The translations under genes were made by a program, and so were the position numbers. From Candidatus Kapaibacterium sp. (lineage in GTDB: Bacteria; Bacteroidota; Ignavibacteria; Kapaibacteriales; UBA2268): a DNA stretch of 64,000 nt. Below, in pieces: positions 1 to 64,000 of the stretch. The stretch covers positions 62,001 to 126,000 of the forward strand of contig JAPLFL010000123.1 in the NCBI GenBank assembly GCA_026390695.1, in the 5' to 3' direction. A model generated the notes under the pieces. That model was not told the origin of the DNA. It made no database searches and saw only the letters and a list, made by a program, of their open reading frames with translations. The number at the start of each line of letters is the position of its first letter. The stretch's first letter is position 1.

Positions 1-2
1 CA

Positions 3-317
3 CCAAGTGACGGTTGGACACAGCAAGCACTGAATATTTCAGCGGAAACCGGTTTAGGACTTGCTGAACTATGGCTGAAAATCAATGAATTTGTAACCAC
101 AACGAAGGCTAAAGGAACATTTTCTCTACGCCGCAAAAAGCAACTCCAGAACTGGTTCGATAATGAGTTGCAACTCGAAATCCTTCGTAGAATCGGCAAA
201 CGCAATGAAGTATTGAAAAAAATCACAGAATCAAGAATTAAAATCTCGGATGGCAAGCAAAGTGTTTATTCGGCTGTTTATGAGATTAGTTCACTGATAT
301 TCAATGATCAAAGTTAA
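3..317 (+). CDS. meaB: MeaB/ArgK-family GTPase (methylmalonyl-CoA mutase associated), C-terminal fragment truncated by window start
   Basis: Frame 3 reads PSDGWTQQALNISAETGLGLAELWLKINEFVTTTKAKGTFSLRRKKQLQNWFDNEL...FNDQS*; matches the C-terminal pattern of MeaB/ArgK (SAETGxGLxELW). Confidence 0.7.
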   Translation, partial: PSDGWTQQALNISAETGLGLAELWLKINEFVTTTKAKGTFSLRRKKQLQNWFDNELQLEILRRIGKRNEVLKKITESRIKISDGKQSVYSAVYEISSLIFNDQS

Positions 318-506
318 TAAAGGAAACTTTAAATGATCTGCCCACAAAAAGTGTACACAAACTTTAAAAATTATTTTGCATAAATTGCACATTTTATCAT
401 GAAAATCTGCTTACTTTTGCATATTACATTATGCAACGAGATGCTGCACCAGCAGCGCATTTAAATGCCATTTGCATACTTTTGCATACTTTTTTACCCT
501 ATTGTG

Positions 507-642
507 TCCGAACTGGGATTTTTAGAATTAAGGGATTACAGGATTTTGGAATTCTGTGTCACGGATTGAGCGGATCTACGGAATGAACGGATTTTGAAAT
601 CCTATTAATAAATTTAGTGTAATCCATAAATCCCAGTTCTGA
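507..642. repeat. Long inverted repeat (arms GAACTGGGATTT / AAATCCCAGTTC) in the meaB-acpS intergenic region
   Basis: tccGAACTGGGATTTttagaattaagGGATTAC ... GTAATCCataAATCCCAGTTCtga read directly. Confidence 0.55.
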
Positions 643-760
643 CTATTTCCAAAATTAACTACAAAAAATCTAACTGTCAACAAAACCGTTCACAAACGAC
701 ACACGAAATAGTTTGAAAAATTCTTATTATATCATTTCCTATTTGAAATTAATCGATAAA

Positions 761-819
761 ACAGACGAGGACATCTGTTCTACTTTGATTTATAGTAGCT
801 TAGACTTCCTCGTCTGAGC
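761..819. repeat. Dispersed inverted repeat, family 2 (CAGACGAGG...CCTCGTCTG)
   Basis: ACAGACGAGGACATCTGTTCTAC...GTAGCTTAGACTTCCTCGTCTGAGC; related copy at 3497-3559. Confidence 0.6.
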
Positions 820-890
820 TTGATTTTATTTTTCTGAAATAGTAAACAATATAATATTAATCACTCATTTACGTTTTAGGTGATTTTTTT

Positions 891-1265
891 ATGATATTTG
901 GAATTGGAACAGATATAATCGAAGTCGAAAGGATTAAGGATTCTATTGAAAAGTATGGCGAGAAGTTTTTAAGCCGGATTTTTACGGATTCTGAACGCGA
1001 ATACTGCGAATCTTACGGACAAAATAAATTCCTTCACTATGCAGCGCGTTTTGCAGCTAAAGAATCGTTTAGTAAAGCAATAGGCACTGGTATTACGTCA
1101 GGATTTAAGTTCAATGAAATTGCAGTCCGAAACGAAGAATCCGGCAAACCATTTATTGAACTTTATGGCGGACTCTATGAAAAATATTCGGGATATGAAA
1201 TTAATTTATCGCTATCTCATACTCAAGGAAATGCAGTTGCATTTCTGATAATTATGAATGACTAA
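891..1265 (+). CDS. acpS: Holo-[acyl-carrier-protein] synthase
   Basis: MIFGIGTDIIEVERIKDSIEKYGEKFLSRIFTDSEREYC...AARFAAKESFSKAIGTGI: AcpS motifs. Confidence 0.93.
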   Translation: MIFGIGTDIIEVERIKDSIEKYGEKFLSRIFTDSEREYCESYGQNKFLHYAARFAAKESFSKAIGTGITSGFKFNEIAVRNEESGKPFIELYGGLYEKYSGYEINLSLSHTQGNAVAFLIIMND

Positions 1266-2167
1266 ATATACTCTTCCACAAACTTATCTTCCGCACTGGC
1301 TGATGATAGTGGAGCCCTAACCAATGTATTATCAATTAATCTCGTTCTCCCTAAATAAACAGCTAAGAGAAGAACAAGTTCATCGCCGGCAAGAAAAATA
1401 TCCGGTTCGTCCAATGAATCGGCAAGTGCTGACGAAGCGTAATCAATACGAATTTCTGGAACCGACCGCAACACAGAGTGCATTGTAGCATTAATAATCT
1501 TTCTCTGCCGTTCACCCGATAAAATTGCTTTTTTTGCTTTTTCAAGTGCATTGAAAATAATATTTGCTTTCAATCTTTCGCTCGGACTTAAGTAAACATT
1601 CCTCGAACTCATGGCAAGTCCGTCGGCTTCACGGTAAGTTGCAGAAATTATCAACTCAATCCCAAAATTCAAATCGCGAACCATTTGTTTAATAACAAGA
1701 GTTTGCTGATAATCCTTTTGTCCGAAAATGGCAAGATGAGGCAAAGTTGCATTGAATAATTTGCTGACAACGAGAGCCACTCCGTTAAAATGTCCGGGAC
1801 GTAAAGTACCCTCGAAATTGCGGGTAAGGTAATCTATTTTAATTTCAGTCCTGTTTGCTCCGGCATACATTTCCTTAATTCCGGGATAAAAAATATAATC
1901 GCAACCTGCTCCCTCCAATAAGCTATGATCGCGTGTAAAATCACGGGGGTAACGTTCAAAATCCTCATTCGGGCCAAACTGAGTCGGATTCACAAATATA
2001 GATGCTATAACAATATCCGCATGATCCTTTGCTTTTTTAATCAGTGAAACGTGTCCGTCGTGCAAATAACCCATGGTAGGAACCAAGGCGATTCTTTTCC
2101 CTAAAGCTCGTTCATCGGCAGAAGCTTTCTGCATTTCGGCAATAGTTGCAATAATTTTCATTGGCAT
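1262..2167 (-). CDS. panC: Pantothenate synthetase
   Basis: ALVPTMGYLHDGHVSLIKKAK, SIFVNPTQFGPNEDFERYPR, FGQKDYQQ, SSRNVYLSP: PanC motifs. Confidence 0.95.
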   Translation of the reverse strand: MPMKIIATIAEMQKASADERALGKRIALVPTMGYLHDGHVSLIKKAKDHADIVIASIFVNPTQFGPNEDFERYPRDFTRDHSLLEGAGCDYIFYPGIKEMYAGANRTEIKIDYLTRNFEGTLRPGHFNGVALVVSKLFNATLPHLAIFGQKDYQQTLVIKQMVRDLNFGIELIISATYREADGLAMSSRNVYLSPSERLKANIIFNALEKAKKAILSGERQRKIINATMHSVLRSVPEIRIDYASSALADSLDEPDIFLAGDELVLLLAVYLGRTRLIDNTLVRAPLSSASAEDKFVEEYI

Positions 2168-2173
2168 ATTATT

Positions 2174-3022
2174 CTATTTGGTTTCTAAATAATCTTGAAT
2201 TGTTTTCGGTACATCGGATAAAAAATTATAACCTGTTGATTGCTCAATTCGTCTCACAGTAGTCAGATAATTGTGCCAATCTTCTTTGCGAACACCTGCA
2301 ATATTTGGCATAAGCACACAATAAACCGAAGCACTTGTTGTAATATCAGCCAACCGTTTACCTTTAGGGAGTCCAACTATAATTTTAAAGCAGGAATCAG
2401 GAACAGCTATTTTACCATTAATTATTCTATAACCGGTATGGAAAATTCCACCGCTGATGATATAAACTTCTTTATTACTATCAAGGCAAAGAGAACGTTC
2501 AAACTCTTCAAATTTTTCCCATACACCTTGATTAAGATCAGGAGTTTGTGGATACATATTCGTCATTTTAAAAGTCAGCCGATTATCTTCCTTGGAGGAA
2601 GTTCTGTCAGCCGATGGGCAGATATGCCCGCGATCATAGCCGCTACCGGAATAATCATTATCAGCAACACGATAAAGCCCTGCACTTAAAGCAGAATCCC
2701 GACTAAAGCAATCACAGCGCGCAGTTGAGCCAATCCATGAATCGTTAAGATACCAGGAAACCCAGTTAGCTACATTTAGATTTTTATTATAACTTAAAAC
2801 ATATTGCTGGCGATAAATAATAAAATCATCGGATGAATCGGCATCACGCGGGATGCCTAATTCGATATTTCTATTTCTGTTAGTATCGATTTTATTATTA
2901 TTATTGTTGTTGTTGTTGTTGTTATCAATGATACCAGAATCAGAGCATGAATAAAGAATAACAATAACAGCAATAGCAGCCGCAGAAGTAAATATATTAT
3001 AAGGAGTAGAAAGTTTTGACAT
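2174..3022 (-). CDS. DNA/RNA non-specific endonuclease (NucA/NUC1 family), predicted lipoprotein with poly-Asn linker
   Basis: YDRGHICPSADRTSS (DRGH) motif, TNMYPQTPDLNQGVW; lipobox LYSC followed by N10 tract. Confidence 0.88.
   Translation of the reverse strand: MSKLSTPYNIFTSAAAIAVIVILYSCSDSGIIDNNNNNNNNNNKIDTNRNRNIELGIPRDADSSDDFIIYRQQYVLSYNKNLNVANWVSWYLNDSWIGSTARCDCFSRDSALSAGLYRVADNDYSGSGYDRGHICPSADRTSSKEDNRLTFKMTNMYPQTPDLNQGVWEKFEEFERSLCLDSNKEVYIISGGIFHTGYRIINGKIAVPDSCFKIIVGLPKGKRLADITTSASVYCVLMPNIAGVRKEDWHNYLTTVRRIEQSTGYNFLSDVPKTIQDYLETK
2894..2923. repeat. Trinucleotide microsatellite (ATT)4(GTT)6 encoding Asn10 on the minus strand
   Basis: Direct read: attattattattgttgttgttgttgttgtt. 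Confidence 0.95.
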
Positions 3023-3496
3023 AAAGAATATTTAAAATTGATTAAGATTGTGTAAAGACGATTTGAATAGTGGAATAATTTTAAAATTAGGAGTTTGAAC
3101 ACAAATTAAAATACAAAATTTGCAAAATCCATTGAGAACTTCGCCATAATTCACAAATATTGACTATAATTTAGTTAAACACAAATTTTTCATAAGATAT
3201 TAATAACATCCACTTACCACGGTTATAGAAGTTAGAAAAATAGAAAGTTGAAATGTTGAAGCTATTAATGAAGAATAAAAATCACATCACCCGAAAAAGC
3301 TAACAATTATACACATCTTTTAAATATTCACAGAGAAATGGATCAAAAACCTTAGTAGAATAAATTCAATATGTTAGACACAAACCTTATTAGCATAATT
3401 TCATTGAAAAAACAAAAAATGTATTCAATTTTTAATAAGGTAATAAGTCTCCATGTAAATATTTACATGCAAATTACAGCTAACATAAGTAAATCA

Positions 3497-3559
3497 GTAG
3501 CTTAGACATCCTTGTCTGAGCATATAAAACAACAACCAGACAGGGATGTCTGTTCTACC
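3497..3559. repeat. Dispersed inverted repeat, family 2, second copy
   Basis: GTAGCTTAGACATCCTTGTCTGAGC...CCAGACAGGGATGTCTGTTCTACC. Confidence 0.6.
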
Positions 3560-3694
3560 AAAAACAAGTTAGATGAGAGGTTTTTGTCGAAAATAAGGTT
3601 TTACAGTGTTTCATCAATAAAATTCTATTTTAGTCAATATTTGTGTATAATTGTTAGCCTGTGGAGAGGGGAGTAAGATAAACGTTCCAACGGT

Positions 3695-3957
3695 GGATGC
3701 CTCAAAAGCCTCATTTCAGTCATTCCTGCGAATGAGTTGTTTGAAAACACGAAATATTCACGTATCTGTCATTCCCGCGAATGCGGGAATCCCCTTCCAT
3801 GGCGCAATTGGGGATTCCTGCATTCGCAGGAATGACAAGAAAAGGTAGTTTTCACACAGCCTCGAATGCAGGAATTCCCTAAAGTGGCACTGGAAGGAGA
3901 TTTCTGCATACGCAGGAATGACATTTTTGTTTAATATGTGGCTTTTGAGACAGCCTC
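3695..3957. mobile_element. Palindromic MITE-like element (type-2 ends, CTCAAAAGCC...GGCTTTTGAGACAGCCTC) carrying a nested insertion
   Basis: Outer arms ...gcctcaaaagcctcatttcagtcattcctgcGAAT / gaatgcagg...ggcttttgagacagcctc; interrupted by 3734-3863. Confidence 0.7.
3734..3863. mobile_element. Nested ~130-bp MITE-like element with GAAT direct repeats
   Basis: GAAT(3730-3733)|gagttgtttgaaaac...gttttcacacagcctc|GAAT(3864-3867). Confidence 0.72.
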
Positions 3958-4077
3958 TTGGGGTGAGGTTTCCAAAGGATTTTATAATTCACTTTGATTA
4001 ATCTGGGTTAATTCTTATCCATGCACCAATCGGGTTAGGGAGTTTCAATTTTTTTTTGTAATTAATTGACTGACAAA

Positions 4078-4113
4078 AAAAATCCCGTCATTTCAATAAA
4101 TGGCGGGATTTTA
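4078..4113 (-). terminator. Rho-independent terminator downstream of the OmpA-family gene
   Basis: aaaaatcccgtcatttcaataaatggcgggatttt stem-loop with A/T runs, adjacent to the stop at 4120. Confidence 0.75.
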
Positions 4114-4119
4114 TTATTT

Positions 4120-5298
4120 TTATTTCGATCTTATTAATTCTACTCTTCTGTTTCTTTGTCTGTTTTCATCAGTTGTATTAGGTACAAGAGGTTCATCCGG
4201 TCCCATACCGCGTGTTTTAAGTCTTGTCCCGCTTATACCTTTATCAATTAACCAGTTTTTCACTGTTTCAGCTCTATCTAATGACAATTTCACATTTTTA
4301 TCTCTATCTCCTTGATTATCAGTATGTCCAACTATTTCAATTTCAACATTCTGAGCTTTTGTTAGTGCTTTCACAGCATTAGATAAAGTTTTTTCGGAGC
4401 TTTTCTTTAAATCAGCTTTGGCAACATCAAATTCAACATTTTTTAAAATCATTTTTCCGCCGACCGGAATTGCTAAAATATCATCATCAGCTTCAAGAGG
4501 ATTTGTTCCTGCAGCTACTTCTGCTCCATCATTAATTCCACCACCATCGGTATCAGGATTTAATGGATCAGTTTTATATTTATTAACTTCATCTCCGTCG
4601 GTTAAACCATCTCCGTCAGAATCAGGATTATTTGGATTTGATCCCAATTTTATTTCCTCATCATCAGACAAGCCATCACCGTCTGAATCTTTTGCAATAT
4701 CAAATATGTTATAATGTACCCCTAATCTTGTAACCCAAGATCCATCATTATATTTGTCATAATAAGGATTAAAATTATCGGTCATAGATGTATTGAGTCC
4801 CGCTTGAAAATCAATACCAAATTTTGGGTTTATCCAATAGGTTATTCCAGCACCAACAGATATACTCAAAGTAACTCCGCTAAATTTAGCTGTAGGATCA
4901 GGATTACTTGGTTTTTCCAATACGTCATACATCGTGGCTCCAAGTCCGCCGAATACGTATGGATTCAATATTGATGAATTAATAATTTGATACCTTAATC
5001 GAAGTTCGGGAACAATATATGTCGTTTTGTATTGTGACCAACCACCATATTTATCTGTTCCGTTGGTAAAATACTGGAAACTAAATTCAGGTGTAAGTCC
5101 GCTTCCCAATCCATTATTATACAAACCATAAAAACCAAACAGAGGGCCGATTACTCGTTCTGAAAAAAATGCTTCGTTAATACCACGTGTTAAGCCGCCG
5201 GCAACACCCAAAGAAACGCTTTTCCCTTGTCCTAAAGCAGCGATAGAAGTTGAACAAAAGATCAAAGCGATTAATAAATTATTCATAAATCTTTTCAT
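4120..5298 (-). CDS. OmpA-family outer membrane protein with N-terminal beta-barrel and thrombospondin type-3 Ca-binding repeats
   Basis: DSDGDGLSDDEEIKLGSNPNNPDSDGDGLTDGDEV... repeats and C-terminal OmpA (IEIVGHTDNQGDRDKNVKLSLDRAETVKNWL...RRVELIRSK). Confidence 0.88.
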   Translation of the reverse strand: MKRFMNNLLIALIFCSTSIAALGQGKSVSLGVAGGLTRGINEAFFSERVIGPLFGFYGLYNNGLGSGLTPEFSFQYFTNGTDKYGGWSQYKTTYIVPELRLRYQIINSSILNPYVFGGLGATMYDVLEKPSNPDPTAKFSGVTLSISVGAGITYWINPKFGIDFQAGLNTSMTDNFNPYYDKYNDGSWVTRLGVHYNIFDIAKDSDGDGLSDDEEIKLGSNPNNPDSDGDGLTDGDEVNKYKTDPLNPDTDGGGINDGAEVAAGTNPLEADDDILAIPVGGKMILKNVEFDVAKADLKKSSEKTLSNAVKALTKAQNVEIEIVGHTDNQGDRDKNVKLSLDRAETVKNWLIDKGISGTRLKTRGMGPDEPLVPNTTDENRQRNRRVELIRSK

Positions 5299-5469
5299 AT
5301 ATTAAAACCAATTATAAAATTAAACAAAATTAATCTACAAAAATAACACTTATTACCGATAAAATCATCAGCAATTTTACTTAATTTTATTAATTTATTT
5401 AAATTAAGTTTAAACCACTGAGTCTGTCTCACAAGTATAATATTTGCTATAATTGTCATTACGGCGCAT

Positions 5470-5565
5470 GAGACTGTGTGAAAACTTCAATTTCTGTCAT
5501 TCCTGCGTATGCAGAAACCCCCTGATTGGTACTGGAAGGGGATTCCTCCACTGGCATCAATGACA
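5470..5565. mobile_element. Truncated type-1 MITE-like element (right terminus missing)
   Basis: gagactgtgtgaaaacttcaatttctgtcattcctgcgtatgcag...ccctgattggtactggaaggggattcc...tgaca. Confidence 0.6.
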
Positions 5566-5652
5566 TTTCAGATATTTTATTCCACAACCTTGCATAATTC
5601 GGGTAAGGGTAGAGATGTTTCCTTATAAATAAGAGGCTATGGGTATTGCTTG

Positions 5653-5685
5653 CCCCTCGCCCCTCGTCCCTCGTCCCTCTCCCCT
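5653..5685. repeat. C-rich heptamer tandem repeat ((C/T)CCCTCG)n; minus strand is G-quadruplex capable
   Basis: cccctcgcccctcgtccctcgtccctctcccct; minus strand contains at least five G-tracts of 3 or more with 3-4 nt loops. Confidence 0.75.
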
Positions 5686-5811
5686 GACAAAACAAATGAT
5701 CCCTATTTCAAATCGGAATTTATATTCATGATCTATTTTCTATAAAATTTCCGTAATTTTGTATTTGGTTTATGTTTAGATTAATTTTGTTCATTTATTT
5801 ATATTAAACTT

Positions 5812-6939
5812 ATGTCAAATAATAAAAAATACCGCATCGCTTGGCTTCCTGGCGATGGTGTGGGAATTGAAGTTCTGGAAGCAACAAAGATTGTTTTTGA
5901 TAAATTAGGGTTTAATGCCGATTTTATACACGGCGACATTGGTTGGGAATTTTGGTGCAAAGAAGGTGATGCTCTGCCACAGCGCACACTTGAACTGCTT
6001 GGAAACGTTGATGCAGCAATGTTCGGTGCAATTACTTCCAAACCGGTTAAAGATGCCGAACTCGAATTGGTGGAAGGATTGAAAGGATCAGGACTGATCT
6101 ATCGTTCACCTATCGTCCGCATGAGACAGTTATTTGATTTATTTATATGCCTGCGCCCCTGCAAAGCGTACAAAGGCAATCCTCTGAATTATAAAGAGAA
6201 TATCGACATTGTAGTTTTTCGTGAAAATACAGAAGGAATGTACAGCGGTGTTGAATTTAATCCGGTACCGGAAGAACTTTCAGCACTTTTAACAAAATTA
6301 TCGAAACCTTTTGCGGCTTTTTCGGATTTAAAGGGTGATGAGTTTGCTATTTCCTGCAAAATAAATACTCATAAAGGTTCTGAAAGAATCATTCGTGCAG
6401 CTTTTGAATTTGCCAGAAATAACGGACGAAAGAAAGTTACCGTTGTTCATAAAGCCAATGTAATTCGTGCAACCGACGGATTATTTTTTGATATTGCAAA
6501 GCAGGTTTCAAAGGAATATCCTGAAATTATTCTTGATGATGCCAATATAGATGCAATGACAATGTGGATGATTAAAAATCCATATAATTATGATGTTCTC
6601 GTGGCTCCAAACCTATTTGGTGATATTATATCTGATTTAGCTGCTCAATTGGTTGGAGGGCTTGGATTCGGATGCTCTGGGAATATTGGAAAGAAATTAG
6701 CTGTTTTCGAGCCTTCTCACGGGTCTGCACCAAAATATTCGGGGATGTATAAAGTAAATCCTATTGCAACTATCTTAGCAGGGAAAATGATGCTGGATTG
6801 GCTTGGAGAAAATGAAATGGCAGATAAAATAGAGATTGCTACCGCTGCAGTTATTGCCGAAGGTAAAGTTCGTACTTATGATATGGGCGGCTCGGCAACG
6901 ACTCTGGAAATGGGACAAGCGATAGCAAGCTTTATTTAA
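5812..6939 (+). CDS. Isocitrate/isopropylmalate dehydrogenase family protein (probable isocitrate dehydrogenase)
   Basis: AWLPGDGVGIEVLEATK, FRENTEGMYSGVE, VVHKANVIRATDGLF, NLFGDIISDLAAQLVGGLGFGCSGNIG, FEPSHGSAP. Confidence 0.88.
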   Translation: MSNNKKYRIAWLPGDGVGIEVLEATKIVFDKLGFNADFIHGDIGWEFWCKEGDALPQRTLELLGNVDAAMFGAITSKPVKDAELELVEGLKGSGLIYRSPIVRMRQLFDLFICLRPCKAYKGNPLNYKENIDIVVFRENTEGMYSGVEFNPVPEELSALLTKLSKPFAAFSDLKGDEFAISCKINTHKGSERIIRAAFEFARNNGRKKVTVVHKANVIRATDGLFFDIAKQVSKEYPEIILDDANIDAMTMWMIKNPYNYDVLVAPNLFGDIISDLAAQLVGGLGFGCSGNIGKKLAVFEPSHGSAPKYSGMYKVNPIATILAGKMMLDWLGENEMADKIEIATAAVIAEGKVRTYDMGGSATTLEMGQAIASFI

Positions 6940-7004
6940 TTTAGAATTAAGAATTAGTTTGATTAATTTGCATTTTATTGTTTGAAATATTAAAATTGAA
7001 ATTT

Positions 7005-8468
7005 ATGAAAAAAATTAGCTTTTTAATTGCTTCTTTTGTTTGGCTGGCTTTCATTCTGGCTTCTTATATTTACAACCGGGATTTGGTAATTACAAGCAAT
7101 GGCCAAACCGTTCTGGAAATGTCAAGATCCTTTTTTAAAGTTATCCTCAATACAAGAGCCTGGAATGCACGGCACGGCGGCGTGTTCACTCCGGTAACAG
7201 CCACAAATCAGCCGAATGAATATCTCATTGATTCTAATCGTGACGTAACCACAACCACTGGGATTCATCTCACTAAAATCAACCCTGCTTACATGACACG
7301 TCAGATTTTTGAAATGGCAAGATCCGATTCTTATATTTATTTTCATATTACCAGTTTAATCCCTCTACGGCCGTTAAATGAAGCTGATGAATGGGAAAAA
7401 AGTAGTTTGGCTTCTTTTGAATCAGGCAATAAAGAAATATTTGAGCGTGTGAAATCGGATTCTGGTGATTATTACAGATTCATGGCTCCTCTGAAAGTAG
7501 AAAAACCATGCTTGAAATGCCACGCAAAACAAGGTTATAAAGAAGGAATGATCCGCGGCGGAATAAGTGTAAATTCCAGATCAACAAGATTTGATGCGAT
7601 TCTTGAGCGTGATCTTGTTAATAATGATCTATTGCATGGAGTATTTTTATTTTTGGGTTTACTCGGATTTTGGATATTCTTTAAATTTTCCGATAAACAA
7701 TTTAATACAATCAATACTTTATTAAATCAGGTTTACGAATCGAAAAATATAATTGAAGAAAAGGCTGCTAATCTTGATGAACTAAATAAAACAAAAGATA
7801 AACTTTTTTCTATTATAGCTCATGATCTTATTAATCCTGTTGGAAATTTTAAGCAGGTAATTGATTTACTTTCAGATGAATATGAGAAAATGGACAATAT
7901 CGAACGCAAAGAGTTTATCGACAGTACAAAAGGATCTGCTACTCAGGTTTATACTCTTCTTCAGAATCTTCTCACCTGGTCACGCTCTCAGAGGAATATT
8001 ATTCAATTTACAAGAAATAATCAGATACTTTCACTTTTTGTAAAAAATTGTTTATCTACGTTAAATGCTCAAGCCACTAATAAAGAAATTCACTTAATAA
8101 ATAATGTAGAAGCCTCAATCGAAGTTTTAGCGGATGCTTTTATGTTAGAAACAATTTTAAGGAATCTAATTTCTAATGCTATTAAATTCAGTTACAGAAA
8201 TGGTAAGGTTGAAATTGGGGCCACTATCGAAAATGGATTTACTAAGATTTTTGTTAAAGATGAAGGTACTGGAATGTCCAATGCTGATAAAGAAAATCTT
8301 TTTAGAATTGATATGAAGGTCTCATCAGTTGGCACTGAAAATGAACCGAGCACAGGTCTGGGTTTAGTTATATGCAAAGAATTTGTGGAAAAACATAATG
8401 GAACCATAGAGATTGAAACTGAAAAGGGTAAGGGCAGTAGCTTTATTTTTACTTTAAGCAATGAGTAG
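7005..8468 (+). CDS. Membrane sensor histidine kinase with Tll0287-like/DUF3365 haem-binding sensor (CLKCH)
   Basis: N-terminal TM, KPCLKCHAKQGYKEGMIRGGISV (CxxCH), HisKA IIAHDLINP, HATPase NLISNAIKFS...GLGLVICKEFVEKHNGTI. Start moved from the ORF call (6978) to MKKISFL. Confidence 0.85.
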   Translation: MKKISFLIASFVWLAFILASYIYNRDLVITSNGQTVLEMSRSFFKVILNTRAWNARHGGVFTPVTATNQPNEYLIDSNRDVTTTTGIHLTKINPAYMTRQIFEMARSDSYIYFHITSLIPLRPLNEADEWEKSSLASFESGNKEIFERVKSDSGDYYRFMAPLKVEKPCLKCHAKQGYKEGMIRGGISVNSRSTRFDAILERDLVNNDLLHGVFLFLGLLGFWIFFKFSDKQFNTINTLLNQVYESKNIIEEKAANLDELNKTKDKLFSIIAHDLINPVGNFKQVIDLLSDEYEKMDNIERKEFIDSTKGSATQVYTLLQNLLTWSRSQRNIIQFTRNNQILSLFVKNCLSTLNAQATNKEIHLINNVEASIEVLADAFMLETILRNLISNAIKFSYRNGKVEIGATIENGFTKIFVKDEGTGMSNADKENLFRIDMKVSSVGTENEPSTGLGLVICKEFVEKHNGTIEIETEKGKGSSFIFTLSNE

Positions 8469-8553
8469 ATAATGGGTAATGTAAGAAATAAAAGTGATTT
8501 ATAAGAATCAACCATTTACTTGACAAACTTTATGAACTTTTGAAAAAATTATT

Positions 8554-8949
8554 ATGGAGAATATTGGAAGTATCGGATCTTCTTTCTTTATCGAGTTTCT
8601 GGGAATAATTATTGCAATAGCTTTATTATTATCCTTGGTCATTAACTATTTCGTTTACGGAAAAGTTTTTGAAAAAGCTGGCTATCCTGCTTATACAGCC
8701 GCTATTCCGGTTTATAAGACTATTATCCTTTTGAAAATTGCAGATTTTTCTGCTTGGATGATATTAGTATTTTTGCTACCAGTAATAAATCTCGTTTTAT
8801 TGGCAGTGATAAGCATCAGAATAGCAAAATTCTTTAGCAAAAGTGGTGGATTCGCAGTAGGACTTGTCTTTCTACCCTATATATTTTTTCCGATTATCGG
8901 ATATGGTGTAGCTAAATATAAAGTAGATTATTTTGGGAAATTAGTTTAA
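8554..8949 (+). CDS. DUF5684-like small integral membrane protein
   Basis: Multi-TM, KAGYPAYTAAIPVYKTIILLKIA...RIAKFFSKSGGFAVGLVFLPYIFFPIIGYG. Confidence 0.6.
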   Translation: MENIGSIGSSFFIEFLGIIIAIALLLSLVINYFVYGKVFEKAGYPAYTAAIPVYKTIILLKIADFSAWMILVFLLPVINLVLLAVISIRIAKFFSKSGGFAVGLVFLPYIFFPIIGYGVAKYKVDYFGKLV

Positions 8950-9821
8950 AAATCAAATGCACGAGTGCTGAAGAAGTCTTTGTGCCTGAAGTCCATGAGA
9001 GACTCAGCCGGTATGGAATTAAATACAGAAAATTCTTCTGCTAAAATTCTAAAGGATTTACCTTCTTCGGAAAGTGCATAATAAAAGAGAACTAAAAGCT
9101 CATAGTTTGAAAACTGAGAACGGAAGAGATTTATATAAAAATCAATATTTTCAAATAAGTTGAATCTGATAAAATTATAAATATTTTCGACGTTTCTGAA
9201 ATAATGCCCAAGAAGTGATTGATGTTTAGTTAAAAAGGTCTCGAAACTCGCCTGAATCAGGTCTTCGGTATAGGATGGATTTAGAGAAATTTCACCTGTT
9301 ATGTCAACTAAATCTGAAAAAATTATTCGGAAATGATTGTAAAATTCAACGAAACACTCTCTGCCATGGAGAGTAACAAATTTACCATCGACTACTTCCA
9401 AGTTTAGTTTGATAGAATCAACTATATTTACCTGAAGATTGATTAATTGGAAATAAGTACTTTCAAACTGCTGAACATTTAATAATTTATTTTGCATTTT
9501 TAATTCATGGGTTTGCTCCATGATGTCCTGATGCTGAAGTTCTAATTCTTTTTTCTGGCCAACCAATTCTTCTCTTTGAATATTCATTGCTTCGTAAAAT
9601 AAAAGAACTCCGGCAAGTGTCCAGAGAGTGCCCACTGTACCTTCTAACAACTGTCCTATATTGCCGAATAAATTAACATCTTCAACGGGTATGAGACTTT
9701 TAAAAGCGACATGTCCAATCAGAAATAAAAAAATTACGATTACCATCACAATACCACTCACAATGAGCTTCATTGCGACTTTTTCGAGCTTGCTCTGATT
9801 TCCTGACTTTAAGATACTCAT
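8946..9821 (-). CDS. putAbiC-like (putative phage abortive infection) membrane protein, paralogue 1
   Basis: Two N-terminal TMs, coiled coil, FESTYFQLINL, GRECFVEFYNHF, LGHYFRNVENIYNFI, ELLVLFYYALSEEGK. Confidence 0.7.
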   Translation of the reverse strand: MSILKSGNQSKLEKVAMKLIVSGIVMVIVIFLFLIGHVAFKSLIPVEDVNLFGNIGQLLEGTVGTLWTLAGVLLFYEAMNIQREELVGQKKELELQHQDIMEQTHELKMQNKLLNVQQFESTYFQLINLQVNIVDSIKLNLEVVDGKFVTLHGRECFVEFYNHFRIIFSDLVDITGEISLNPSYTEDLIQASFETFLTKHQSLLGHYFRNVENIYNFIRFNLFENIDFYINLFRSQFSNYELLVLFYYALSEEGKSFRILAEEFSVFNSIPAESLMDFRHKDFFSTRAFDF

Positions 9822-9836
9822 AATAAATTTTATTTG

Positions 9837-10496
9837 TTAATCCGTTTTACAATTAAATTCAATATACTTCATCACCTTATTTGCAAGTTCCGTGCCATAA
9901 ATATTTTGTAGTAAATGCAAAGAACCGTCGATTCCTGCTGAAACTCCGGCTGTGGTCAGCACTTTGCCATTATCAGTAAATCTTTTTTTTACAACTTTTA
10001 CAAAAGGATATAATTTTTGTAAATTATCATTTGCGTCATGCCATGTGGTCGCTTCAAGATTATTCAGTATTCCGAGTTCGGCAATAATAAATGCACCGGT
10101 ACAAATTGAAATTACATATTTGGAAGTATTGTATGCGTCTGAAAGCCATACTCTAACTTTGGGATTTGATTGAAGCAGTTCGAGGTCTCCACCGGGCACA
10201 ATGAGGATATCTGGTTTTGGGCAATTAGCAAAAGTAAAATCTGGAATTATTCTGGTACCGGTATGACACTTAATAGTCTGATTATCTGCAGCTACAGTAT
10301 ATAAATTAAAGGTCAGACTTTTATCAACCAAAGTTGCATCGTTGAAAACTTCTACAGGGCCAGCAAAATCCAAAAGATAAACTCCGTTATAAACTAACAC
10401 AGCTATATTAAGTTCTTTCGGAACTTGCAATAGCTGTGAGTTTGCAAAATTTACAATGAATATGAAAGACAATATGAAACTTAAATATTTTTTCAT
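9837..10496 (-). CDS. Exported DJ-1/PfpI-superfamily protein (isonitrile-hydratase/GlxA-amidase-like)
   Basis: N-terminal signal peptide; NIAVLVYNGVYLLDFAGPVEVFNDA, ILIVPGG, ISICTGAFIIAELGILNNLEATTWH, TTAGVSAGIDGSLHLL. Confidence 0.82.
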   Translation of the reverse strand: MKKYLSFILSFIFIVNFANSQLLQVPKELNIAVLVYNGVYLLDFAGPVEVFNDATLVDKSLTFNLYTVAADNQTIKCHTGTRIIPDFTFANCPKPDILIVPGGDLELLQSNPKVRVWLSDAYNTSKYVISICTGAFIIAELGILNNLEATTWHDANDNLQKLYPFVKVVKKRFTDNGKVLTTAGVSAGIDGSLHLLQNIYGTELANKVMKYIEFNCKTD

Positions 10497-10514
10497 CTTT
10501 GCCTAAAAACTTGA

Positions 10515-11759
10515 TTACGCTGAAAGAGCAACAACTTCAGAAACCATTTTTGCAGCTTGTTCAAAATTCTGAGCTATCTTGAAATTCATACCTGAATTTT
10601 TGAGCGTTACTACGGCTTCCTTAGCGTTTGTACCATCGAGGCGAACGATCACTGGCACAGTTACCTGAACTTGTTTAAGCGCCTCCACTATGCCATCAGC
10701 CACTTTATCGCAGCGTACTATACCACCGAAAATATTTATTAAAACAGCCTTTACGTTACTATCACTCATCATTATACGAAACGCGTTTGAAATTCTTTTA
10801 ACATTTGCTCCACCCCCTACATCAAGAAAATTAGCCGGGCGGCCACCGGAGAGCATGATCATGTCCATAGTTGCCATCGCAAGACCTGCACCATTGACCA
10901 TACAGCCAACGTTTCCATCGAGTTTAATATAATTCAGATCGAAAGTAGCGGCTTCGGTTTCAAGCGGATCTTCTTCTGCAAAGTCTTTCAGAGCTTCAAG
11001 TCCGGCTTGACGATAAAGTGCATTATCATCAAAATTGACCTTTGCATCCAAGGCAATCATTTTATTGTCCTTAGTTAAAACAAGGGGATTAATCTCCATC
11101 AGAGAGCAATCCAGAGCCTGATAAGCGTTATAAAGATTTGTGATAAACGGAATAAAACTTTTGACAGCATCCCCGCTTAAACCAAGTCCAAAAGCTAACC
11201 TACGTGCCTGAAATGCTTGCAATCCATTACTTGGATCAATAAATTCTTTTAGGATTTTCTCAGGAGTTTCGGCTGCCACTTTTTCAATTTCAACGCCACC
11301 TTCAGTAGAAGCCATGATACAGTTACGACCAGTCTGTCTGTCCATAACTATACCGGCGTAAAATTCTTTTTCTATTGCACAGCCTTCTTCGAGAAGGATA
11401 CGGTTGACAATACTGCCTGCAGCACCTGTTTGAATTGTGACAAGTTTATTACCGAACATATTTTTTGTCATTTGATAAACCCTGTCTGGTATATCTTCTC
11501 CGCTGAGTACATTTACCCCGCGAAGAGGTTTGCCACCAAGTTCAATCTGTTCATTCGTTGCAATATCGTGAATGATTCCTTTGCCTCTGCCCCCGGCATG
11601 AACTTGTGATTTCACAACCAATGTGCCAATACCCTTCGAGGTAAAATCCTCGTAAGCAGCTTTACCTGCATCTTCAGCATTAAAAACAACCTTACCGAAA
11701 AGAACAGGTACATTAAATTTCTTTAGTAATGCTTTGCCTTGATATTCGTGAATTTTCAT
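10515..11759 (-). CDS. sucC: Succinyl-CoA ligase (ADP-forming) beta subunit
   Basis: MKIHEYQGKALLKKFNVPVL..., VKSQVHAGGRGK, LMEINPLVLTKDN, NIFGGIVRCDKVADGI. Confidence 0.95.
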   Translation of the reverse strand: MKIHEYQGKALLKKFNVPVLFGKVVFNAEDAGKAAYEDFTSKGIGTLVVKSQVHAGGRGKGIIHDIATNEQIELGGKPLRGVNVLSGEDIPDRVYQMTKNMFGNKLVTIQTGAAGSIVNRILLEEGCAIEKEFYAGIVMDRQTGRNCIMASTEGGVEIEKVAAETPEKILKEFIDPSNGLQAFQARRLAFGLGLSGDAVKSFIPFITNLYNAYQALDCSLMEINPLVLTKDNKMIALDAKVNFDDNALYRQAGLEALKDFAEEDPLETEAATFDLNYIKLDGNVGCMVNGAGLAMATMDMIMLSGGRPANFLDVGGGANVKRISNAFRIMMSDSNVKAVLINIFGGIVRCDKVADGIVEALKQVQVTVPVIVRLDGTNAKEAVVTLKNSGMNFKIAQNFEQAAKMVSEVVALSA

Positions 11760-12088
11760 GAATAGTCCTTAATCTTAAAATATATAATTATATCAATTTT
11801 CGAAAAATAGAAACTACAAACATATCAAAAAAAATTGAAATAGACAAAGAATAATATAGTTTCCGAATTGCATATTCGAACATGCTGCCAGACACTATAA
11901 AAAGTATGAAAATGACAAACCAGTTGCCACCCTCACTAACCCTCCCCGCAGCATATAGCAATGAGAAAGTGCGGAAAAATAGAAAATACGTTCATCTTCA
12001 TCATACCACCTCACACCCGAGGGCTGTTGTATTCTAATTAAGTGGATAAATTGCACAAGCATTAGCTAATAGCTAAGGTTTATACTGC

Positions 12089-12122
12089 ACCTCGTCCCTC
12101 GCCCCTTGTCCCTCGCCCCTCG
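12089..12122. repeat. C-rich heptamer tandem repeat, second copy; minus strand G-quadruplex capable
   Basis: cctcgtccctcgccccttgtccctcgcccctcg, same unit as 5653-5685. Confidence 0.7.
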
Positions 12123-12207
12123 CTTCAGAATTAATGAGCCACAGTTCGACGGCTAAAGAAGATTGCAGTGAGGCTACAAAAAGAATCAGTTCCGTGTAAA
12201 ACAAAAC

Positions 12208-12233
12208 AAGGCTTTGAAAAATATCAAAGCCTT
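12208..12233 (-). terminator. Terminator hairpin downstream of the fasciclin gene
   Basis: aaggctttgaaaaatatcaaagcctt; minus strand followed by gttttgtttt. Confidence 0.72.
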
Positions 12234-12255
12234 AGTTTTTAATAAAGTTCCAATT

Positions 12256-12816
12256 TTATTTTGCCGGTGGAAGAACACAAGCATCAACAACATGAATAAT
12301 ACCATTTGAAGCATCAACGGTAGCAATAATTTTGGCAGCATCAATATAAGTTGAGCCGTCTTTCTTTGTGATCTTGGCTTTAGTACCATCGACCATGTCT
12401 AAATTCATACCGTCCTTTAATATGCTTATTTTGAAAACACCAACAGAAACATGGTGCTGGAGTACTGCCTTTAGTTTCTCTTTGTTCTCTGGTTTTAATA
12501 ATTCGTCAACAGTTCCTTTTGGGAGTTTGTCGAAAGCGGCATTAACAGGTGCAAAAACAGTAAAAGGGCCTGCATTACTTAAAGCATCAACCAATTCTGC
12601 TGCTTTAACAGCCGCAACTAAAGTAGTATGATCTTTAGAACCGACAGCAACTTTTACGATGTCCTTTTTAGAGGCATTATCTTTAACACCGGATTGTCCG
12701 GTTAGAGCTGGTGCTGGAGCACCTTCAGCAGGCTTATCCGAGGCTTGTTTGTTCTCACAAAAGGTTAATAACGATACTAAAACCAAGCAAGAAAGTAATG
12801 ATTTGAAAGTTCTCAT
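12256..12816 (-). CDS. Fasciclin (FAS1) domain lipoprotein
   Basis: Lipobox LLTFC; AAVKAAELVDALSNAGPFTVFAPVNAAFDKLPKGTVDELLKPENKEKLKAVLQHHV...ATVDASNGIIHVVDACVLP. Confidence 0.92.
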   Translation of the reverse strand: MRTFKSLLSCLVLVSLLTFCENKQASDKPAEGAPAPALTGQSGVKDNASKKDIVKVAVGSKDHTTLVAAVKAAELVDALSNAGPFTVFAPVNAAFDKLPKGTVDELLKPENKEKLKAVLQHHVSVGVFKISILKDGMNLDMVDGTKAKITKKDGSTYIDAAKIIATVDASNGIIHVVDACVLPPAK

Positions 12817-12926
12817 AAAAATTCCCAGAATGTATAAACAATAATTTAAGGATTACATCAATCCTAAAAACAAAAATAGTAAAATTTTCATAATAAAAAA
12901 AGACTTTTTTATCTGAGTATAGAATT

Positions 12927-13316
12927 TTAATGTATCGCTTCTATCACTCTTCTTAATTTTGCCTGAACTTCAATTGCCACTTCCCCAAGTTTATCATTTT
13001 GTACCGACTGCATGGATGCTATTGGGTCTATAGCAGCTATTTCTACATTCTCATCATCTATTTGCTGAACAATAATATTGCATGGTAGCATTAATCCGAT
13101 CTTATCTTCAGCAGTTAAGGCTTTGTATGCCGATGGCGGGTGACATGCGCCCAAGATTCGGTAATTTCGGAAATCTACATCTAATTTATTTTTTAGAGTT
13201 TTTGAAACATCAATTTCAGTTAAAATTCCCATTCCCTCTTTTTTCAATTCATTTGTGATTTGTTCAATGGCAGAATCAAAGCCAATTTTGAGCGATTTAT
13301 TAAAGTAGTAAATCAT
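12927..13316 (-). CDS. DUF302 domain protein
   Basis: ELKKEGMGILTEIDVSKTLKNKLDVDFRNYRILGACHPPSAYKALTAEDKIGLMLPCNIIVQ: DUF302 pattern. Confidence 0.88.
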   Translation of the reverse strand: MIYYFNKSLKIGFDSAIEQITNELKKEGMGILTEIDVSKTLKNKLDVDFRNYRILGACHPPSAYKALTAEDKIGLMLPCNIIVQQIDDENVEIAAIDPIASMQSVQNDKLGEVAIEVQAKLRRVIEAIH

Positions 13317-13345
13317 ATTATATCCCTTTAGAGAAATTGAATAAG

Positions 13346-14011
13346 TTAAAAATATAGTAAAGAATCATTTTTTTTAAGCCAGTTTCTGTGGCTTTTGAAA
13401 TTGCTGTCATATAATGAAACAATATTCCAGAAACTTATGGAATGATTCATCTGTTTCAGATGCGCAAGTTCATGGATCACAACATAATCAATTATTGTAA
13501 GTGGTGCAAGTATCAATCTCCAGTTTAAGCTAATCGTTCCTTTGGAAGAACATGATCCCCAGCGGTGTTCTGCATTTGATATTCTCCATTTTTTATATTT
13601 TATATTCATCTGATCTGAAAATATAGTTATTCTGTTTTCGATAACTTTTCTTGCTTGCAATTTATACCATAACTCAAGCGATTGCCTCTGCTGTACCGTA
13701 TTTTCCGAATTATATTTGAATATTTTTCCGTCGAAATTCAGAATAGATTTTATAGAATTGTCTTTTACTGCCTCATATTCTTTGCCTATAAAAAGCAGCT
13801 TCCCAAGCTCTAATCCGTAAATAGGCGCTTTAGCGGCTTTTTTGTTTCGAATGAAATTCTTTTTTTGATCAATCCAGTTTTTATGTTTTAAAACAAAATT
13901 ATTTATATCTGCAATACTGGCTCGATTCGGGCTTCGGACTATAACTTCGAGCTTACTATTAATTTCAATACTTAGTGTTCTCCTTGACGAACGAACAAGT
14001 TTATCAAACAT
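13346..14011 (-). CDS. YgjP-like (M48/WLM-type) zinc metallopeptidase
   Basis: AEHRWGSCSSKGTISLNWRLILAPLTIIDYVVIHELAHLKQMNHSISFWNIV: HExxH plus YgjP signature. Start MFDKLVRSSRR chosen because it overlaps the upstream stop by 8 nt; ORF call extends to 14056. Confidence 0.87.
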   Translation of the reverse strand: MFDKLVRSSRRTLSIEINSKLEVIVRSPNRASIADINNFVLKHKNWIDQKKNFIRNKKAAKAPIYGLELGKLLFIGKEYEAVKDNSIKSILNFDGKIFKYNSENTVQQRQSLELWYKLQARKVIENRITIFSDQMNIKYKKWRISNAEHRWGSCSSKGTISLNWRLILAPLTIIDYVVIHELAHLKQMNHSISFWNIVSLYDSNFKSHRNWLKKNDSLLYF

Positions 14012-14864
14012 ACAGCATTGGTGAAATCGGTTCAAAAATATCTGTAGTTTTATCAATAAACAGCAACATTTTATGACGCCGATCTATTAAATCACTTAAT
14101 GGAATATTATCTAAAAGACCGAATTTTTCAACCAGCGGAAGTAACTGAGCACCTTCATCACTGAGGCAATGATAAAACAATAGCAGAACTTCTGAGCTTG
14201 AAAGTTGCGAAATCATAGTCGCAATCAAAAATTGTCTATCCTTAAGTTCATTTTTTTCTATAAAAATCAGAATATTATATAAATTTCTAAAATAATGACC
14301 AATAAAATTCTGATAAAAGAAATAGAATGACATATATGAATTATTTATCACATTTTTAAAATCCTGCAGTGATGGCGTCATTATACCCATAACATCAAAA
14401 TTATTGGCATAAGTTTTATAAAATATTTGGAAAAAATAAGTAAAACTCTCTCTGCCATGAATTTTCTTCATTAAACTCGGATTATTATCATCTTTACCGT
14501 CAACCACCAAAGATTCTGTGATTGAATTAAAAAATTGGAGCATATTAAAAAAAGTATTTTCAATTAGTCGTTGTTCACTCACCATGTTTTGCTTATTAAA
14601 TATTTTTCTTATCTGCTCTTTCTCACTGTTTATGGATTTAATTTGAATTTTCCTTAAAATCTCATGGTTTTTAAAATATTTAATTAAATTAAAACCGAAG
14701 ATTAAAAATGCAAGAGAATTTATAGAAAAAACCAAAGCTAATAATTTTATATCTGAATTATGATTCAGAAAAATCAACAGTATCAAAGTACTGGACACCA
14801 TAACAACAGCTATTATAGGAGCGAACTTTGCAAAACCTGAGTTCAGTAACGTTTTTCTTTTCAT
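14004..14864 (-). CDS. putAbiC-like membrane protein, paralogue 2
   Basis: Two N-terminal TMs; NTFFNMLQFFNSI, GRESFTYFFQIFYKTY, IGHYFRNLYNILIFI, EVLLLFYHCLSDEG; aligns along its length with 8946-9821. Confidence 0.68.
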   Translation of the reverse strand: MKRKTLLNSGFAKFAPIIAVVMVSSTLILLIFLNHNSDIKLLALVFSINSLAFLIFGFNLIKYFKNHEILRKIQIKSINSEKEQIRKIFNKQNMVSEQRLIENTFFNMLQFFNSITESLVVDGKDDNNPSLMKKIHGRESFTYFFQIFYKTYANNFDVMGIMTPSLQDFKNVINNSYMSFYFFYQNFIGHYFRNLYNILIFIEKNELKDRQFLIATMISQLSSSEVLLLFYHCLSDEGAQLLPLVEKFGLLDNIPLSDLIDRRHKMLLFIDKTTDIFEPISPMLYV

Positions 14865-14865
14865 T

Positions 14866-15864
14866 TTACTTCTTTAAATTTACAAGAACTTTTCCAATTT
14901 GTCCGGCAGCTAATATTCTATCTATTTCAACTGATAAATTTTCCAGACCGATTTCTTTTACAATATATTCAGGAGCTTTCAGCCTGAGTCTATGAGCAAT
15001 ATCGTCCCATATTTTCAATCGAATATCCATCGGACGTTCGGCTGAATCTATGCCTGCAAGAGTAATGCCTCTTAATATGAAGGGATAAACCGTAGTTTCT
15101 AATTTATCAGACTCAACTAACCCCATACATGTTACCACACCACGATTATCAGTTGCTCTGATAATCGATGACAGAGTTGTACCGCCAACTGTGTCAATAG
15201 CAGCTATCCAGCGTTTCGGTAGTAGCGGCTTATTGGATTTATCAATAACTGTATTTCTCTCAATTACCTCTTTAGCACCAATAGTTTTTAAAAATTCCTT
15301 ACATTGAATTTTTCCAGTTGATGCAATCACATGGAATCCAGAATTAGCTGCCATAGCGACGGCTAAACAACCAACCCCGCCGGTAGCACCGGTAACTAAT
15401 AATTTTCCCATATCAGGTTTGATGCCATGTCTTTCAATTTCGTAAATGGAAAGAGCCGCTGTAAATCCGGCTGTACCATAAATCATGGCTTCTCTGAGTG
15501 AAAGCGTTTCCGGCAGTTTCACTACCCATTTTTCAGGGACCCGAATATATTCTGCAAAGCCTCCTGATGTATTCATTCCGAGATCATAGCCAGTAACAAG
15601 AACGCTATCCCCTACCTTGAATTTCTTAGACTGAGATTCTTCCACAATGCCGGCAGCGTCAACTCCGGGAGTATGTGGATAGCAGCGAGTAATTCCTTTG
15701 TGCCCCTTTGCTGATAGCCCGTCTTTATAGTTTAAAGTTGAATAATGAACTGAAATAAGCAGCTCACCCTGTGGTAAACTATCTGTATTTTTATTTTCAA
15801 TAAGTCGCTCGAAATGCCCGTTTTCAAGTTCATGTATAACTAATGCCCTAAAGTTTTTTCCCAT
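14866..15864 (-). CDS. YhdH/YhfP-family quinone oxidoreductase (AcuI-like MDR)
   Basis: FRALVIHELENGHFERLIE...STLNYKDGLSAKGHKGITRCYPHTPGVDAAGIV, VTGATGGVGCLAVAMA. Confidence 0.9.
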   Translation of the reverse strand: MGKNFRALVIHELENGHFERLIENKNTDSLPQGELLISVHYSTLNYKDGLSAKGHKGITRCYPHTPGVDAAGIVEESQSKKFKVGDSVLVTGYDLGMNTSGGFAEYIRVPEKWVVKLPETLSLREAMIYGTAGFTAALSIYEIERHGIKPDMGKLLVTGATGGVGCLAVAMAANSGFHVIASTGKIQCKEFLKTIGAKEVIERNTVIDKSNKPLLPKRWIAAIDTVGGTTLSSIIRATDNRGVVTCMGLVESDKLETTVYPFILRGITLAGIDSAERPMDIRLKIWDDIAHRLRLKAPEYIVKEIGLENLSVEIDRILAAGQIGKVLVNLKK

Positions 15865-15950
15865 TTTTTAAAAAAATATTTACTTAATCAATTCGTATAA
15901 TATTCGTAATTTAATTTTATTGAACTAACAAATTTACAAATTTATACGAT

Positions 15951-17267
15951 ATGCAGGAAATAACTCCATTATTTGCAATTGATGCTGAAGAAATGCTTGA
16001 ATCAGGTTTTATCGAAGAGGCTATCGAACTTTGCATTGATGGACTGAGTGTTTATCCTGAATATTCTTCAGCATATTATATTTTGGCTCTTGCTTATAAG
16101 AAAAATGGCGATTTTGAGAATTACAAACAAACTGTCACAAAGAGCTCAAGTCTTTTCCCATCAAGTAGAGCCATCAGTGCTTTGATTAATAATATCGAAA
16201 ATGAATTTCAATCTAATGATATTACAGAGGAAATACTTGATTTAATACCTGATTCTCAAATTGAAGAATCAGAAAGTCCAGTTAATTCCGAATTTGAGAC
16301 CAATATTATTGATGAACATTTTGAATTTCCAGATAGTACAGATGTTGAGATCGAGGTGCCTCATGAATCAGTAATTGACGAAAATCCAAATAATTCAATT
16401 CAAGTTATTCAAACTGATGAAAACATATCTGAATTAGCAGATATAGCGCCTGAAGCCGAAATTGAAGATGAATTGGAAATATTTAAAAAAGGTATTTTGA
16501 ATGATCTTATCAAGGAAGTTGAAAATTTCATCTGTGATGACAATAAATCAGTTACTGAATCACAGCAAATTGCTCCAGAGCCGTCTTTGGAAGAATTTGA
16601 CCTTATTAAAGAATTTAATTCCCTAACTTCGGATGACTCTGATTTAATCTCCGATGAAATTGAAGAACAGGTTTCTGAGATAGAAATTATCGAAGTAGAA
16701 TATGTTTCAGAATCAGTAAATATTGACATTCTTTCGTTAGAAGAAGATCCAATAAATTCCGGTATGGATTTTTTAAAAATTTATGATTCTGGTAATTATG
16801 ATAAAACAAATCATGATGTGATAAGAGCTTCAAACTTGGCTCTAATACCGGGGCTGGATTTTTCACCAATAAAAATAAGCAAAAGTAAAAATTCGCAGAC
16901 TGATGTAAAATCTTCGAATTCATTTCAGAAAGAGGAATTCTTTATTCCTAAAGATTTTTCTTTAGCAACAAATATCACTACCAAATCAGACAATTCTTCA
17001 GTTAATTTTCTGATCGAAAAGCTTGATAACTTCTCCAAACCTGATTTTAACCATGATTTTTCTGATAATGAATTCGAAATTGAAGAGGATTATTATGAAG
17101 GACCGGAAATCTTAACTGATATTATGGCTGAAATATATTTATCACAGGATAAATTTCCTGAAGCTATTGATGTTTATAGTAAACTAATGATTCAAAATCC
17201 TGACAAAAAGGATTTTTACTTAAATAAAATCGCTGAAATAGAATCAATCTCCTTTAACGGGAATTAA
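15951..17267 (+). CDS. TPR-containing protein with long acidic low-complexity middle region
   Basis: TPR-like helices at both ends (GFIEEAIELCIDGLSVYPEYSSAYYILALAY; MAEIYLSQDKFPEAIDVYSKLMIQNPDK) around a Glu/Asp/Ser-rich linker. Confidence 0.6.
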   Translation: MQEITPLFAIDAEEMLESGFIEEAIELCIDGLSVYPEYSSAYYILALAYKKNGDFENYKQTVTKSSSLFPSSRAISALINNIENEFQSNDITEEILDLIPDSQIEESESPVNSEFETNIIDEHFEFPDSTDVEIEVPHESVIDENPNNSIQVIQTDENISELADIAPEAEIEDELEIFKKGILNDLIKEVENFICDDNKSVTESQQIAPEPSLEEFDLIKEFNSLTSDDSDLISDEIEEQVSEIEIIEVEYVSESVNIDILSLEEDPINSGMDFLKIYDSGNYDKTNHDVIRASNLALIPGLDFSPIKISKSKNSQTDVKSSNSFQKEEFFIPKDFSLATNITTKSDNSSVNFLIEKLDNFSKPDFNHDFSDNEFEIEEDYYEGPEILTDIMAEIYLSQDKFPEAIDVYSKLMIQNPDKKDFYLNKIAEIESISFNGN

Positions 17268-18466
17268 CCGTTTAACTTAATATAAATGTTCCCTAAAATC
17301 GGATCACTTGAATTAAGAGAAAATATTTTTTGAATAACATTATCGCGTAAACGTGCTCCTGCAGGTAATAATTTTAATCCGGAGTTTGTTATTATATCCC
17401 GTGCTAAAACCATACCATCCTTTAAATCAGCTAATTGGTAAGCCATTTCAGAAACAGATTGAGCCGATGAACTAAGAGTACCAATAAATTGCTCAAATAA
17501 AACAATAACCCGATGGTCATAAATTCTTTTTGATTCGGATTGTAACAATGTCAATACTTCGCTTGAAGATTTATTATTCCTCTGTAATTCTTCTTCATAA
17601 TCCAGAGCTACTCTGATTATTCTCGAAGCTAAAGGTATTTGCCAGGATTGCAGTCTTTCAGGAATACCAGAACCATCAAAATTCTCATAAAGGCTATAGA
17701 GGATATTTCCGATCGGTTTATATCTCTGGACACTGCTCATTATATCACGTGCAACATTAGATACCTGAAACATTAATTTATGATTAGGTCTCCCATTCAG
17801 CATGACCGGTACTTGTAATAATTCATCGGGAAGAAATAAACGTCCAACCAGACAAAGGGAAGCAGCAACTTCAATCTCTTTTATTTGTTTTTCATCAAAC
17901 TCATTCATAGCTTTGGCAATCCATACAGAAGATTTTGCTACTCGTTTCAACATATCTCCAGAAGATGGTATTCGAGCTTGCAAAAATTTACCTGCTAATG
18001 TTAAAAGGTCGCCCAGGCTACTTTCAAGTTCATTCTTCATCTCAACGAGCATCTTATTTTCGGAAGAATACTGTTGCTGGAGCCCTACTATTCTTGAAGC
18101 TGAACGCAATCTTGCCTGAAGTTCATCAATATTAATCGGTTTAAAAATAAAATCGTCACCACCGCTATGGAGGGCATCAATAAGGATATTACGGTCATTA
18201 TTAGCAGTTAAGATAATAAAATAAATATCGTTAAACCTCTCATCCAATCTAAGTCTTTTCAGGAATTGCAAACCGTCTAACCGAGGCATAGTATAATCAG
18301 ACAAAATAATTGACGGATGATGAGTTTGAGCTAAATTGAGCCCTGTAGCACCATCAGAAGCCGTATAAATAGTAACATTAGGAAAAGACTTACCTACAAT
18401 TGACTTCAAGGTAAAAACGATGGTATCGTCATCGTCCACTATTAAAAAAGAAATTTTTGAATCCAT
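17264..18466 (-). CDS. Response regulator with degenerate HD-GYP-like output domain
   Basis: REC domain (FLIVDDDDT, ILSDYTMPRLDG, KPINIDEL); C-terminal NFDGSGIPERLQSWQIPLASRIIRVALDYEE resembles HD-GYP but the HD motif reads LCLVGRL. Confidence 0.75.
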   Translation of the reverse strand: MDSKISFLIVDDDDTIVFTLKSIVGKSFPNVTIYTASDGATGLNLAQTHHPSIILSDYTMPRLDGLQFLKRLRLDERFNDIYFIILTANNDRNILIDALHSGGDDFIFKPINIDELQARLRSASRIVGLQQQYSSENKMLVEMKNELESSLGDLLTLAGKFLQARIPSSGDMLKRVAKSSVWIAKAMNEFDEKQIKEIEVAASLCLVGRLFLPDELLQVPVMLNGRPNHKLMFQVSNVARDIMSSVQRYKPIGNILYSLYENFDGSGIPERLQSWQIPLASRIIRVALDYEEELQRNNKSSSEVLTLLQSESKRIYDHRVIVLFEQFIGTLSSSAQSVSEMAYQLADLKDGMVLARDIITNSGLKLLPAGARLRDNVIQKIFSLNSSDPILGNIYIKLNG

Positions 18467-18475
18467 CTATTGACC

Positions 18476-19366
18476 TTATTTATTTTTTATAAATTCTTTT
18501 GCACTTATATTTTTTACAAGAATAGTTACACGTCTATTCATAACGTCAAAAGCATTGTTTGGATTTCTAAGTTTTTTATCAGCATACCCTTTAACTTCTT
18601 TAACCTGATCAGGCCATAATCCTTTCAATTCTAAAACTCTTCTTGCAGCATTAGCTCTGTCTGCAGAAAGTTCCCAATTTGAATAAACAGCATTATTTCC
18701 ATAACCACGGCTGTCAGTATGCCCTTCAACTTCGATATTATTAGTTAGTTTTCCGAACTCTCCTGCAAGCTGCGAAATTATCTCAATCGCTTTAGGTTTT
18801 AATTTAGAACTACCAACTTCAAAAAACATGGACTCTGATGTTTCAATGAGTTCTACTCTCAATCCTTCGTTGGTCATTTCCATTTTTACAGATTTCAAAA
18901 GTTCTTCCAATTCGGGTCTCTCGTTAGTAAGTTCATTAAATACCTTTTGCAAAGCATCAGCAGTCTCTTTGACTTTTTTTGTTGCATCTGCACTATCTTG
19001 AGTAGCCTTCTTTAATGATTTTGCAGAATCATTTTCAGGAACAAATGATATTTCCATGGGATTACCTTTACCTTTTTCACCCTTCCCTTTTTCAGGAACA
19101 AGCTTTACAGGGGATTCGATAGGTCTGGTCTGCTTACCGGTTATATAACTAAAAGCTCCGGGATCCTGAAAATAAGCAGTAATCGATTCCTTGGTTTGCT
19201 CACTGGAAGCCAGAATCCACATAACAATAAAGAAAGCCATCATTGCAGTAACAAAGTCAGCATAAGCAACTTTCCAAGCACCACCGTGAGCTGCATGCGA
19301 AGCATGCCCCTTCCTCTTTTTGATAATAATCGGTTCTTCCCGATGTTTTTGCTCTTCATTTGCCAT
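18476..19366 (-). CDS. motB: Flagellar motor stator protein MotB (OmpA-like peptidoglycan-binding)
   Basis: GGAWKVAYADFVTAMMAFFIVMWILASS; C-terminal NIEVEGHTDSRGYGNNAVYSNWELSADRANAARRVLE. Confidence 0.92.
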   Translation of the reverse strand: MANEEQKHREEPIIIKKRKGHASHAAHGGAWKVAYADFVTAMMAFFIVMWILASSEQTKESITAYFQDPGAFSYITGKQTRPIESPVKLVPEKGKGEKGKGNPMEISFVPENDSAKSLKKATQDSADATKKVKETADALQKVFNELTNERPELEELLKSVKMEMTNEGLRVELIETSESMFFEVGSSKLKPKAIEIISQLAGEFGKLTNNIEVEGHTDSRGYGNNAVYSNWELSADRANAARRVLELKGLWPDQVKEVKGYADKKLRNPNNAFDVMNRRVTILVKNISAKEFIKNK

Positions 19367-19411
19367 AAATATTTATACTTATAATTTTTTATCAATTTAA
19401 TTTATGATTTA

Positions 19412-20263
19412 TTATCTTGATCCTTTAATTGCATCCTCGGTTTCTTTGAAAGTAGGCCTTGAATCCGGATCAATTGTTCTACGTCCATATTCAATAGCTA
19501 CAGAAGCAGGTGCACCTTTTGCAAATGAAAGTAGCGCTGCCTTGATACATTGCATATAACGTGCATCCTTCGTTCTGTTAAAATCCATAGCTCTCGCAAG
19601 CGGGCCAACAAAACCATAAGAAAGTAAAACGCCAAGAAAAGTTCCGACCAATGCACTTGCGACGTGATGTCCTACTGCTTCGGCACCAGCGCCGATACTA
19701 CCCATTGTTATAATAATACCAAGAACAGCAGCCACAATTCCCAGACCGGGGAATGCATCTCCCATAATTGATAATGAAGCTGCCGGAATGGCATCCTCCT
19801 CATGATGGGCTTCCAGATCAAGGTCCATTAGTTCTTCAAGATCGTGAGCGGGCACCCCACCGGATAGAACCACTTTAAGTGTATCGCAGAGAAATTCTAC
19901 ACCATGAGGGTTATTTAAAAAAGTTGCATATTTTGAAAGAATCGGACTTGATTCAGGTTTTTCAATATGCTGTTCAAGTGCAATGAGTCCCTCTCTTTTA
20001 GCAAATTGGAACAATTCATACAATAGTTTTAAAACCTCTATATAGGCTTGTTTATTTGCTTTAGGCCCCTTCAAACTGCCAATGATGCCATTTAATATCT
20101 TTTTTAATATGGAAATAGGATTTGCAATTAACAATGAACCTACTGCTGCTCCACCTATAACCAAAAATTCTGAGGGCTGGATAAGAGTAATTAGATTACC
20201 ACCTCCCCACAAGAATCCTCCTAACAAGGAAACAAAAACAATTATCGCTCCAACTATAACCAT
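19412..20263 (-). CDS. motA: Flagellar motor stator protein MotA
   Basis: EFLVIGGAAVGSLLIANP, GDAFPGLGIVAAVLGIIITMGSIG, VGTFLGVLLSYGFVGPLA. Confidence 0.92.
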   Translation of the reverse strand: MVIVGAIIVFVSLLGGFLWGGGNLITLIQPSEFLVIGGAAVGSLLIANPISILKKILNGIIGSLKGPKANKQAYIEVLKLLYELFQFAKREGLIALEQHIEKPESSPILSKYATFLNNPHGVEFLCDTLKVVLSGGVPAHDLEELMDLDLEAHHEEDAIPAASLSIMGDAFPGLGIVAAVLGIIITMGSIGAGAEAVGHHVASALVGTFLGVLLSYGFVGPLARAMDFNRTKDARYMQCIKAALLSFAKGAPASVAIEYGRRTIDPDSRPTFKETEDAIKGSR

Positions 20264-20299
20264 AATAAATCCTTCTATTTGCTAAATATTTTATTCAAT

Positions 20300-21937
20300 T
20301 TACAATTTTTCTAACTTTTTTAACAGTGAATTGCTTTTGGGTTCAATTTTTAACCCCTCCAAATAAGCTTTTTTAGCACTTTCTTTACTTTTAAGCTCTA
20401 TATATATATCGCCCAAATGTTCGAAAACTTCAGCTACATTTGCACCTTTTTCAATAGCCCTTCGAATGTATTCCAAGGCATAACCGTAATTTTTAAGTTC
20501 AAAATTTATCCAACCATAAGTATCAAGGAATGAAAAGTTGCTGCTATCCGACATAATCGCGATATTACTCATTTGTAAAGCCTTTTCCAGATTCAATTTT
20601 CTTGACGCTAATGAATAGGCATAATTATTATTTAAAAGCGGATCATCCGGATGGATTCCGAGTGCCTTTTCATAATAATAGATCATTGAGTCAATTTTAT
20701 TCGACTTGTCAAATAAATAGCCCAATTGATTCAGGCATTCAAAGCAAGAATCATCAACTGTCAATCCCGCCTGAAGAATAAATTTGGCATCCTCAAAATT
20801 TTTAGATTCAATCAGACCTGATCCATAGAGTGAATAATATCGGCTGTCGTTCAAATGTGACTGAAGGCAGTCTTTCAAAATTTTGACAGTCTTCTCGGGT
20901 TTTTTACTATAAAGAAAATATTGAGCGATAAAAAAGTTAAAATCTGACTTTGAATCAGTAGTTTTAAGTGTATTTTCGAAGAATTTTTCTGCTGTCACTG
21001 TATCTGAAATAGTGAGAGCTAATCGCCCACTCATAGTCAGCAATAGGGGAACAAAATAAAATCTGTTATCTACTTTATCAATAAATTGTCGTAATTCAGA
21101 AGCAGGAATCCTTGAAGTATCCGACGAAGCTGATTGTGCAAAGGCAATATAGAAGATGTCTAAATCAGGTTGAGTAATATATTTATCTGCATCATCAAGT
21201 ATAGACAGGCTTTCAATCCAATGTCCGCGGTCAAGATAATAACGATTCAACTTTTGAAGCGCACCAAAATCACTTGGTTTTAATTTTCTTATTTTAATCA
21301 ATGTTCTAATATACTTTTCATCGTTCTTTAAATTACTGTATATGGCAGCCATCCTATTTAGAACAGTAATTTCATCACCAATTTCAGTTAACTGCTCATA
21401 TATTTTTAATGCCTCACGTGGATCTTTCATCTCGTAAAGTTTGGCCAGATGGAGCTTCCTTTCATATTTCGGTTCAAGAGCAACAATATTTTTATAAATG
21501 GTAATGGCATTGGTAGCCTCATATCGAAGAATATAAATCTCAGATAATAATTCCATTGATGGAATAAAATTAGGATTTTTATCAAGAGCTTTAAGCGCGT
21601 AATTGAGCGACTGGTCTAACTTCCCGATTTCCTTGTAATTTTTGGCAATCATATATAAAATTGCGGCACTCGAATCAAAACGTAAAGCATCCATAAATTC
21701 CAGAATTGCATCGGAAAAATACAGTTGAGCCTGATAGGCAGAGCCACGAATAATAAATTCTTTGGCTAAAGGTGCAATTTCGTTCGTGTCAATCCTGCTC
21801 AATTCACGTCGCTCAGTGTTTATTAACTTTGAATATTTCTCACTCGGTGTGGCTAATCTTGTACAAGCCACAGTCGAAGCTAAAAATATAAACAAAATAT
21901 ATATTAATTTTTTTAAAAGCATTATTTTAATATTCAA
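20300..21937 (-). CDS. TPR-repeat lipoprotein
   Basis: Lipobox ASTVAC and serial TPR units; C-terminal YGYALEYIRRAIEKGANVAEVFEHLGDIYIELKSKESAKKAYLEGLKIEP. Confidence 0.82.
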   Translation of the reverse strand: MNIKIMLLKKLIYILFIFLASTVACTRLATPSEKYSKLINTERRELSRIDTNEIAPLAKEFIIRGSAYQAQLYFSDAILEFMDALRFDSSAAILYMIAKNYKEIGKLDQSLNYALKALDKNPNFIPSMELLSEIYILRYEATNAITIYKNIVALEPKYERKLHLAKLYEMKDPREALKIYEQLTEIGDEITVLNRMAAIYSNLKNDEKYIRTLIKIRKLKPSDFGALQKLNRYYLDRGHWIESLSILDDADKYITQPDLDIFYIAFAQSASSDTSRIPASELRQFIDKVDNRFYFVPLLLTMSGRLALTISDTVTAEKFFENTLKTTDSKSDFNFFIAQYFLYSKKPEKTVKILKDCLQSHLNDSRYYSLYGSGLIESKNFEDAKFILQAGLTVDDSCFECLNQLGYLFDKSNKIDSMIYYYEKALGIHPDDPLLNNNYAYSLASRKLNLEKALQMSNIAIMSDSSNFSFLDTYGWINFELKNYGYALEYIRRAIEKGANVAEVFEHLGDIYIELKSKESAKKAYLEGLKIEPKSNSLLKKLEKL

Positions 21938-22072
21938 ATATCTAAAAACTCCAATTCATCTTATTTAAAAAACGTTAAATCAAATTGAAACACAATTTAT
22001 TTCATTTCGTATAATTTATTATCGGGAAAAAGTAATTAATTTTCAGATTCTGTTAATTAAAAATGAAAAACT

Positions 22073-22531
22073 ATGCTAACAAGAATAGCCCAGATCAATA
22101 AAATTGAAATTTCTGAAATATTCACACCCGATAAATCTACTTTCATAGAACTTCCCTTATTCCTTGAATCAGTATCTGCCGGTTTTCCTTCTCCTGCAGA
22201 CGATTATCTTGAAAATAAATTAGATTTGAATGATTTATTAATAAGAAATCCATCATCTACATTTTATGTACGTGTTACAGGTAATTCAATGATCAATGCT
22301 GGCATCTATTCAGGCGATATCTTAGTTGTTGACAGATCATTACAAGCCAAGGACAGCAATATTGTTATCGCTGTAATAAATGGTGAATTAACTGTCAAAA
22401 GGCTTCAGATTTTAAAAGATAAAATATTTTTACAGCCTGAAAACTCAAGATACAAGCCGATCGAGATCAAAGAAGAGATGAATTTTGAGGTCTGGGGCGT
22501 AGTCTCAACAGTTATTCATTCTGTAATATAA
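22073..22531 (+). CDS. umuD: UmuD/LexA-like S24 self-cleaving protein
   Basis: Ala-Gly cleavage context ESVSAGFPSPADDYLE, Ser motif VTGNSMINAGIYSGDILVVD, Lys motif NGELTVKRLQ. Confidence 0.85.
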   Translation: MLTRIAQINKIEISEIFTPDKSTFIELPLFLESVSAGFPSPADDYLENKLDLNDLLIRNPSSTFYVRVTGNSMINAGIYSGDILVVDRSLQAKDSNIVIAVINGELTVKRLQILKDKIFLQPENSRYKPIEIKEEMNFEVWGVVSTVIHSVI

Positions 22532-22546
22532 TTAATAGGTGAAAAT

Positions 22547-23728
22547 TTGAATTCATACATAGAAAAAGAAAAAGAGTACATTTTTCAAACATATAAAAGA
22601 TACCCGATTTCTATTGAAAAAGGCATTGGATGCAGGCTTTATGACTTTGAAGGAAACTCATATCTTGATTTTTTAGGTGGTATTGCCGTAAATGCGCTTG
22701 GGCACAGTCATCCAAAGGTTTTGAAAGCCTTACACGAGCAGATGGAAAAATACTTACACATTTCCAATTACTTCTATCAAGAGCCACAGATCAAATTAGC
22801 TGAGAAATTAACCCAAATGAGTCCTTATGATAAAGTCTTTTTTTCAAACTCAGGAACCGAAGCAACCGAAGCAGCCCTTAAACTTGCTCGGCTTTGGGGA
22901 AATAAATATTCTAAAAGTAAAGTAATATCCTTTACTAACGCATTTCATGGCCGCAGCTATGGCGCACTATCTCTTATGGATAAAGCATTATATAAAGAAA
23001 ATATGGGGCCATTTCTTCAGGATATAAATATTATAGCTTATAATAACATAGAAGCCATCAGAGCCAATATTAACAACGATACATCTGCTGTTATATTAGA
23101 GTTCATTCAGGGAGAAGGTGGAATAGTCGGAGTTTCAGAAGATTTTGTTAAAGAATTGTTTGAACTACGAGATAAATTAGGATTTATTATTATAGCAGAT
23201 GAAATTCAGTCTGGCGCGGGTAGAACAGGAAAATTATTTGCTTTTGAACATTACGGAGTTAAACCAGATATTATTACAATGGCAAAAGGAATTGGCGGAG
23301 GGCTGCCACTGGGAGGCGTTTTAACGACCAATCAAATAGCAACGTTATTTGGATATGGTACTCATGGCACTACTTATGGAGGCAATGCACTGGCTTGTGC
23401 TGCCGGTTTGGTGGTATTAGAGGAATTAGAGGCAGGACTTCTTCATCAAGTAACTGAAAATGGTAATTATTTAAAATCTGAATTAATCCAAATCAAAGAA
23501 CTCTTTCCAAATCATATATCAGAAGTGCGAGGAATAGGATTTCTCCAAGGACTATCGCTAAGTTTCGAGGCATCCGAACTTGTCGTTGAATTACGGAATC
23601 ATAAAATAATCGGCAATGCAACAAGCGGAAATGTGCTCAGGATTATACCGCCATTAATAGTTACAAAACTTGAAATCGATGAATTCATCACAGCTTTAAA
23701 GCAATCAATTGATATTATAAAAAAATAG
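22547..23728 (+). CDS. argD: Class-III aminotransferase (acetylornithine aminotransferase-like)
   Basis: FLGGIAVNALGHSHPKV, FSNSGTEATEAALKLAR, FHGRSYGALS, IIADEIQSGAGRTGKLFAFEHYGVKPDIITMAKGIGGGLPLGG. Confidence 0.8.
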   Translation: MNSYIEKEKEYIFQTYKRYPISIEKGIGCRLYDFEGNSYLDFLGGIAVNALGHSHPKVLKALHEQMEKYLHISNYFYQEPQIKLAEKLTQMSPYDKVFFSNSGTEATEAALKLARLWGNKYSKSKVISFTNAFHGRSYGALSLMDKALYKENMGPFLQDINIIAYNNIEAIRANINNDTSAVILEFIQGEGGIVGVSEDFVKELFELRDKLGFIIIADEIQSGAGRTGKLFAFEHYGVKPDIITMAKGIGGGLPLGGVLTTNQIATLFGYGTHGTTYGGNALACAAGLVVLEELEAGLLHQVTENGNYLKSELIQIKELFPNHISEVRGIGFLQGLSLSFEASELVVELRNHKIIGNATSGNVLRIIPPLIVTKLEIDEFITALKQSIDIIKK

Positions 23729-23753
23729 TATTTTTTCACTTATAGGTAAAAAT

Positions 23754-25280
23754 ATGATAATTAACAGTAGAAGAGATTTTATTAAAACTAGCGCAGTGGG
23801 GGCCGGAGTTATGCTTGCATCCAATTTTTGGGTTGACAAACTTATAGCCGGATCCGCTCCGGCAGCAGGAAAAGACTTTATTCAACAGAGATTTGGACTT
23901 TCACCCGATGAAATCCAAAAAACATTAGCCATGGCACTCTCTCGTGGTGCTGACTTTGCAGAACTGTACTTTGAATACAGAATATCGAACTCCATAGGTA
24001 TGGAAGAAGATATTATCAGAAGTACATCCGAAGGAATTACTCTGGGAGTAGGTATCAGAGTTTTGAAGAATAAAATTACAGGGTATGGTTATACTAATGA
24101 TCTTACTATGGAAAGTTTAATCAGAACTGCACTCAGTGCTGCTGCGATTGCTCGTGAGGCAAAACATTCCGATATAATTAGTTTTATGACGCGAACACCT
24201 AATCATCAGGTTTATGAATTAAAAAATCCATTAACCGAAGCAAAATTGAATGATAAAATACAATTAGTCCGCGATGGATACGAAATTGCAAAGAATTATG
24301 ACTCTAAGATCAAGAAGGTCTCAGCTTCATTGGCAGACGAAATTCAGTATATAGCAATCGCAAACAGCGAAGGCCTGCTTGAATATGATGTACGCCCCCA
24401 AGCCCGATTAAATGTGAGTGTCACAGCCGAAGATAAAGGAGTACGTAACACAGGAAGTTCTAATGCAGGCGGACGTGTCGGAATTGATTTTTACAAAAAT
24501 ATTCGTACACCTAAGGATATTGCAAAAAAAGCAGCTGAAGAGGCTTTAATTCTTATTACAGCCAAAAATGCTCCTCCGGGAACTATGCCTGTAGTATTAA
24601 GCAAGGATGAATCAGGTGTTATGATACATGAGGCTGTAGGACATCCTTTAGAGGCAGATGCGAATTGGAAAAAAACTTCTATTATGCATGATAAAATGGG
24701 GCAAATGGTGTCAAATCCAATTGTCACCATTTACGACGATGCTACTATCCCCAATCTACGGGGATCGTTGAATATTGATGATGAAGGAACTCCTACAGAA
24801 AATGCGATGTTAATTGAAAAAGGAAAACTTGTCGGATTCCTTAATGACCGTTTGGGAGCCAAAATTTTAGGGCATAAGATGAATGGCCATGCCCGTCGCG
24901 AATCATACATGAGTCCTCCTATTCCTCGAATGAACAATACTGTTTTAGAAAAAGGAGATTCAGACCCTGCAGAAATAATTAAATCAGTCGAAAAAGGCTT
25001 TTATGCAGTTTCTTATCAAGGTGGCCAAGTTTCCGGAACTGGTAAATTTACATTTTCAGTTAATCTTGGATATATGATTGAAAATGGGAAATTAACGTAT
25101 CCCTTGAAAAATGCTACATTAATTGGGACAAATATTGAAATATTAAAGGAAATTTCTATGGTTGGAAATGATATGGGATTTTTTCTGGGTACATGCGGTA
25201 AAGATGGGCAGTCAGTACCGGTTACATGCGGTACTCCAACAATGAAAATATCAAAAATGACAGTCGGAGGTGTGGCATGA
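23754..25280 (+). CDS. tldD: TldD-family metallopeptidase with twin-arginine signal
   Basis: N-terminal NSRRDFIKTSAVGAGVMLAS; VMIHEAVGHPLEAD (HExxxH); GKDGQSVPVTCGTPTMKISKMTVGG. Confidence 0.9.
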   Translation: MIINSRRDFIKTSAVGAGVMLASNFWVDKLIAGSAPAAGKDFIQQRFGLSPDEIQKTLAMALSRGADFAELYFEYRISNSIGMEEDIIRSTSEGITLGVGIRVLKNKITGYGYTNDLTMESLIRTALSAAAIAREAKHSDIISFMTRTPNHQVYELKNPLTEAKLNDKIQLVRDGYEIAKNYDSKIKKVSASLADEIQYIAIANSEGLLEYDVRPQARLNVSVTAEDKGVRNTGSSNAGGRVGIDFYKNIRTPKDIAKKAAEEALILITAKNAPPGTMPVVLSKDESGVMIHEAVGHPLEADANWKKTSIMHDKMGQMVSNPIVTIYDDATIPNLRGSLNIDDEGTPTENAMLIEKGKLVGFLNDRLGAKILGHKMNGHARRESYMSPPIPRMNNTVLEKGDSDPAEIIKSVEKGFYAVSYQGGQVSGTGKFTFSVNLGYMIENGKLTYPLKNATLIGTNIEILKEISMVGNDMGFFLGTCGKDGQSVPVTCGTPTMKISKMTVGGVA

Positions 25281-26599
25281 TAAATCAGGAACAATATTTC
25301 AAATTAGCCGAAGAGCTGATTAATACTGGTAAAAAGAATGGTGCCACTGAAATTCAAATCAGTATTTCCAAAAGTGATGACTTTAGTATTGAAGTTAAGG
25401 ATGGAGAAATTGAACGTTTATCACAAGCCGGACCAGTTGGGATCGGTATTAAGGTAATCGTGGATAAGCGCACAGCTACTGCCTCTTCATCTGATATGAA
25501 AAAAGAAACTTTGGAAAATCTTGTTAAGAATGCTGTAACAAGAGCTAAATTAGCCAGTACAGATGAATTCGCCGGATTGCCAGACAATGAGAAAATTAAT
25601 TCTGACATCAGCGCACTGAAATTATATGATTTAAAAATTGAGGAAGTTAGTTCCGATCTGATGATCCAGCGTGCATTAGATCTTGAAAAAATGGCTATGG
25701 CAGATAAAAGAGCAACTATTTCAGGTGGATCATTTTTTGGAAAAAGTACAAGTGAGATTTATTTAATCAATTCTAATGGCTTTTCTAATTCTTTTAAAAC
25801 AAGCTCCTGCTCTACAGGTGTATCACTTATGTCTGGTGAAAACGCAAATTCGTATGAAGATGGTTACTATGATCATACAATTCATTACGAAGACTTGATG
25901 TCCAATGAATTGATTGCTGCAGAAGCCATTCGACGTTTAACAAGAATGTTAGGAGCAAAGAAAATCAAAACTCAAAAAGTACCAATCATTTTTGAACAAG
26001 GTATCAGCGGTTCTATTCTTGGATTCCTGTCATCATGCTTAGGTGGGAACAGTATTTACATGAAACGTTCTTTCCTTGCCGGAAAATTAGGCGAAAAAAT
26101 TGCCCCTGATTTTGTAAATATTACAGATGATGGATTTATACCTAAATCACCGCGCTCAAGGCCATTTGATGGTGAAGGTGTTCCTACTTTGAAAAAATCA
26201 GTGGTTGAAAATGGTATCTTAACAAGTTATTTGCTTGATACTTACAGTGCCCGGAAATTGAAAATGAAATCGACCGGAAATGCCTCTGGTACTACTAATT
26301 TCACTATTGGCGGGAATACATCGGCTAAAGATATAATTAAATCAGTCAAAGAAGGGTTGTATTTAATTAAAACCATCGGACAAGGCACAGTGCCAACTTC
26401 GGGTGATTATTCAAAAGGAGCTTACGGTCTCTGGATTGAAAACGGTGAATTAACGTATCCTGTTTCTGAAATTACAATATCTGGGAATTTAGGTTCAATG
26501 CTTAAAGACATAGAACTGGTCGGAAATGATGTAGATTTTATTCATGGTAAAATGGTTCCTACAATTAAAATTAAAGAAATGACAATCTCAGGGTTGTAG
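25277..26599 (+). CDS. pmbA: TldE/PmbA-family protein
   Basis: QISISKSDDFSIEVKDGEIERLSQAGPVGIGIKV; GNASGTTNFTIGGNTS; ATGA overlap with tldD stop sets start at 25277 rather than 25226. Confidence 0.88.
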   Translation: MINQEQYFKLAEELINTGKKNGATEIQISISKSDDFSIEVKDGEIERLSQAGPVGIGIKVIVDKRTATASSSDMKKETLENLVKNAVTRAKLASTDEFAGLPDNEKINSDISALKLYDLKIEEVSSDLMIQRALDLEKMAMADKRATISGGSFFGKSTSEIYLINSNGFSNSFKTSSCSTGVSLMSGENANSYEDGYYDHTIHYEDLMSNELIAAEAIRRLTRMLGAKKIKTQKVPIIFEQGISGSILGFLSSCLGGNSIYMKRSFLAGKLGEKIAPDFVNITDDGFIPKSPRSRPFDGEGVPTLKKSVVENGILTSYLLDTYSARKLKMKSTGNASGTTNFTIGGNTSAKDIIKSVKEGLYLIKTIGQGTVPTSGDYSKGAYGLWIENGELTYPVSEITISGNLGSMLKDIELVGNDVDFIHGKMVPTIKIKEMTISGL

Positions 26600-26686
26600 G
26601 ATTAGATCAGTCTTTACAGTAATTGCTAATTTCATTTTTAAAACTTGATGATGTCTCAAAAGCATTGTTTCTGTCATTCCTGCCAG

Positions 26687-26818
26687 TGAGACTGTGTGAA
26701 AACTTCAATTTCTTGTCATTCCTGCACATGCATGAATCCCCTGATTGGTACTGGAAGGGGATTCCCGCATGCGCGGGAATGACAGATACGTTATTATTTC
26801 GAGTTTTCACACACTCTC
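26687..26818. mobile_element. 132-bp type-1 MITE-like element with CAGT direct repeats
   Basis: CAGT(26683-26686)|gagactgtgtgaaaac...gttttcacacactctc|CAGT(26819-26822). Confidence 0.78.
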
Positions 26819-26900
26819 CAGTGCAGGAATGACAGCCTTCAAGTAGGAAATGATATTAGTATCAATAAAGGATACTCAAACTTTTTTATCTTGGATAATT

Positions 26901-28094
26901 TTAATCAATGCCATACTCAGACAATTTCCTATATAAAGTACGTTCACTAATACCTAAGATATTGGCAGCAGCTCTACGGTTACCATGGAATTTTCGCAAA
27001 GCAGCACTAATCATATTCTTTTCCATTTGGGCAATGGTTGTATCTGTAGGAAATTCAATCACAGGTTCTACAGCGCTATTTGATATATTTTGATTGCTAT
27101 TTACTAAATAACTCAAATCTTCAATAGCATGATATAGATGCCTGTTTTCGTTGCGCAGCTCTGTGATTTCACTTTGTATTGTTAGTAATGTTCGGAAAAT
27201 TAACGCTAATTCCGTTTGATTATTTTGACTTTCATCTCTTGAATATAAAACAAGTGATTTTTCCGGTGGCAATGGTGATAAATCGTGTGCAGGCAATGCC
27301 GGAGGTATATATCTTTTGAGTAATTCGGGAGTAATCTCAGTGCCACGCTCAATCGTTACGATAGTCTCAATAAGATTTCTAAGCTGTCTGATATTTCCTG
27401 GCCATGGCAAATTTTTCAGTATTGTTAAAGACTCGCTGCTGATGCCTTCAAACTTAAATCCTGATTTATTTGCAACACGCCAAGCAAAATATTCAACTAA
27501 TTGCAAAATATCTTCTGATCTATTGCGAAGCGGAGGAAGATGTATTTGAACGGAATTTAATCTGAAAAATAAATCCTGTCGGAAATTTCCATTACGAACC
27601 TCAGCTTCAAGTTCACGATTGGTGGCTGTAACTAAACGAACATCAACTTTATGCACAGTGGATGAGCCAAGACGTGAGAATTCACCTGATTCCAGTATGC
27701 GAAGCAGCTTAACTTGCGTCCCAATCGGCATTTCGCCAATTTCATCAAGAAATATTGTTCCTTTATTTGCTACTTCAAAAAAGCCTTTTCTTTGTTCTAC
27801 AGCACTTGTAAAGGCACCTTTCTCATGTCCGAAAAGTTCGGATTCAAGTAGATTTTCTGGAATAGCACCGCAATTTACACTTACAAATGGGGATTTTTTT
27901 CTTAAACTTTCATTGTGTAAAGCATTTACAAAAACTTCTTTTCCAGTGCCGGTTTCGCCTGTGATTAGTACCGGAAGATCAGTAGGAGCCACTTGCATCA
28001 ATTTATTTATAGCTTCGAAAATAAGAGAAGAATTTCCAATAATTCCATATCGTGATTGAATGAGCTTGTAAATATTTTTATCTACTTGTATCAT
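26901..28094 (-). CDS. Sigma-54-dependent Fis-family transcriptional activator without receiver domain
   Basis: GETGTGKEVFVNALH, ESELFGHEKGAFTSA (GAFTGA-type), GTIFLDEIGEMP, C-terminal HTH AAANILGISERTLYRKL. Confidence 0.92.
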   Translation of the reverse strand: MIQVDKNIYKLIQSRYGIIGNSSLIFEAINKLMQVAPTDLPVLITGETGTGKEVFVNALHNESLRKKSPFVSVNCGAIPENLLESELFGHEKGAFTSAVEQRKGFFEVANKGTIFLDEIGEMPIGTQVKLLRILESGEFSRLGSSTVHKVDVRLVTATNRELEAEVRNGNFRQDLFFRLNSVQIHLPPLRNRSEDILQLVEYFAWRVANKSGFKFEGISSESLTILKNLPWPGNIRQLRNLIETIVTIERGTEITPELLKRYIPPALPAHDLSPLPPEKSLVLYSRDESQNNQTELALIFRTLLTIQSEITELRNENRHLYHAIEDLSYLVNSNQNISNSAVEPVIEFPTDTTIAQMEKNMISAALRKFHGNRRAAANILGISERTLYRKLSEYGID

Positions 28095-28747
28095 TTTTTC
28101 ACCATTTTAATCCATTCTTCCCATCCACCGGTATAAATGAATATATTTGAGAAATGGGCATCTATCAATATTTTTGCGAGGTCGTGGCTTAATTCACATG
28201 CTCCCCCGTCGCAGTAGATGAGAATATTCTTATCTCGCGGAAGGGACATAACCTTCGGCATAAATTCAATATCTGATCCGAGTGGATAAATGTTTAGTGC
28301 ATTTGCAATATGTCCCAAATTGTAGCTCTCAGCCTGTCTGGCATCAATCATTACGAAATTAGGATTCCCGATTATTTTTAATAATTGTTGATATGAAACA
28401 ATTTTATATTCTGATAGAGTGGGTTTATTAGCGTCAGGTATCTTCTGAGTGGCTGCTGATGCTGCTTGGACAGAAATTACTTTTTCAGTTGGCACTTTTA
28501 CTTTAGATATTGTATCTTGAGAAACAGTACTTGTCGGATTACTTATCTCTGCTCTGGATGCGGAAAGAGAGTTTGCAGTTTGTGATATTAGTCCTGTTGT
28601 TTTAAATAGCAAAGAGTCCGGCACATAGTTCTCTATCGGTTTTTGATAAATAAACGGCACTTTGAATCCGGAAAATGCGTTATACCCAAAAGCCAGAGCT
28701 GTCGCTATTACAACAATTATAAATATTTCTTTAAAAAGTTCTTTCAT
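28091..28747 (-). CDS. Membrane-anchored rhodanese-domain protein
   Basis: N-terminal TM; PNFVMIDARQAESYNLGHIANALNIYP; ILIYCDGGACELSHDLAKIL. Confidence 0.85.
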   Translation of the reverse strand: MKELFKEIFIIVVIATALAFGYNAFSGFKVPFIYQKPIENYVPDSLLFKTTGLISQTANSLSASRAEISNPTSTVSQDTISKVKVPTEKVISVQAASAATQKIPDANKPTLSEYKIVSYQQLLKIIGNPNFVMIDARQAESYNLGHIANALNIYPLGSDIEFMPKVMSLPRDKNILIYCDGGACELSHDLAKILIDAHFSNIFIYTGGWEEWIKMVKK

Positions 28748-28772
28748 TACAATTTTCGAGCTTTGAATATAT

Positions 28773-30338
28773 TTACTTTGGCTCCAATGTAATTACCGGC
28801 AGAATCATTTCTTCAAGCGAAATTCCGCCATGCTGGAAGCTATCGCGGTAACGTTGTAAATAATGATGATAATCAGTCGGATAAACAAAATAATAATCTT
28901 CTTTTGCAATGATATTGTTTACAGTGATCCCTGTCCTGGGAATTTTATATATTTCAGGATCAGAGATCTGGATTGCGTGCCGCTGTTCAGCTTTTACATT
29001 TTTGCCAAATTTGTAGCGAAGACAAGTTGATGTATCGCGATCTCCTAAAACTTTCACACCTCGCATACATCTGATAGAGCCATGATCGGTTGTAATTACG
29101 ATTTTAATATTTTTAATAGTTGAAAGAGTTTTTAGCATACCGAACAAACTGGAATGCATAAACCATGAACGTGTGAGACTGCGATAAGCAGATTCATCTG
29201 GTGCAATTTCCTTTAGTATGGCATAATCAGAGCGGGAGTGGGCGATCATGTCCACAGCATTGAGAACTATGGCTGTCAGTGGACTACCTGTATATTGAGT
29301 TATTTCTCTTTCAATTTTTTTACCAAATTCAGTATCGAAAATTTTGATAAAATTAATTTTATTAATATCGGTTCTCTTGCGCTGCAGCCATGATTCCAAC
29401 AAATCTTTTTCATAGGCATTTTGTTTATGATCTTCGGAATTTGAATCGACTGACCACCACTGAGGATAATATTTTTTAATTTCAAGGGGAGTCATACCAG
29501 CAAAAATAGCATTACGCGAATATGGAGTAGCCGTTGGAAGGATTGAGCTATAATAATCGGTTTTAAAGGTATAATGAGTGGACAGTAATTCTTCCATAAC
29601 GAGCCACTGGTCGAGTCTCATGCAATCAATCACGAAAAAGAAAGTCGGGCCGGGTGTTTTAATATGATTTGTCAGATATTTATCTAAAATCTGATGTGAT
29701 AAAATCGGAGGTTCACCTTTGCCATTGAGCCATGGGACATAATTATCTTCAACAAATTTGGAAAATGCAGCATTGCAATCACGCCACTGGTCTTGCAATG
29801 TTTGTTGCATTCCAGATTCGGTGTATTTATCCAATTCCATAGACCAATTGACCAGTTTAATATATATCTCAAGCCATTCTGTCCAATTTAACTTATCCAT
29901 GATTCTTTGGGAAATCTCATTGAATCCCATCAAATAATTTTGTGTAAATTTCTCGGTACCTATCCTTTGAGCTTCTAAGAATTTCTTGCATGCAGCAAGG
30001 ATTTGTGCAGGATTGACCGGTTTTGTCAAATAATCATCTATTTTTAGGCCTATAGCTTCTTCCATAAGGCTCTCAGCTTCATTTTTCGTAACCATAATAA
30101 CCGGAGTATTTGAGTCAATATCCTTAAGAACAGTAAGAGTCTCAAGGCCACTGATACCGACCATCATTTCGTCTAAGAAAATCATATCGAAATGTTGATT
30201 ACGAGCTAATTCAATTGCATCCTCACCGTTTGTAGCGGTAAAAACATCATATTCACGTTGTTTTAGTAAGATGATGTGAGGGCGCAGCAGCTCAATCTCA
30301 TCATCAATCCAGAGTATTTTCCATTTTTTTTGATCCAT
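28773..30338 (-). CDS. porX: T9SS response regulator PorX (REC + PglZ/alkaline-phosphatase-like)
   Basis: REC (WIDDEIELLRPHIILLKQREYDVFTATNGEDA...DMIFLDEMMVGISGLETL...TKPVNPAQI) fused to a PglZ domain (FFFVIDCMRLDQWLVMEELL...PTATPYSRNAIFAGMTP, TTDHGSI). Confidence 0.9.
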   Translation of the reverse strand: MDQKKWKILWIDDEIELLRPHIILLKQREYDVFTATNGEDAIELARNQHFDMIFLDEMMVGISGLETLTVLKDIDSNTPVIMVTKNEAESLMEEAIGLKIDDYLTKPVNPAQILAACKKFLEAQRIGTEKFTQNYLMGFNEISQRIMDKLNWTEWLEIYIKLVNWSMELDKYTESGMQQTLQDQWRDCNAAFSKFVEDNYVPWLNGKGEPPILSHQILDKYLTNHIKTPGPTFFFVIDCMRLDQWLVMEELLSTHYTFKTDYYSSILPTATPYSRNAIFAGMTPLEIKKYYPQWWSVDSNSEDHKQNAYEKDLLESWLQRKRTDINKINFIKIFDTEFGKKIEREITQYTGSPLTAIVLNAVDMIAHSRSDYAILKEIAPDESAYRSLTRSWFMHSSLFGMLKTLSTIKNIKIVITTDHGSIRCMRGVKVLGDRDTSTCLRYKFGKNVKAEQRHAIQISDPEIYKIPRTGITVNNIIAKEDYYFVYPTDYHHYLQRYRDSFQHGGISLEEMILPVITLEPK

Positions 30339-30426
30339 TTAATTTCCCTTTATACTAATAAAATCAACCCGCCTGAAAATTTAAATATATAAATCAGGGA
30401 GTATTTAACACATTATAATTGGTCTA

Positions 30427-32748
30427 TTAACTCTCAATAGTTTCATTACAAGCAGGGCATTTTAAATATTTTTCAAAGCCTGAATCCACTTTTTTAAAAC
30501 GAACTTCAATGTATGGATTTCCGCAGTGGATGCACTTTTGATTTAAAGGTTCGTGATTTGTTATATAGTCGCAGTTCGGATAACGTGAGCAACCGTAAAA
30601 TTTCTTCTTGGCTTTTTTACTGTATCGTTCAATAATTTTTCCATCCGAGCATTTAGGGCAGTGAACACCAGTTGTTATCGCTTTAGTACCGCTGCATTTG
30701 GGATAATCAACACAACCATAGAAATTTCCGAATTTCCCTTGCCTTAAATACATTTGTTTCCCGCAAACCTCACATAGTATGCCTTCGGCAATTACAGGCT
30801 CTGCTTTAGGCGTATTATCAATTTTTGGCAGCGGTTTTGTGCTTTTACAGGTAGGATATGCTGAACAAGCAAGAAATCTTCCCATTCTGCTTACTTTAAT
30901 AATCATATCGGAACCACAAAGCTCGCACTTGATTTCAGGAATTTCGCCCTTTTCTTCGGCGTATTTTAATGATTTTGAGAATGGTTCGTAGAAATCCGTT
31001 AAAACGTTAGAATAGGTATTGGTACCTTCGCCGATTGTATCAAGTTCTTCTTCCATTTTTGCAGTAAAATCAACATTGAAGAGTGCAGGAAAATTCTTGA
31101 CTAAAATTTTACTAACATCCTCTCCAAGCAGAGTAGGAGAGAAATTCTTCTTTGCTAATTCAACATATTCTCTTTCGATTAGTGTTGTTACAATCTGCGC
31201 ATAAGTGCTTGGGCGGCCAATTCCAAGCTCATCAAGTTCTTTTACCAAACTGGCTTCATTAAATCTCGGAGGTGCCTTAGTAAAAGATTGATTGGGTGTA
31301 GCTTCAGAGAGTTTCACATCATCTTTTTCTTTCAAACCGTTTGGAAGAATACCAGACATTTCTTTTTCTGATTTATTTTCATCTTTTATATCATCATAAA
31401 TAGCTAAATATCCTTTGAAGATCACTACTGATCCGCTTGCACGGAAATTGAAATTATTACTGAAAATTTCAATGGTAGTTTGTTCGATACTTGCCGGACA
31501 CATCTGAGAAGCCAAAAACCTGTTATAGATTAGCTCGTACAGCAGTGCTTCATCCTTAGACAAATAATTTGCAATTTCTTTAGGAGTATATTCAAGAGTT
31601 GTTGGTCTGATGGCCTCGTGAGCATCTTGTACATTTGATGATTTACTAACATAAACAGGTGGCGAATCCGGTAGAAAATCTTGCCCGAATCCAGAGTTTA
31701 TAAAATCTTGAGCAGCTTTTTGTGCTTCTGGGCTTATACGTACCGAGTCAGTTCTCATATAAGTAATCAAACCGACCAGACCTTCTTTTCCAAGAGTTGC
31801 GCCCTCATAAAGTTTCTGAGCTATTTGCATGGTTTTACTATTTGAAAAACCTAATCGTTTTGACGCTTCCTGCTGAAGTGAACTTGTAGTAAATGGCGGC
31901 TGTGGCCGTCTTTTAACTAATTTTTTATTAATATCACCAATTTTATAAAAATCTTTATAAATCCGCTCTAATAGTGCTAATGCTTCGGATTCATTTTTTA
32001 TATAATTCAGATTATTTAGTTTATTATCAATATCTGCTTGCTCTTTTTCATCAGGTGCGGAAGCACTTCCCTCGGGATTCTTTATAAGTTTACCATCTGC
32101 AGCAGTAAGTCTGCCACGTATATTTACAGCGTTTTCAGTTGCGAAATCTCCAGTAATATTCCAATATTCAATTGGTTTAAAATTTGATATTTCCTGTTCA
32201 CGTTCACAAATTAATCTCAGAGCAACTGACTGAACGCGGCCGGCAGAGAGTGATTTAGTAGTTTTATCAAGCATTGCTCTTGAAAGAAATGGAGAAACCT
32301 GAAATCCAATAAGTCTATCCATTACCCTACGGGCTTGCTGCGACATAAATAATGCTTCATCAATCTCTCTGGGTGCTGCTATACCTTTTTGAATACCGGT
32401 TTTTGTGATTTCATTAAAAAGGACTCTTTTTATATTCTTGTTCTTTGTTTTGATTTCTTCGGCTAAATGCCAGGCAATTGCCTCTCCCTCACGATCAGGA
32501 TCAGTTGCGATAAACACATTTGAGGCAGTTTCGGCAAGTTGCTTAATTTTTTTGATTATATCAGCTTTGCCTTTAATAGTGGTATATCTTGGTTGAAAAT
32601 TATTATTAATGTCAACACCAAGATTAACTTTAACTAAGTCTTTAATATGACCTACAGAAGCCGTTACAATATAATTCGAGCCTAAATATTTATTTATAGT
32701 TTTAGCTTTTGCCGGTGACTCAACAACAATCAAATTTTTCTTGGACAT
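30427..32748 (-). CDS. topA: DNA topoisomerase I
   Basis: LIVVESPAKAKTINKYLGSNYIVTASVGHIKDL, ATDPDREGEAIAWHLAEE, GLITYMRTDSVRIS, C-terminal Cys4 zinc ribbons. Confidence 0.96.
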   Translation of the reverse strand: MSKKNLIVVESPAKAKTINKYLGSNYIVTASVGHIKDLVKVNLGVDINNNFQPRYTTIKGKADIIKKIKQLAETASNVFIATDPDREGEAIAWHLAEEIKTKNKNIKRVLFNEITKTGIQKGIAAPREIDEALFMSQQARRVMDRLIGFQVSPFLSRAMLDKTTKSLSAGRVQSVALRLICEREQEISNFKPIEYWNITGDFATENAVNIRGRLTAADGKLIKNPEGSASAPDEKEQADIDNKLNNLNYIKNESEALALLERIYKDFYKIGDINKKLVKRRPQPPFTTSSLQQEASKRLGFSNSKTMQIAQKLYEGATLGKEGLVGLITYMRTDSVRISPEAQKAAQDFINSGFGQDFLPDSPPVYVSKSSNVQDAHEAIRPTTLEYTPKEIANYLSKDEALLYELIYNRFLASQMCPASIEQTTIEIFSNNFNFRASGSVVIFKGYLAIYDDIKDENKSEKEMSGILPNGLKEKDDVKLSEATPNQSFTKAPPRFNEASLVKELDELGIGRPSTYAQIVTTLIEREYVELAKKNFSPTLLGEDVSKILVKNFPALFNVDFTAKMEEELDTIGEGTNTYSNVLTDFYEPFSKSLKYAEEKGEIPEIKCELCGSDMIIKVSRMGRFLACSAYPTCKSTKPLPKIDNTPKAEPVIAEGILCEVCGKQMYLRQGKFGNFYGCVDYPKCSGTKAITTGVHCPKCSDGKIIERYSKKAKKKFYGCSRYPNCDYITNHEPLNQKCIHCGNPYIEVRFKKVDSGFEKYLKCPACNETIES

Positions 32749-32898
32749 TTTTCTTCCGTTCGTAAAAATAAAAGTTAAAACGTTTGAATTATTAAAGGAT
32801 TGTAGTAATTTTATAAAAAAATTAATTTAAACACTAAACGGAATTATTTGTCGTCAATATATTTCTAAATTATTTTTTTTTATTTACAGGGTTTTTAT

Positions 32899-33450
32899 AT
32901 GGCACTTTTAGTAGGCAACAAAGCACCGGTATTCCAAGGAATAGCTGTGATCGGTGGTGATGCAACATCATTTTCTCCAGACAATGCTTTTAAAAATATA
33001 TCGTTGGCCGATTACAATGGTAAATGGGTAGTATTCTTCTTCTATCCTCTCGATTTTACTTTTGTTTGTCCAACCGAAATAGAAGAATTCGGAAAAAATT
33101 ATGAAGCATTCAAAAATTTAAACTGCGAAGTCGTAGCATGTTCGACTGACAGCCATTTTTCTCATTTGGCATGGCGCAGTTCACATCCTGGTCTTCGTAA
33201 TCTTCCATTTCCAATGTTGGCAGATTTTAAAGGCGATAATGCAAAATCGTATGACATTTATAAGGAAGAAACCGGTTATGCTCTCCGTGGTCTTTACATT
33301 ATTGATCCAGAAGGTGAACTGAAATATTCGGTAGTTCATCCTGAAGCTGTAGGTAGAAATTCAGCTGAAGTTTTGCGTGTATTATCAGCACTTCAAACCG
33401 GAAAATTAACTCCATGTAACTGGGAAGCCGGTCAAAACACTTTGAACTAA
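32899..33450 (+). CDS. 2-Cys peroxiredoxin (AhpC/Prx1 type)
   Basis: FFYPLDFTFVCPTEIEEF; WRSSHPGLRNLPFPMLADFKGDNAKSYDIY; LPCNW-like C-terminal TPCNWEAG. Confidence 0.93.
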   Translation: MALLVGNKAPVFQGIAVIGGDATSFSPDNAFKNISLADYNGKWVVFFFYPLDFTFVCPTEIEEFGKNYEAFKNLNCEVVACSTDSHFSHLAWRSSHPGLRNLPFPMLADFKGDNAKSYDIYKEETGYALRGLYIIDPEGELKYSVVHPEAVGRNSAEVLRVLSALQTGKLTPCNWEAGQNTLN

Positions 33451-33467
33451 TCTTTTTTGATTTGTAA

Positions 33468-33554
33468 GAGGCAGTCTCAAAAGCCTCATTTCTGTCATTC
33501 CTGCGAATGCAGGAATGACATTTTTGTTAAATATGTAGCTTTTGAGACAGCCTC
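33468..33554. mobile_element. 87-bp type-2 palindromic element immediately downstream of the peroxiredoxin gene; terminator-like
   Basis: GAGGCAGTCTCAAAAGCCTCAT...TGTCATTCCTGCGAATGCAGGAATGACA...ATGTAGCTTTTGAGACAGCCTC followed by TTTTTTT. Confidence 0.75.
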
Positions 33555-33842
33555 TTTTTTTATTTAATGAATCTTCACTTTTATTTTTGGTGGAAGTTCC
33601 AACATATAAATGTTTAAATTTATTTGTCGATTGAAAAAAAGATTTATTTGTGAGATACCGTCAGTCAGATAGTACTGTTGCCGGTTATGGTGTTTTGATT
33701 TAGTACATTACTTCTTAAATAGTGAAGTTATTTTTTTAATAAATCCAGTACCCTAATTAATAATCCGAAAAAAGTTCGTATTTTTAAGTTTTGTAAATTT
33801 CTGGATTAAGCAAATTAGCAAATTATATAGACTACATTTATT

Positions 33843-35249
33843 ATGGCAGAAAAACAAAGAACAATAGCCAGATCTATCTCAGTCGAAGGTTTCGGAATTC
33901 ATACAGGCAATGAATGTAAAATTACATTTCATCCTGCCGAAGAAAATTACGGATTTAAATTTGACAGATCTGATATTACTAATCGAATTGAAATTCCTGC
34001 ATTGGTTGACTATGTTGTTGACTTATCTCGTGGGACTACTCTTGGAATCGATGGTGTGAAGGTACATACCGTTGAGCATGTTCTTGCTGCATTATCCGGA
34101 TTAAAAATAGATAACTGCCGCATTGAACTCTCCTCAAACGAGCCTCCCATTCTTGATGGAAGTTCAAAATATTTTGTCGAAGCATTAATCAGTGCAGGTT
34201 TTGTTGAGCAAACTGCAGAACGAGAATATTTTATCATTGATGAAACCATCAGATATATAAATGATGCAAAACAAGTTGACTTAGTCGCTCTTCCCACTGA
34301 TGATTACAGGCTAACCGTAATGATCGATTATTTCAATCCTGCCTTGGGAAGCCAACATACTGGATTATTTAATATGGAGAAAGAGTTCGTTACTGAGTTC
34401 TCATCTGCCCGAACATTCTGCTTCCTAAAGGAAATAGAAGATTTGTTCAGTCAGGGATTAATCAAGGGCGGGACATTGGACAATGCAATTGTAATTATTG
34501 ATAAAGAACTTGATGAAGCTGAAATTGAAGAAGTAAAATTAATGTTCAATGTCGATCAATTACCAGCACCACACGATAACGGAATTTGGTCAAGTACACC
34601 ACTTAGATTTAAAAATGAACCGGCGCGTCATAAACTTCTTGATCTTATGGGTGATCTAACATTGGCAGGAGTTAATTTAAAAGCACAAATCTTAGCCGCT
34701 CGTCCCGGTCATGCCAGTAATGTTGAATTTGCTAAGAAAATTCGCAGTGCATATCTTGCAAAAAAAGGAAACGGAACTAAAGTTCCAAGTGCCAATGCTA
34801 ATACTGTGATGGATATCTATGAATTGATGAAGGTAATGCCACATCGTTATCCATTCCTTTTAGTCGATAAAGTTATAGAATCGGATAAAATAAATCGAAA
34901 ACTTGTTGCAGTGAAAAATGTAACAATAAATGAACCGTATTTTAACGGTCATTTTCCAGATAAACCGGTTATGCCAGGTGTCCTTATCACAGAAGCTATG
35001 GCTCAGGCTGGAGCTTTATTAATCTTGCAGGAGAATCTTGATTTAAGTAATAAACTTATGCTTTTTTTAGGTATTCGGAATGCAAAATTCAGAAAACCTG
35101 TAATTCCCGGTGATCAGTTGATTCTTACAAGCAAATTAATCGGAAGAAAATTAAATAATTATTTCATTGCTGTTACTGCCCATGTCAATGGAGCACTGGT
35201 CGCAGAAGCAGAAGTATCCACAGTCTTAGTTTCAAGAGATTTAAAATGA
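33843..35249 (+). CDS. lpxC-fabZ: Bifunctional UDP-3-O-acyl-GlcNAc deacetylase / 3-hydroxyacyl-ACP dehydratase (LpxC-FabZ)
   Basis: LpxC (EHVLAALSGLKIDNCRIELSSNEPPILDGSS; HKLLDLMGDLTLAG) fused to FabZ (LMKVMPHRYPFLLVDKVIE...NGHFPDKPVMPGVLITEAMAQAG). Confidence 0.95.
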   Translation: MAEKQRTIARSISVEGFGIHTGNECKITFHPAEENYGFKFDRSDITNRIEIPALVDYVVDLSRGTTLGIDGVKVHTVEHVLAALSGLKIDNCRIELSSNEPPILDGSSKYFVEALISAGFVEQTAEREYFIIDETIRYINDAKQVDLVALPTDDYRLTVMIDYFNPALGSQHTGLFNMEKEFVTEFSSARTFCFLKEIEDLFSQGLIKGGTLDNAIVIIDKELDEAEIEEVKLMFNVDQLPAPHDNGIWSSTPLRFKNEPARHKLLDLMGDLTLAGVNLKAQILAARPGHASNVEFAKKIRSAYLAKKGNGTKVPSANANTVMDIYELMKVMPHRYPFLLVDKVIESDKINRKLVAVKNVTINEPYFNGHFPDKPVMPGVLITEAMAQAGALLILQENLDLSNKLMLFLGIRNAKFRKPVIPGDQLILTSKLIGRKLNNYFIAVTAHVNGALVAEAEVSTVLVSRDLK

Positions 35250-36019
35250 GTATAAAAATTCACCCGTCAGCTATTGTATCGTCTAAAGCAAAAATTGGAG
35301 AAAATGTTGAAATCGGACCATTCTGTGTAATTGAAGATGATGTTGAAATTGGCAATAACAGTTGTTTGAAGTCTTTTGTTTATCTGGCAAACGGCACAAG
35401 AATCGGTTTGGATAATTTAATTTATCAATATGCCTGTATCGCTACCGAACCACAGGATCTTAGGTTTGACGGTCATCCTACTTATGTTGTAATAGGAAAT
35501 AATAATACTATTAGAGAAAATGCTACCATCCATCGCGCATCTCATTCAGAGCGGACTATGATTGGTAATGACAATCTTATCATGGCGTATTCTCATATTG
35601 CTCATGATTGCAAAATTGGGAATAAGTGTATTATTTCTAACGGTACTCAACTTGCTGGACATGTGGAAATTGAAGATTGGGTAACACTTGGCGGTTTGGT
35701 TGGAGTTCACCAGTTTACGAAAATTGGCTGCCATTCTATGGTTGGAGCTAAAGTATATTTAACAAAAGATGTGTCTCCATACTGCCTTATAGGTAAAAAT
35801 CCAGCAAAAGTTGAGGGTATCAACAGGATTGGTCTTAAAAGACGCGGATTTACCGGAGATTCGATTCATGAAATTGATAGTTTTTATAGATTTATTTTCC
35901 ATTCCGAATTTAATATTACTGATGGAATTTCGGAATTTAAGAAAAGTCATATTCTGACACCACAAATCTCTCATATAATTGAATTTATTGAAAATTCACA
36001 ACGAGGTGTTTATCGGTAA
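35246..36019 (+). CDS. lpxA: Acyl-ACP-UDP-N-acetylglucosamine O-acyltransferase
   Basis: Hexapeptide repeats, IHPSAIVSSKAKIGENVEIGPFCVIEDDVEIG, GNNNTIRENATIHRAS, GLVGVHQFTKIG. Confidence 0.94.
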   Translation: MSIKIHPSAIVSSKAKIGENVEIGPFCVIEDDVEIGNNSCLKSFVYLANGTRIGLDNLIYQYACIATEPQDLRFDGHPTYVVIGNNNTIRENATIHRASHSERTMIGNDNLIMAYSHIAHDCKIGNKCIISNGTQLAGHVEIEDWVTLGGLVGVHQFTKIGCHSMVGAKVYLTKDVSPYCLIGKNPAKVEGINRIGLKRRGFTGDSIHEIDSFYRFIFHSEFNITDGISEFKKSHILTPQISHIIEFIENSQRGVYR

Positions 36020-36090
36020 ATTAAATTTTTAAAGCGTTTTCTAAGCCTTAAAAATTAAAAATCATTTAGTGTTTTAATCTAATTAAATTC

Positions 36091-37212
36091 CTATTTCTTC
36101 TGGCAAATATTCGTTATTGCTTTGCCCATTTCTTCAAGCGGAAATATTTCATCAACCGCATTGGCATTTAAAACGGATCTAACCATTCCCGAAACAACAC
36201 AAGAATCCGGTTCCTGTGCCACGCACCAACCGCCGGTCTGATGTAGTTTTTTCATACTTTCCATCCCATCATTTCCCATCCCTGTCATTATCACTCCAAG
36301 CATTGATGAACCATAAACATTAACCATAGATTCGAATAAATTATTCACACAAGGCTTATATAGAAATTCCGCAGAATCAGTTATTTTTATTTTTTTAAAT
36401 TTATTGATTGTCATTTGCCTTCCTCCCGGAGCCACATAAGCGCATCCATTCATAATATTGTCATTATCTTCGGCTTCTTTAACTTTAATTTTATACAGTG
36501 AATTTAAACGATTGGCAAAAGATAAAGTAAAATGTTCAGGCATGTGTTGGGCAATCAATATAGGAGGTAAATTATCCGGTAATGTTTTAAATAATTCAAT
36601 CAGAGCCATTGGTCCACCGGTTGAAATCCCTATTCCTATGACGGCTATATGATTAATATCCGACCTGCTTCTACCACTTAATTCATGCAGTTTGTCAGTA
36701 TTTACTCTCTTAGAAATTGCTGAATTTAATTGCTGAACAATTTTAGTTTGTTCTTCCTTACCTTCAGCGTGACTTAATTGTTTATATTTCCTTTTTATAT
36801 TAAATTTACTTTTAATTGATTCATTAGTACCAATATTAATGACTTTATCAATTATCTCTTCTTTCATACCCCACATTTCATTAAAAGCCGGTCGCTTGCC
36901 TACAAAGTCAATGGCTCCTCGGGACAGTGCATCCAGAGTAGATTCAGCTCCTTCAGTTGTGAGTGAACTTATCATAATAACAGGAGTCGGGAATTTTTTC
37001 ATAATCTCTGAAAGCGCATCCAGACCATTCATTATTGGCATTTCAATATCCATCGTGATAATATCCGGTTTTAATTCAAGTGCCTTTTCAACTCCAATTT
37101 TTCCATTTTCTGCAGTTCCAACTATTTGAATTTCAGGTACTGCTAAAATTCTTGATAAAGTTGATCTCATAAAAACAGAATCGTCAACAATTAAAACTTT
37201 TATTTTCTCCAT
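36091..37212 (-). CDS. cheB: Chemotaxis protein-glutamate methylesterase CheB
   Basis: REC (VLIVDDSVFMRSTLSRIL, ITMDIEMPIMNG) plus methylesterase (GISTGGPMALIELFKTLP, AQHMPEHFT, MTGMGNDG). Confidence 0.93.
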   Translation of the reverse strand: MEKIKVLIVDDSVFMRSTLSRILAVPEIQIVGTAENGKIGVEKALELKPDIITMDIEMPIMNGLDALSEIMKKFPTPVIMISSLTTEGAESTLDALSRGAIDFVGKRPAFNEMWGMKEEIIDKVINIGTNESIKSKFNIKRKYKQLSHAEGKEEQTKIVQQLNSAISKRVNTDKLHELSGRSRSDINHIAVIGIGISTGGPMALIELFKTLPDNLPPILIAQHMPEHFTLSFANRLNSLYKIKVKEAEDNDNIMNGCAYVAPGGRQMTINKFKKIKITDSAEFLYKPCVNNLFESMVNVYGSSMLGVIMTGMGNDGMESMKKLHQTGGWCVAQEPDSCVVSGMVRSVLNANAVDEIFPLEEMGKAITNICQKK

Positions 37213-37308
37213 ACAGATTTCTTCATTATTTTCTTTTAATATTTAGCATAATTAATTAGCTAAACTACTGAATTTTTTCATATATCTCATTTAGTCAATT
37301 CTGCGAAT

Positions 37309-37586
37309 GAGACTGTGTCAAAAGGTTTTACCTGTCATTTATGCCAGAGAGACTGTGTGAAAACTTCAATTTCTTGTCATTCCTGCGCATGCACGAATCC
37401 CCTGATTAGTACTGGAAGGGGATTCCCGCATGCGCGGGTATGACAGATACGTGAATATTTCGTGTTTTCACACAGTCTCCAGAGCAGGAATCCCCTATGA
37501 AGGTGATTCGCGGATACGCGAGAATGATATTTTTAGTAAATATTCTACTTTTAAGACAGCCTCCAAATTGGAATTATCACAGTCTC
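37309..37586. mobile_element. MITE-like element with GAAT direct repeats, itself containing a nested element
   Basis: GAAT(37305-37308)|gagactgtgtcaaaagg...ttatcacagtctc|GAAT(37587-37590). Confidence 0.75.
37349..37479. mobile_element. Nested 131-bp type-1 MITE-like element with CAGA direct repeats
   Basis: CAGA(37345-37348)|gagactgtgtgaaaac...gttttcacacagtctc|CAGA(37480-37483). Confidence 0.82.
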
Positions 37587-37727
37587 GAATGCAGGAATAC
37601 CTTTAGTAACTTTAGTGATTCCTGCAATTGAGAGTGTTTTAAAACTTAGCAAATCAATGCTTATGTCTTATAAGGAAACAGCTATATTTCCTGCTACTGT
37701 TCTCGCTTTTTATGTCTGTTTTTACCC

Positions 37728-38741
37728 TTATTTTATTTTAAAGTTCTCTATACATTTTTGGAATATCGGAAGATAATCTTTCTCTTCTTTTACACACCAA
37801 TTCAAAGTAATGAAATATAGTTTATCACTCTTTATCGTATAGTATGCCCGACTTCTAACATCACGATTAGGTGCATAGTTCACCATATAAGCATTTTGGC
37901 CGTCAATTTTAATCTCTTTTGTAGGCTGAGGATTTTTGAATTTTGAAGCATTGTCATCAACAATTTTTTTGAGATCATTCTGTACTGTTGCATCTTTTAC
38001 CATAACAATAATATTGCAGTCACCGCGGCGCTTGCCAATGTAGATCATTGCTTTATCACGTTTAACTTTATCAAAATTATCAGGAATAGGAATTTCAAAT
38101 CCATCACCTGATGTTTTGACAAGATTGGCCGAAGCAGGTGGAATTTCAATATTCACTGCAACTGATGCCTCTTTTGGGGCAGGTTGAGCAACTTTTACGG
38201 AATTCAGGATTTCCTGAAATTTAGCTTTGTACTGTTCAAAACAGCCACCAAAGCACTCAAACGTTACTACCGTAACAATAGAAGGCTCATTTGAAATAAA
38301 ATACTTTTCACCGTTAAATTCTCCGTCATTTGCAGTAAATTTATAGGCAAGTTTTGTTGAGGGAATACCCGTAACCGTAGTTTTCTCAGGTGCTGAATAG
38401 AACTGGTCGGCAGGTTGAAGTATTTTTGAAATTGAAATAATTTTATCCAAATTTCTTTCGGCAGTCATATCAAATGCCTGAACAGTAATTCTAACACCGG
38501 CAACTCCATCCGGTGAATAAGTTTTAAATCTTGAAGAAGATTCCTTTGGGAAATAGGCTACAAAGTTATCACCATCACTCTTAGCTGTAGTCCAGTCTTT
38601 CGGATAGCTAATAGAAAAATTTGCAAAACTATCTTTGTAAATGTCCAAATCCTTGATTTGTGGCAGATCAGCTTTTTTACCGCAAGATGATAAAAATAGT
38701 ACTATCATACCCGAAATCATTAATAAATAACTCTTTTTCAT
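37728..38741 (-). CDS. Predicted lipoprotein, PsbP/DUF1795-like fold suspected
   Basis: MKKSYLLMISGMIVLFLSSCGKKADLP lipobox; DSFANFSISYPKDWTTAKSDGDNFVAYFP; start moved from the ORF call (38849). Confidence 0.6.
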   Translation of the reverse strand: MKKSYLLMISGMIVLFLSSCGKKADLPQIKDLDIYKDSFANFSISYPKDWTTAKSDGDNFVAYFPKESSSRFKTYSPDGVAGVRITVQAFDMTAERNLDKIISISKILQPADQFYSAPEKTTVTGIPSTKLAYKFTANDGEFNGEKYFISNEPSIVTVVTFECFGGCFEQYKAKFQEILNSVKVAQPAPKEASVAVNIEIPPASANLVKTSGDGFEIPIPDNFDKVKRDKAMIYIGKRRGDCNIIVMVKDATVQNDLKKIVDDNASKFKNPQPTKEIKIDGQNAYMVNYAPNRDVRSRAYYTIKSDKLYFITLNWCVKEEKDYLPIFQKCIENFKIK

Positions 38742-38779
38742 AATTACTCCTTGAAAATAATAAACTATTAATAAAAATA

Positions 38780-39190
38780 TTAATTCATTTTTGCACCTTC
38801 GGAAATCCACTTCTTTACGCCATTTAACTGCTGTGAATCGAATTTCCAATATATCGAACCATTATGTACAACTTTAAATTCCAAATACTGAACCAACCGG
38901 CTTGCTTCCGGATCATTCGGAACTACCATCCCAAGCGCTGATCCACTAAAAAGCATCATATAATCATCAAGAACAATTCCTGCTGCCTGCGACTGAGTAC
39001 TATGGCAGCCAACTGTAGCACAAGTCATTTTAATGAACGGCTGAACATGATATGTCCAGCTTACATTAGAATCGGGAAAAACAATTGGTGTATTGATAGC
39101 GGTTGAATTGCCACAAGCGCAATGGATCAGTACGAATACCGTTATTAAGATAAATATATTGAATATTTTATATATGAATTGCAATTTCAA
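38780..39190 (-). CDS. Small c-type-cytochrome-like lipoprotein with CX4CH motif
   Basis: Lipobox VLIHCACG; WTYHVQPFIKMTCATVGCHSTQSQAAGIVLDDYMMLFSGSALGMVVPNDPEASRLVQYL. Confidence 0.68.
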   Translation of the reverse strand: MKLQFIYKIFNIFILITVFVLIHCACGNSTAINTPIVFPDSNVSWTYHVQPFIKMTCATVGCHSTQSQAAGIVLDDYMMLFSGSALGMVVPNDPEASRLVQYLEFKVVHNGSIYWKFDSQQLNGVKKWISEGAKMN

Positions 39191-39547
39191 ACTTAATTAA
39201 CCCAATATTTATTATTCACATAATAAGCTCTTGTCAATTTGCTAAATTAATAAGAAATCAGCTTAAAAGCAAACATTGAGAGATTTGGGATATTATTTAA
39301 CGAATTATTTTAAATGAAATAAATGTTAAAATTACATTTCTTGCTCTTTTATTAATGAATTTTATTTTAAAGTTTAAATCCTATAGAGATCGTGTGAAAG
39401 CAGTTTACTATTTGAGAATTGAATTAAATTTTTTGCAATCGAACATTTTGAAGCAATAATATATATCATTTTTTTGATATTTGTGAAAATTATCATTATA
39501 TTAAAGATTGAACAATATGCAGTTTTATTAACAAAAAGGAGTTTAAT

Positions 39548-41686
39548 ATGTATAAGAAATATTTTACTTGTTTTTTTGCTTTAGTTTTATTGTTAACCTT
39601 AACTAAAACAGTATTAGTGGCATCATCTCCACGGACTGTAATAATTGAGGAGGCTACTAATGCAAGTTGCGGGCCTTGTGCAGCACAAAATCCGATATTT
39701 GAAGAATTTTTAGATCAATTTAAATTCTCACAGGTAATCCCCTTAATATATCATCCTTGGTGGCCAGGACCGAATGATCCTATCTGGTTAAATGATACAA
39801 TTATGCACAGAGCCAGAACAGTTTATTATCATATTGATACTACAGGCGTGCCTTGTTGCCGAGTCAATGGATCGAGTGATGTACCTTCTTCGGGATGGTA
39901 TTACGGCGGCCCCGGGGATACGACTTGCCTCAGAGGCTCTGTTGAGAAATATTTAGCAACAACATCACCGTTAAATTTGACAGTGACTTCAGTTAGAAAA
40001 GGCGCTAATGTAACTGTCAGTGTTAAAGTAAGCTCGGATGTTGCAATTACAAATGTTTTTCTGAGAGTAGCAGCGGTTGAAGGTATTCACTATTATGCCA
40101 ACGCCGGTTCTAATGGAGAAAAATATTTCAGATATTTAGCCAGAAAAATGCTGCCCGATTTTAATGGAACAGCTCTGACATTAGCAGCTAAGGAAGAGAA
40201 AATTTTTACTTTTAATTATTCTATTCCGAATGAATGGTATCCTGAAGTAATGTATGCTGTTGCTTTTGTTCAGGATGATGCAACGCAGGAAGTTCTTCAG
40301 GCTTCTGCTTCGCTCGACAGAGATAAACTTCAATTTGCATTTGCTTCAGTGCCGGATTTTACAGGAAAATACCTGAAGGTTCCTAATAATGGCACTGCTA
40401 AGAAAAACATCACTATTGAGAATATTAATAATTTCAAATGTGATTTCGATTTGACAATTGATGCTGCCAATAGCGTTCTAACTGATGGTTGGTCTGCTAA
40501 AGTAATCCCTAATACAGTCAGTCTTGATGCTAATTCATCTACAGAAGTAGCAGTAGAATTAACAGCCGGTACGGTTCCTATTTTGGCAAAAGCCACAATT
40601 GTTTCTACAGCTAAATCTCAATTTATTAATTTTAGTGATTCAAAAACACTTTGTGGTCTATCTGATGGCCTAAAAGCTGTACATTTATGTCCGACGAAAA
40701 GCAGTGACACTTTGATTTTTAATGCTCTGAATGCCCAGTTACCTGCAATGAAAAAACCTTTTATGTTCGAATTTAATAGCTCGGTTGGTGAAGATCTCCT
40801 TGATATGTTCAGCACTTTTAATTTCGATGTGATCATTTTGAGTGCAACTTACCCCTATTGCGGAATGCTTGGAGCTAAACCGCCAGTATCCTCATATTCG
40901 GAAAAACTTTATAATTTTATTCAGTCACAGTTCGATGCAGGAAAGAAAATTATACTATTATTCGATTATGATTTAACCATATCCAACTCAACCAGCGGAT
41001 CAGGCGCTGCACGTCAATTTTATGGTACAAATCTCGGTTTAAAAGCAAATGGACCAACTCTTGCACGCTACAGACTTATTAATAAAGTTGTTACACCTCA
41101 GAAGTTCACTGTAAGTTCGCTTCCAGTCAATGAAATTTATTTGAAGGATTTGAGTTTTAATTTGAATAATTACAGTACCCAAAATCCATATTTTGAATAT
41201 TTTACAGATCCATTAGCTCTTGAAATGGGCTCTACTGCTACTCCATTTTTATATTATGATGTTAATACATCAAATATTGCAGCTACTTATTACACGAATG
41301 CAAAAGGCGGCAAAATGGTCTATCAGAGCTTCGGAATGGAGGCATTAGGCAGTAATTTGGACAGAGAAATTTATATTAATCGACTTTTAACATGGATGGG
41401 ACTCACAAAACTGAAATCTGTTGATGATTTACCGGTACCATCCTCCGGTTTGTATGTACGCATAAGTCCTAATCCAGCGAGCGAAATTATATCAGTTCAA
41501 TGTTTTTTGAACGGCACTGAAACTGAATATAGCTCAATTTCAATATATGATATTTTTGGTAACAGAGTTTTGCAAACCCAAAATACCAAATTAATTGATG
41601 TTGGCTCACTTTCAAGCGGAGTATATATCGGAATGGTAAATATAGGAGCGGAGATTCGGAAATTTACATTTAATATTGTTAAATAA
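39548..41686 (+). CDS. Secreted Omp28-like protein with T9SS type-A-like C-terminal sorting domain
   Basis: IIEEATNASCGPCAAQNPIFEEF; C-terminal VRISPNPASEIISVQCF...YSSISIYDIFGNRVLQTQ...LSSGVYIGMVNIGAEIRKFTFNIVK. Confidence 0.85.
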   Translation: MYKKYFTCFFALVLLLTLTKTVLVASSPRTVIIEEATNASCGPCAAQNPIFEEFLDQFKFSQVIPLIYHPWWPGPNDPIWLNDTIMHRARTVYYHIDTTGVPCCRVNGSSDVPSSGWYYGGPGDTTCLRGSVEKYLATTSPLNLTVTSVRKGANVTVSVKVSSDVAITNVFLRVAAVEGIHYYANAGSNGEKYFRYLARKMLPDFNGTALTLAAKEEKIFTFNYSIPNEWYPEVMYAVAFVQDDATQEVLQASASLDRDKLQFAFASVPDFTGKYLKVPNNGTAKKNITIENINNFKCDFDLTIDAANSVLTDGWSAKVIPNTVSLDANSSTEVAVELTAGTVPILAKATIVSTAKSQFINFSDSKTLCGLSDGLKAVHLCPTKSSDTLIFNALNAQLPAMKKPFMFEFNSSVGEDLLDMFSTFNFDVIILSATYPYCGMLGAKPPVSSYSEKLYNFIQSQFDAGKKIILLFDYDLTISNSTSGSGAARQFYGTNLGLKANGPTLARYRLINKVVTPQKFTVSSLPVNEIYLKDLSFNLNNYSTQNPYFEYFTDPLALEMGSTATPFLYYDVNTSNIAATYYTNAKGGKMVYQSFGMEALGSNLDREIYINRLLTWMGLTKLKSVDDLPVPSSGLYVRISPNPASEIISVQCFLNGTETEYSSISIYDIFGNRVLQTQNTKLIDVGSLSSGVYIGMVNIGAEIRKFTFNIVK

Positions 41687-41735
41687 TTTATTTAATAAAA
41701 AATCCGATTTTTCACTATAAAATAATTGAATCTGT

Positions 41736-41765
41736 AAGGGGCGAATAAAAATACGCCCCTTTTTT
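41736..41765 (+). terminator. Rho-independent terminator after the T9SS protein gene
   Basis: AAGGGGCG-aataaaaata-CGCCCCTT-TTTT. Confidence 0.85.
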
Positions 41766-41812
41766 ATTCCTCAGAAGCCGCAATGAAAGCTATTATATTT
41801 ATCAGAATTACT

Positions 41813-41982
41813 TATAATATAGTTTCCTTAATGAATTAGGAATTATTGTCATTCTCGCGCATGAGACTGTGTGAAAACTTCAATTTCTTGTCATTTGTGC
41901 GCATGCAGGAATCCCCTGATTGGTACTGGAAGGGGATTCCTGCATATGCACAAATGACAGCCTTCATGTAGGAAACGATATA
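41813..41982. mobile_element. Palindromic element (type-3 ends) with embedded, right-truncated type-1 element
   Basis: tataatatagtttccttaatgaattagg...gcgcat|gagactgtgtgaaaac...gacagccttcatgtaggaaacgatata. Confidence 0.65.
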
Positions 41983-42121
41983 AGGCTCCATCTCCAACTA
42001 AGAATTAAAATTAAGTTAATTTTTGATTAATAACATATATTTCTTTCAATATATTGGAAATTATTTGTAAATTGTAGTCTTTTTTATAAAATATTAACAT
42101 TTGTTTGTAATTGGAGTTTAA

Positions 42122-44254
42122 ATGAACGTTTACGATGCAAAAAATATCAGGAATATTGTTCTGTTAGGGCATGCTGGTTCTGGCAAAACAACATTTTCCG
42201 AAGACATTATTTTCCATTCGGGCGCAATCAATCGCCGTGGAACAATTGAAGACCATAATACTGTCTCAGATTTTAATGAAATTGAACATGAAAAAGGTTG
42301 TACAATATTCGGTACTCCACTTTATGTTGAGTACAATAATAGCAAAATCAATATTCTCGATACTCCGGGTTATGACGATTATATCGGTGAAATAGTCGCT
42401 TCTATTCGCGTTGCAGACACAGCAATGATCGTTTTGAATTCCCAGAATGGCTTGGAAGTTGGTACCGAAATAGTCATTGATTCAACTGAAAAAGAGAAAA
42501 AACCCGTAGCTTTTATTTTAAATAAAATGGATATTGATCAAGCAAATTTTGAAAAGAATTGCGAAGATTTAAAATCACGTATCGGTCATGGAGCGCTTCC
42601 ACTCCAATTTCCTATTGGAAAAGGTGCTCAATTCAATACTATAGTCGATTTACTTTCAATGTCAGCATATAAATTTACCAATGATAGCGGCAAAAGCGAA
42701 AAAATTCCAATCCCTGCATCAGAAATGGCAAAAGCAGAAAAAATGCGCTCTGAATTGGTTGAAACAATTGCTGAAAACGATGAAGATTTGATGACTAAAT
42801 ACTTCGACGAAGGTTCTCTGCCTGATGAAGATATATTAAAAGGTCTGAAATCCGCAATTATCAATCGTCAGGTATTTCCAATTTTATGCTCTTCGTCTAA
42901 GAATAACATTGGAATTGATCTAATTATGAATTTCATAACAAATGTTCTTCCTTCACCACTTGAATCTCAGCTTCCGGTTAGTGTCGAAGAAAATCTTATT
43001 CCTTGCAATGCAAGCGGTCAGACAGGATTATTTATTTTCAAAGTAACCTCTGAAGCTCATTTAGGAGATATGACTTTCTTCCGTGTTTATTCCGGTACTA
43101 TGAAGCCAAGTGTTGATATTTTTAATGAAACTAATTCAGCCTCCGAAAGATTCGGTCAATTATTTGTTACTTGTGGTAAAAAACGCTCAGAAGTAACTGC
43201 TATTCAGGCTGGTGACATCGGAGCAACCGTAAAATTAAAGAATACAAAAATTAATGACACACTGCACGAAAAGGGCTGGCAGCTAACTTTTCCGAAAATT
43301 GCATATCCTAATCCTAAAGTCAGAGCTGCTGTAGTTCCAAAGACAAAGGGTGAGGAAGAAAAAGTTGGTGTTGGTTTATCGGCATTGGCTTCTGAAGACC
43401 CTTCACTGGTAGTAGAACATTCTCAGGAATTACGCCAGATTATTCTCTATGCTCAGGGTGAATTACATCTTGGCATTGCAAAATGGCGCTTAGAGCACCG
43501 TTACAAAGTGGAAGCCGAATATATTGAACCACGTGTTCCTTACCGTGAAACAATTCAAAAGGCAATTCGCGGCTCCTATCGCCACAAGAAACAATCTGGT
43601 GGTGCTGGTCAGTTTGCAGAAGTACACATGATTGTGGAACCATACTTTGAAAACATGCCAAATCCTGCTGGTATTTCTGTTCGCGGTAAAGACCTGATAA
43701 AATTGGATTGGGGCGGAAATCTTGAATATTTAAACTGTATTGTTGGTGGAGTTATTGATCAGCGCTTCCTGCCTGCAATATTAAAGGGTGTGATGGATAA
43801 AATGCACTTTGGGCCACTCACTGGTTCTTATGTTCGTGATATTCGTGTTTCAATTTTTGACGGAAAGATGCACCCTGTCGATTCAAACGAAGCAGCCTTT
43901 AAGACTGCCGGTATGATGGCATTCAAAGAATGTTTTGTTAAAGCTGATCCAAAGATTTTGGAACCGGTTTATAAAGTTGAAATAAAGGTGCCTGAAGATC
44001 ACGTAGGAGACGTCATGAGCGATCTACCGTCCCGCCGTGGGCTTATCCTCGGTATAGATTCAGAAGGGCGCTACCAGAAGATTATAGCACGTATGCCACT
44101 TGTTGAATTAGATAAATATTCAACCGGATTACGTTCTATGACAGCCGGTCGTGCAACTTTTACTCAGGAATTTGCCGAATATCAGGCTGTGCCTCCAAAT
44201 GTACAAATGAAATTAATTGAAGATTTCAAGAAACATCAGACTGATGAAGAATAG
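42122..44254 (+). CDS. Elongation factor G-like translational GTPase (EF-G paralogue type)
   Basis: NIVLLGHAGSGKTTFSE, NILDTPGYDDYIGE, LNKMD, domain IV/V RHKKQSGGAGQFAEVHM, GVMDKMHFGP, PSRRGLILG. Confidence 0.9.
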   Translation: MNVYDAKNIRNIVLLGHAGSGKTTFSEDIIFHSGAINRRGTIEDHNTVSDFNEIEHEKGCTIFGTPLYVEYNNSKINILDTPGYDDYIGEIVASIRVADTAMIVLNSQNGLEVGTEIVIDSTEKEKKPVAFILNKMDIDQANFEKNCEDLKSRIGHGALPLQFPIGKGAQFNTIVDLLSMSAYKFTNDSGKSEKIPIPASEMAKAEKMRSELVETIAENDEDLMTKYFDEGSLPDEDILKGLKSAIINRQVFPILCSSSKNNIGIDLIMNFITNVLPSPLESQLPVSVEENLIPCNASGQTGLFIFKVTSEAHLGDMTFFRVYSGTMKPSVDIFNETNSASERFGQLFVTCGKKRSEVTAIQAGDIGATVKLKNTKINDTLHEKGWQLTFPKIAYPNPKVRAAVVPKTKGEEEKVGVGLSALASEDPSLVVEHSQELRQIILYAQGELHLGIAKWRLEHRYKVEAEYIEPRVPYRETIQKAIRGSYRHKKQSGGAGQFAEVHMIVEPYFENMPNPAGISVRGKDLIKLDWGGNLEYLNCIVGGVIDQRFLPAILKGVMDKMHFGPLTGSYVRDIRVSIFDGKMHPVDSNEAAFKTAGMMAFKECFVKADPKILEPVYKVEIKVPEDHVGDVMSDLPSRRGLILGIDSEGRYQKIIARMPLVELDKYSTGLRSMTAGRATFTQEFAEYQAVPPNVQMKLIEDFKKHQTDEE

Positions 44255-44279
44255 AACTTTATGCTTTTTATATAAAATT

Positions 44280-44310
44280 AACTCCGGGAGCTTTTCCGGA
44301 GTTTTTTTTT
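44280..44310 (+). terminator. Rho-independent terminator after the EF-G-like gene
   Basis: AACTCCGGgagcttTTCCGGAGTT followed by T-run. Confidence 0.85.
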
Positions 44311-44323
44311 GGAGAGGGATCTA

Positions 44324-44542
44324 ATATCATTTCCTACTTGAAGTCTGTCATTCCTACGAATGAGACTGTGTGAAAACTCACAACTTCTTCTGGATTGTCA
44401 TCCCCGCGCATGCTGGAATCCCCTTCCAGTAACAATCAGGGGATTCCTGCATGCGCAGGAATGACAGAAATAAAGAGTTTTTACACAGTCTCATCAGCAT
44501 GAATGACATTAATTCCTAATTCATTAAGGAAATGATATAATA
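44324..44542. mobile_element. Palindromic element (type-3 ends), inverted relative to 41813-41982, with embedded type-1 element at 44362-44492
   Basis: atatcatttcctacttgaagtctgtcattcctacgaat|gagactgtgtgaaaac...tttttacacagtctc|atcagcatgaatgacattaattcctaattcattaaggaaatgatata. Confidence 0.68.
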
Positions 44543-44700
44543 TATTTACAAATTGATCTAAAATTATATTGAAACGGACATTATCAACCGAATATTTTAA
44601 TTACTACTCATCAAAAAAAAATATTTTGCATATAATTCAGAAATTTTTATTAATTTACAAACTTCAATTATGATTTGTTCGACTAATAAGGTAAACTCTT

Positions 44701-45693
44701 ATGAAAAATCTCATTATTTGTTTATTAGCAGCACTGGCTCTTTATTCTTGCTCTGATTCAGAAAGCAATCCTTCAAGAGGTAAAATCGAAGGTCAAGTAA
44801 TTGACACAAAATATTTGCCAGTAGAAAATGTCTTGATTCAGACTGTGCCTGCATCTCAATCAACTCTAACCGATATCAACGGGAATTTTACTTTTGATCA
44901 GATGGATCCCGGAGAATATCGTGTCACAGCATATAAATTTAGCTACCCCACTGGTGCAGAAAACATTAAAGTTAATGCCGGGTTAACAACAAATATGGTG
45001 ATAATTTTGGATTCCTCAGCTATTAACAATTCAGGAGATACCTTAACTGATAGTTATACAAAATTATTATTGCATTTTAATAATAATTTAACTGATAGTT
45101 CAGGAAATAATTATTCAGTTACGGATTATAGTACAACCGATAACGCTACTTATTTTAAGTTTGGTGGCCACTCAAGATATTTTAGCGGCTCAGGTTCTTC
45201 ATATCTACAATTAGCCAATAGCCCAAATTTTGATTTTGGTGCCGGTGATTTTACAATTGATTTTTGGCTTTTTCCAACGTCTGTAACTCATATCAAACAA
45301 TGTGTTATTTATAGACGTACTTCTAATGTTTACACTCCTTGGCAATTTGAGATCGGAACCGGAGGTTTAACTTATGATGGTAGTACAACAGGCTCCAGTT
45401 GGGACATTAATATTACTGGGCCATCTTTAGCTTTGAATGCATGGAGCCATATTGCATTAGTTCGTTATGGCGCAACAATTACTATGTATTTAAACGGCTC
45501 TTCTGTTGGTACACCGGTTAATATAGGGTCAAAGTCTTTATTTAATAATTCACAAGGATTATCCATAGGAGATATACCAATGATACGAGGTATCTCAGTC
45601 TATCCTTTTGTAGGTTATATGGATGAGATTAGGATTAGCAAAGGTATTGCACGCTGGACGACAAATTTCACAACCCCAGATCGTCAATATTAA
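44701..45693 (+). CDS. Lipoprotein with carboxypeptidase-regulatory-like and LamG/concanavalin-like domains
   Basis: Lipobox LYSCSDS; GKIEGQVIDTKYLPVENVLIQT...TDINGNFTFDQMDPGEYRVTA; DFTIDFWLFPTS...NAWSHIALVRYGATITMYLNG. Confidence 0.82.
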   Translation: MKNLIICLLAALALYSCSDSESNPSRGKIEGQVIDTKYLPVENVLIQTVPASQSTLTDINGNFTFDQMDPGEYRVTAYKFSYPTGAENIKVNAGLTTNMVIILDSSAINNSGDTLTDSYTKLLLHFNNNLTDSSGNNYSVTDYSTTDNATYFKFGGHSRYFSGSGSSYLQLANSPNFDFGAGDFTIDFWLFPTSVTHIKQCVIYRRTSNVYTPWQFEIGTGGLTYDGSTTGSSWDINITGPSLALNAWSHIALVRYGATITMYLNGSSVGTPVNIGSKSLFNNSQGLSIGDIPMIRGISVYPFVGYMDEIRISKGIARWTTNFTTPDRQY

Positions 45694-45926
45694 AAAATTT
45701 CCAATAAGACAGCTTCTTCATTTTTGGTTATAATTTATCAGTAATTTATCTCTCTTTTTCAGTTATGGACATCACTTTTTCGATTAAGAATTGTATTCTC
45801 CCAAAGAGCTCATTAGAAATTTCGCCTTTAATGAACGCGATTTGATATAAAAAATAAAATTTCCGTTTTGACAAGTCATCAATAATTCGTAATTTAGTTT
45901 TATTTATTAAGTTTTATTAAATTATA

Positions 45927-46895
45927 ATGATTGAATCAATAATTAAAAAAATCCCTAAATGTGCAATAGTTGTTCCTTGTTATAATGAAGAAGAGGTATT
46001 GCAATATAGTTCGGAGATTCTTTCATCGATTTTAAAGAACTTAATTGCTAAGACAAAGATTTCTGGTGAAAGTGCGATCTGCTTTGTAAATGATGGGAGT
46101 AAAGATAAAACTTGGGAGATAATAGAATCTTTATGCACGACTGATTCTATGTTTAAAGGGATAAGTTTTTCCAGAAATTTTGGCCATCAAAGCTCGATAT
46201 TAGCAGGTATGCTTGAATTGAAAGATGATTTTGATTGTATAATTACAATTGATGCAGATTTACAGGATGATACCGACCTAATTGAAAAATTTATAGATAA
46301 ATTTTCCGAAGGCTGTCATATAGTTTATGGCGTGAGAAGAGACAGGCCTTACGATACAGTTTTTAAAAAGTGGACAGCACTGCTATATTATAAGATTCTC
46401 AAAGTATTAGGTGTCGATATTTTATATAATCACGCCGATTACAGACTTATCTCAAAAAAGACATTAACCTCGCTTTCGGATTTCGAAGAGGTAAACCTAT
46501 TTTTGCGAGGAGTTTTTCCACTGCTTGGATATAAAACAGATACCGTTATTTATGACCGAAAAGAGCGGTTTGCTGGCGAAACAAAATATACTTTCTCAAA
46601 AATGTTTTCCTTGGCAATAAATGGAATTACCTCATTCAGTGTGAAACCACTGAGGATAATTTCTTATTTGGGATTTTTATCTTTCTTTTTTTCGATATGT
46701 ATATCAATTTGGATTATCATTGAATATTATAGAAGCAATGTAATTACAGGATGGACATCAGTTTTGGTCTCAATTTACTTTATTGGTGGGATTTCAATGA
46801 TAAGTATTGGGATTATTGGCGAATATATTGGAAAGATTTATGAAGAAGTAAAAAAGAGACCACGTTTTATTATTGAAAAAAAAATTAATATCTGA
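45927..46895 (+). CDS. Family 2 glycosyltransferase (DPM1/GtrB-like, two C-terminal TMs)
   Basis: CAIVVPCYNEEEVL, FVNDGSKDKTWEII, ITIDADLQDD, C-terminal TM pair. Confidence 0.9.
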   Translation: MIESIIKKIPKCAIVVPCYNEEEVLQYSSEILSSILKNLIAKTKISGESAICFVNDGSKDKTWEIIESLCTTDSMFKGISFSRNFGHQSSILAGMLELKDDFDCIITIDADLQDDTDLIEKFIDKFSEGCHIVYGVRRDRPYDTVFKKWTALLYYKILKVLGVDILYNHADYRLISKKTLTSLSDFEEVNLFLRGVFPLLGYKTDTVIYDRKERFAGETKYTFSKMFSLAINGITSFSVKPLRIISYLGFLSFFFSICISIWIIIEYYRSNVITGWTSVLVSIYFIGGISMISIGIIGEYIGKIYEEVKKRPRFIIEKKINI

Positions 46896-47623
46896 TGGAA
46901 GAAATATTATACCATAAATTTTTTGAAATAGAAGATTCTTACTGGTGGTTTGTTGTAAGAAATAAAATGATTGCCAGAATCCTTAAACAGAACTATAATT
47001 TGAAACCAGATGATATTCTGCTTGATATTGGATGTGGTACAGGAGCTTTTCTCAATTTATTGAAGGATCAGTGTATAGCTTATGGTTCGGATATGTCTGA
47101 AATTGCATTGGATTATTGCAGCCAAAGAGGACTTGATAATTTAATAAAAGTTGATTTAGGACAAGAAGTTAAATATCCAGATAGGATAAATTTCATAACT
47201 ATTTTAGATGTTGTTGAGCATATTGAAAATGATAATGAATTTATGAAAAATGTTTACGAAATATCATCGAAGGATGGATTAGTTATAGTAACTGTGCCAG
47301 CTTATCAGTGGTTATGGAGTAAGCATGATGAATTGAATATGCACTTTAGAAGATATTCACGTAAACAAATCATTAATTTATTAATTCATTCTGGTTTTAA
47401 AATTGAGTTTTCATCTTATTTTTATTCCTTACTCTTATTTCCCGCTATTATTAAACGATTTATTGATAAAATTTTTAAATCTCAAAAAGAAGAAGCTGTA
47501 ATTGAAGAAGTATCCGAAGGAATGAATAAACTATTAACAAAAATTTTTACAATTGAGACTAACCGATTACCAAATTTAAACTTCCCATTTGGTCTTTCTG
47601 CTTTAATCATTGCAAGGAAATAA
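46895..47623 (+). CDS. Class I SAM-dependent methyltransferase
   Basis: DDILLDIGCGTGAFLNLLKD, ITILDVVEHIEND, VIVTVPAYQWLWSKHDELNMHFRRYSR. Confidence 0.88.
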   Translation: MEEILYHKFFEIEDSYWWFVVRNKMIARILKQNYNLKPDDILLDIGCGTGAFLNLLKDQCIAYGSDMSEIALDYCSQRGLDNLIKVDLGQEVKYPDRINFITILDVVEHIENDNEFMKNVYEISSKDGLVIVTVPAYQWLWSKHDELNMHFRRYSRKQIINLLIHSGFKIEFSSYFYSLLLFPAIIKRFIDKIFKSQKEEAVIEEVSEGMNKLLTKIFTIETNRLPNLNFPFGLSALIIARK

Positions 47624-49395
47624 TGAGATTATTGACAAATGTTTTAAAATATAAATTTGAACTAATTATCGGATTTATTGTTCTATTAGTTTTTATGATG
47701 TCAGGTTCAGTGTTTTCAGGTTATCATCTTATGGATAATCACTGGGTTTTAGGAATTGATAAAGGTATTAAAAATGATGGGATTTTTAGTACACTTTATA
47801 ATTATCTCAAAGATGATATATCAGGTGGTAGATTTAGAACTTATTATATTTTAAGAATTGTTGTCGAGACATATATCCTTGGTCCAAATTTTGTTTTAAT
47901 TTCATTTTTAATACTTTTTGAAGCCATTTTTTATACAATACTGTTCTATAGAGTTGCTCTTTTATTAAAATTTGAGCATTTATCAGCCTTCTTTTTTGCC
48001 TTATTTATTATAATAGGAGAGCAATCCATATCGGTGATAATGCTCGGATCTCAAGAAAGTAGAGGATTATGTCTATTAGCTTTGCTAATGTATTTTTCAG
48101 TAAAATCTTCAACTATAACGGTTAAAAAGAATATTTTTAAAACCCTCTTCTTTATTCTCACTATATTATGTTCACAAGCAAAAGAAAGCTTTGTTCTGAT
48201 TATTCCTGCCGCAGTATTTTTTCACATTTGGATATATTCTGAAAATCAGAAAATTTCATTTCTTAGTTCAATAAGAAAAAATCTTATCCTTCTTATTGGT
48301 ATTTTCATTCTGATTATTACTGAACTTATATTATTCAAATTACTTATTAAAAATGAGTTCGGTTACATAGGATTTGGCTGGAACGGATTTTCAATAAATC
48401 GTTTTTTATTGAATTATACTATTTTGTTTTCAAAAACTTCAACATGGTTAGTAATTTTGTTATATTTGACATATAAAATAGATCAAAATTCAAAGAAAAT
48501 TTTGATCCATAATCTCAGAATTGCTGTAATCTTTGTCGCTCTATTAACAATTCCTGAAGTATATCTTTACATGCGCACCTATATTTGGGAGCGTTATTTA
48601 ATTCCTTCAACAGTTGGAATTGCATTTATTAATTTTTATATTTTTGATTCGATAATTAAAAATCATAAAGTTAAATTTACAAGACCTGATTATATTAAAT
48701 TTGTAATTGCTTTACTCTTTTCCGGTTTTATTTTCGGATTTTCATTAAATTTACTCAATTCCAAGATAATTATCGATCATTTACTTAAATTTAGTATTAG
48801 CCTAACTGGCGTTGATCTTTTAGCAAGGCGATGGGATCTGTTTGAAAACTATATATTTCGCTTTATAACCATATTGCCCTCAATAATTATTACATTTTTA
48901 TTAATTATCAACCTATTAAGAAAAAGGTTTGTAAGTATTGTTTTATTGATTTCATTAATTCTAATTACATTTTTATTAAATCTTTTTTTAGTTTGGCACG
49001 AAGGGAAACGATTCGCAGATGAAGGATTTGCAATAAACGGACTTATGAAAAATATTTCAGAAATCACAAATCCTACTGATGGAATTGTTTTAATCGGAAA
49101 TAAAGATTTACTTGAATTACCACAATCAATGAAAATCGCATTAAATTATACATTTAAGCGATCTAATGTTGTATATCTCACATTATATCCTTATGATAAT
49201 GAAATATTAAGAAGGGATATAAATGAAATTATGAAAAATCCTGAAACAAAAGCTAAAATAAATAATGCCAAAGTAATAGTAACGTTTCCGTTAATGGATG
49301 AAATATTTTCCGATACTAATAATAAACTACTAAAACCAAAATGTACATTAATATTTAATAGTCCTCTCGGCTACAAAACCTATATTCAACCATAA
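47623..49395 (+). CDS. Polytopic membrane protein, possible glycosyltransferase/O-antigen related
   Basis: Many TM segments; directly follows GT2 and methyltransferase with stop/start overlap. Confidence 0.5.
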   Translation: MRLLTNVLKYKFELIIGFIVLLVFMMSGSVFSGYHLMDNHWVLGIDKGIKNDGIFSTLYNYLKDDISGGRFRTYYILRIVVETYILGPNFVLISFLILFEAIFYTILFYRVALLLKFEHLSAFFFALFIIIGEQSISVIMLGSQESRGLCLLALLMYFSVKSSTITVKKNIFKTLFFILTILCSQAKESFVLIIPAAVFFHIWIYSENQKISFLSSIRKNLILLIGIFILIITELILFKLLIKNEFGYIGFGWNGFSINRFLLNYTILFSKTSTWLVILLYLTYKIDQNSKKILIHNLRIAVIFVALLTIPEVYLYMRTYIWERYLIPSTVGIAFINFYIFDSIIKNHKVKFTRPDYIKFVIALLFSGFIFGFSLNLLNSKIIIDHLLKFSISLTGVDLLARRWDLFENYIFRFITILPSIIITFLLIINLLRKRFVSIVLLISLILITFLLNLFLVWHEGKRFADEGFAINGLMKNISEITNPTDGIVLIGNKDLLELPQSMKIALNYTFKRSNVVYLTLYPYDNEILRRDINEIMKNPETKAKINNAKVIVTFPLMDEIFSDTNNKLLKPKCTLIFNSPLGYKTYIQP

Positions 49396-50816
49396 AAGCT
49401 ATTATTCATAAACATTACAGTATATATCAGAATTATGATTATATATGCAGGAATAATCAGATTTTTTAGATTTATCCATTTTCTATTAATTAATTGTATA
49501 TTAAAAAACGAAAGCAATAATACCGGAACTGCTTGAATAAAATATCTTCCCTGAAGCCCGAAGATCATTATTGACCCTGCAGGTGAACCAAGATACATAC
49601 CAAATATTATCGCAAATATCGATCCCACTCCAATAAAAATTATTAATATTCTTTGATATAATTTAAAATTTAGATCCGAATTACTTTCAATAAAAGCTAC
49701 ACCTATTAATACAATTCCATGAATTAAAAAGAACCAACGCGGCATTAGAATATATCCATAACCAAATCGTCCTATAGTTCCACCCGCCCATTCGATAGAA
49801 AAATGGAAGATATTCTGAAACATCGTAATAATCAGTTTAAAAGGATTAGATAATAACAAAGATACTGTATTCCCTGCCCCGAAATCCTTCCATAATGAAA
49901 CTTGACCACCTGTATTTACCGATGACAAAACTGCACTCCACCCTAATGAAAAAATATTATATGAATAAATACTTAATAAATAAATCCCCAAAAGCGGACC
50001 TACAAATTTATAATATTCTTTCATTCTAAATTTTCGTATGGGTACAATAAAGATCATCAAAGGAATTAATGGATAGCCATTCTTGATAGCTCCCGATAAG
50101 GTTGCAACAAATAAATAAAAAATGATTTCTCGCCAGCCAATAAAACTATTTTCATCAAATGCAAATTTAAGACTAAATCCGACCATAAAGAAACAACAAA
50201 CCATTGATACTGTATCATAAGTTACCGATGATGCTTGGTATAATACCATAGGCGTTAAACCATAAAGAAAGAATATTGACTTGAAAACCGGAACAAATCT
50301 GATTATAAAAAACATTGAAACTATATAAAATATTAATCCTCCGATTCTTCCGAACCAACCTAACCAAAGTGGTGTGTTTTTAAAAAAAGAACCTATCCAT
50401 ATCCCAATTGTGTGAGGTAAATAAGAAAGCGGGAAGGTTCGATAATGATAATGAGGAGCAGCAATTGTATCTTTAGGATTAAGCTGTATCTTTTCCATTT
50501 CCTTCATTTTACCAGGATTAATTTTTGTTCCATTGAAAAAAGGCACACCCTGAAAATTCAGAACACAATTTATTAAATTTTTGGGATAATATACACTTGC
50601 CACATTATTACTATTAAATGGTATAATTTGACCAACCGAAATGGAATAAGCAGCTAAAAAATGCCTGTCCTCATCATTTGTCTGCCATGGCGGATTTATA
50701 AAGACCATTAACAATCCAAAAACGGTTGCTATTATCACAAATAAAACTTCTAAACTTAGTTTATCAAGAAATCTGGTCTTTTGTTTTTTCATATTTACTT
50801 TATTTAATTCTTTCAA
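49386..50816 (-). CDS. DUF2142-like polytopic membrane protein
   Basis: FINPPWQTNDEDRHFLAAYSISVGQIIPF and multi-TM architecture typical of DUF2142. Confidence 0.72.
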   Translation of the reverse strand: MKELNKVNMKKQKTRFLDKLSLEVLFVIIATVFGLLMVFINPPWQTNDEDRHFLAAYSISVGQIIPFNSNNVASVYYPKNLINCVLNFQGVPFFNGTKINPGKMKEMEKIQLNPKDTIAAPHYHYRTFPLSYLPHTIGIWIGSFFKNTPLWLGWFGRIGGLIFYIVSMFFIIRFVPVFKSIFFLYGLTPMVLYQASSVTYDTVSMVCCFFMVGFSLKFAFDENSFIGWREIIFYLFVATLSGAIKNGYPLIPLMIFIVPIRKFRMKEYYKFVGPLLGIYLLSIYSYNIFSLGWSAVLSSVNTGGQVSLWKDFGAGNTVSLLLSNPFKLIITMFQNIFHFSIEWAGGTIGRFGYGYILMPRWFFLIHGIVLIGVAFIESNSDLNFKLYQRILIIFIGVGSIFAIIFGMYLGSPAGSIMIFGLQGRYFIQAVPVLLLSFFNIQLINRKWINLKNLIIPAYIIIILIYTVMFMNNSFYG

Positions 50817-50927
50817 AGTACAAATATATTAAAAAATCATCAAAAAAATGCTAAATTGCATAGTGAATTTTGGTAGAATATATAAAAACGGATATGATAT
50901 AAAGGAAACAGGCATAAAAAGGTAAAT

Positions 50928-51656
50928 ATGATGATCAGTAGCCACAGAACAATTATAATTATCCCCGCTTATAATGAGGAAAAAAATATAATAAAAGTAA
51001 TCAATTCTCTGAAAAATGAGAATCCAGATTGGGATATTATTGTCATTAACGATGGTTCAATAGATAAAACATATCAATTAGCAGAATCAACCGGAAAAGC
51101 TTTTGTCGTTGATCTGCCACTCAATCTCGGGATTGGTGGTGCAGTTCAAACAGGATTCATTTTTGCAGACCGGAATAATTATGATTTCGCGGTACAATTC
51201 GATGGAGATGGTCAGCACATTGCCTCTGAAATTCCAAAAATCCTTGAACCAATTATCAGTGGCAGCTATGACGTGGTTATAGGATCAAGATTCTTGTCAG
51301 ACAACAGTGATAGCTGGAAATCATCACTTCCTCGAAGAATCGGTATAAAGATATTCCAAATCATCAATTCAATTCTTATCAAACAGCCAATAACCGACAA
51401 TACTTCCGGATTCAGAGCCTATAACAAGCGGGCAATCAAACTACTATCTCAGGTTTATCCACAGGATTATCCGGAACCAGAGGCTGTAATCATTTTGGGA
51501 AGATACCGAATGAAAATCGGTGAAAATGCCGTTCAGATGTTAGAAAGAACTGGAGGCAAATCGTCCATCAATGCCTTTAACTCAATTTACTATATGATAA
51601 AAGTCATACTTTCAATTCTAATTACTTATGTTAGAGCAAATAAATACAAAATATAA
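50928..51656 (+). CDS. Family 2 glycosyltransferase (polyprenol-phosphate type)
   Basis: TIIIIPAYNEEKNI, IVINDGSIDKTYQLAE, FAVQFDGDGQH, IGSRFLS. Confidence 0.9.
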   Translation: MMISSHRTIIIIPAYNEEKNIIKVINSLKNENPDWDIIVINDGSIDKTYQLAESTGKAFVVDLPLNLGIGGAVQTGFIFADRNNYDFAVQFDGDGQHIASEIPKILEPIISGSYDVVIGSRFLSDNSDSWKSSLPRRIGIKIFQIINSILIKQPITDNTSGFRAYNKRAIKLLSQVYPQDYPEPEAVIILGRYRMKIGENAVQMLERTGGKSSINAFNSIYYMIKVILSILITYVRANKYKI

Positions 51657-51658
51657 TT

Positions 51659-52051
51659 ATGAGTGGCGGAGACAGAATACAAATAATAGCAATAATAGGC
51701 AGCATAGCAACTGTTCTATTTATTCTTGAATTAATCAGAAGAAGAAGATTAAAAGAAGAATATTCACTTCTATGGCTCTTGTTCGGTGCTATCTTATTAG
51801 TCTTTTCCTTTTGGCGCGAAGGGCTTACATATTTATCACAGCTTGTCGGAATATCTTATCCTCCTTCAACCTTACTCCTGCTTCTAATAGCTGGTATATT
51901 TTCCATACTGGTTCATTATTCAATAGCTTTATCTCATCTTTCAAATAATAACAAAAGATTAATCCAAGAAATCGGACTGTTAAATCTTGACCTAAAATTA
52001 ATGCAAAAACCAAAAGAAGAAAACTCCGAATCAGACAATAATGTTCAATAA
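51659..52051 (+). CDS. DUF2304 domain membrane protein
   Basis: IIAIIGSIATVLFILELIRRRRLKEEYSLLWLLFGAILLVFSFWREGL: DUF2304 pattern. Confidence 0.82.
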   Translation: MSGGDRIQIIAIIGSIATVLFILELIRRRRLKEEYSLLWLLFGAILLVFSFWREGLTYLSQLVGISYPPSTLLLLLIAGIFSILVHYSIALSHLSNNNKRLIQEIGLLNLDLKLMQKPKEENSESDNNVQ

Positions 52052-52068
52052 ATATAAAAGGTAAAATT

Positions 52069-52473
52069 ATGAATATCACAGAAATATTTGACAATTATAA
52101 AAGTATCGCCGTTGTCGGAATGTCCAAAAATGCCACTAAACCATCTAATAGTGTTCCGGTATTTATGAAAAACCAAGGCTATAATATCATTCCGGTCAAT
52201 CCAAGTGCTGACGAAATTGAAGGAATGAAGTGCTGGTCAGCACTGGCGGATGTACCTGAGAAGATTGACATAGTAAATGTGTTCCGTCCGTCAGATGCCG
52301 CTTTGGAAGTAGTTAAAGAAGCAGTCCAAAGAAAAATATCCAATGGTGATATCAGCGCAATATGGCTGCAGGAAGGAATTATTAATGACGAAGCAAAAGC
52401 CCTTGCAGAAGCTAACTCTATTGAATTTATTCAAAATAAATGTATGTATAAAGAATATGTGAATGTAAAATGA
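52069..52473 (+). CDS. CoA-binding domain protein (YccU-like)
   Basis: SIAVVGMSKNATKPSNSVPVFMKNQGYNIIPVNPSADEIEGMKCW...IWLQEGIINDEAKALAE. Confidence 0.9.
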   Translation: MNITEIFDNYKSIAVVGMSKNATKPSNSVPVFMKNQGYNIIPVNPSADEIEGMKCWSALADVPEKIDIVNVFRPSDAALEVVKEAVQRKISNGDISAIWLQEGIINDEAKALAEANSIEFIQNKCMYKEYVNVK

Positions 52474-52736
52474 AAATAGTTATTCAAAAATTAACAGATG
52501 ACCAGATCAGATTATTGGGAATAAAACAATGGCCTGTCTGGACAAAAGAAATTTCGGAATTTGATTGGTTCTATGACGAGAGAGAACAATGTTACTTGCT
52601 CGAAGGACAGGTACGTGTTGATACCGAGTTTGCATCAGTAGAATTCGGAAAAGGAGACTTTGTAACCTTCCCCAAAGGCTTACAATGCAAATGGAGAATC
52701 AGTCAAGCAGTGCGTAAACACTATAATTTCGGATAA
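52470..52736 (+). CDS. Small cupin-domain protein
   Basis: [43 protein letters not shown]. Confidence 0.88.
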
Positions 52737-52740
52737 AAAA

Positions 52741-53799
52741 ATGGATATTAAACAAAAACTCATAGGACTTGAATTCATTGTAGGCAATACACCAATGCTT
52801 GAGATTGAATATTCATACAAAGGGAAAAAACGTAAAATTTATTCCAAAGCTGAAAATCTAAATCTTACCGGAAGCATAAAAGATAGAATGGCTCTGCATA
52901 TTCTTAAAAAAGCTTATCAAAACGGTTTACTCCAAACGGGTACTCACATTATCGAAGCAACAAGCGGCAATACAGGAATATCCTTTTCGGCAATAGGCAG
53001 GGCTTTAGGATGTAGCGTTACAATATTTATGCCTGACTGGATGAGCGCAGAGCGTATAAACTTAATCAAAAGTTATGGCGCCAATATTAAACCGGTCAGC
53101 CATGATGAAGGAGGATTTTTAGGTAGTATAAAACGATCTGAAGAATTAGCTCTTTGTATTCCAAATTCGTTTTTGCCATGCCAGTTCTCAAATATTGACA
53201 ATGTTGAAGCACATTATTTAACAACAGGTCCCGAAATCTGCTATCAATTACAAAGCATTAATCTTATTCCCGATGCTTTTGTTGCAGGAGTCGGAACAGG
53301 TGGCACAATCATGGGAGTCGGCAAGTACCTTAGAGAGCAAGTTCCTGAAATTTCAATTCATCCTCTTGAACCATCAAATTCACCTACACTTTCTACCGGT
53401 TATAAAGTTGGAAAGCATAGAATCCAAGGGATTTCCGATGAATTTATACCGTCAATTGTCAAGTTAGATGAAATAGATTCGGTTATCAGTGTTGATGATG
53501 GAGATGCGATAATAATGGCTCAGAAATTGACTGCTGATCTTGGCATTGGCGTTGGCATTTCGAGTGGAGCTAATTTTTTAGGTGCTGTAATGCTTCAAAA
53601 TTTATTAGGAGATGATAAGGTAATTGTAACGGTATTTCCCGACGATAATAAAAAATACTTGAGTACCGATTTATTACGTGAAGAGAATGTATTAGATGGA
53701 TTTCTCTCAAGTTCAATTGAATTAGAGGGATTTTCATCCTTTAAGCGTTCATGCAAGGTTTGTGATTCGAAGGAACTTGCTCATCAGCATGGTGGCTAA
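52741..53799 (+). CDS. Cysteine synthase-family PLP enzyme with Cys/His-rich C-terminal extension
   Basis: [60 protein letters not shown]-terminal [15 protein letters not shown]. Confidence 0.88.
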
Positions 53800-53840
53800 T
53801 ATTATTTTCTATTAGAAGGCGGTTATTCTTCCGAAAATAT

Positions 53841-55145
53841 TCACTCCAGATCTGCATTAACAATCAGTTTCACTGATTCAATGCTAATGTTCGAGCATTT
53901 TACTATCCTACACAGGTATTGATCAAGTTCAATTTCATCGTTAATATTCGGAATTTTCCCAATAATACTCGTTATAAGTCCGCCAACAGTCTCATAATCA
54001 TCATGTTCAGGCAATGGAAGCGGCAGAAACTCATTCGCATCCGCTATGGCAATTTGCGCTAAGACAAGATATTCATTTTTATTTAATTTTGTGACTAAAG
54101 GCTGCTCTTCGTCGTATTCATCCTGAATTTCACCGACTAATTCTTCGAGTATATCTTCCATTGTTACAATTCCGGCAGTACCGCCAAATTCATCCAGCAC
54201 TACAGCCAGATGTACATGATCCTTCTGAAGTTTTTTTAGCAACTCATTAATCATTAGATTTTCTTGAATGAAGCAAACAGGGCGGATAATATCGTGGGGA
54301 ATGATTAATCCTTTATAATGCACCATACTTAAAATATCTTTTGCATAAATAATTCCAATGATATTATCAATCGAGTCGCTATAGACGGGCATTCTGGAGT
54401 ATCCCTCTTCAATAAATTTTGTTACGATCACTTCATAATCAGTGTTTAATTCAAGAGCAACCACTTTGTTTTGAGGCACCATTATTTGCTTAACCGGTGT
54501 ATCGGCAAAGTCAAATACATTTTCGAGCAATTCATGTTCAGTACTATCGAATAAGCCGCTTTCAGCGCTCTCTTCTAATAAATAGCGCAATTCGTCAGGA
54601 CTATGGAGATCATGTTCAGGATTGTTAGTATTAATAGAAAGAAGTTTAAGAATTTTATCCGAAGTCGTTGCTAAAAGCCAGATCAAAGGCTTAAACAAGA
54701 AATAGAATATTCGCAGGGGAATTGCCACAAATAGTGAAACCCCCACTGTGCGCTGAATTGCAATCGATTTGGGTGCTAATTCACCAAAAACAATATGCAA
54801 GAAGGTAATCGAAAGAAAGGCAACCGGCAAAGCTATTTTGTGGGCTAATTCAGGTTCAAGATGAATGTGAATCGTGTTGAAAAAATTAAGAATTATTCCA
54901 GCAACCATCCCCTCACCTATCCATCCAAGGCCAAGACTGGCAAGCGTTATACCAAGTTGAGTTGCAGAAAGGTATCCGTCCAAATGAGTTTTAATTCCCC
55001 TGACTATACCAGCAAGGAAGCTGCCATTGCGGATTTCTATTTCTATTTGTGAATTTCGGATCTTTACCAGAGCAAATTCTGCTGCAACAAAAAATCCGTT
55101 CATAAAGACCAGAAGCAAAGTAACGATTATATTCCAGATAAGCAT
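53841..55145 (-). CDS. Hemolysin C/CorC-type CNNM + CBS + transporter-associated domain protein
   Basis: NGFFVAAEFALVKIRNSQIE, FADTPVKQIMVPQNKVVAL, VVLDEFGGTAGIVTMEDILEELVGEIQDEYD. Confidence 0.93.
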   Translation of the reverse strand: MLIWNIIVTLLLVFMNGFFVAAEFALVKIRNSQIEIEIRNGSFLAGIVRGIKTHLDGYLSATQLGITLASLGLGWIGEGMVAGIILNFFNTIHIHLEPELAHKIALPVAFLSITFLHIVFGELAPKSIAIQRTVGVSLFVAIPLRIFYFLFKPLIWLLATTSDKILKLLSINTNNPEHDLHSPDELRYLLEESAESGLFDSTEHELLENVFDFADTPVKQIMVPQNKVVALELNTDYEVIVTKFIEEGYSRMPVYSDSIDNIIGIIYAKDILSMVHYKGLIIPHDIIRPVCFIQENLMINELLKKLQKDHVHLAVVLDEFGGTAGIVTMEDILEELVGEIQDEYDEEQPLVTKLNKNEYLVLAQIAIADANEFLPLPLPEHDDYETVGGLITSIIGKIPNINDEIELDQYLCRIVKCSNISIESVKLIVNADLE

Positions 55146-55146
55146 A

Positions 55147-55881
55147 TTATAAATTCAATAAATTTTCCATTTTAAATATAATAACTTTATCGTTATGATA
55201 ACTCAAGTATGCCGCAAAAAATTTTATTAGTTCATGCTGCATCTCAATATTTGGATTCAGTTTCAGAGATACTTCCAATCCTCCAAAACAAAGTTTTTGC
55301 AGAAATAAATAACTCTTGAAGTGCAATCGAAAAATATTTTTAGAATAAATTACTTCATCTAATATCGAAAAATTTTCAAGTGAAATATAGAGAAAATCTT
55401 TCTGATTATCGTCTGTAGTGTAAGTAAAACCCATGCCATACCCTAACAGATCAACAAGATCAAGAATAAATAATGAAAAAACAGAGAACGCATTTATACA
55501 TACAAGTTCAATATTATCATAAAATTCAACAAGGAGTTGGTATAGTGCCTCATTGGCTGCGTATTCTTCTTGAGTTTTGCTGATTGTTTCTGCAATCATC
55601 AGACCAATAGCCAACTTTTGATAATTTCCATGAACTTGTTTGCCATAGCTCAATAGTTCAGCATTTGTTAAAAACTGAAGATCGGACTGAGGCTTTTTAT
55701 TAAACCAAATAGTGCTCTTGGAGAGAGGTTCGAGCGATGCACCAAATCTACTTTTTGATTGTCGCGCTCCCTTAGCTATGAGTGAAAATCTGCCAAACTC
55801 ACGTGAAAAAACTGAAATTATTTTGCTTGTATCGCTGTATTTCCGGGAATTGAGGATTATGGCTTCTGTTTCACAAAGCAT
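55147..55881 (-). CDS. recO: DNA repair protein RecO
   Basis: CETEAIILNSRKYSDTSKIISVFSREFGRFSLIAKGARQSKSRFGASLEPLS. Confidence 0.9.
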   Translation of the reverse strand: MLCETEAIILNSRKYSDTSKIISVFSREFGRFSLIAKGARQSKSRFGASLEPLSKSTIWFNKKPQSDLQFLTNAELLSYGKQVHGNYQKLAIGLMIAETISKTQEEYAANEALYQLLVEFYDNIELVCINAFSVFSLFILDLVDLLGYGMGFTYTTDDNQKDFLYISLENFSILDEVIYSKNIFRLHFKSYLFLQKLCFGGLEVSLKLNPNIEMQHELIKFFAAYLSYHNDKVIIFKMENLLNL

Positions 55882-56064
55882 ATTTATCAGTAATTATTAG
55901 CAAACTAATTGATTTTATTTATTTTTCAACATTAAATTAAGTAAATTTGTCGGAACGAATAAACAAATTTATCATTTATTAAAAATACGGCGAAATTTAT
56001 ATCAAATAATAGAATGATGGCTGATTTCGGATGGTATGTTTCATTAATTATTTAAATTAAGAAA

Positions 56065-57195
56065 ATGAAAAAAATTGCAGTTTTAGGTGCAGGCATGGTA
56101 GGATCAGCCATGGCTCGTGATTTATCAAAAAAGAATCTGGTATGTTCCTTTGATATTAATATTGAGAATTTAAATTCATTGAATGGTATCGAAAACATCA
56201 GCACTCATCAAGCTGATCTGTCGCGCTATGACGATATACCTGAGCTAATCAGAGATTACGATTTAGTAATCGGTGCTGTCCCGGGCTTTATGGGCTATAG
56301 GACTGTCGAAAAAGTAATTGAGGCAAAAAAAAATATTGTTGATATTTCATTTTTCCCGGAAAATTGTTTAGCTCTCGATTCACTTGCCCGCGAAGCCGGA
56401 GTGATAGCCATAGTTGATTGTGGCGTTGCTCCTGGAATGGGAAATATTTTACTTGGCTATCATAATGCCAAGATGGATATTCAGCACTTTGAATGCCTTG
56501 TTGGAGGTTTACCGTTTGAACGCAGAATGCCATTTCAATACAAAGCACCTTTTTCACCGGTGGATGTGTTAGAGGAATATACTCGACCTGCCAGATATGT
56601 GGAAAATGGGAATATAATCACAAGAACTGCTATGAGTGATTTGGAATATGTGGATTTCACAACTGTTGGCACTTTAGAGAGCTTTAATAGTGACGGACTG
56701 CGTAGTTTGATCTATACAATGAAAATTCCGAATATGAAGGAGAAAACATTGCGTTACCCTGGTCATATTCGCTTAATGTGTGATTTACGTGATGCCGGAT
56801 TTTTTTCTTCTCAGGAAATTCAAATGGGGAAAGCTGCACTCAGACCAATTGATTTTACATCGAAGATACTTTTTGACTCATGGAAATTAAATCCGGGTGA
56901 CAAAGAATTTACTATTATGAGAATTACTATTGATGGCACTGAAAGCGGCAATGCCGTGAGTTATATATACAATCTGTTTGATGAATATGATGAAGTAACC
57001 TCAATAAGCTCTATGGCAAGAACTACCGGTTATACAGCCACTGCTGCTGCAGAACTTATTCTTCAGAATAAATTCAACCGTATTGGGATTTCACCACCTG
57101 AGTTTATTGGTGAAAGTGAACTTGCCACGAAATTTATTCTTGATTACTTAGCCGAAAGGAATGTTAATTATAAATTGTCAATTGTGAATTATTAA
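56065..57195 (+). CDS. Saccharopine dehydrogenase-family protein
   Basis: KKIAVLGAGMVGSAMARDLS; DYDLVIGAVPGFMGYRTVEKVIEAKKNIVDISFFPE; DCGVAPGMGNILLGY. Confidence 0.9.
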   Translation: MKKIAVLGAGMVGSAMARDLSKKNLVCSFDINIENLNSLNGIENISTHQADLSRYDDIPELIRDYDLVIGAVPGFMGYRTVEKVIEAKKNIVDISFFPENCLALDSLAREAGVIAIVDCGVAPGMGNILLGYHNAKMDIQHFECLVGGLPFERRMPFQYKAPFSPVDVLEEYTRPARYVENGNIITRTAMSDLEYVDFTTVGTLESFNSDGLRSLIYTMKIPNMKEKTLRYPGHIRLMCDLRDAGFFSSQEIQMGKAALRPIDFTSKILFDSWKLNPGDKEFTIMRITIDGTESGNAVSYIYNLFDEYDEVTSISSMARTTGYTATAAAELILQNKFNRIGISPPEFIGESELATKFILDYLAERNVNYKLSIVNY

Positions 57196-57205
57196 TTGCG
57201 AATTT

Positions 57206-59146
57206 ATGTACTTGAAATTTTTACTAAATATGCTAATTTTTTTAATAATCAACTTTAGCTATTTAATGGCTTCTACTCCTATCTGCGGGCCGGAGACACA
57301 TAATCAGCAAGCCTTTGATATTCTGCATTATGATGTGGTACTTGATTTGACGCTTGCTCCAACTCCAGTAACCAAAGGAATTGCCACTATCTCGCTACGA
57401 TGGCTGAAGGATAGAACAAATGAAGATTTTTATTTTATGTTGAGATCTCTTATTATTGATAGTATTTTTTATAATGGGAAGTCTTCATTAGCAAATATTA
57501 ATGGCAACACGTCCGATTCAATTTATTATTACTCTGTCACGCCTCTGGGAGCAAAGCTTGATACTGATATTGTAAAAATATATTATTCCGGTACTATGAC
57601 TTCGGAACCTGGAACTCAGGCATGGGGCGGCGTTCTGAGCTATCCGACACAACAGATATTGTTTTCTAACGGTGTTGGTTTTCATAATAATTATGTGTCT
57701 GCAACTCAGCACTGGATGCCATGCTTTGACCATCCATCGGATAAAGCTACCTTTTCAGGACATTTCAAAGTAAAGAAAAATATGATTTGCGCTTCAGTAG
57801 GAATGCTTAAAATTGACAGTAGCAGCAGTGATTATAATATTTACAACTGGGAAGAGAAATTTCCATGCGCATCCTACCTGATGACATTCGGTGTGGCACC
57901 TTTCAAGGAACTCAGGTTTGACACAGACTCTCTGCCAGTGGTCGTTTATACATATAAAGATACTACACAAACAAGACACACCTTTAAATTGATCACAAAA
58001 GCAATTTCGATGCTTGAACGTTATTTTGGTAAATATCCATTTGACAAAGTTGGCTACTATACTGCTCCGGTCGGATCAATGGAGCATCAAACCATGATAA
58101 CTTTATCTGATGCACTGATTAGCCCGACTGATACTATCAATAAAAATGCTTACCATGAACTTTCACACATGTGGTTTGGTGATATGCTGACATGTGCTGA
58201 TTTCACTCACGCGTGGCTCAATGAAAGTTTTGCAACGTTTACTGAATCGCTGTGGCGTGGAGAACTTAATGGTTTTAATGATTATCTGAACAGTCAAAAA
58301 GAGAAGTTGTCCCGATATTTAAATTATTTGGTTCCTCAGGATGGCGTTATACCGCTTTATCATTTTCCAAGAGAAAAAACATCTAATTATCCAGAAACAA
58401 TTTATCAAAAAGGTGCACTCGTTCTTGGTATGCTCCGGTATATTGTGGGTGATTCCTTATATTTTTTATCAATGAAGAAATATCTTGAAAAATTTAAATA
58501 TGGAAATGTAACTTCCGAGGAACTGAAGAGCGTCTTAGAGCAATACTGCAAAACTGATCTTACAAGTTTTTTTAATCAATGGATTTATGGCGCCGGTTTT
58601 CCTATTCTTACTATTGAAGCTCATAAAATGCCAAACGCAAATGGAAAAGTTGATTGTGCAATTTATATAAACCAGACTCAGCCTGCCAATTACGGCATTT
58701 ATACTGAATTGCCGCTTGAATTCACATTTACAGATTCAGCATCGAATAAATTTAATAGAGTCTATTACCCGAAATCAGCTAATGATGTTGCTCAGTTCAA
58801 AGATTTGGATAATTTTGTTTCTTGTCAGGTAAATTCTGGACCTTCTGTAAGATCTTTGATTAAAATCACAAGTATTAAAACCGAAATATTTTCTTTTGAC
58901 CAAACTTTAAACACCGAAATATATCCTAATCCAGCAACTGATGAGATTTTTGTAGATTATCAAACTAACAATAATCAAAAGAATGAAATTAAAATATTTA
59001 ATCAATTAGGAGAATGTGTCTATAAACTTTTAACAGATGATAATTTTTTGAAAGTAGATGTTAGCAGATTGTCTGATGGAATTTATTTTCTGAATCATTC
59101 AACGGGTACGAATAATGCCAGAGTTAGATTTCTGATTGCGAGATAA
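57206..59146 (+). CDS. M1-family metallopeptidase with T9SS-like C-terminal sorting domain
   Basis: GSMEHQTMITL, HELSHMWFGDMLTCADFTHAWLNESFATF; C-terminal IYPNPATDEIFVDYQ...EIKIFNQLGECVYKL...LSDGIYFLNHSTG. Confidence 0.92.
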   Translation: MYLKFLLNMLIFLIINFSYLMASTPICGPETHNQQAFDILHYDVVLDLTLAPTPVTKGIATISLRWLKDRTNEDFYFMLRSLIIDSIFYNGKSSLANINGNTSDSIYYYSVTPLGAKLDTDIVKIYYSGTMTSEPGTQAWGGVLSYPTQQILFSNGVGFHNNYVSATQHWMPCFDHPSDKATFSGHFKVKKNMICASVGMLKIDSSSSDYNIYNWEEKFPCASYLMTFGVAPFKELRFDTDSLPVVVYTYKDTTQTRHTFKLITKAISMLERYFGKYPFDKVGYYTAPVGSMEHQTMITLSDALISPTDTINKNAYHELSHMWFGDMLTCADFTHAWLNESFATFTESLWRGELNGFNDYLNSQKEKLSRYLNYLVPQDGVIPLYHFPREKTSNYPETIYQKGALVLGMLRYIVGDSLYFLSMKKYLEKFKYGNVTSEELKSVLEQYCKTDLTSFFNQWIYGAGFPILTIEAHKMPNANGKVDCAIYINQTQPANYGIYTELPLEFTFTDSASNKFNRVYYPKSANDVAQFKDLDNFVSCQVNSGPSVRSLIKITSIKTEIFSFDQTLNTEIYPNPATDEIFVDYQTNNNQKNEIKIFNQLGECVYKLLTDDNFLKVDVSRLSDGIYFLNHSTGTNNARVRFLIAR

Positions 59147-59340
59147 GTGGCAATTATTTATTGATAAATCCCGATTATATAGAGTCTCATTAATATTCTT
59201 AAAAGTCAGACATGAATCTCTAACCCACGCTTAGTAGAACAATCATTCTTGTTTGTTTTTTTTTTGACTCAATGTAAAAACAATAATAAACCTTATAATC
59301 GTCTATATTTTAAATCGAATGTAAACTTTTAAGAATAGAT

Positions 59341-59961
59341 ATGGAAAAAGTTCAACTTATTGTATTAGGATTATCCGCCTCACCTGCAAGTAATAATGCT
59401 TATGCTCTGATTCTGAAAGAAGTGGAAGGAAACCGCCGTTTACCGATAATTATCGGTGCTTTCGAGGCTCAGGCAATAGCATTGGAAATGGAAGAAGTGA
59501 TGCCACCACGGCCAATGACTCACGATTTACTTAAAACTATGTTAGATCAGTTCAATGTTGGCTTAGGTGAAGTAGTAATTAATGATCTGCGCGATGGAAC
59601 ATTTTATGCAGAACTTGTTTTCGATAGTTATGACGACAGTATAGATTGTCGCCCAAGCGATGCTATAGCACTTGCTATGCGTTGTAATGCTCCTATCTAT
59701 GTGCATCGTGATATATTGGATGAAACCGGCGTATTACCTCAATTGGAGGATTTTGACGAAGCTTTCGGTGTTCCGGCAGGATCGTCAGGATCGGCGTCCA
59801 GCCCATATAAACAAAAAAAGAACACTTCCGAACAGGAAAAAACAGGCAAATCTAAGTTAGATCATCTGCAGCAGCTTTTAAGCAAAGCCATAAACGAAGA
59901 AAATTATGAACGTGCCGCTGATTTACGTGATGAAATAAACAGATTGTTATCGAATCAATAA
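59341..59961 (+). CDS. Bifunctional nuclease domain (DUF151) protein with C-terminal UVR motif
   Basis: LPIIIGAFEAQAIALEMEEVMPPRPMTHDLLKTML, SRPSDAIALA-like CRPSDAIALAMRCNAPIYV; YERAADLRDEINRL. Confidence 0.93.
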   Translation: MEKVQLIVLGLSASPASNNAYALILKEVEGNRRLPIIIGAFEAQAIALEMEEVMPPRPMTHDLLKTMLDQFNVGLGEVVINDLRDGTFYAELVFDSYDDSIDCRPSDAIALAMRCNAPIYVHRDILDETGVLPQLEDFDEAFGVPAGSSGSASSPYKQKKNTSEQEKTGKSKLDHLQQLLSKAINEENYERAADLRDEINRLLSNQ

Positions 59962-59997
59962 ATTTTAGGTTTTAAGGAAAGGATAATAATTGGCTAA

Positions 59998-60504
59998 TCA
60001 ATCATTATCCTTATCGTTTTTATTCTTCTCAGGATTACTTTGTGGGCTGCTATCTTGATTAAAGTTGGAGCGGATTTCCGTATGCCTTATCTCTCCCCCG
60101 CTTCTACCGGTTTGCTGAGCAAAAAACATAGAAGTAGCGCAAATTACCAAAATAACATAAGCAACAGTATTTGAGTATGATTTATTCTTTAAATTTGACC
60201 AGAAGCCAAGTATCGAAACTGCTCCTAAAACAATATTGAAAAACATTAATTTGTCAGCCCATTCGATATGCTTGTTAATACTATCGATTGTTATACCATT
60301 TATATTTTCAACAATATCTTCGGCAGCTTCACCAGATATAAAAGCTGGAAATGTTAAAATTGCAGATGCAATGAAAATCAGATATGAAGTTCGCTTAACG
60401 ATTTCGTTATTTAAAATAATTCCTCCAATAAGCACCAACATGCCAACAATCGGAAATATTATTGGTAAATGATTCAGCAAAAGATGAGCATGAACAGGAT
60501 TCAT
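59998..60504 (-). CDS. Small polytopic membrane protein (DUF2231-like)
   Basis: NPVHAHLLLNHLPIIFPIVGMLVLIGGIIL..., four TM-like segments. Confidence 0.5.
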   Translation of the reverse strand: MNPVHAHLLLNHLPIIFPIVGMLVLIGGIILNNEIVKRTSYLIFIASAILTFPAFISGEAAEDIVENINGITIDSINKHIEWADKLMFFNIVLGAVSILGFWSNLKNKSYSNTVAYVILVICATSMFFAQQTGRSGGEIRHTEIRSNFNQDSSPQSNPEKNKNDKDND

Positions 60505-60628
60505 AGAAATTCCTTTAAAAATAACTAAAATACTAAATTAAGTTCATAAAGTTTTAAAGTTGATGGTAATTCTATTATAAAAGTGTAACAATACCATTAA
60601 TCATTGATCATTATTAATTAACATTTAA

Positions 60629-63600
60629 CTACCTTCCACCCGAAATAGAAATTCGGATATCCACACCAAATTGAGTGGTCGAAAATCCGGGATTAGCAGC
60701 ACCCTCATTAATTGTGCCCTCATAGCGGAAAAACGCAGATGCAGTCAGTCTTTTATCAATTGAATAGCGCACTCTTGGTTCGACCATTATCTGAGTATTG
60801 CCGTTTACCGTTCTGCCGCCATTTGCTGGGCCCTTATAACTTGCAGAATCGGTAATATCATAATTTGTTTGCTTGTTCACCTTAACGGAAGATTGGAAAC
60901 TATATTCAAGATCATTTTTAAGTTTGATGCCAAGCAATGCAAACTCAAAGCCATGCATTATATAACTTGCCTGAGCGCTAAAATCATGAGTGTTGGTCTT
61001 GTTGATTGAGGTATTATTAGCAATTGTTATCCCATAACTTGAAGTTGTTGAGTATTTTATACTTGCAGTCAAAACACCCTTTAGCTTTTTCTCATCAAAA
61101 CCGAACACAAGACCAATCAACGGATTAAACCCAAACTGAAGCTGCTGGGTTTGAATAGTTCTTCCTTTGTCATTATCAAGCACATTTTCCTGATATTGCG
61201 ATGTATAAACATGTTCGAAAGAAATTTTCTTAGCAAATCCTTTAAAAATACTCCACTTTTCAAGACCTTCCCAATGAATTGCCCAATTAATAGATGGTAA
61301 AATCCTACCAAGTTCACCTTTAAATATGCTAAAAGTTTCCATGTCATTACGGAAAAATTTCGATAATGAATCACGTAAAGCCCTGTTCTTAGATAAAGTA
61401 TCCTTAAATTTATTAACAAAATTCGGATCCTTGGCGTATTGATTATAATGAGAAACAACGTTTTCAATATTATTACTGAATACGTTAATTCCAAACATAG
61501 ATGGGAATGAAATATAAGTACGATTAAGAGATTGAAGTTTAACAATATTAGAAAATGTTGGTCGGCCTAATGAATCAGTGGTTACGGTCTGATTTCTATT
61601 AAATCCTAATGAAGTTTTCCAAGTCATGTCTAATGTGGCACCTTCCCATAATGGCCGACTTGTTTTAATATCAAAAGTTAGCATCTGGTTAAAATTATCC
61701 TGAAGAACAGCATTTTTAGGACGCAATCCAGGGTAGGTTTCAAACTCAACAAATGGGAATTTACTCGTAGTCAGAGTACGAAATCCACCATGCGGATTTG
61801 AGACAAGACCCATTTGATATGCAAATGACGGGCCCAACACATTCTCACTTGGCCTAAATGCAAGACCACGTGTCCAGAAATTTCCCAGACCAGTATTTTC
61901 TCCACCGATGATACCAGGATTCATTGATGACGTTGTTTCATTAATCGTAAAATCTATTTTATCATAGTCAAGGAAAACCGTTTTGAAGAACCTGCCTATT
62001 AAATGAAATACATTGTAATTTGTATCAGATGGTACTTTTCCGGGGAAAGATCGTTGATCGGCAACCCCAAACCATTTATCAGCCAGTGATTTGAGCCTGA
62101 ACCCGTTCGTAAGCCTAATTGAATTTTGATAAGAAGCACTTTTTGCAATATCGTGATAATTTGTATCAGGTTGCATTGGATTATTCCAATTATAACTATT
62201 GCTGAAAATTCCGGCTATATCAAAATAATTCGATAATCCGCCAAAGTTAGGCAGTTTTGGTTTGAAATTGATGGATATTGTTTGATTATGAGTTGTATTA
62301 TCACCGAAATCAATTAATTTTCCGCTATTAAACAGCATAGCCTTTGCAATTTCAGCACCGGTTCGCTGAGTGCCGTCAAGATTAAATTCATGCCTGACAA
62401 GGGAAGAAGCAGTTGTTACCGAATAATCCACAAGAGGATTGATCAATCCACCTTCGGAAATTTTCCATGAAAACTGGGCCTTCCTCAGTGCAGAAAATTC
62501 TCTGATTATCGGACTTGGTATTGATAAATATCTTGATTGCTCCGTTGAGCGGCGACGCAAGAAGTTTAACTCACCCGTAAAATTTGATGGAAGTAAGTTT
62601 AACTTCCAACCACTATAAACTCCGATAACCGGTGTTTCGCTATTAATCCATTTTAGCGGATCAAGTTCAACTTTAGGTATTTGATTTGTATATTGAGCCG
62701 AGGCCCGCCATAACCAATTAAATCTTTCAGCAACAATAGGACTACGTTCAAATTCCTGCATATAAGAGTATGCAAATGTTGTTTTATTAAAAGTCTCATT
62801 AATCAAGAAAAAAGTAGTTGGAATTCCAAGTTTAATGCCGGTTAAAGCCCAGTTATCCTGCACTCTCAGTGTCTGAGAACTGTTCTTTAAAGCACTTGCG
62901 GCAGTAGCAGCAGAATCTACAGACTTCGTTGATCGCAATGTTCTTGAGTACATGGAATCTACTGCCATCTGTAAATTTACATCATCATTTGCAATAAACT
63001 GAGGAGTTTGCATAAATTCAACATGTGAATAAGTAACAGGAATTTTCATTTGAGTAAAACTTTTTGGAGCAAATTTCTCAAGATTACCATCCATTGTAAC
63101 TGACCAGTTAGTGCTGGTTGCCCTGTTACCAAAACGTTCTTCCAAATTATGAAAATTCGGTTGCGTATTTGAGATAACTCCATGAATATTTCCCAAATCG
63201 GCAAGTTTAAGATCAATATTTGCAATTCCAGCCCAATCTTTGGAATTTTCAGGACTCAGTAATCTCAACTCATCAATCCACATAGTTGTTGTCAGAGGTT
63301 GGTGGAAATTTTTAGGATTATAAATTCCGATACCAAAGAACTGAACTTTAGTAAGTGTAGGATTACCTCTCACAATTATTGAAGCATTTTCATCGATTAT
63401 CAGTTCAAATCTATTATCAGTAAAATTCCAGTCCCGTTTTTGTTTCAGTGAGGCTAAAGCAGACATATCAACTTCACAAGAAGTCCATCCCCTATTATTT
63501 ATATTATTTATCAATGGACAACGATATTCGTAATAATTACTTGAATCAATTCCGAATCTTACAAATGCATAAGCACGAGGAACCGGCCCTTGCAGTATTT

Positions 63601-64000
63601 CACCATGAATGAAGAATTTCAGCTTTTTATAATAAAAAATATCCATAGAAGGGCGATACATCCGAGTAGCCATACGTTCTTCACCTTCAGGTAAATTCCT
63701 TACAGAAACGGCTAATGATTGTTCGTTTAAATAAATCTGATCGTAAGATGTATTTGTAGGTTGCAAGGGCGGTTTGACCTGCGGCGGCATTTCATAGTTT
63801 TCCGGTGCTTTGGAATTTTCTTCGCGATTAACAAATGAAATTTGTAAAACACTATCATTATTTGGAACATCAGACTGGAAATTGCTTAATCTGCGCCACT
63901 GTGCGCCAACAAGTCGCCAGTCGGCTATTTGTGCCCGAATAAATCCACCTTTAAACCAAACTCTAACGTACTGGATATTGGAAAATTGAGGATTGCCAAC
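60629..64000 (-). CDS. sprA: T9SS/gliding-motility outer membrane protein SprA, C-terminal part; gene continues beyond window end
   Basis: Large beta-rich protein with SprA-type sequence (MWIDELRLLSPENSKDWAGIANIDLKLADLGNIHGVI; C-terminal GFSTTQFGVDIRISISGGR). Reading frame stays open upstream of the first Met (…FVNREENSKAPENYE) to the window edge. Confidence 0.85.
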   Translation of the reverse strand, partial: VGNPQFSNIQYVRVWFKGGFIRAQIADWRLVGAQWRRLSNFQSDVPNNDSVLQISFVNREENSKAPENYEMPPQVKPPLQPTNTSYDQIYLNEQSLAVSVRNLPEGEERMATRMYRPSMDIFYYKKLKFFIHGEILQGPVPRAYAFVRFGIDSSNYYEYRCPLINNINNRGWTSCEVDMSALASLKQKRDWNFTDNRFELIIDENASIIVRGNPTLTKVQFFGIGIYNPKNFHQPLTTTMWIDELRLLSPENSKDWAGIANIDLKLADLGNIHGVISNTQPNFHNLEERFGNRATSTNWSVTMDGNLEKFAPKSFTQMKIPVTYSHVEFMQTPQFIANDDVNLQMAVDSMYSRTLRSTKSVDSAATAASALKNSSQTLRVQDNWALTGIKLGIPTTFFLINETFNKTTFAYSYMQEFERSPIVAERFNWLWRASAQYTNQIPKVELDPLKWINSETPVIGVYSGWKLNLLPSNFTGELNFLRRRSTEQSRYLSIPSPIIREFSALRKAQFSWKISEGGLINPLVDYSVTTASSLVRHEFNLDGTQRTGAEIAKAMLFNSGKLIDFGDNTTHNQTISINFKPKLPNFGGLSNYFDIAGIFSNSYNWNNPMQPDTNYHDIAKSASYQNSIRLTNGFRLKSLADKWFGVADQRSFPGKVPSDTNYNVFHLIGRFFKTVFLDYDKIDFTINETTSSMNPGIIGGENTGLGNFWTRGLAFRPSENVLGPSFAYQMGLVSNPHGGFRTLTTSKFPFVEFETYPGLRPKNAVLQDNFNQMLTFDIKTSRPLWEGATLDMTWKTSLGFNRNQTVTTDSLGRPTFSNIVKLQSLNRTYISFPSMFGINVFSNNIENVVSHYNQYAKDPNFVNKFKDTLSKNRALRDSLSKFFRNDMETFSIFKGELGRILPSINWAIHWEGLEKWSIFKGFAKKISFEHVYTSQYQENVLDNDKGRTIQTQQLQFGFNPLIGLVFGFDEKKLKGVLTASIKYSTTSSYGITIANNTSINKTNTHDFSAQASYIMHGFEFALLGIKLKNDLEYSFQSSVKVNKQTNYDITDSASYKGPANGGRTVNGNTQIMVEPRVRYSIDKRLTASAFFRYEGTINEGAANPGFSTTQFGVDIRISISGGR

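Follow-up and report, generated by a model that had tools for sequence, protein, structure and literature searches.

Within the 64,000-nucleotide stretch of DNA analyzed here (the window), a nest of short elements occupies positions 37297–37645, with a CheB-type gene on one side and a PsbP-like gene on the other (window 36091–37212, 37728–38849) and the CheB start about 0.1 kb downstream of the nest. Three levels of insertion are readable in it, plus one truncated event. The innermost is a 131-bp element on the + strand (37349–37479), bounded by GAGACTGTGTGAAAAC...GTTTTCACACAGTCTC and belonging to subfamily A, whose terminal inverted repeats (left, 37349–37364, +; right, 37464–37479, –) agree at 16 of 16 nucleotides (100%). 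With this length, these ends and no transposase gene, it qualifies as a MITE, and it folds into a single long hairpin (z = -11.5). Its target duplication is CAGA, the left copy of which (37345–37348; the right is at 37480–37483) is the loop of a REP in the host element. The inner element itself carries a dimer of REPs: REP 1, ATTCCTGC-GCAT-GCACGAAT (37379–37398, +, offset 30), and REP 2, ATTCCCGC-ATGC-GCGGGTAT (37422–37441, –, offset 73), which form its first and second internal target sites.

The outer element that it splits (37309–37586, +) is decayed and chimeric, combining subfamily-B-like left and right arms with a residual A-type right end. The second-subfamily right arm, CTTTTAAGACAGCCTC, lies inside it and ends at 37563, with the subfamily-B right terminus GAGGCTGTCTTAAAA at 37549–37563 (–); the right end of the element is weak (GAGACTGTGATAATT), with only CACAGTCTC remaining. 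It is flanked by GAAT at 37305–37308 and 37587–37590. The sequence-only reading had described nested elements with perfect 4-bp flanks, and both the coordinates and the CAGA and GAAT repeats are confirmed in the sequence; what it called simply a related outer element has the GAAT flanks but is more accurately a recombined chimera. The outer element in turn splits a third-level host, the REP palindrome AATTCTGC-GAAT-GCAGGAAT (core TTCTGC-GAAT-; 37297–37598). The palindrome that the same reading took for a hairpin remnant is present, then, but it is a REP, and it has a partner: half of a second REP, ATTCCTGC-AATT, lies at 37618–37629, and a fourth left terminus, GAGAGTGTTTTAAAAC (37630–37645, +), sits one-sided in the loop of that partner, its right half lost.

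These elements are abundant in the 4.63-Mb host genome, where GAGRCTGTSTSAAAA (at most one mismatch) has 298 matches, compared with 3 for the reversed pattern; within the window, GAGACTGTGTNAAAA (at most three mismatches) has 26 matches versus 8.2 expected. Our counts rest on a genome-wide pattern search and on 719 kb from four whole, unselected contigs, which contain 67 A-type (GAGACTGTGTGAAAA) and 36 B-type (GAGGCTGTCTCAAAA) termini. Elsewhere there are numerous full-length relatives of the 131-mer, up to 98% identical, and the dispersed copies have target-site duplications, as expected for MITEs and in support of the earlier suggestion of a non-autonomous element. The window holds a further 131-bp copy with a CAGT duplication in a REP loop that adjoins a B terminus at 26647 (26688–26818, +), another in a REP-like site whose right duplication has decayed (44362–44492, +), and a B element with an A-type copy in a REP loop (3693–3957, equal to C99:65693–65957; right junction GAAT-GCAGGAAT). 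Rfam gave no credible match. MITEs of this kind are already known. The Correia elements, also bacterial MITEs, are similarly short, high-copy and non-coding, with inverted ends and a target duplication, but they have other ends and duplications and are not known to target REP loops. The new part is the self-targeting REP cargo and the loop-exact duplication.

The position of the insertions can be read directly from their junctions, which take the form ATTCCYGC-NNNN / element / NNNN-GCRGGAAT. Of 215 distinct A-type termini, 145 have the half-stem ATTCCYGC in precisely the interval -12 to -5, with six or more of its 8 bases matching, and in 87 of them it is perfect (8 of 8), while about one-third of the 215 lie away from any recognizable REP half-stem. 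Where both half-stems are present, the 4-bp flanks match exactly in 37 of 75 pairs and differ by one base in 17. The sequence-only reading could have failed on random 4-bp matches or on borders that do not coincide with GAGAC/GTCTC; the borders do coincide, and 22 of 70 pairs match, where shuffled pairing gives 4.5 on average. No own-genome pair in the set of 70 has a match that extends over 5 bp. Because the termini lie 4 bp beyond the half-stem and the pairs match over 4 bp, the duplication is the loop of the REP palindrome, TGTC-ATTCCYGC-N4-GCRGGAAT(CC). Eighty-one REPs without an insertion in the 719 kb provide a paralogous stand-in for orthologous empty sites.

A few A-type termini lie in another palindrome type, TCCCAAGC-N4, and a few B copies at the AATT center of yet another palindrome. 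Because some A and B copies use these other palindromes, the pattern suggests that palindrome shape is more important than sequence for targeting. None of the 36 B-type termini in the 719 kb is at a REP half-stem; subfamily B was not found in REP loops in the host genome, although in Massilia elements with its ends do occupy such loops. The flanks of several B elements (e.g., C15:132871–133001 and L083:2001–2223) are repeats in inverted, not direct, orientation.

The REPs correspond to the published CGTC-1 definition, with an 8-bp stem starting with AT, a 4-nt loop, and head-to-head dimers. Their stem-loop is ATTCCYGC-N4-GCRGGAAT, the tail is mostly CCCC or CTCC, and with both sides of 81 palindromes taken into account, the TGTC tag occurs 76 times outside the stem. 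The 719 kb contain 30 dimers; 21 are bounded on one side or both by transposon ends at the spacing expected, and 16 on both, compared with 0.6% of random positions. The first reading of the window did not note that the target is usually a palindrome loop and that this palindrome is the REP carried by the element itself.

Such dimers could in principle be the mobile unit themselves, moved by a Y1 (RAYT-like) transposase into pre-existing long palindromes that mimic terminal repeats. Y1 transposases are linked to REPs elsewhere, the host genome has four Y1_Tnp (PF01797) genes or remnants, and the CGTC-1 dimers of H. neapolitanus were described as lying "within" 41-bp palindromes (PMC3733652). 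We nonetheless consider this explanation very unlikely, given that it is the GAGACTG ends, and not the REP dimer, that the 4-bp duplications flank, and that in other bacteria these ends enclose complete IS1182 genes as well as unrelated interiors. For two of the four Y1_Tnp genes (C52:70213 and C15:210307), the nearest mapped REP is at least about 0.9 kb away. The former (C52:70213–70554) is interrupted by a TGA, and a REP-bearing element is found some 0.9 kb from it.

The nesting is explained by the cargo: with a head-to-head REP dimer between its ends, each element brings along a target of its own. Same-direction termini are spaced about 41–42 and 84–86 bp apart, as expected from insertion at the first and second internal REPs. 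The earlier proposal of successive transposition is likewise supported, since nested copies retain exact loop duplications at both junctions, not only in the window (CAGA) but also where A copies lie inside B elements (C52:171109 and C99:88647). These duplications, together with the same duplications around unnested copies in related genomes, make it extremely improbable that the main source of the nests was recombination, slippage or assembly collapse between hairpins of similar sequence rather than successive insertion. Processes of that kind do appear to be needed for some arrangements, and this is what the alternative has in its favor: left-half arrays and chimeric or two-loop elements seem to require secondary recombination or joining between two loops. 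The arrays consist of tandem left halves, 41–42 or 85 bp apart, that lack matching right halves (C87:59749–60134, C98:7684–8001 and C56:17430–17730), and they recall the left-end tandem duplications reported for IS1272. The two-loop elements (L055, L059, L142, L010 and L021, all in the host's own genome) have a different loop on each side, which simple insertion does not give, and REPs in opposite orientation; six are in that order and one or two in the other. They look as though transposon ends had joined both REPs of one dimer, with the intervening DNA removed.

Outside the host genome, the same junctions are found in 4 of 35 family-level relatives, in which the elements are mostly near 130 bp and the duplications include ATTC and TTTC, also around unnested copies. 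When species genomes were scanned, the junction also turned up in Ignavibacteria, Cloacimonadota, Binatia, Gammaproteobacteria and the isolate Massilia rubra. The Massilia rubra elements (173–176 bp) have perfect duplications, are sited in TTCCCGC-N4-GCGGGAA and carry the same kind of REP dimer; among 300 genomes of its order, we found no other carrier. A match in Altererythrobacter (L188) proved to be a chance match within a ClpB-like gene.

The guess in the sequence-only reading that an IS1182-type element is involved is borne out by autonomous IS1182 elements that share these ends and make duplications of equal length. Three from viral-collection contigs (L304, L331 and L332) are intact, 1.59–1.66 kb long, have the same ends and 4-bp duplications, and encode IS1182 transposases that score 390–452 bits (profile cut-off, 270 bits). 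From the host's own class, L341 (IS1182, 359 bits, same ends) and the homologues L370, L371, L373 and L382 combine these ends with 4-bp duplications at palindrome centers, for example AACCCACGAC[TTAA]..[TTAA]GTCGTGGGTT and CTTCCCAAGG[TCTT]..[TCTT]CCTTGGGAAG; the target arms pair at 6–8 of 8 positions and are unrelated in sequence. Ends of the GAGGCTGTGTGAAAA type are found on L304, L331, L332, L341, L370 and L382 (IS1182 proteins or homologues), and several distinct IS1182 elements have 12–15 of 15 bases in common at both ends. The palindrome preference is not universal in IS1182, because three near-identical elements from one other genome, with somewhat different ends (L339, L359 and L366), lie outside palindromes, their arms pairing at only 2–3 of 8 positions. 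None of the autonomous IS1182 copies found lies in a CGTC-1 REP loop.

The MITEs have IS1182-family ends, and an IS1182 DDE transposase probably mobilizes them in trans. No IS1182-type transposase above the cut-off was found in the host assembly, where the sole PF13751 match is an IS5-like protein, and this counts against trans-mobilization there. An autonomous partner in the same genome is usual for an IS1182-derived element but not strictly part of the definition, and in an assembly broken into 129 contigs a multi-copy IS could have collapsed and dropped out. One might instead trace the ends to another DDE family active in the host, such as IS5 or IS256, with the IS1182 match a convergence, since the host does have an IS5-like transposase (C124) and a pseudogene (C31) but showed no IS1182 transposase above the cut-off. 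Neither fetched IS5-like region has such ends, however, which discounts both as the master copy, and convergence would have to extend to the end bases, 4-bp duplications and palindromic targets of distinct IS1182 elements; we regard this origin as highly improbable. IS256 duplications, at 8–9 bp, also count against that family.

Other candidate partners were set aside. The IS1182-like protein L192 (relative G014, C49) has ends of its own that resemble GAGTCCMCTCTAAAAA; its element (L192:1306–3144) directly adjoins a truncated MITE, of which one half remains within a REP loop, and the arrangement may reflect stem-loop replacement. IS1182 relatives from haloarchaea and from Streptomyces/Methylobacterium have different ends, and where a long element (600–4000 bp) with the window's ends was sought among the loci fetched at that stage, only ordinary host genes lay between two copies.

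Several of these properties have precedents. Like the window elements, IS1182 family members have GRGGCTGT...AAAA-type ends and palindromic targets, whereas the window elements lack a transposase and carry REPs. IS1272, an IS1182 member from Staphylococcus, is reported to recognize inverted repeats as structures and to replace them, with loop duplication sketched by the authors as another possible outcome (PMC5678879); whereas IS1272 reportedly takes the place of the entire stem-loop and makes no duplication, the elements here keep the stem and duplicate the loop. ISPse1 (IS1182, Paracoccus), whose ends match at 16 of 16 positions, was captured in a trap plasmid with a duplication of 4 bp (PMC3281130), the length also seen around the window elements. 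CGTC-1 REPs, including Neisseria dRS3, share with the window REPs the TGTC/CGTC tag, the 8-bp stem starting with AT, the 4-nt loop and the head-to-head dimers (PMC3733652). When the CGTC REPs were described in 2013, no dedicated transposase was reported for them (Di Nocera et al., PMC3733652), and the dimers were seen as inserted into palindromes, whereas here they are cargo between transposon ends, with the REP loops as targets. IS1397, ISKpn1, IS621 and ISRm22 also enter REP palindromes, ISRm22 at the palindrome axis, but these are autonomous and are not reported there to carry their own target REPs or to nest in themselves (PMC1525189). We found no published text with these end sequences, and no paper that joins IS1182 loop targeting with CGTC REPs in a search whose coverage left subscription journals largely outside. 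That several IS1182 lineages target loops exactly, tolerate different sequences there and duplicate the loop appears to be new, as does the plausible role of an IS1182-type DDE transposase as the vehicle for CGTC REPs.

Overall, we think it very likely that these are IS1182-derived MITEs that target loops through an IS1182 DDE transposase acting in trans and that nest in one another through their own REPs. In such a scheme, the transposase would select palindromes able to form a hairpin or cruciform with a stem of about 8 bp and a 4-nt loop, and a 4-bp staggered cut at the loop would leave the loop as a direct repeat at both ends. The common target in the host genome is a CGTC-1-type REP. With two head-to-head REPs per unit, every insertion would add two target sites, later copies would nest within earlier ones through these internal REPs, and exchange between repeated REPs or ends would trim the nests, leaving tandem half-units and chimeras such as the outer element. 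Trans-mobilization, cruciform recognition and this trimming mechanism we infer from comparison of sequences. A broader proposal, which we offer tentatively and hold to be somewhat doubtful, is that CGTC-1 REPs, which occur in several phyla and have no known transposase, owe their spread in part or wholly to IS1182-type MITEs that carry them as cargo, and that the transposase recognizes any short palindrome with a 4-nt loop.

If this is true, the carried palindromes would be the element's own landing pad, and expansion by nesting would take place in non-coding DNA, with genes spared. More generally, the elements show how nested non-coding layers can accumulate when a parasite brings its landing site with it. 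The target choice of IS1182 is refined to one that is loop-exact, with the loop as the duplication, in palindromes of unrelated sequence, and the orphan CGTC REP superfamily gains a testable vehicle. The nests also record the order of insertion and may be of use as strain markers.
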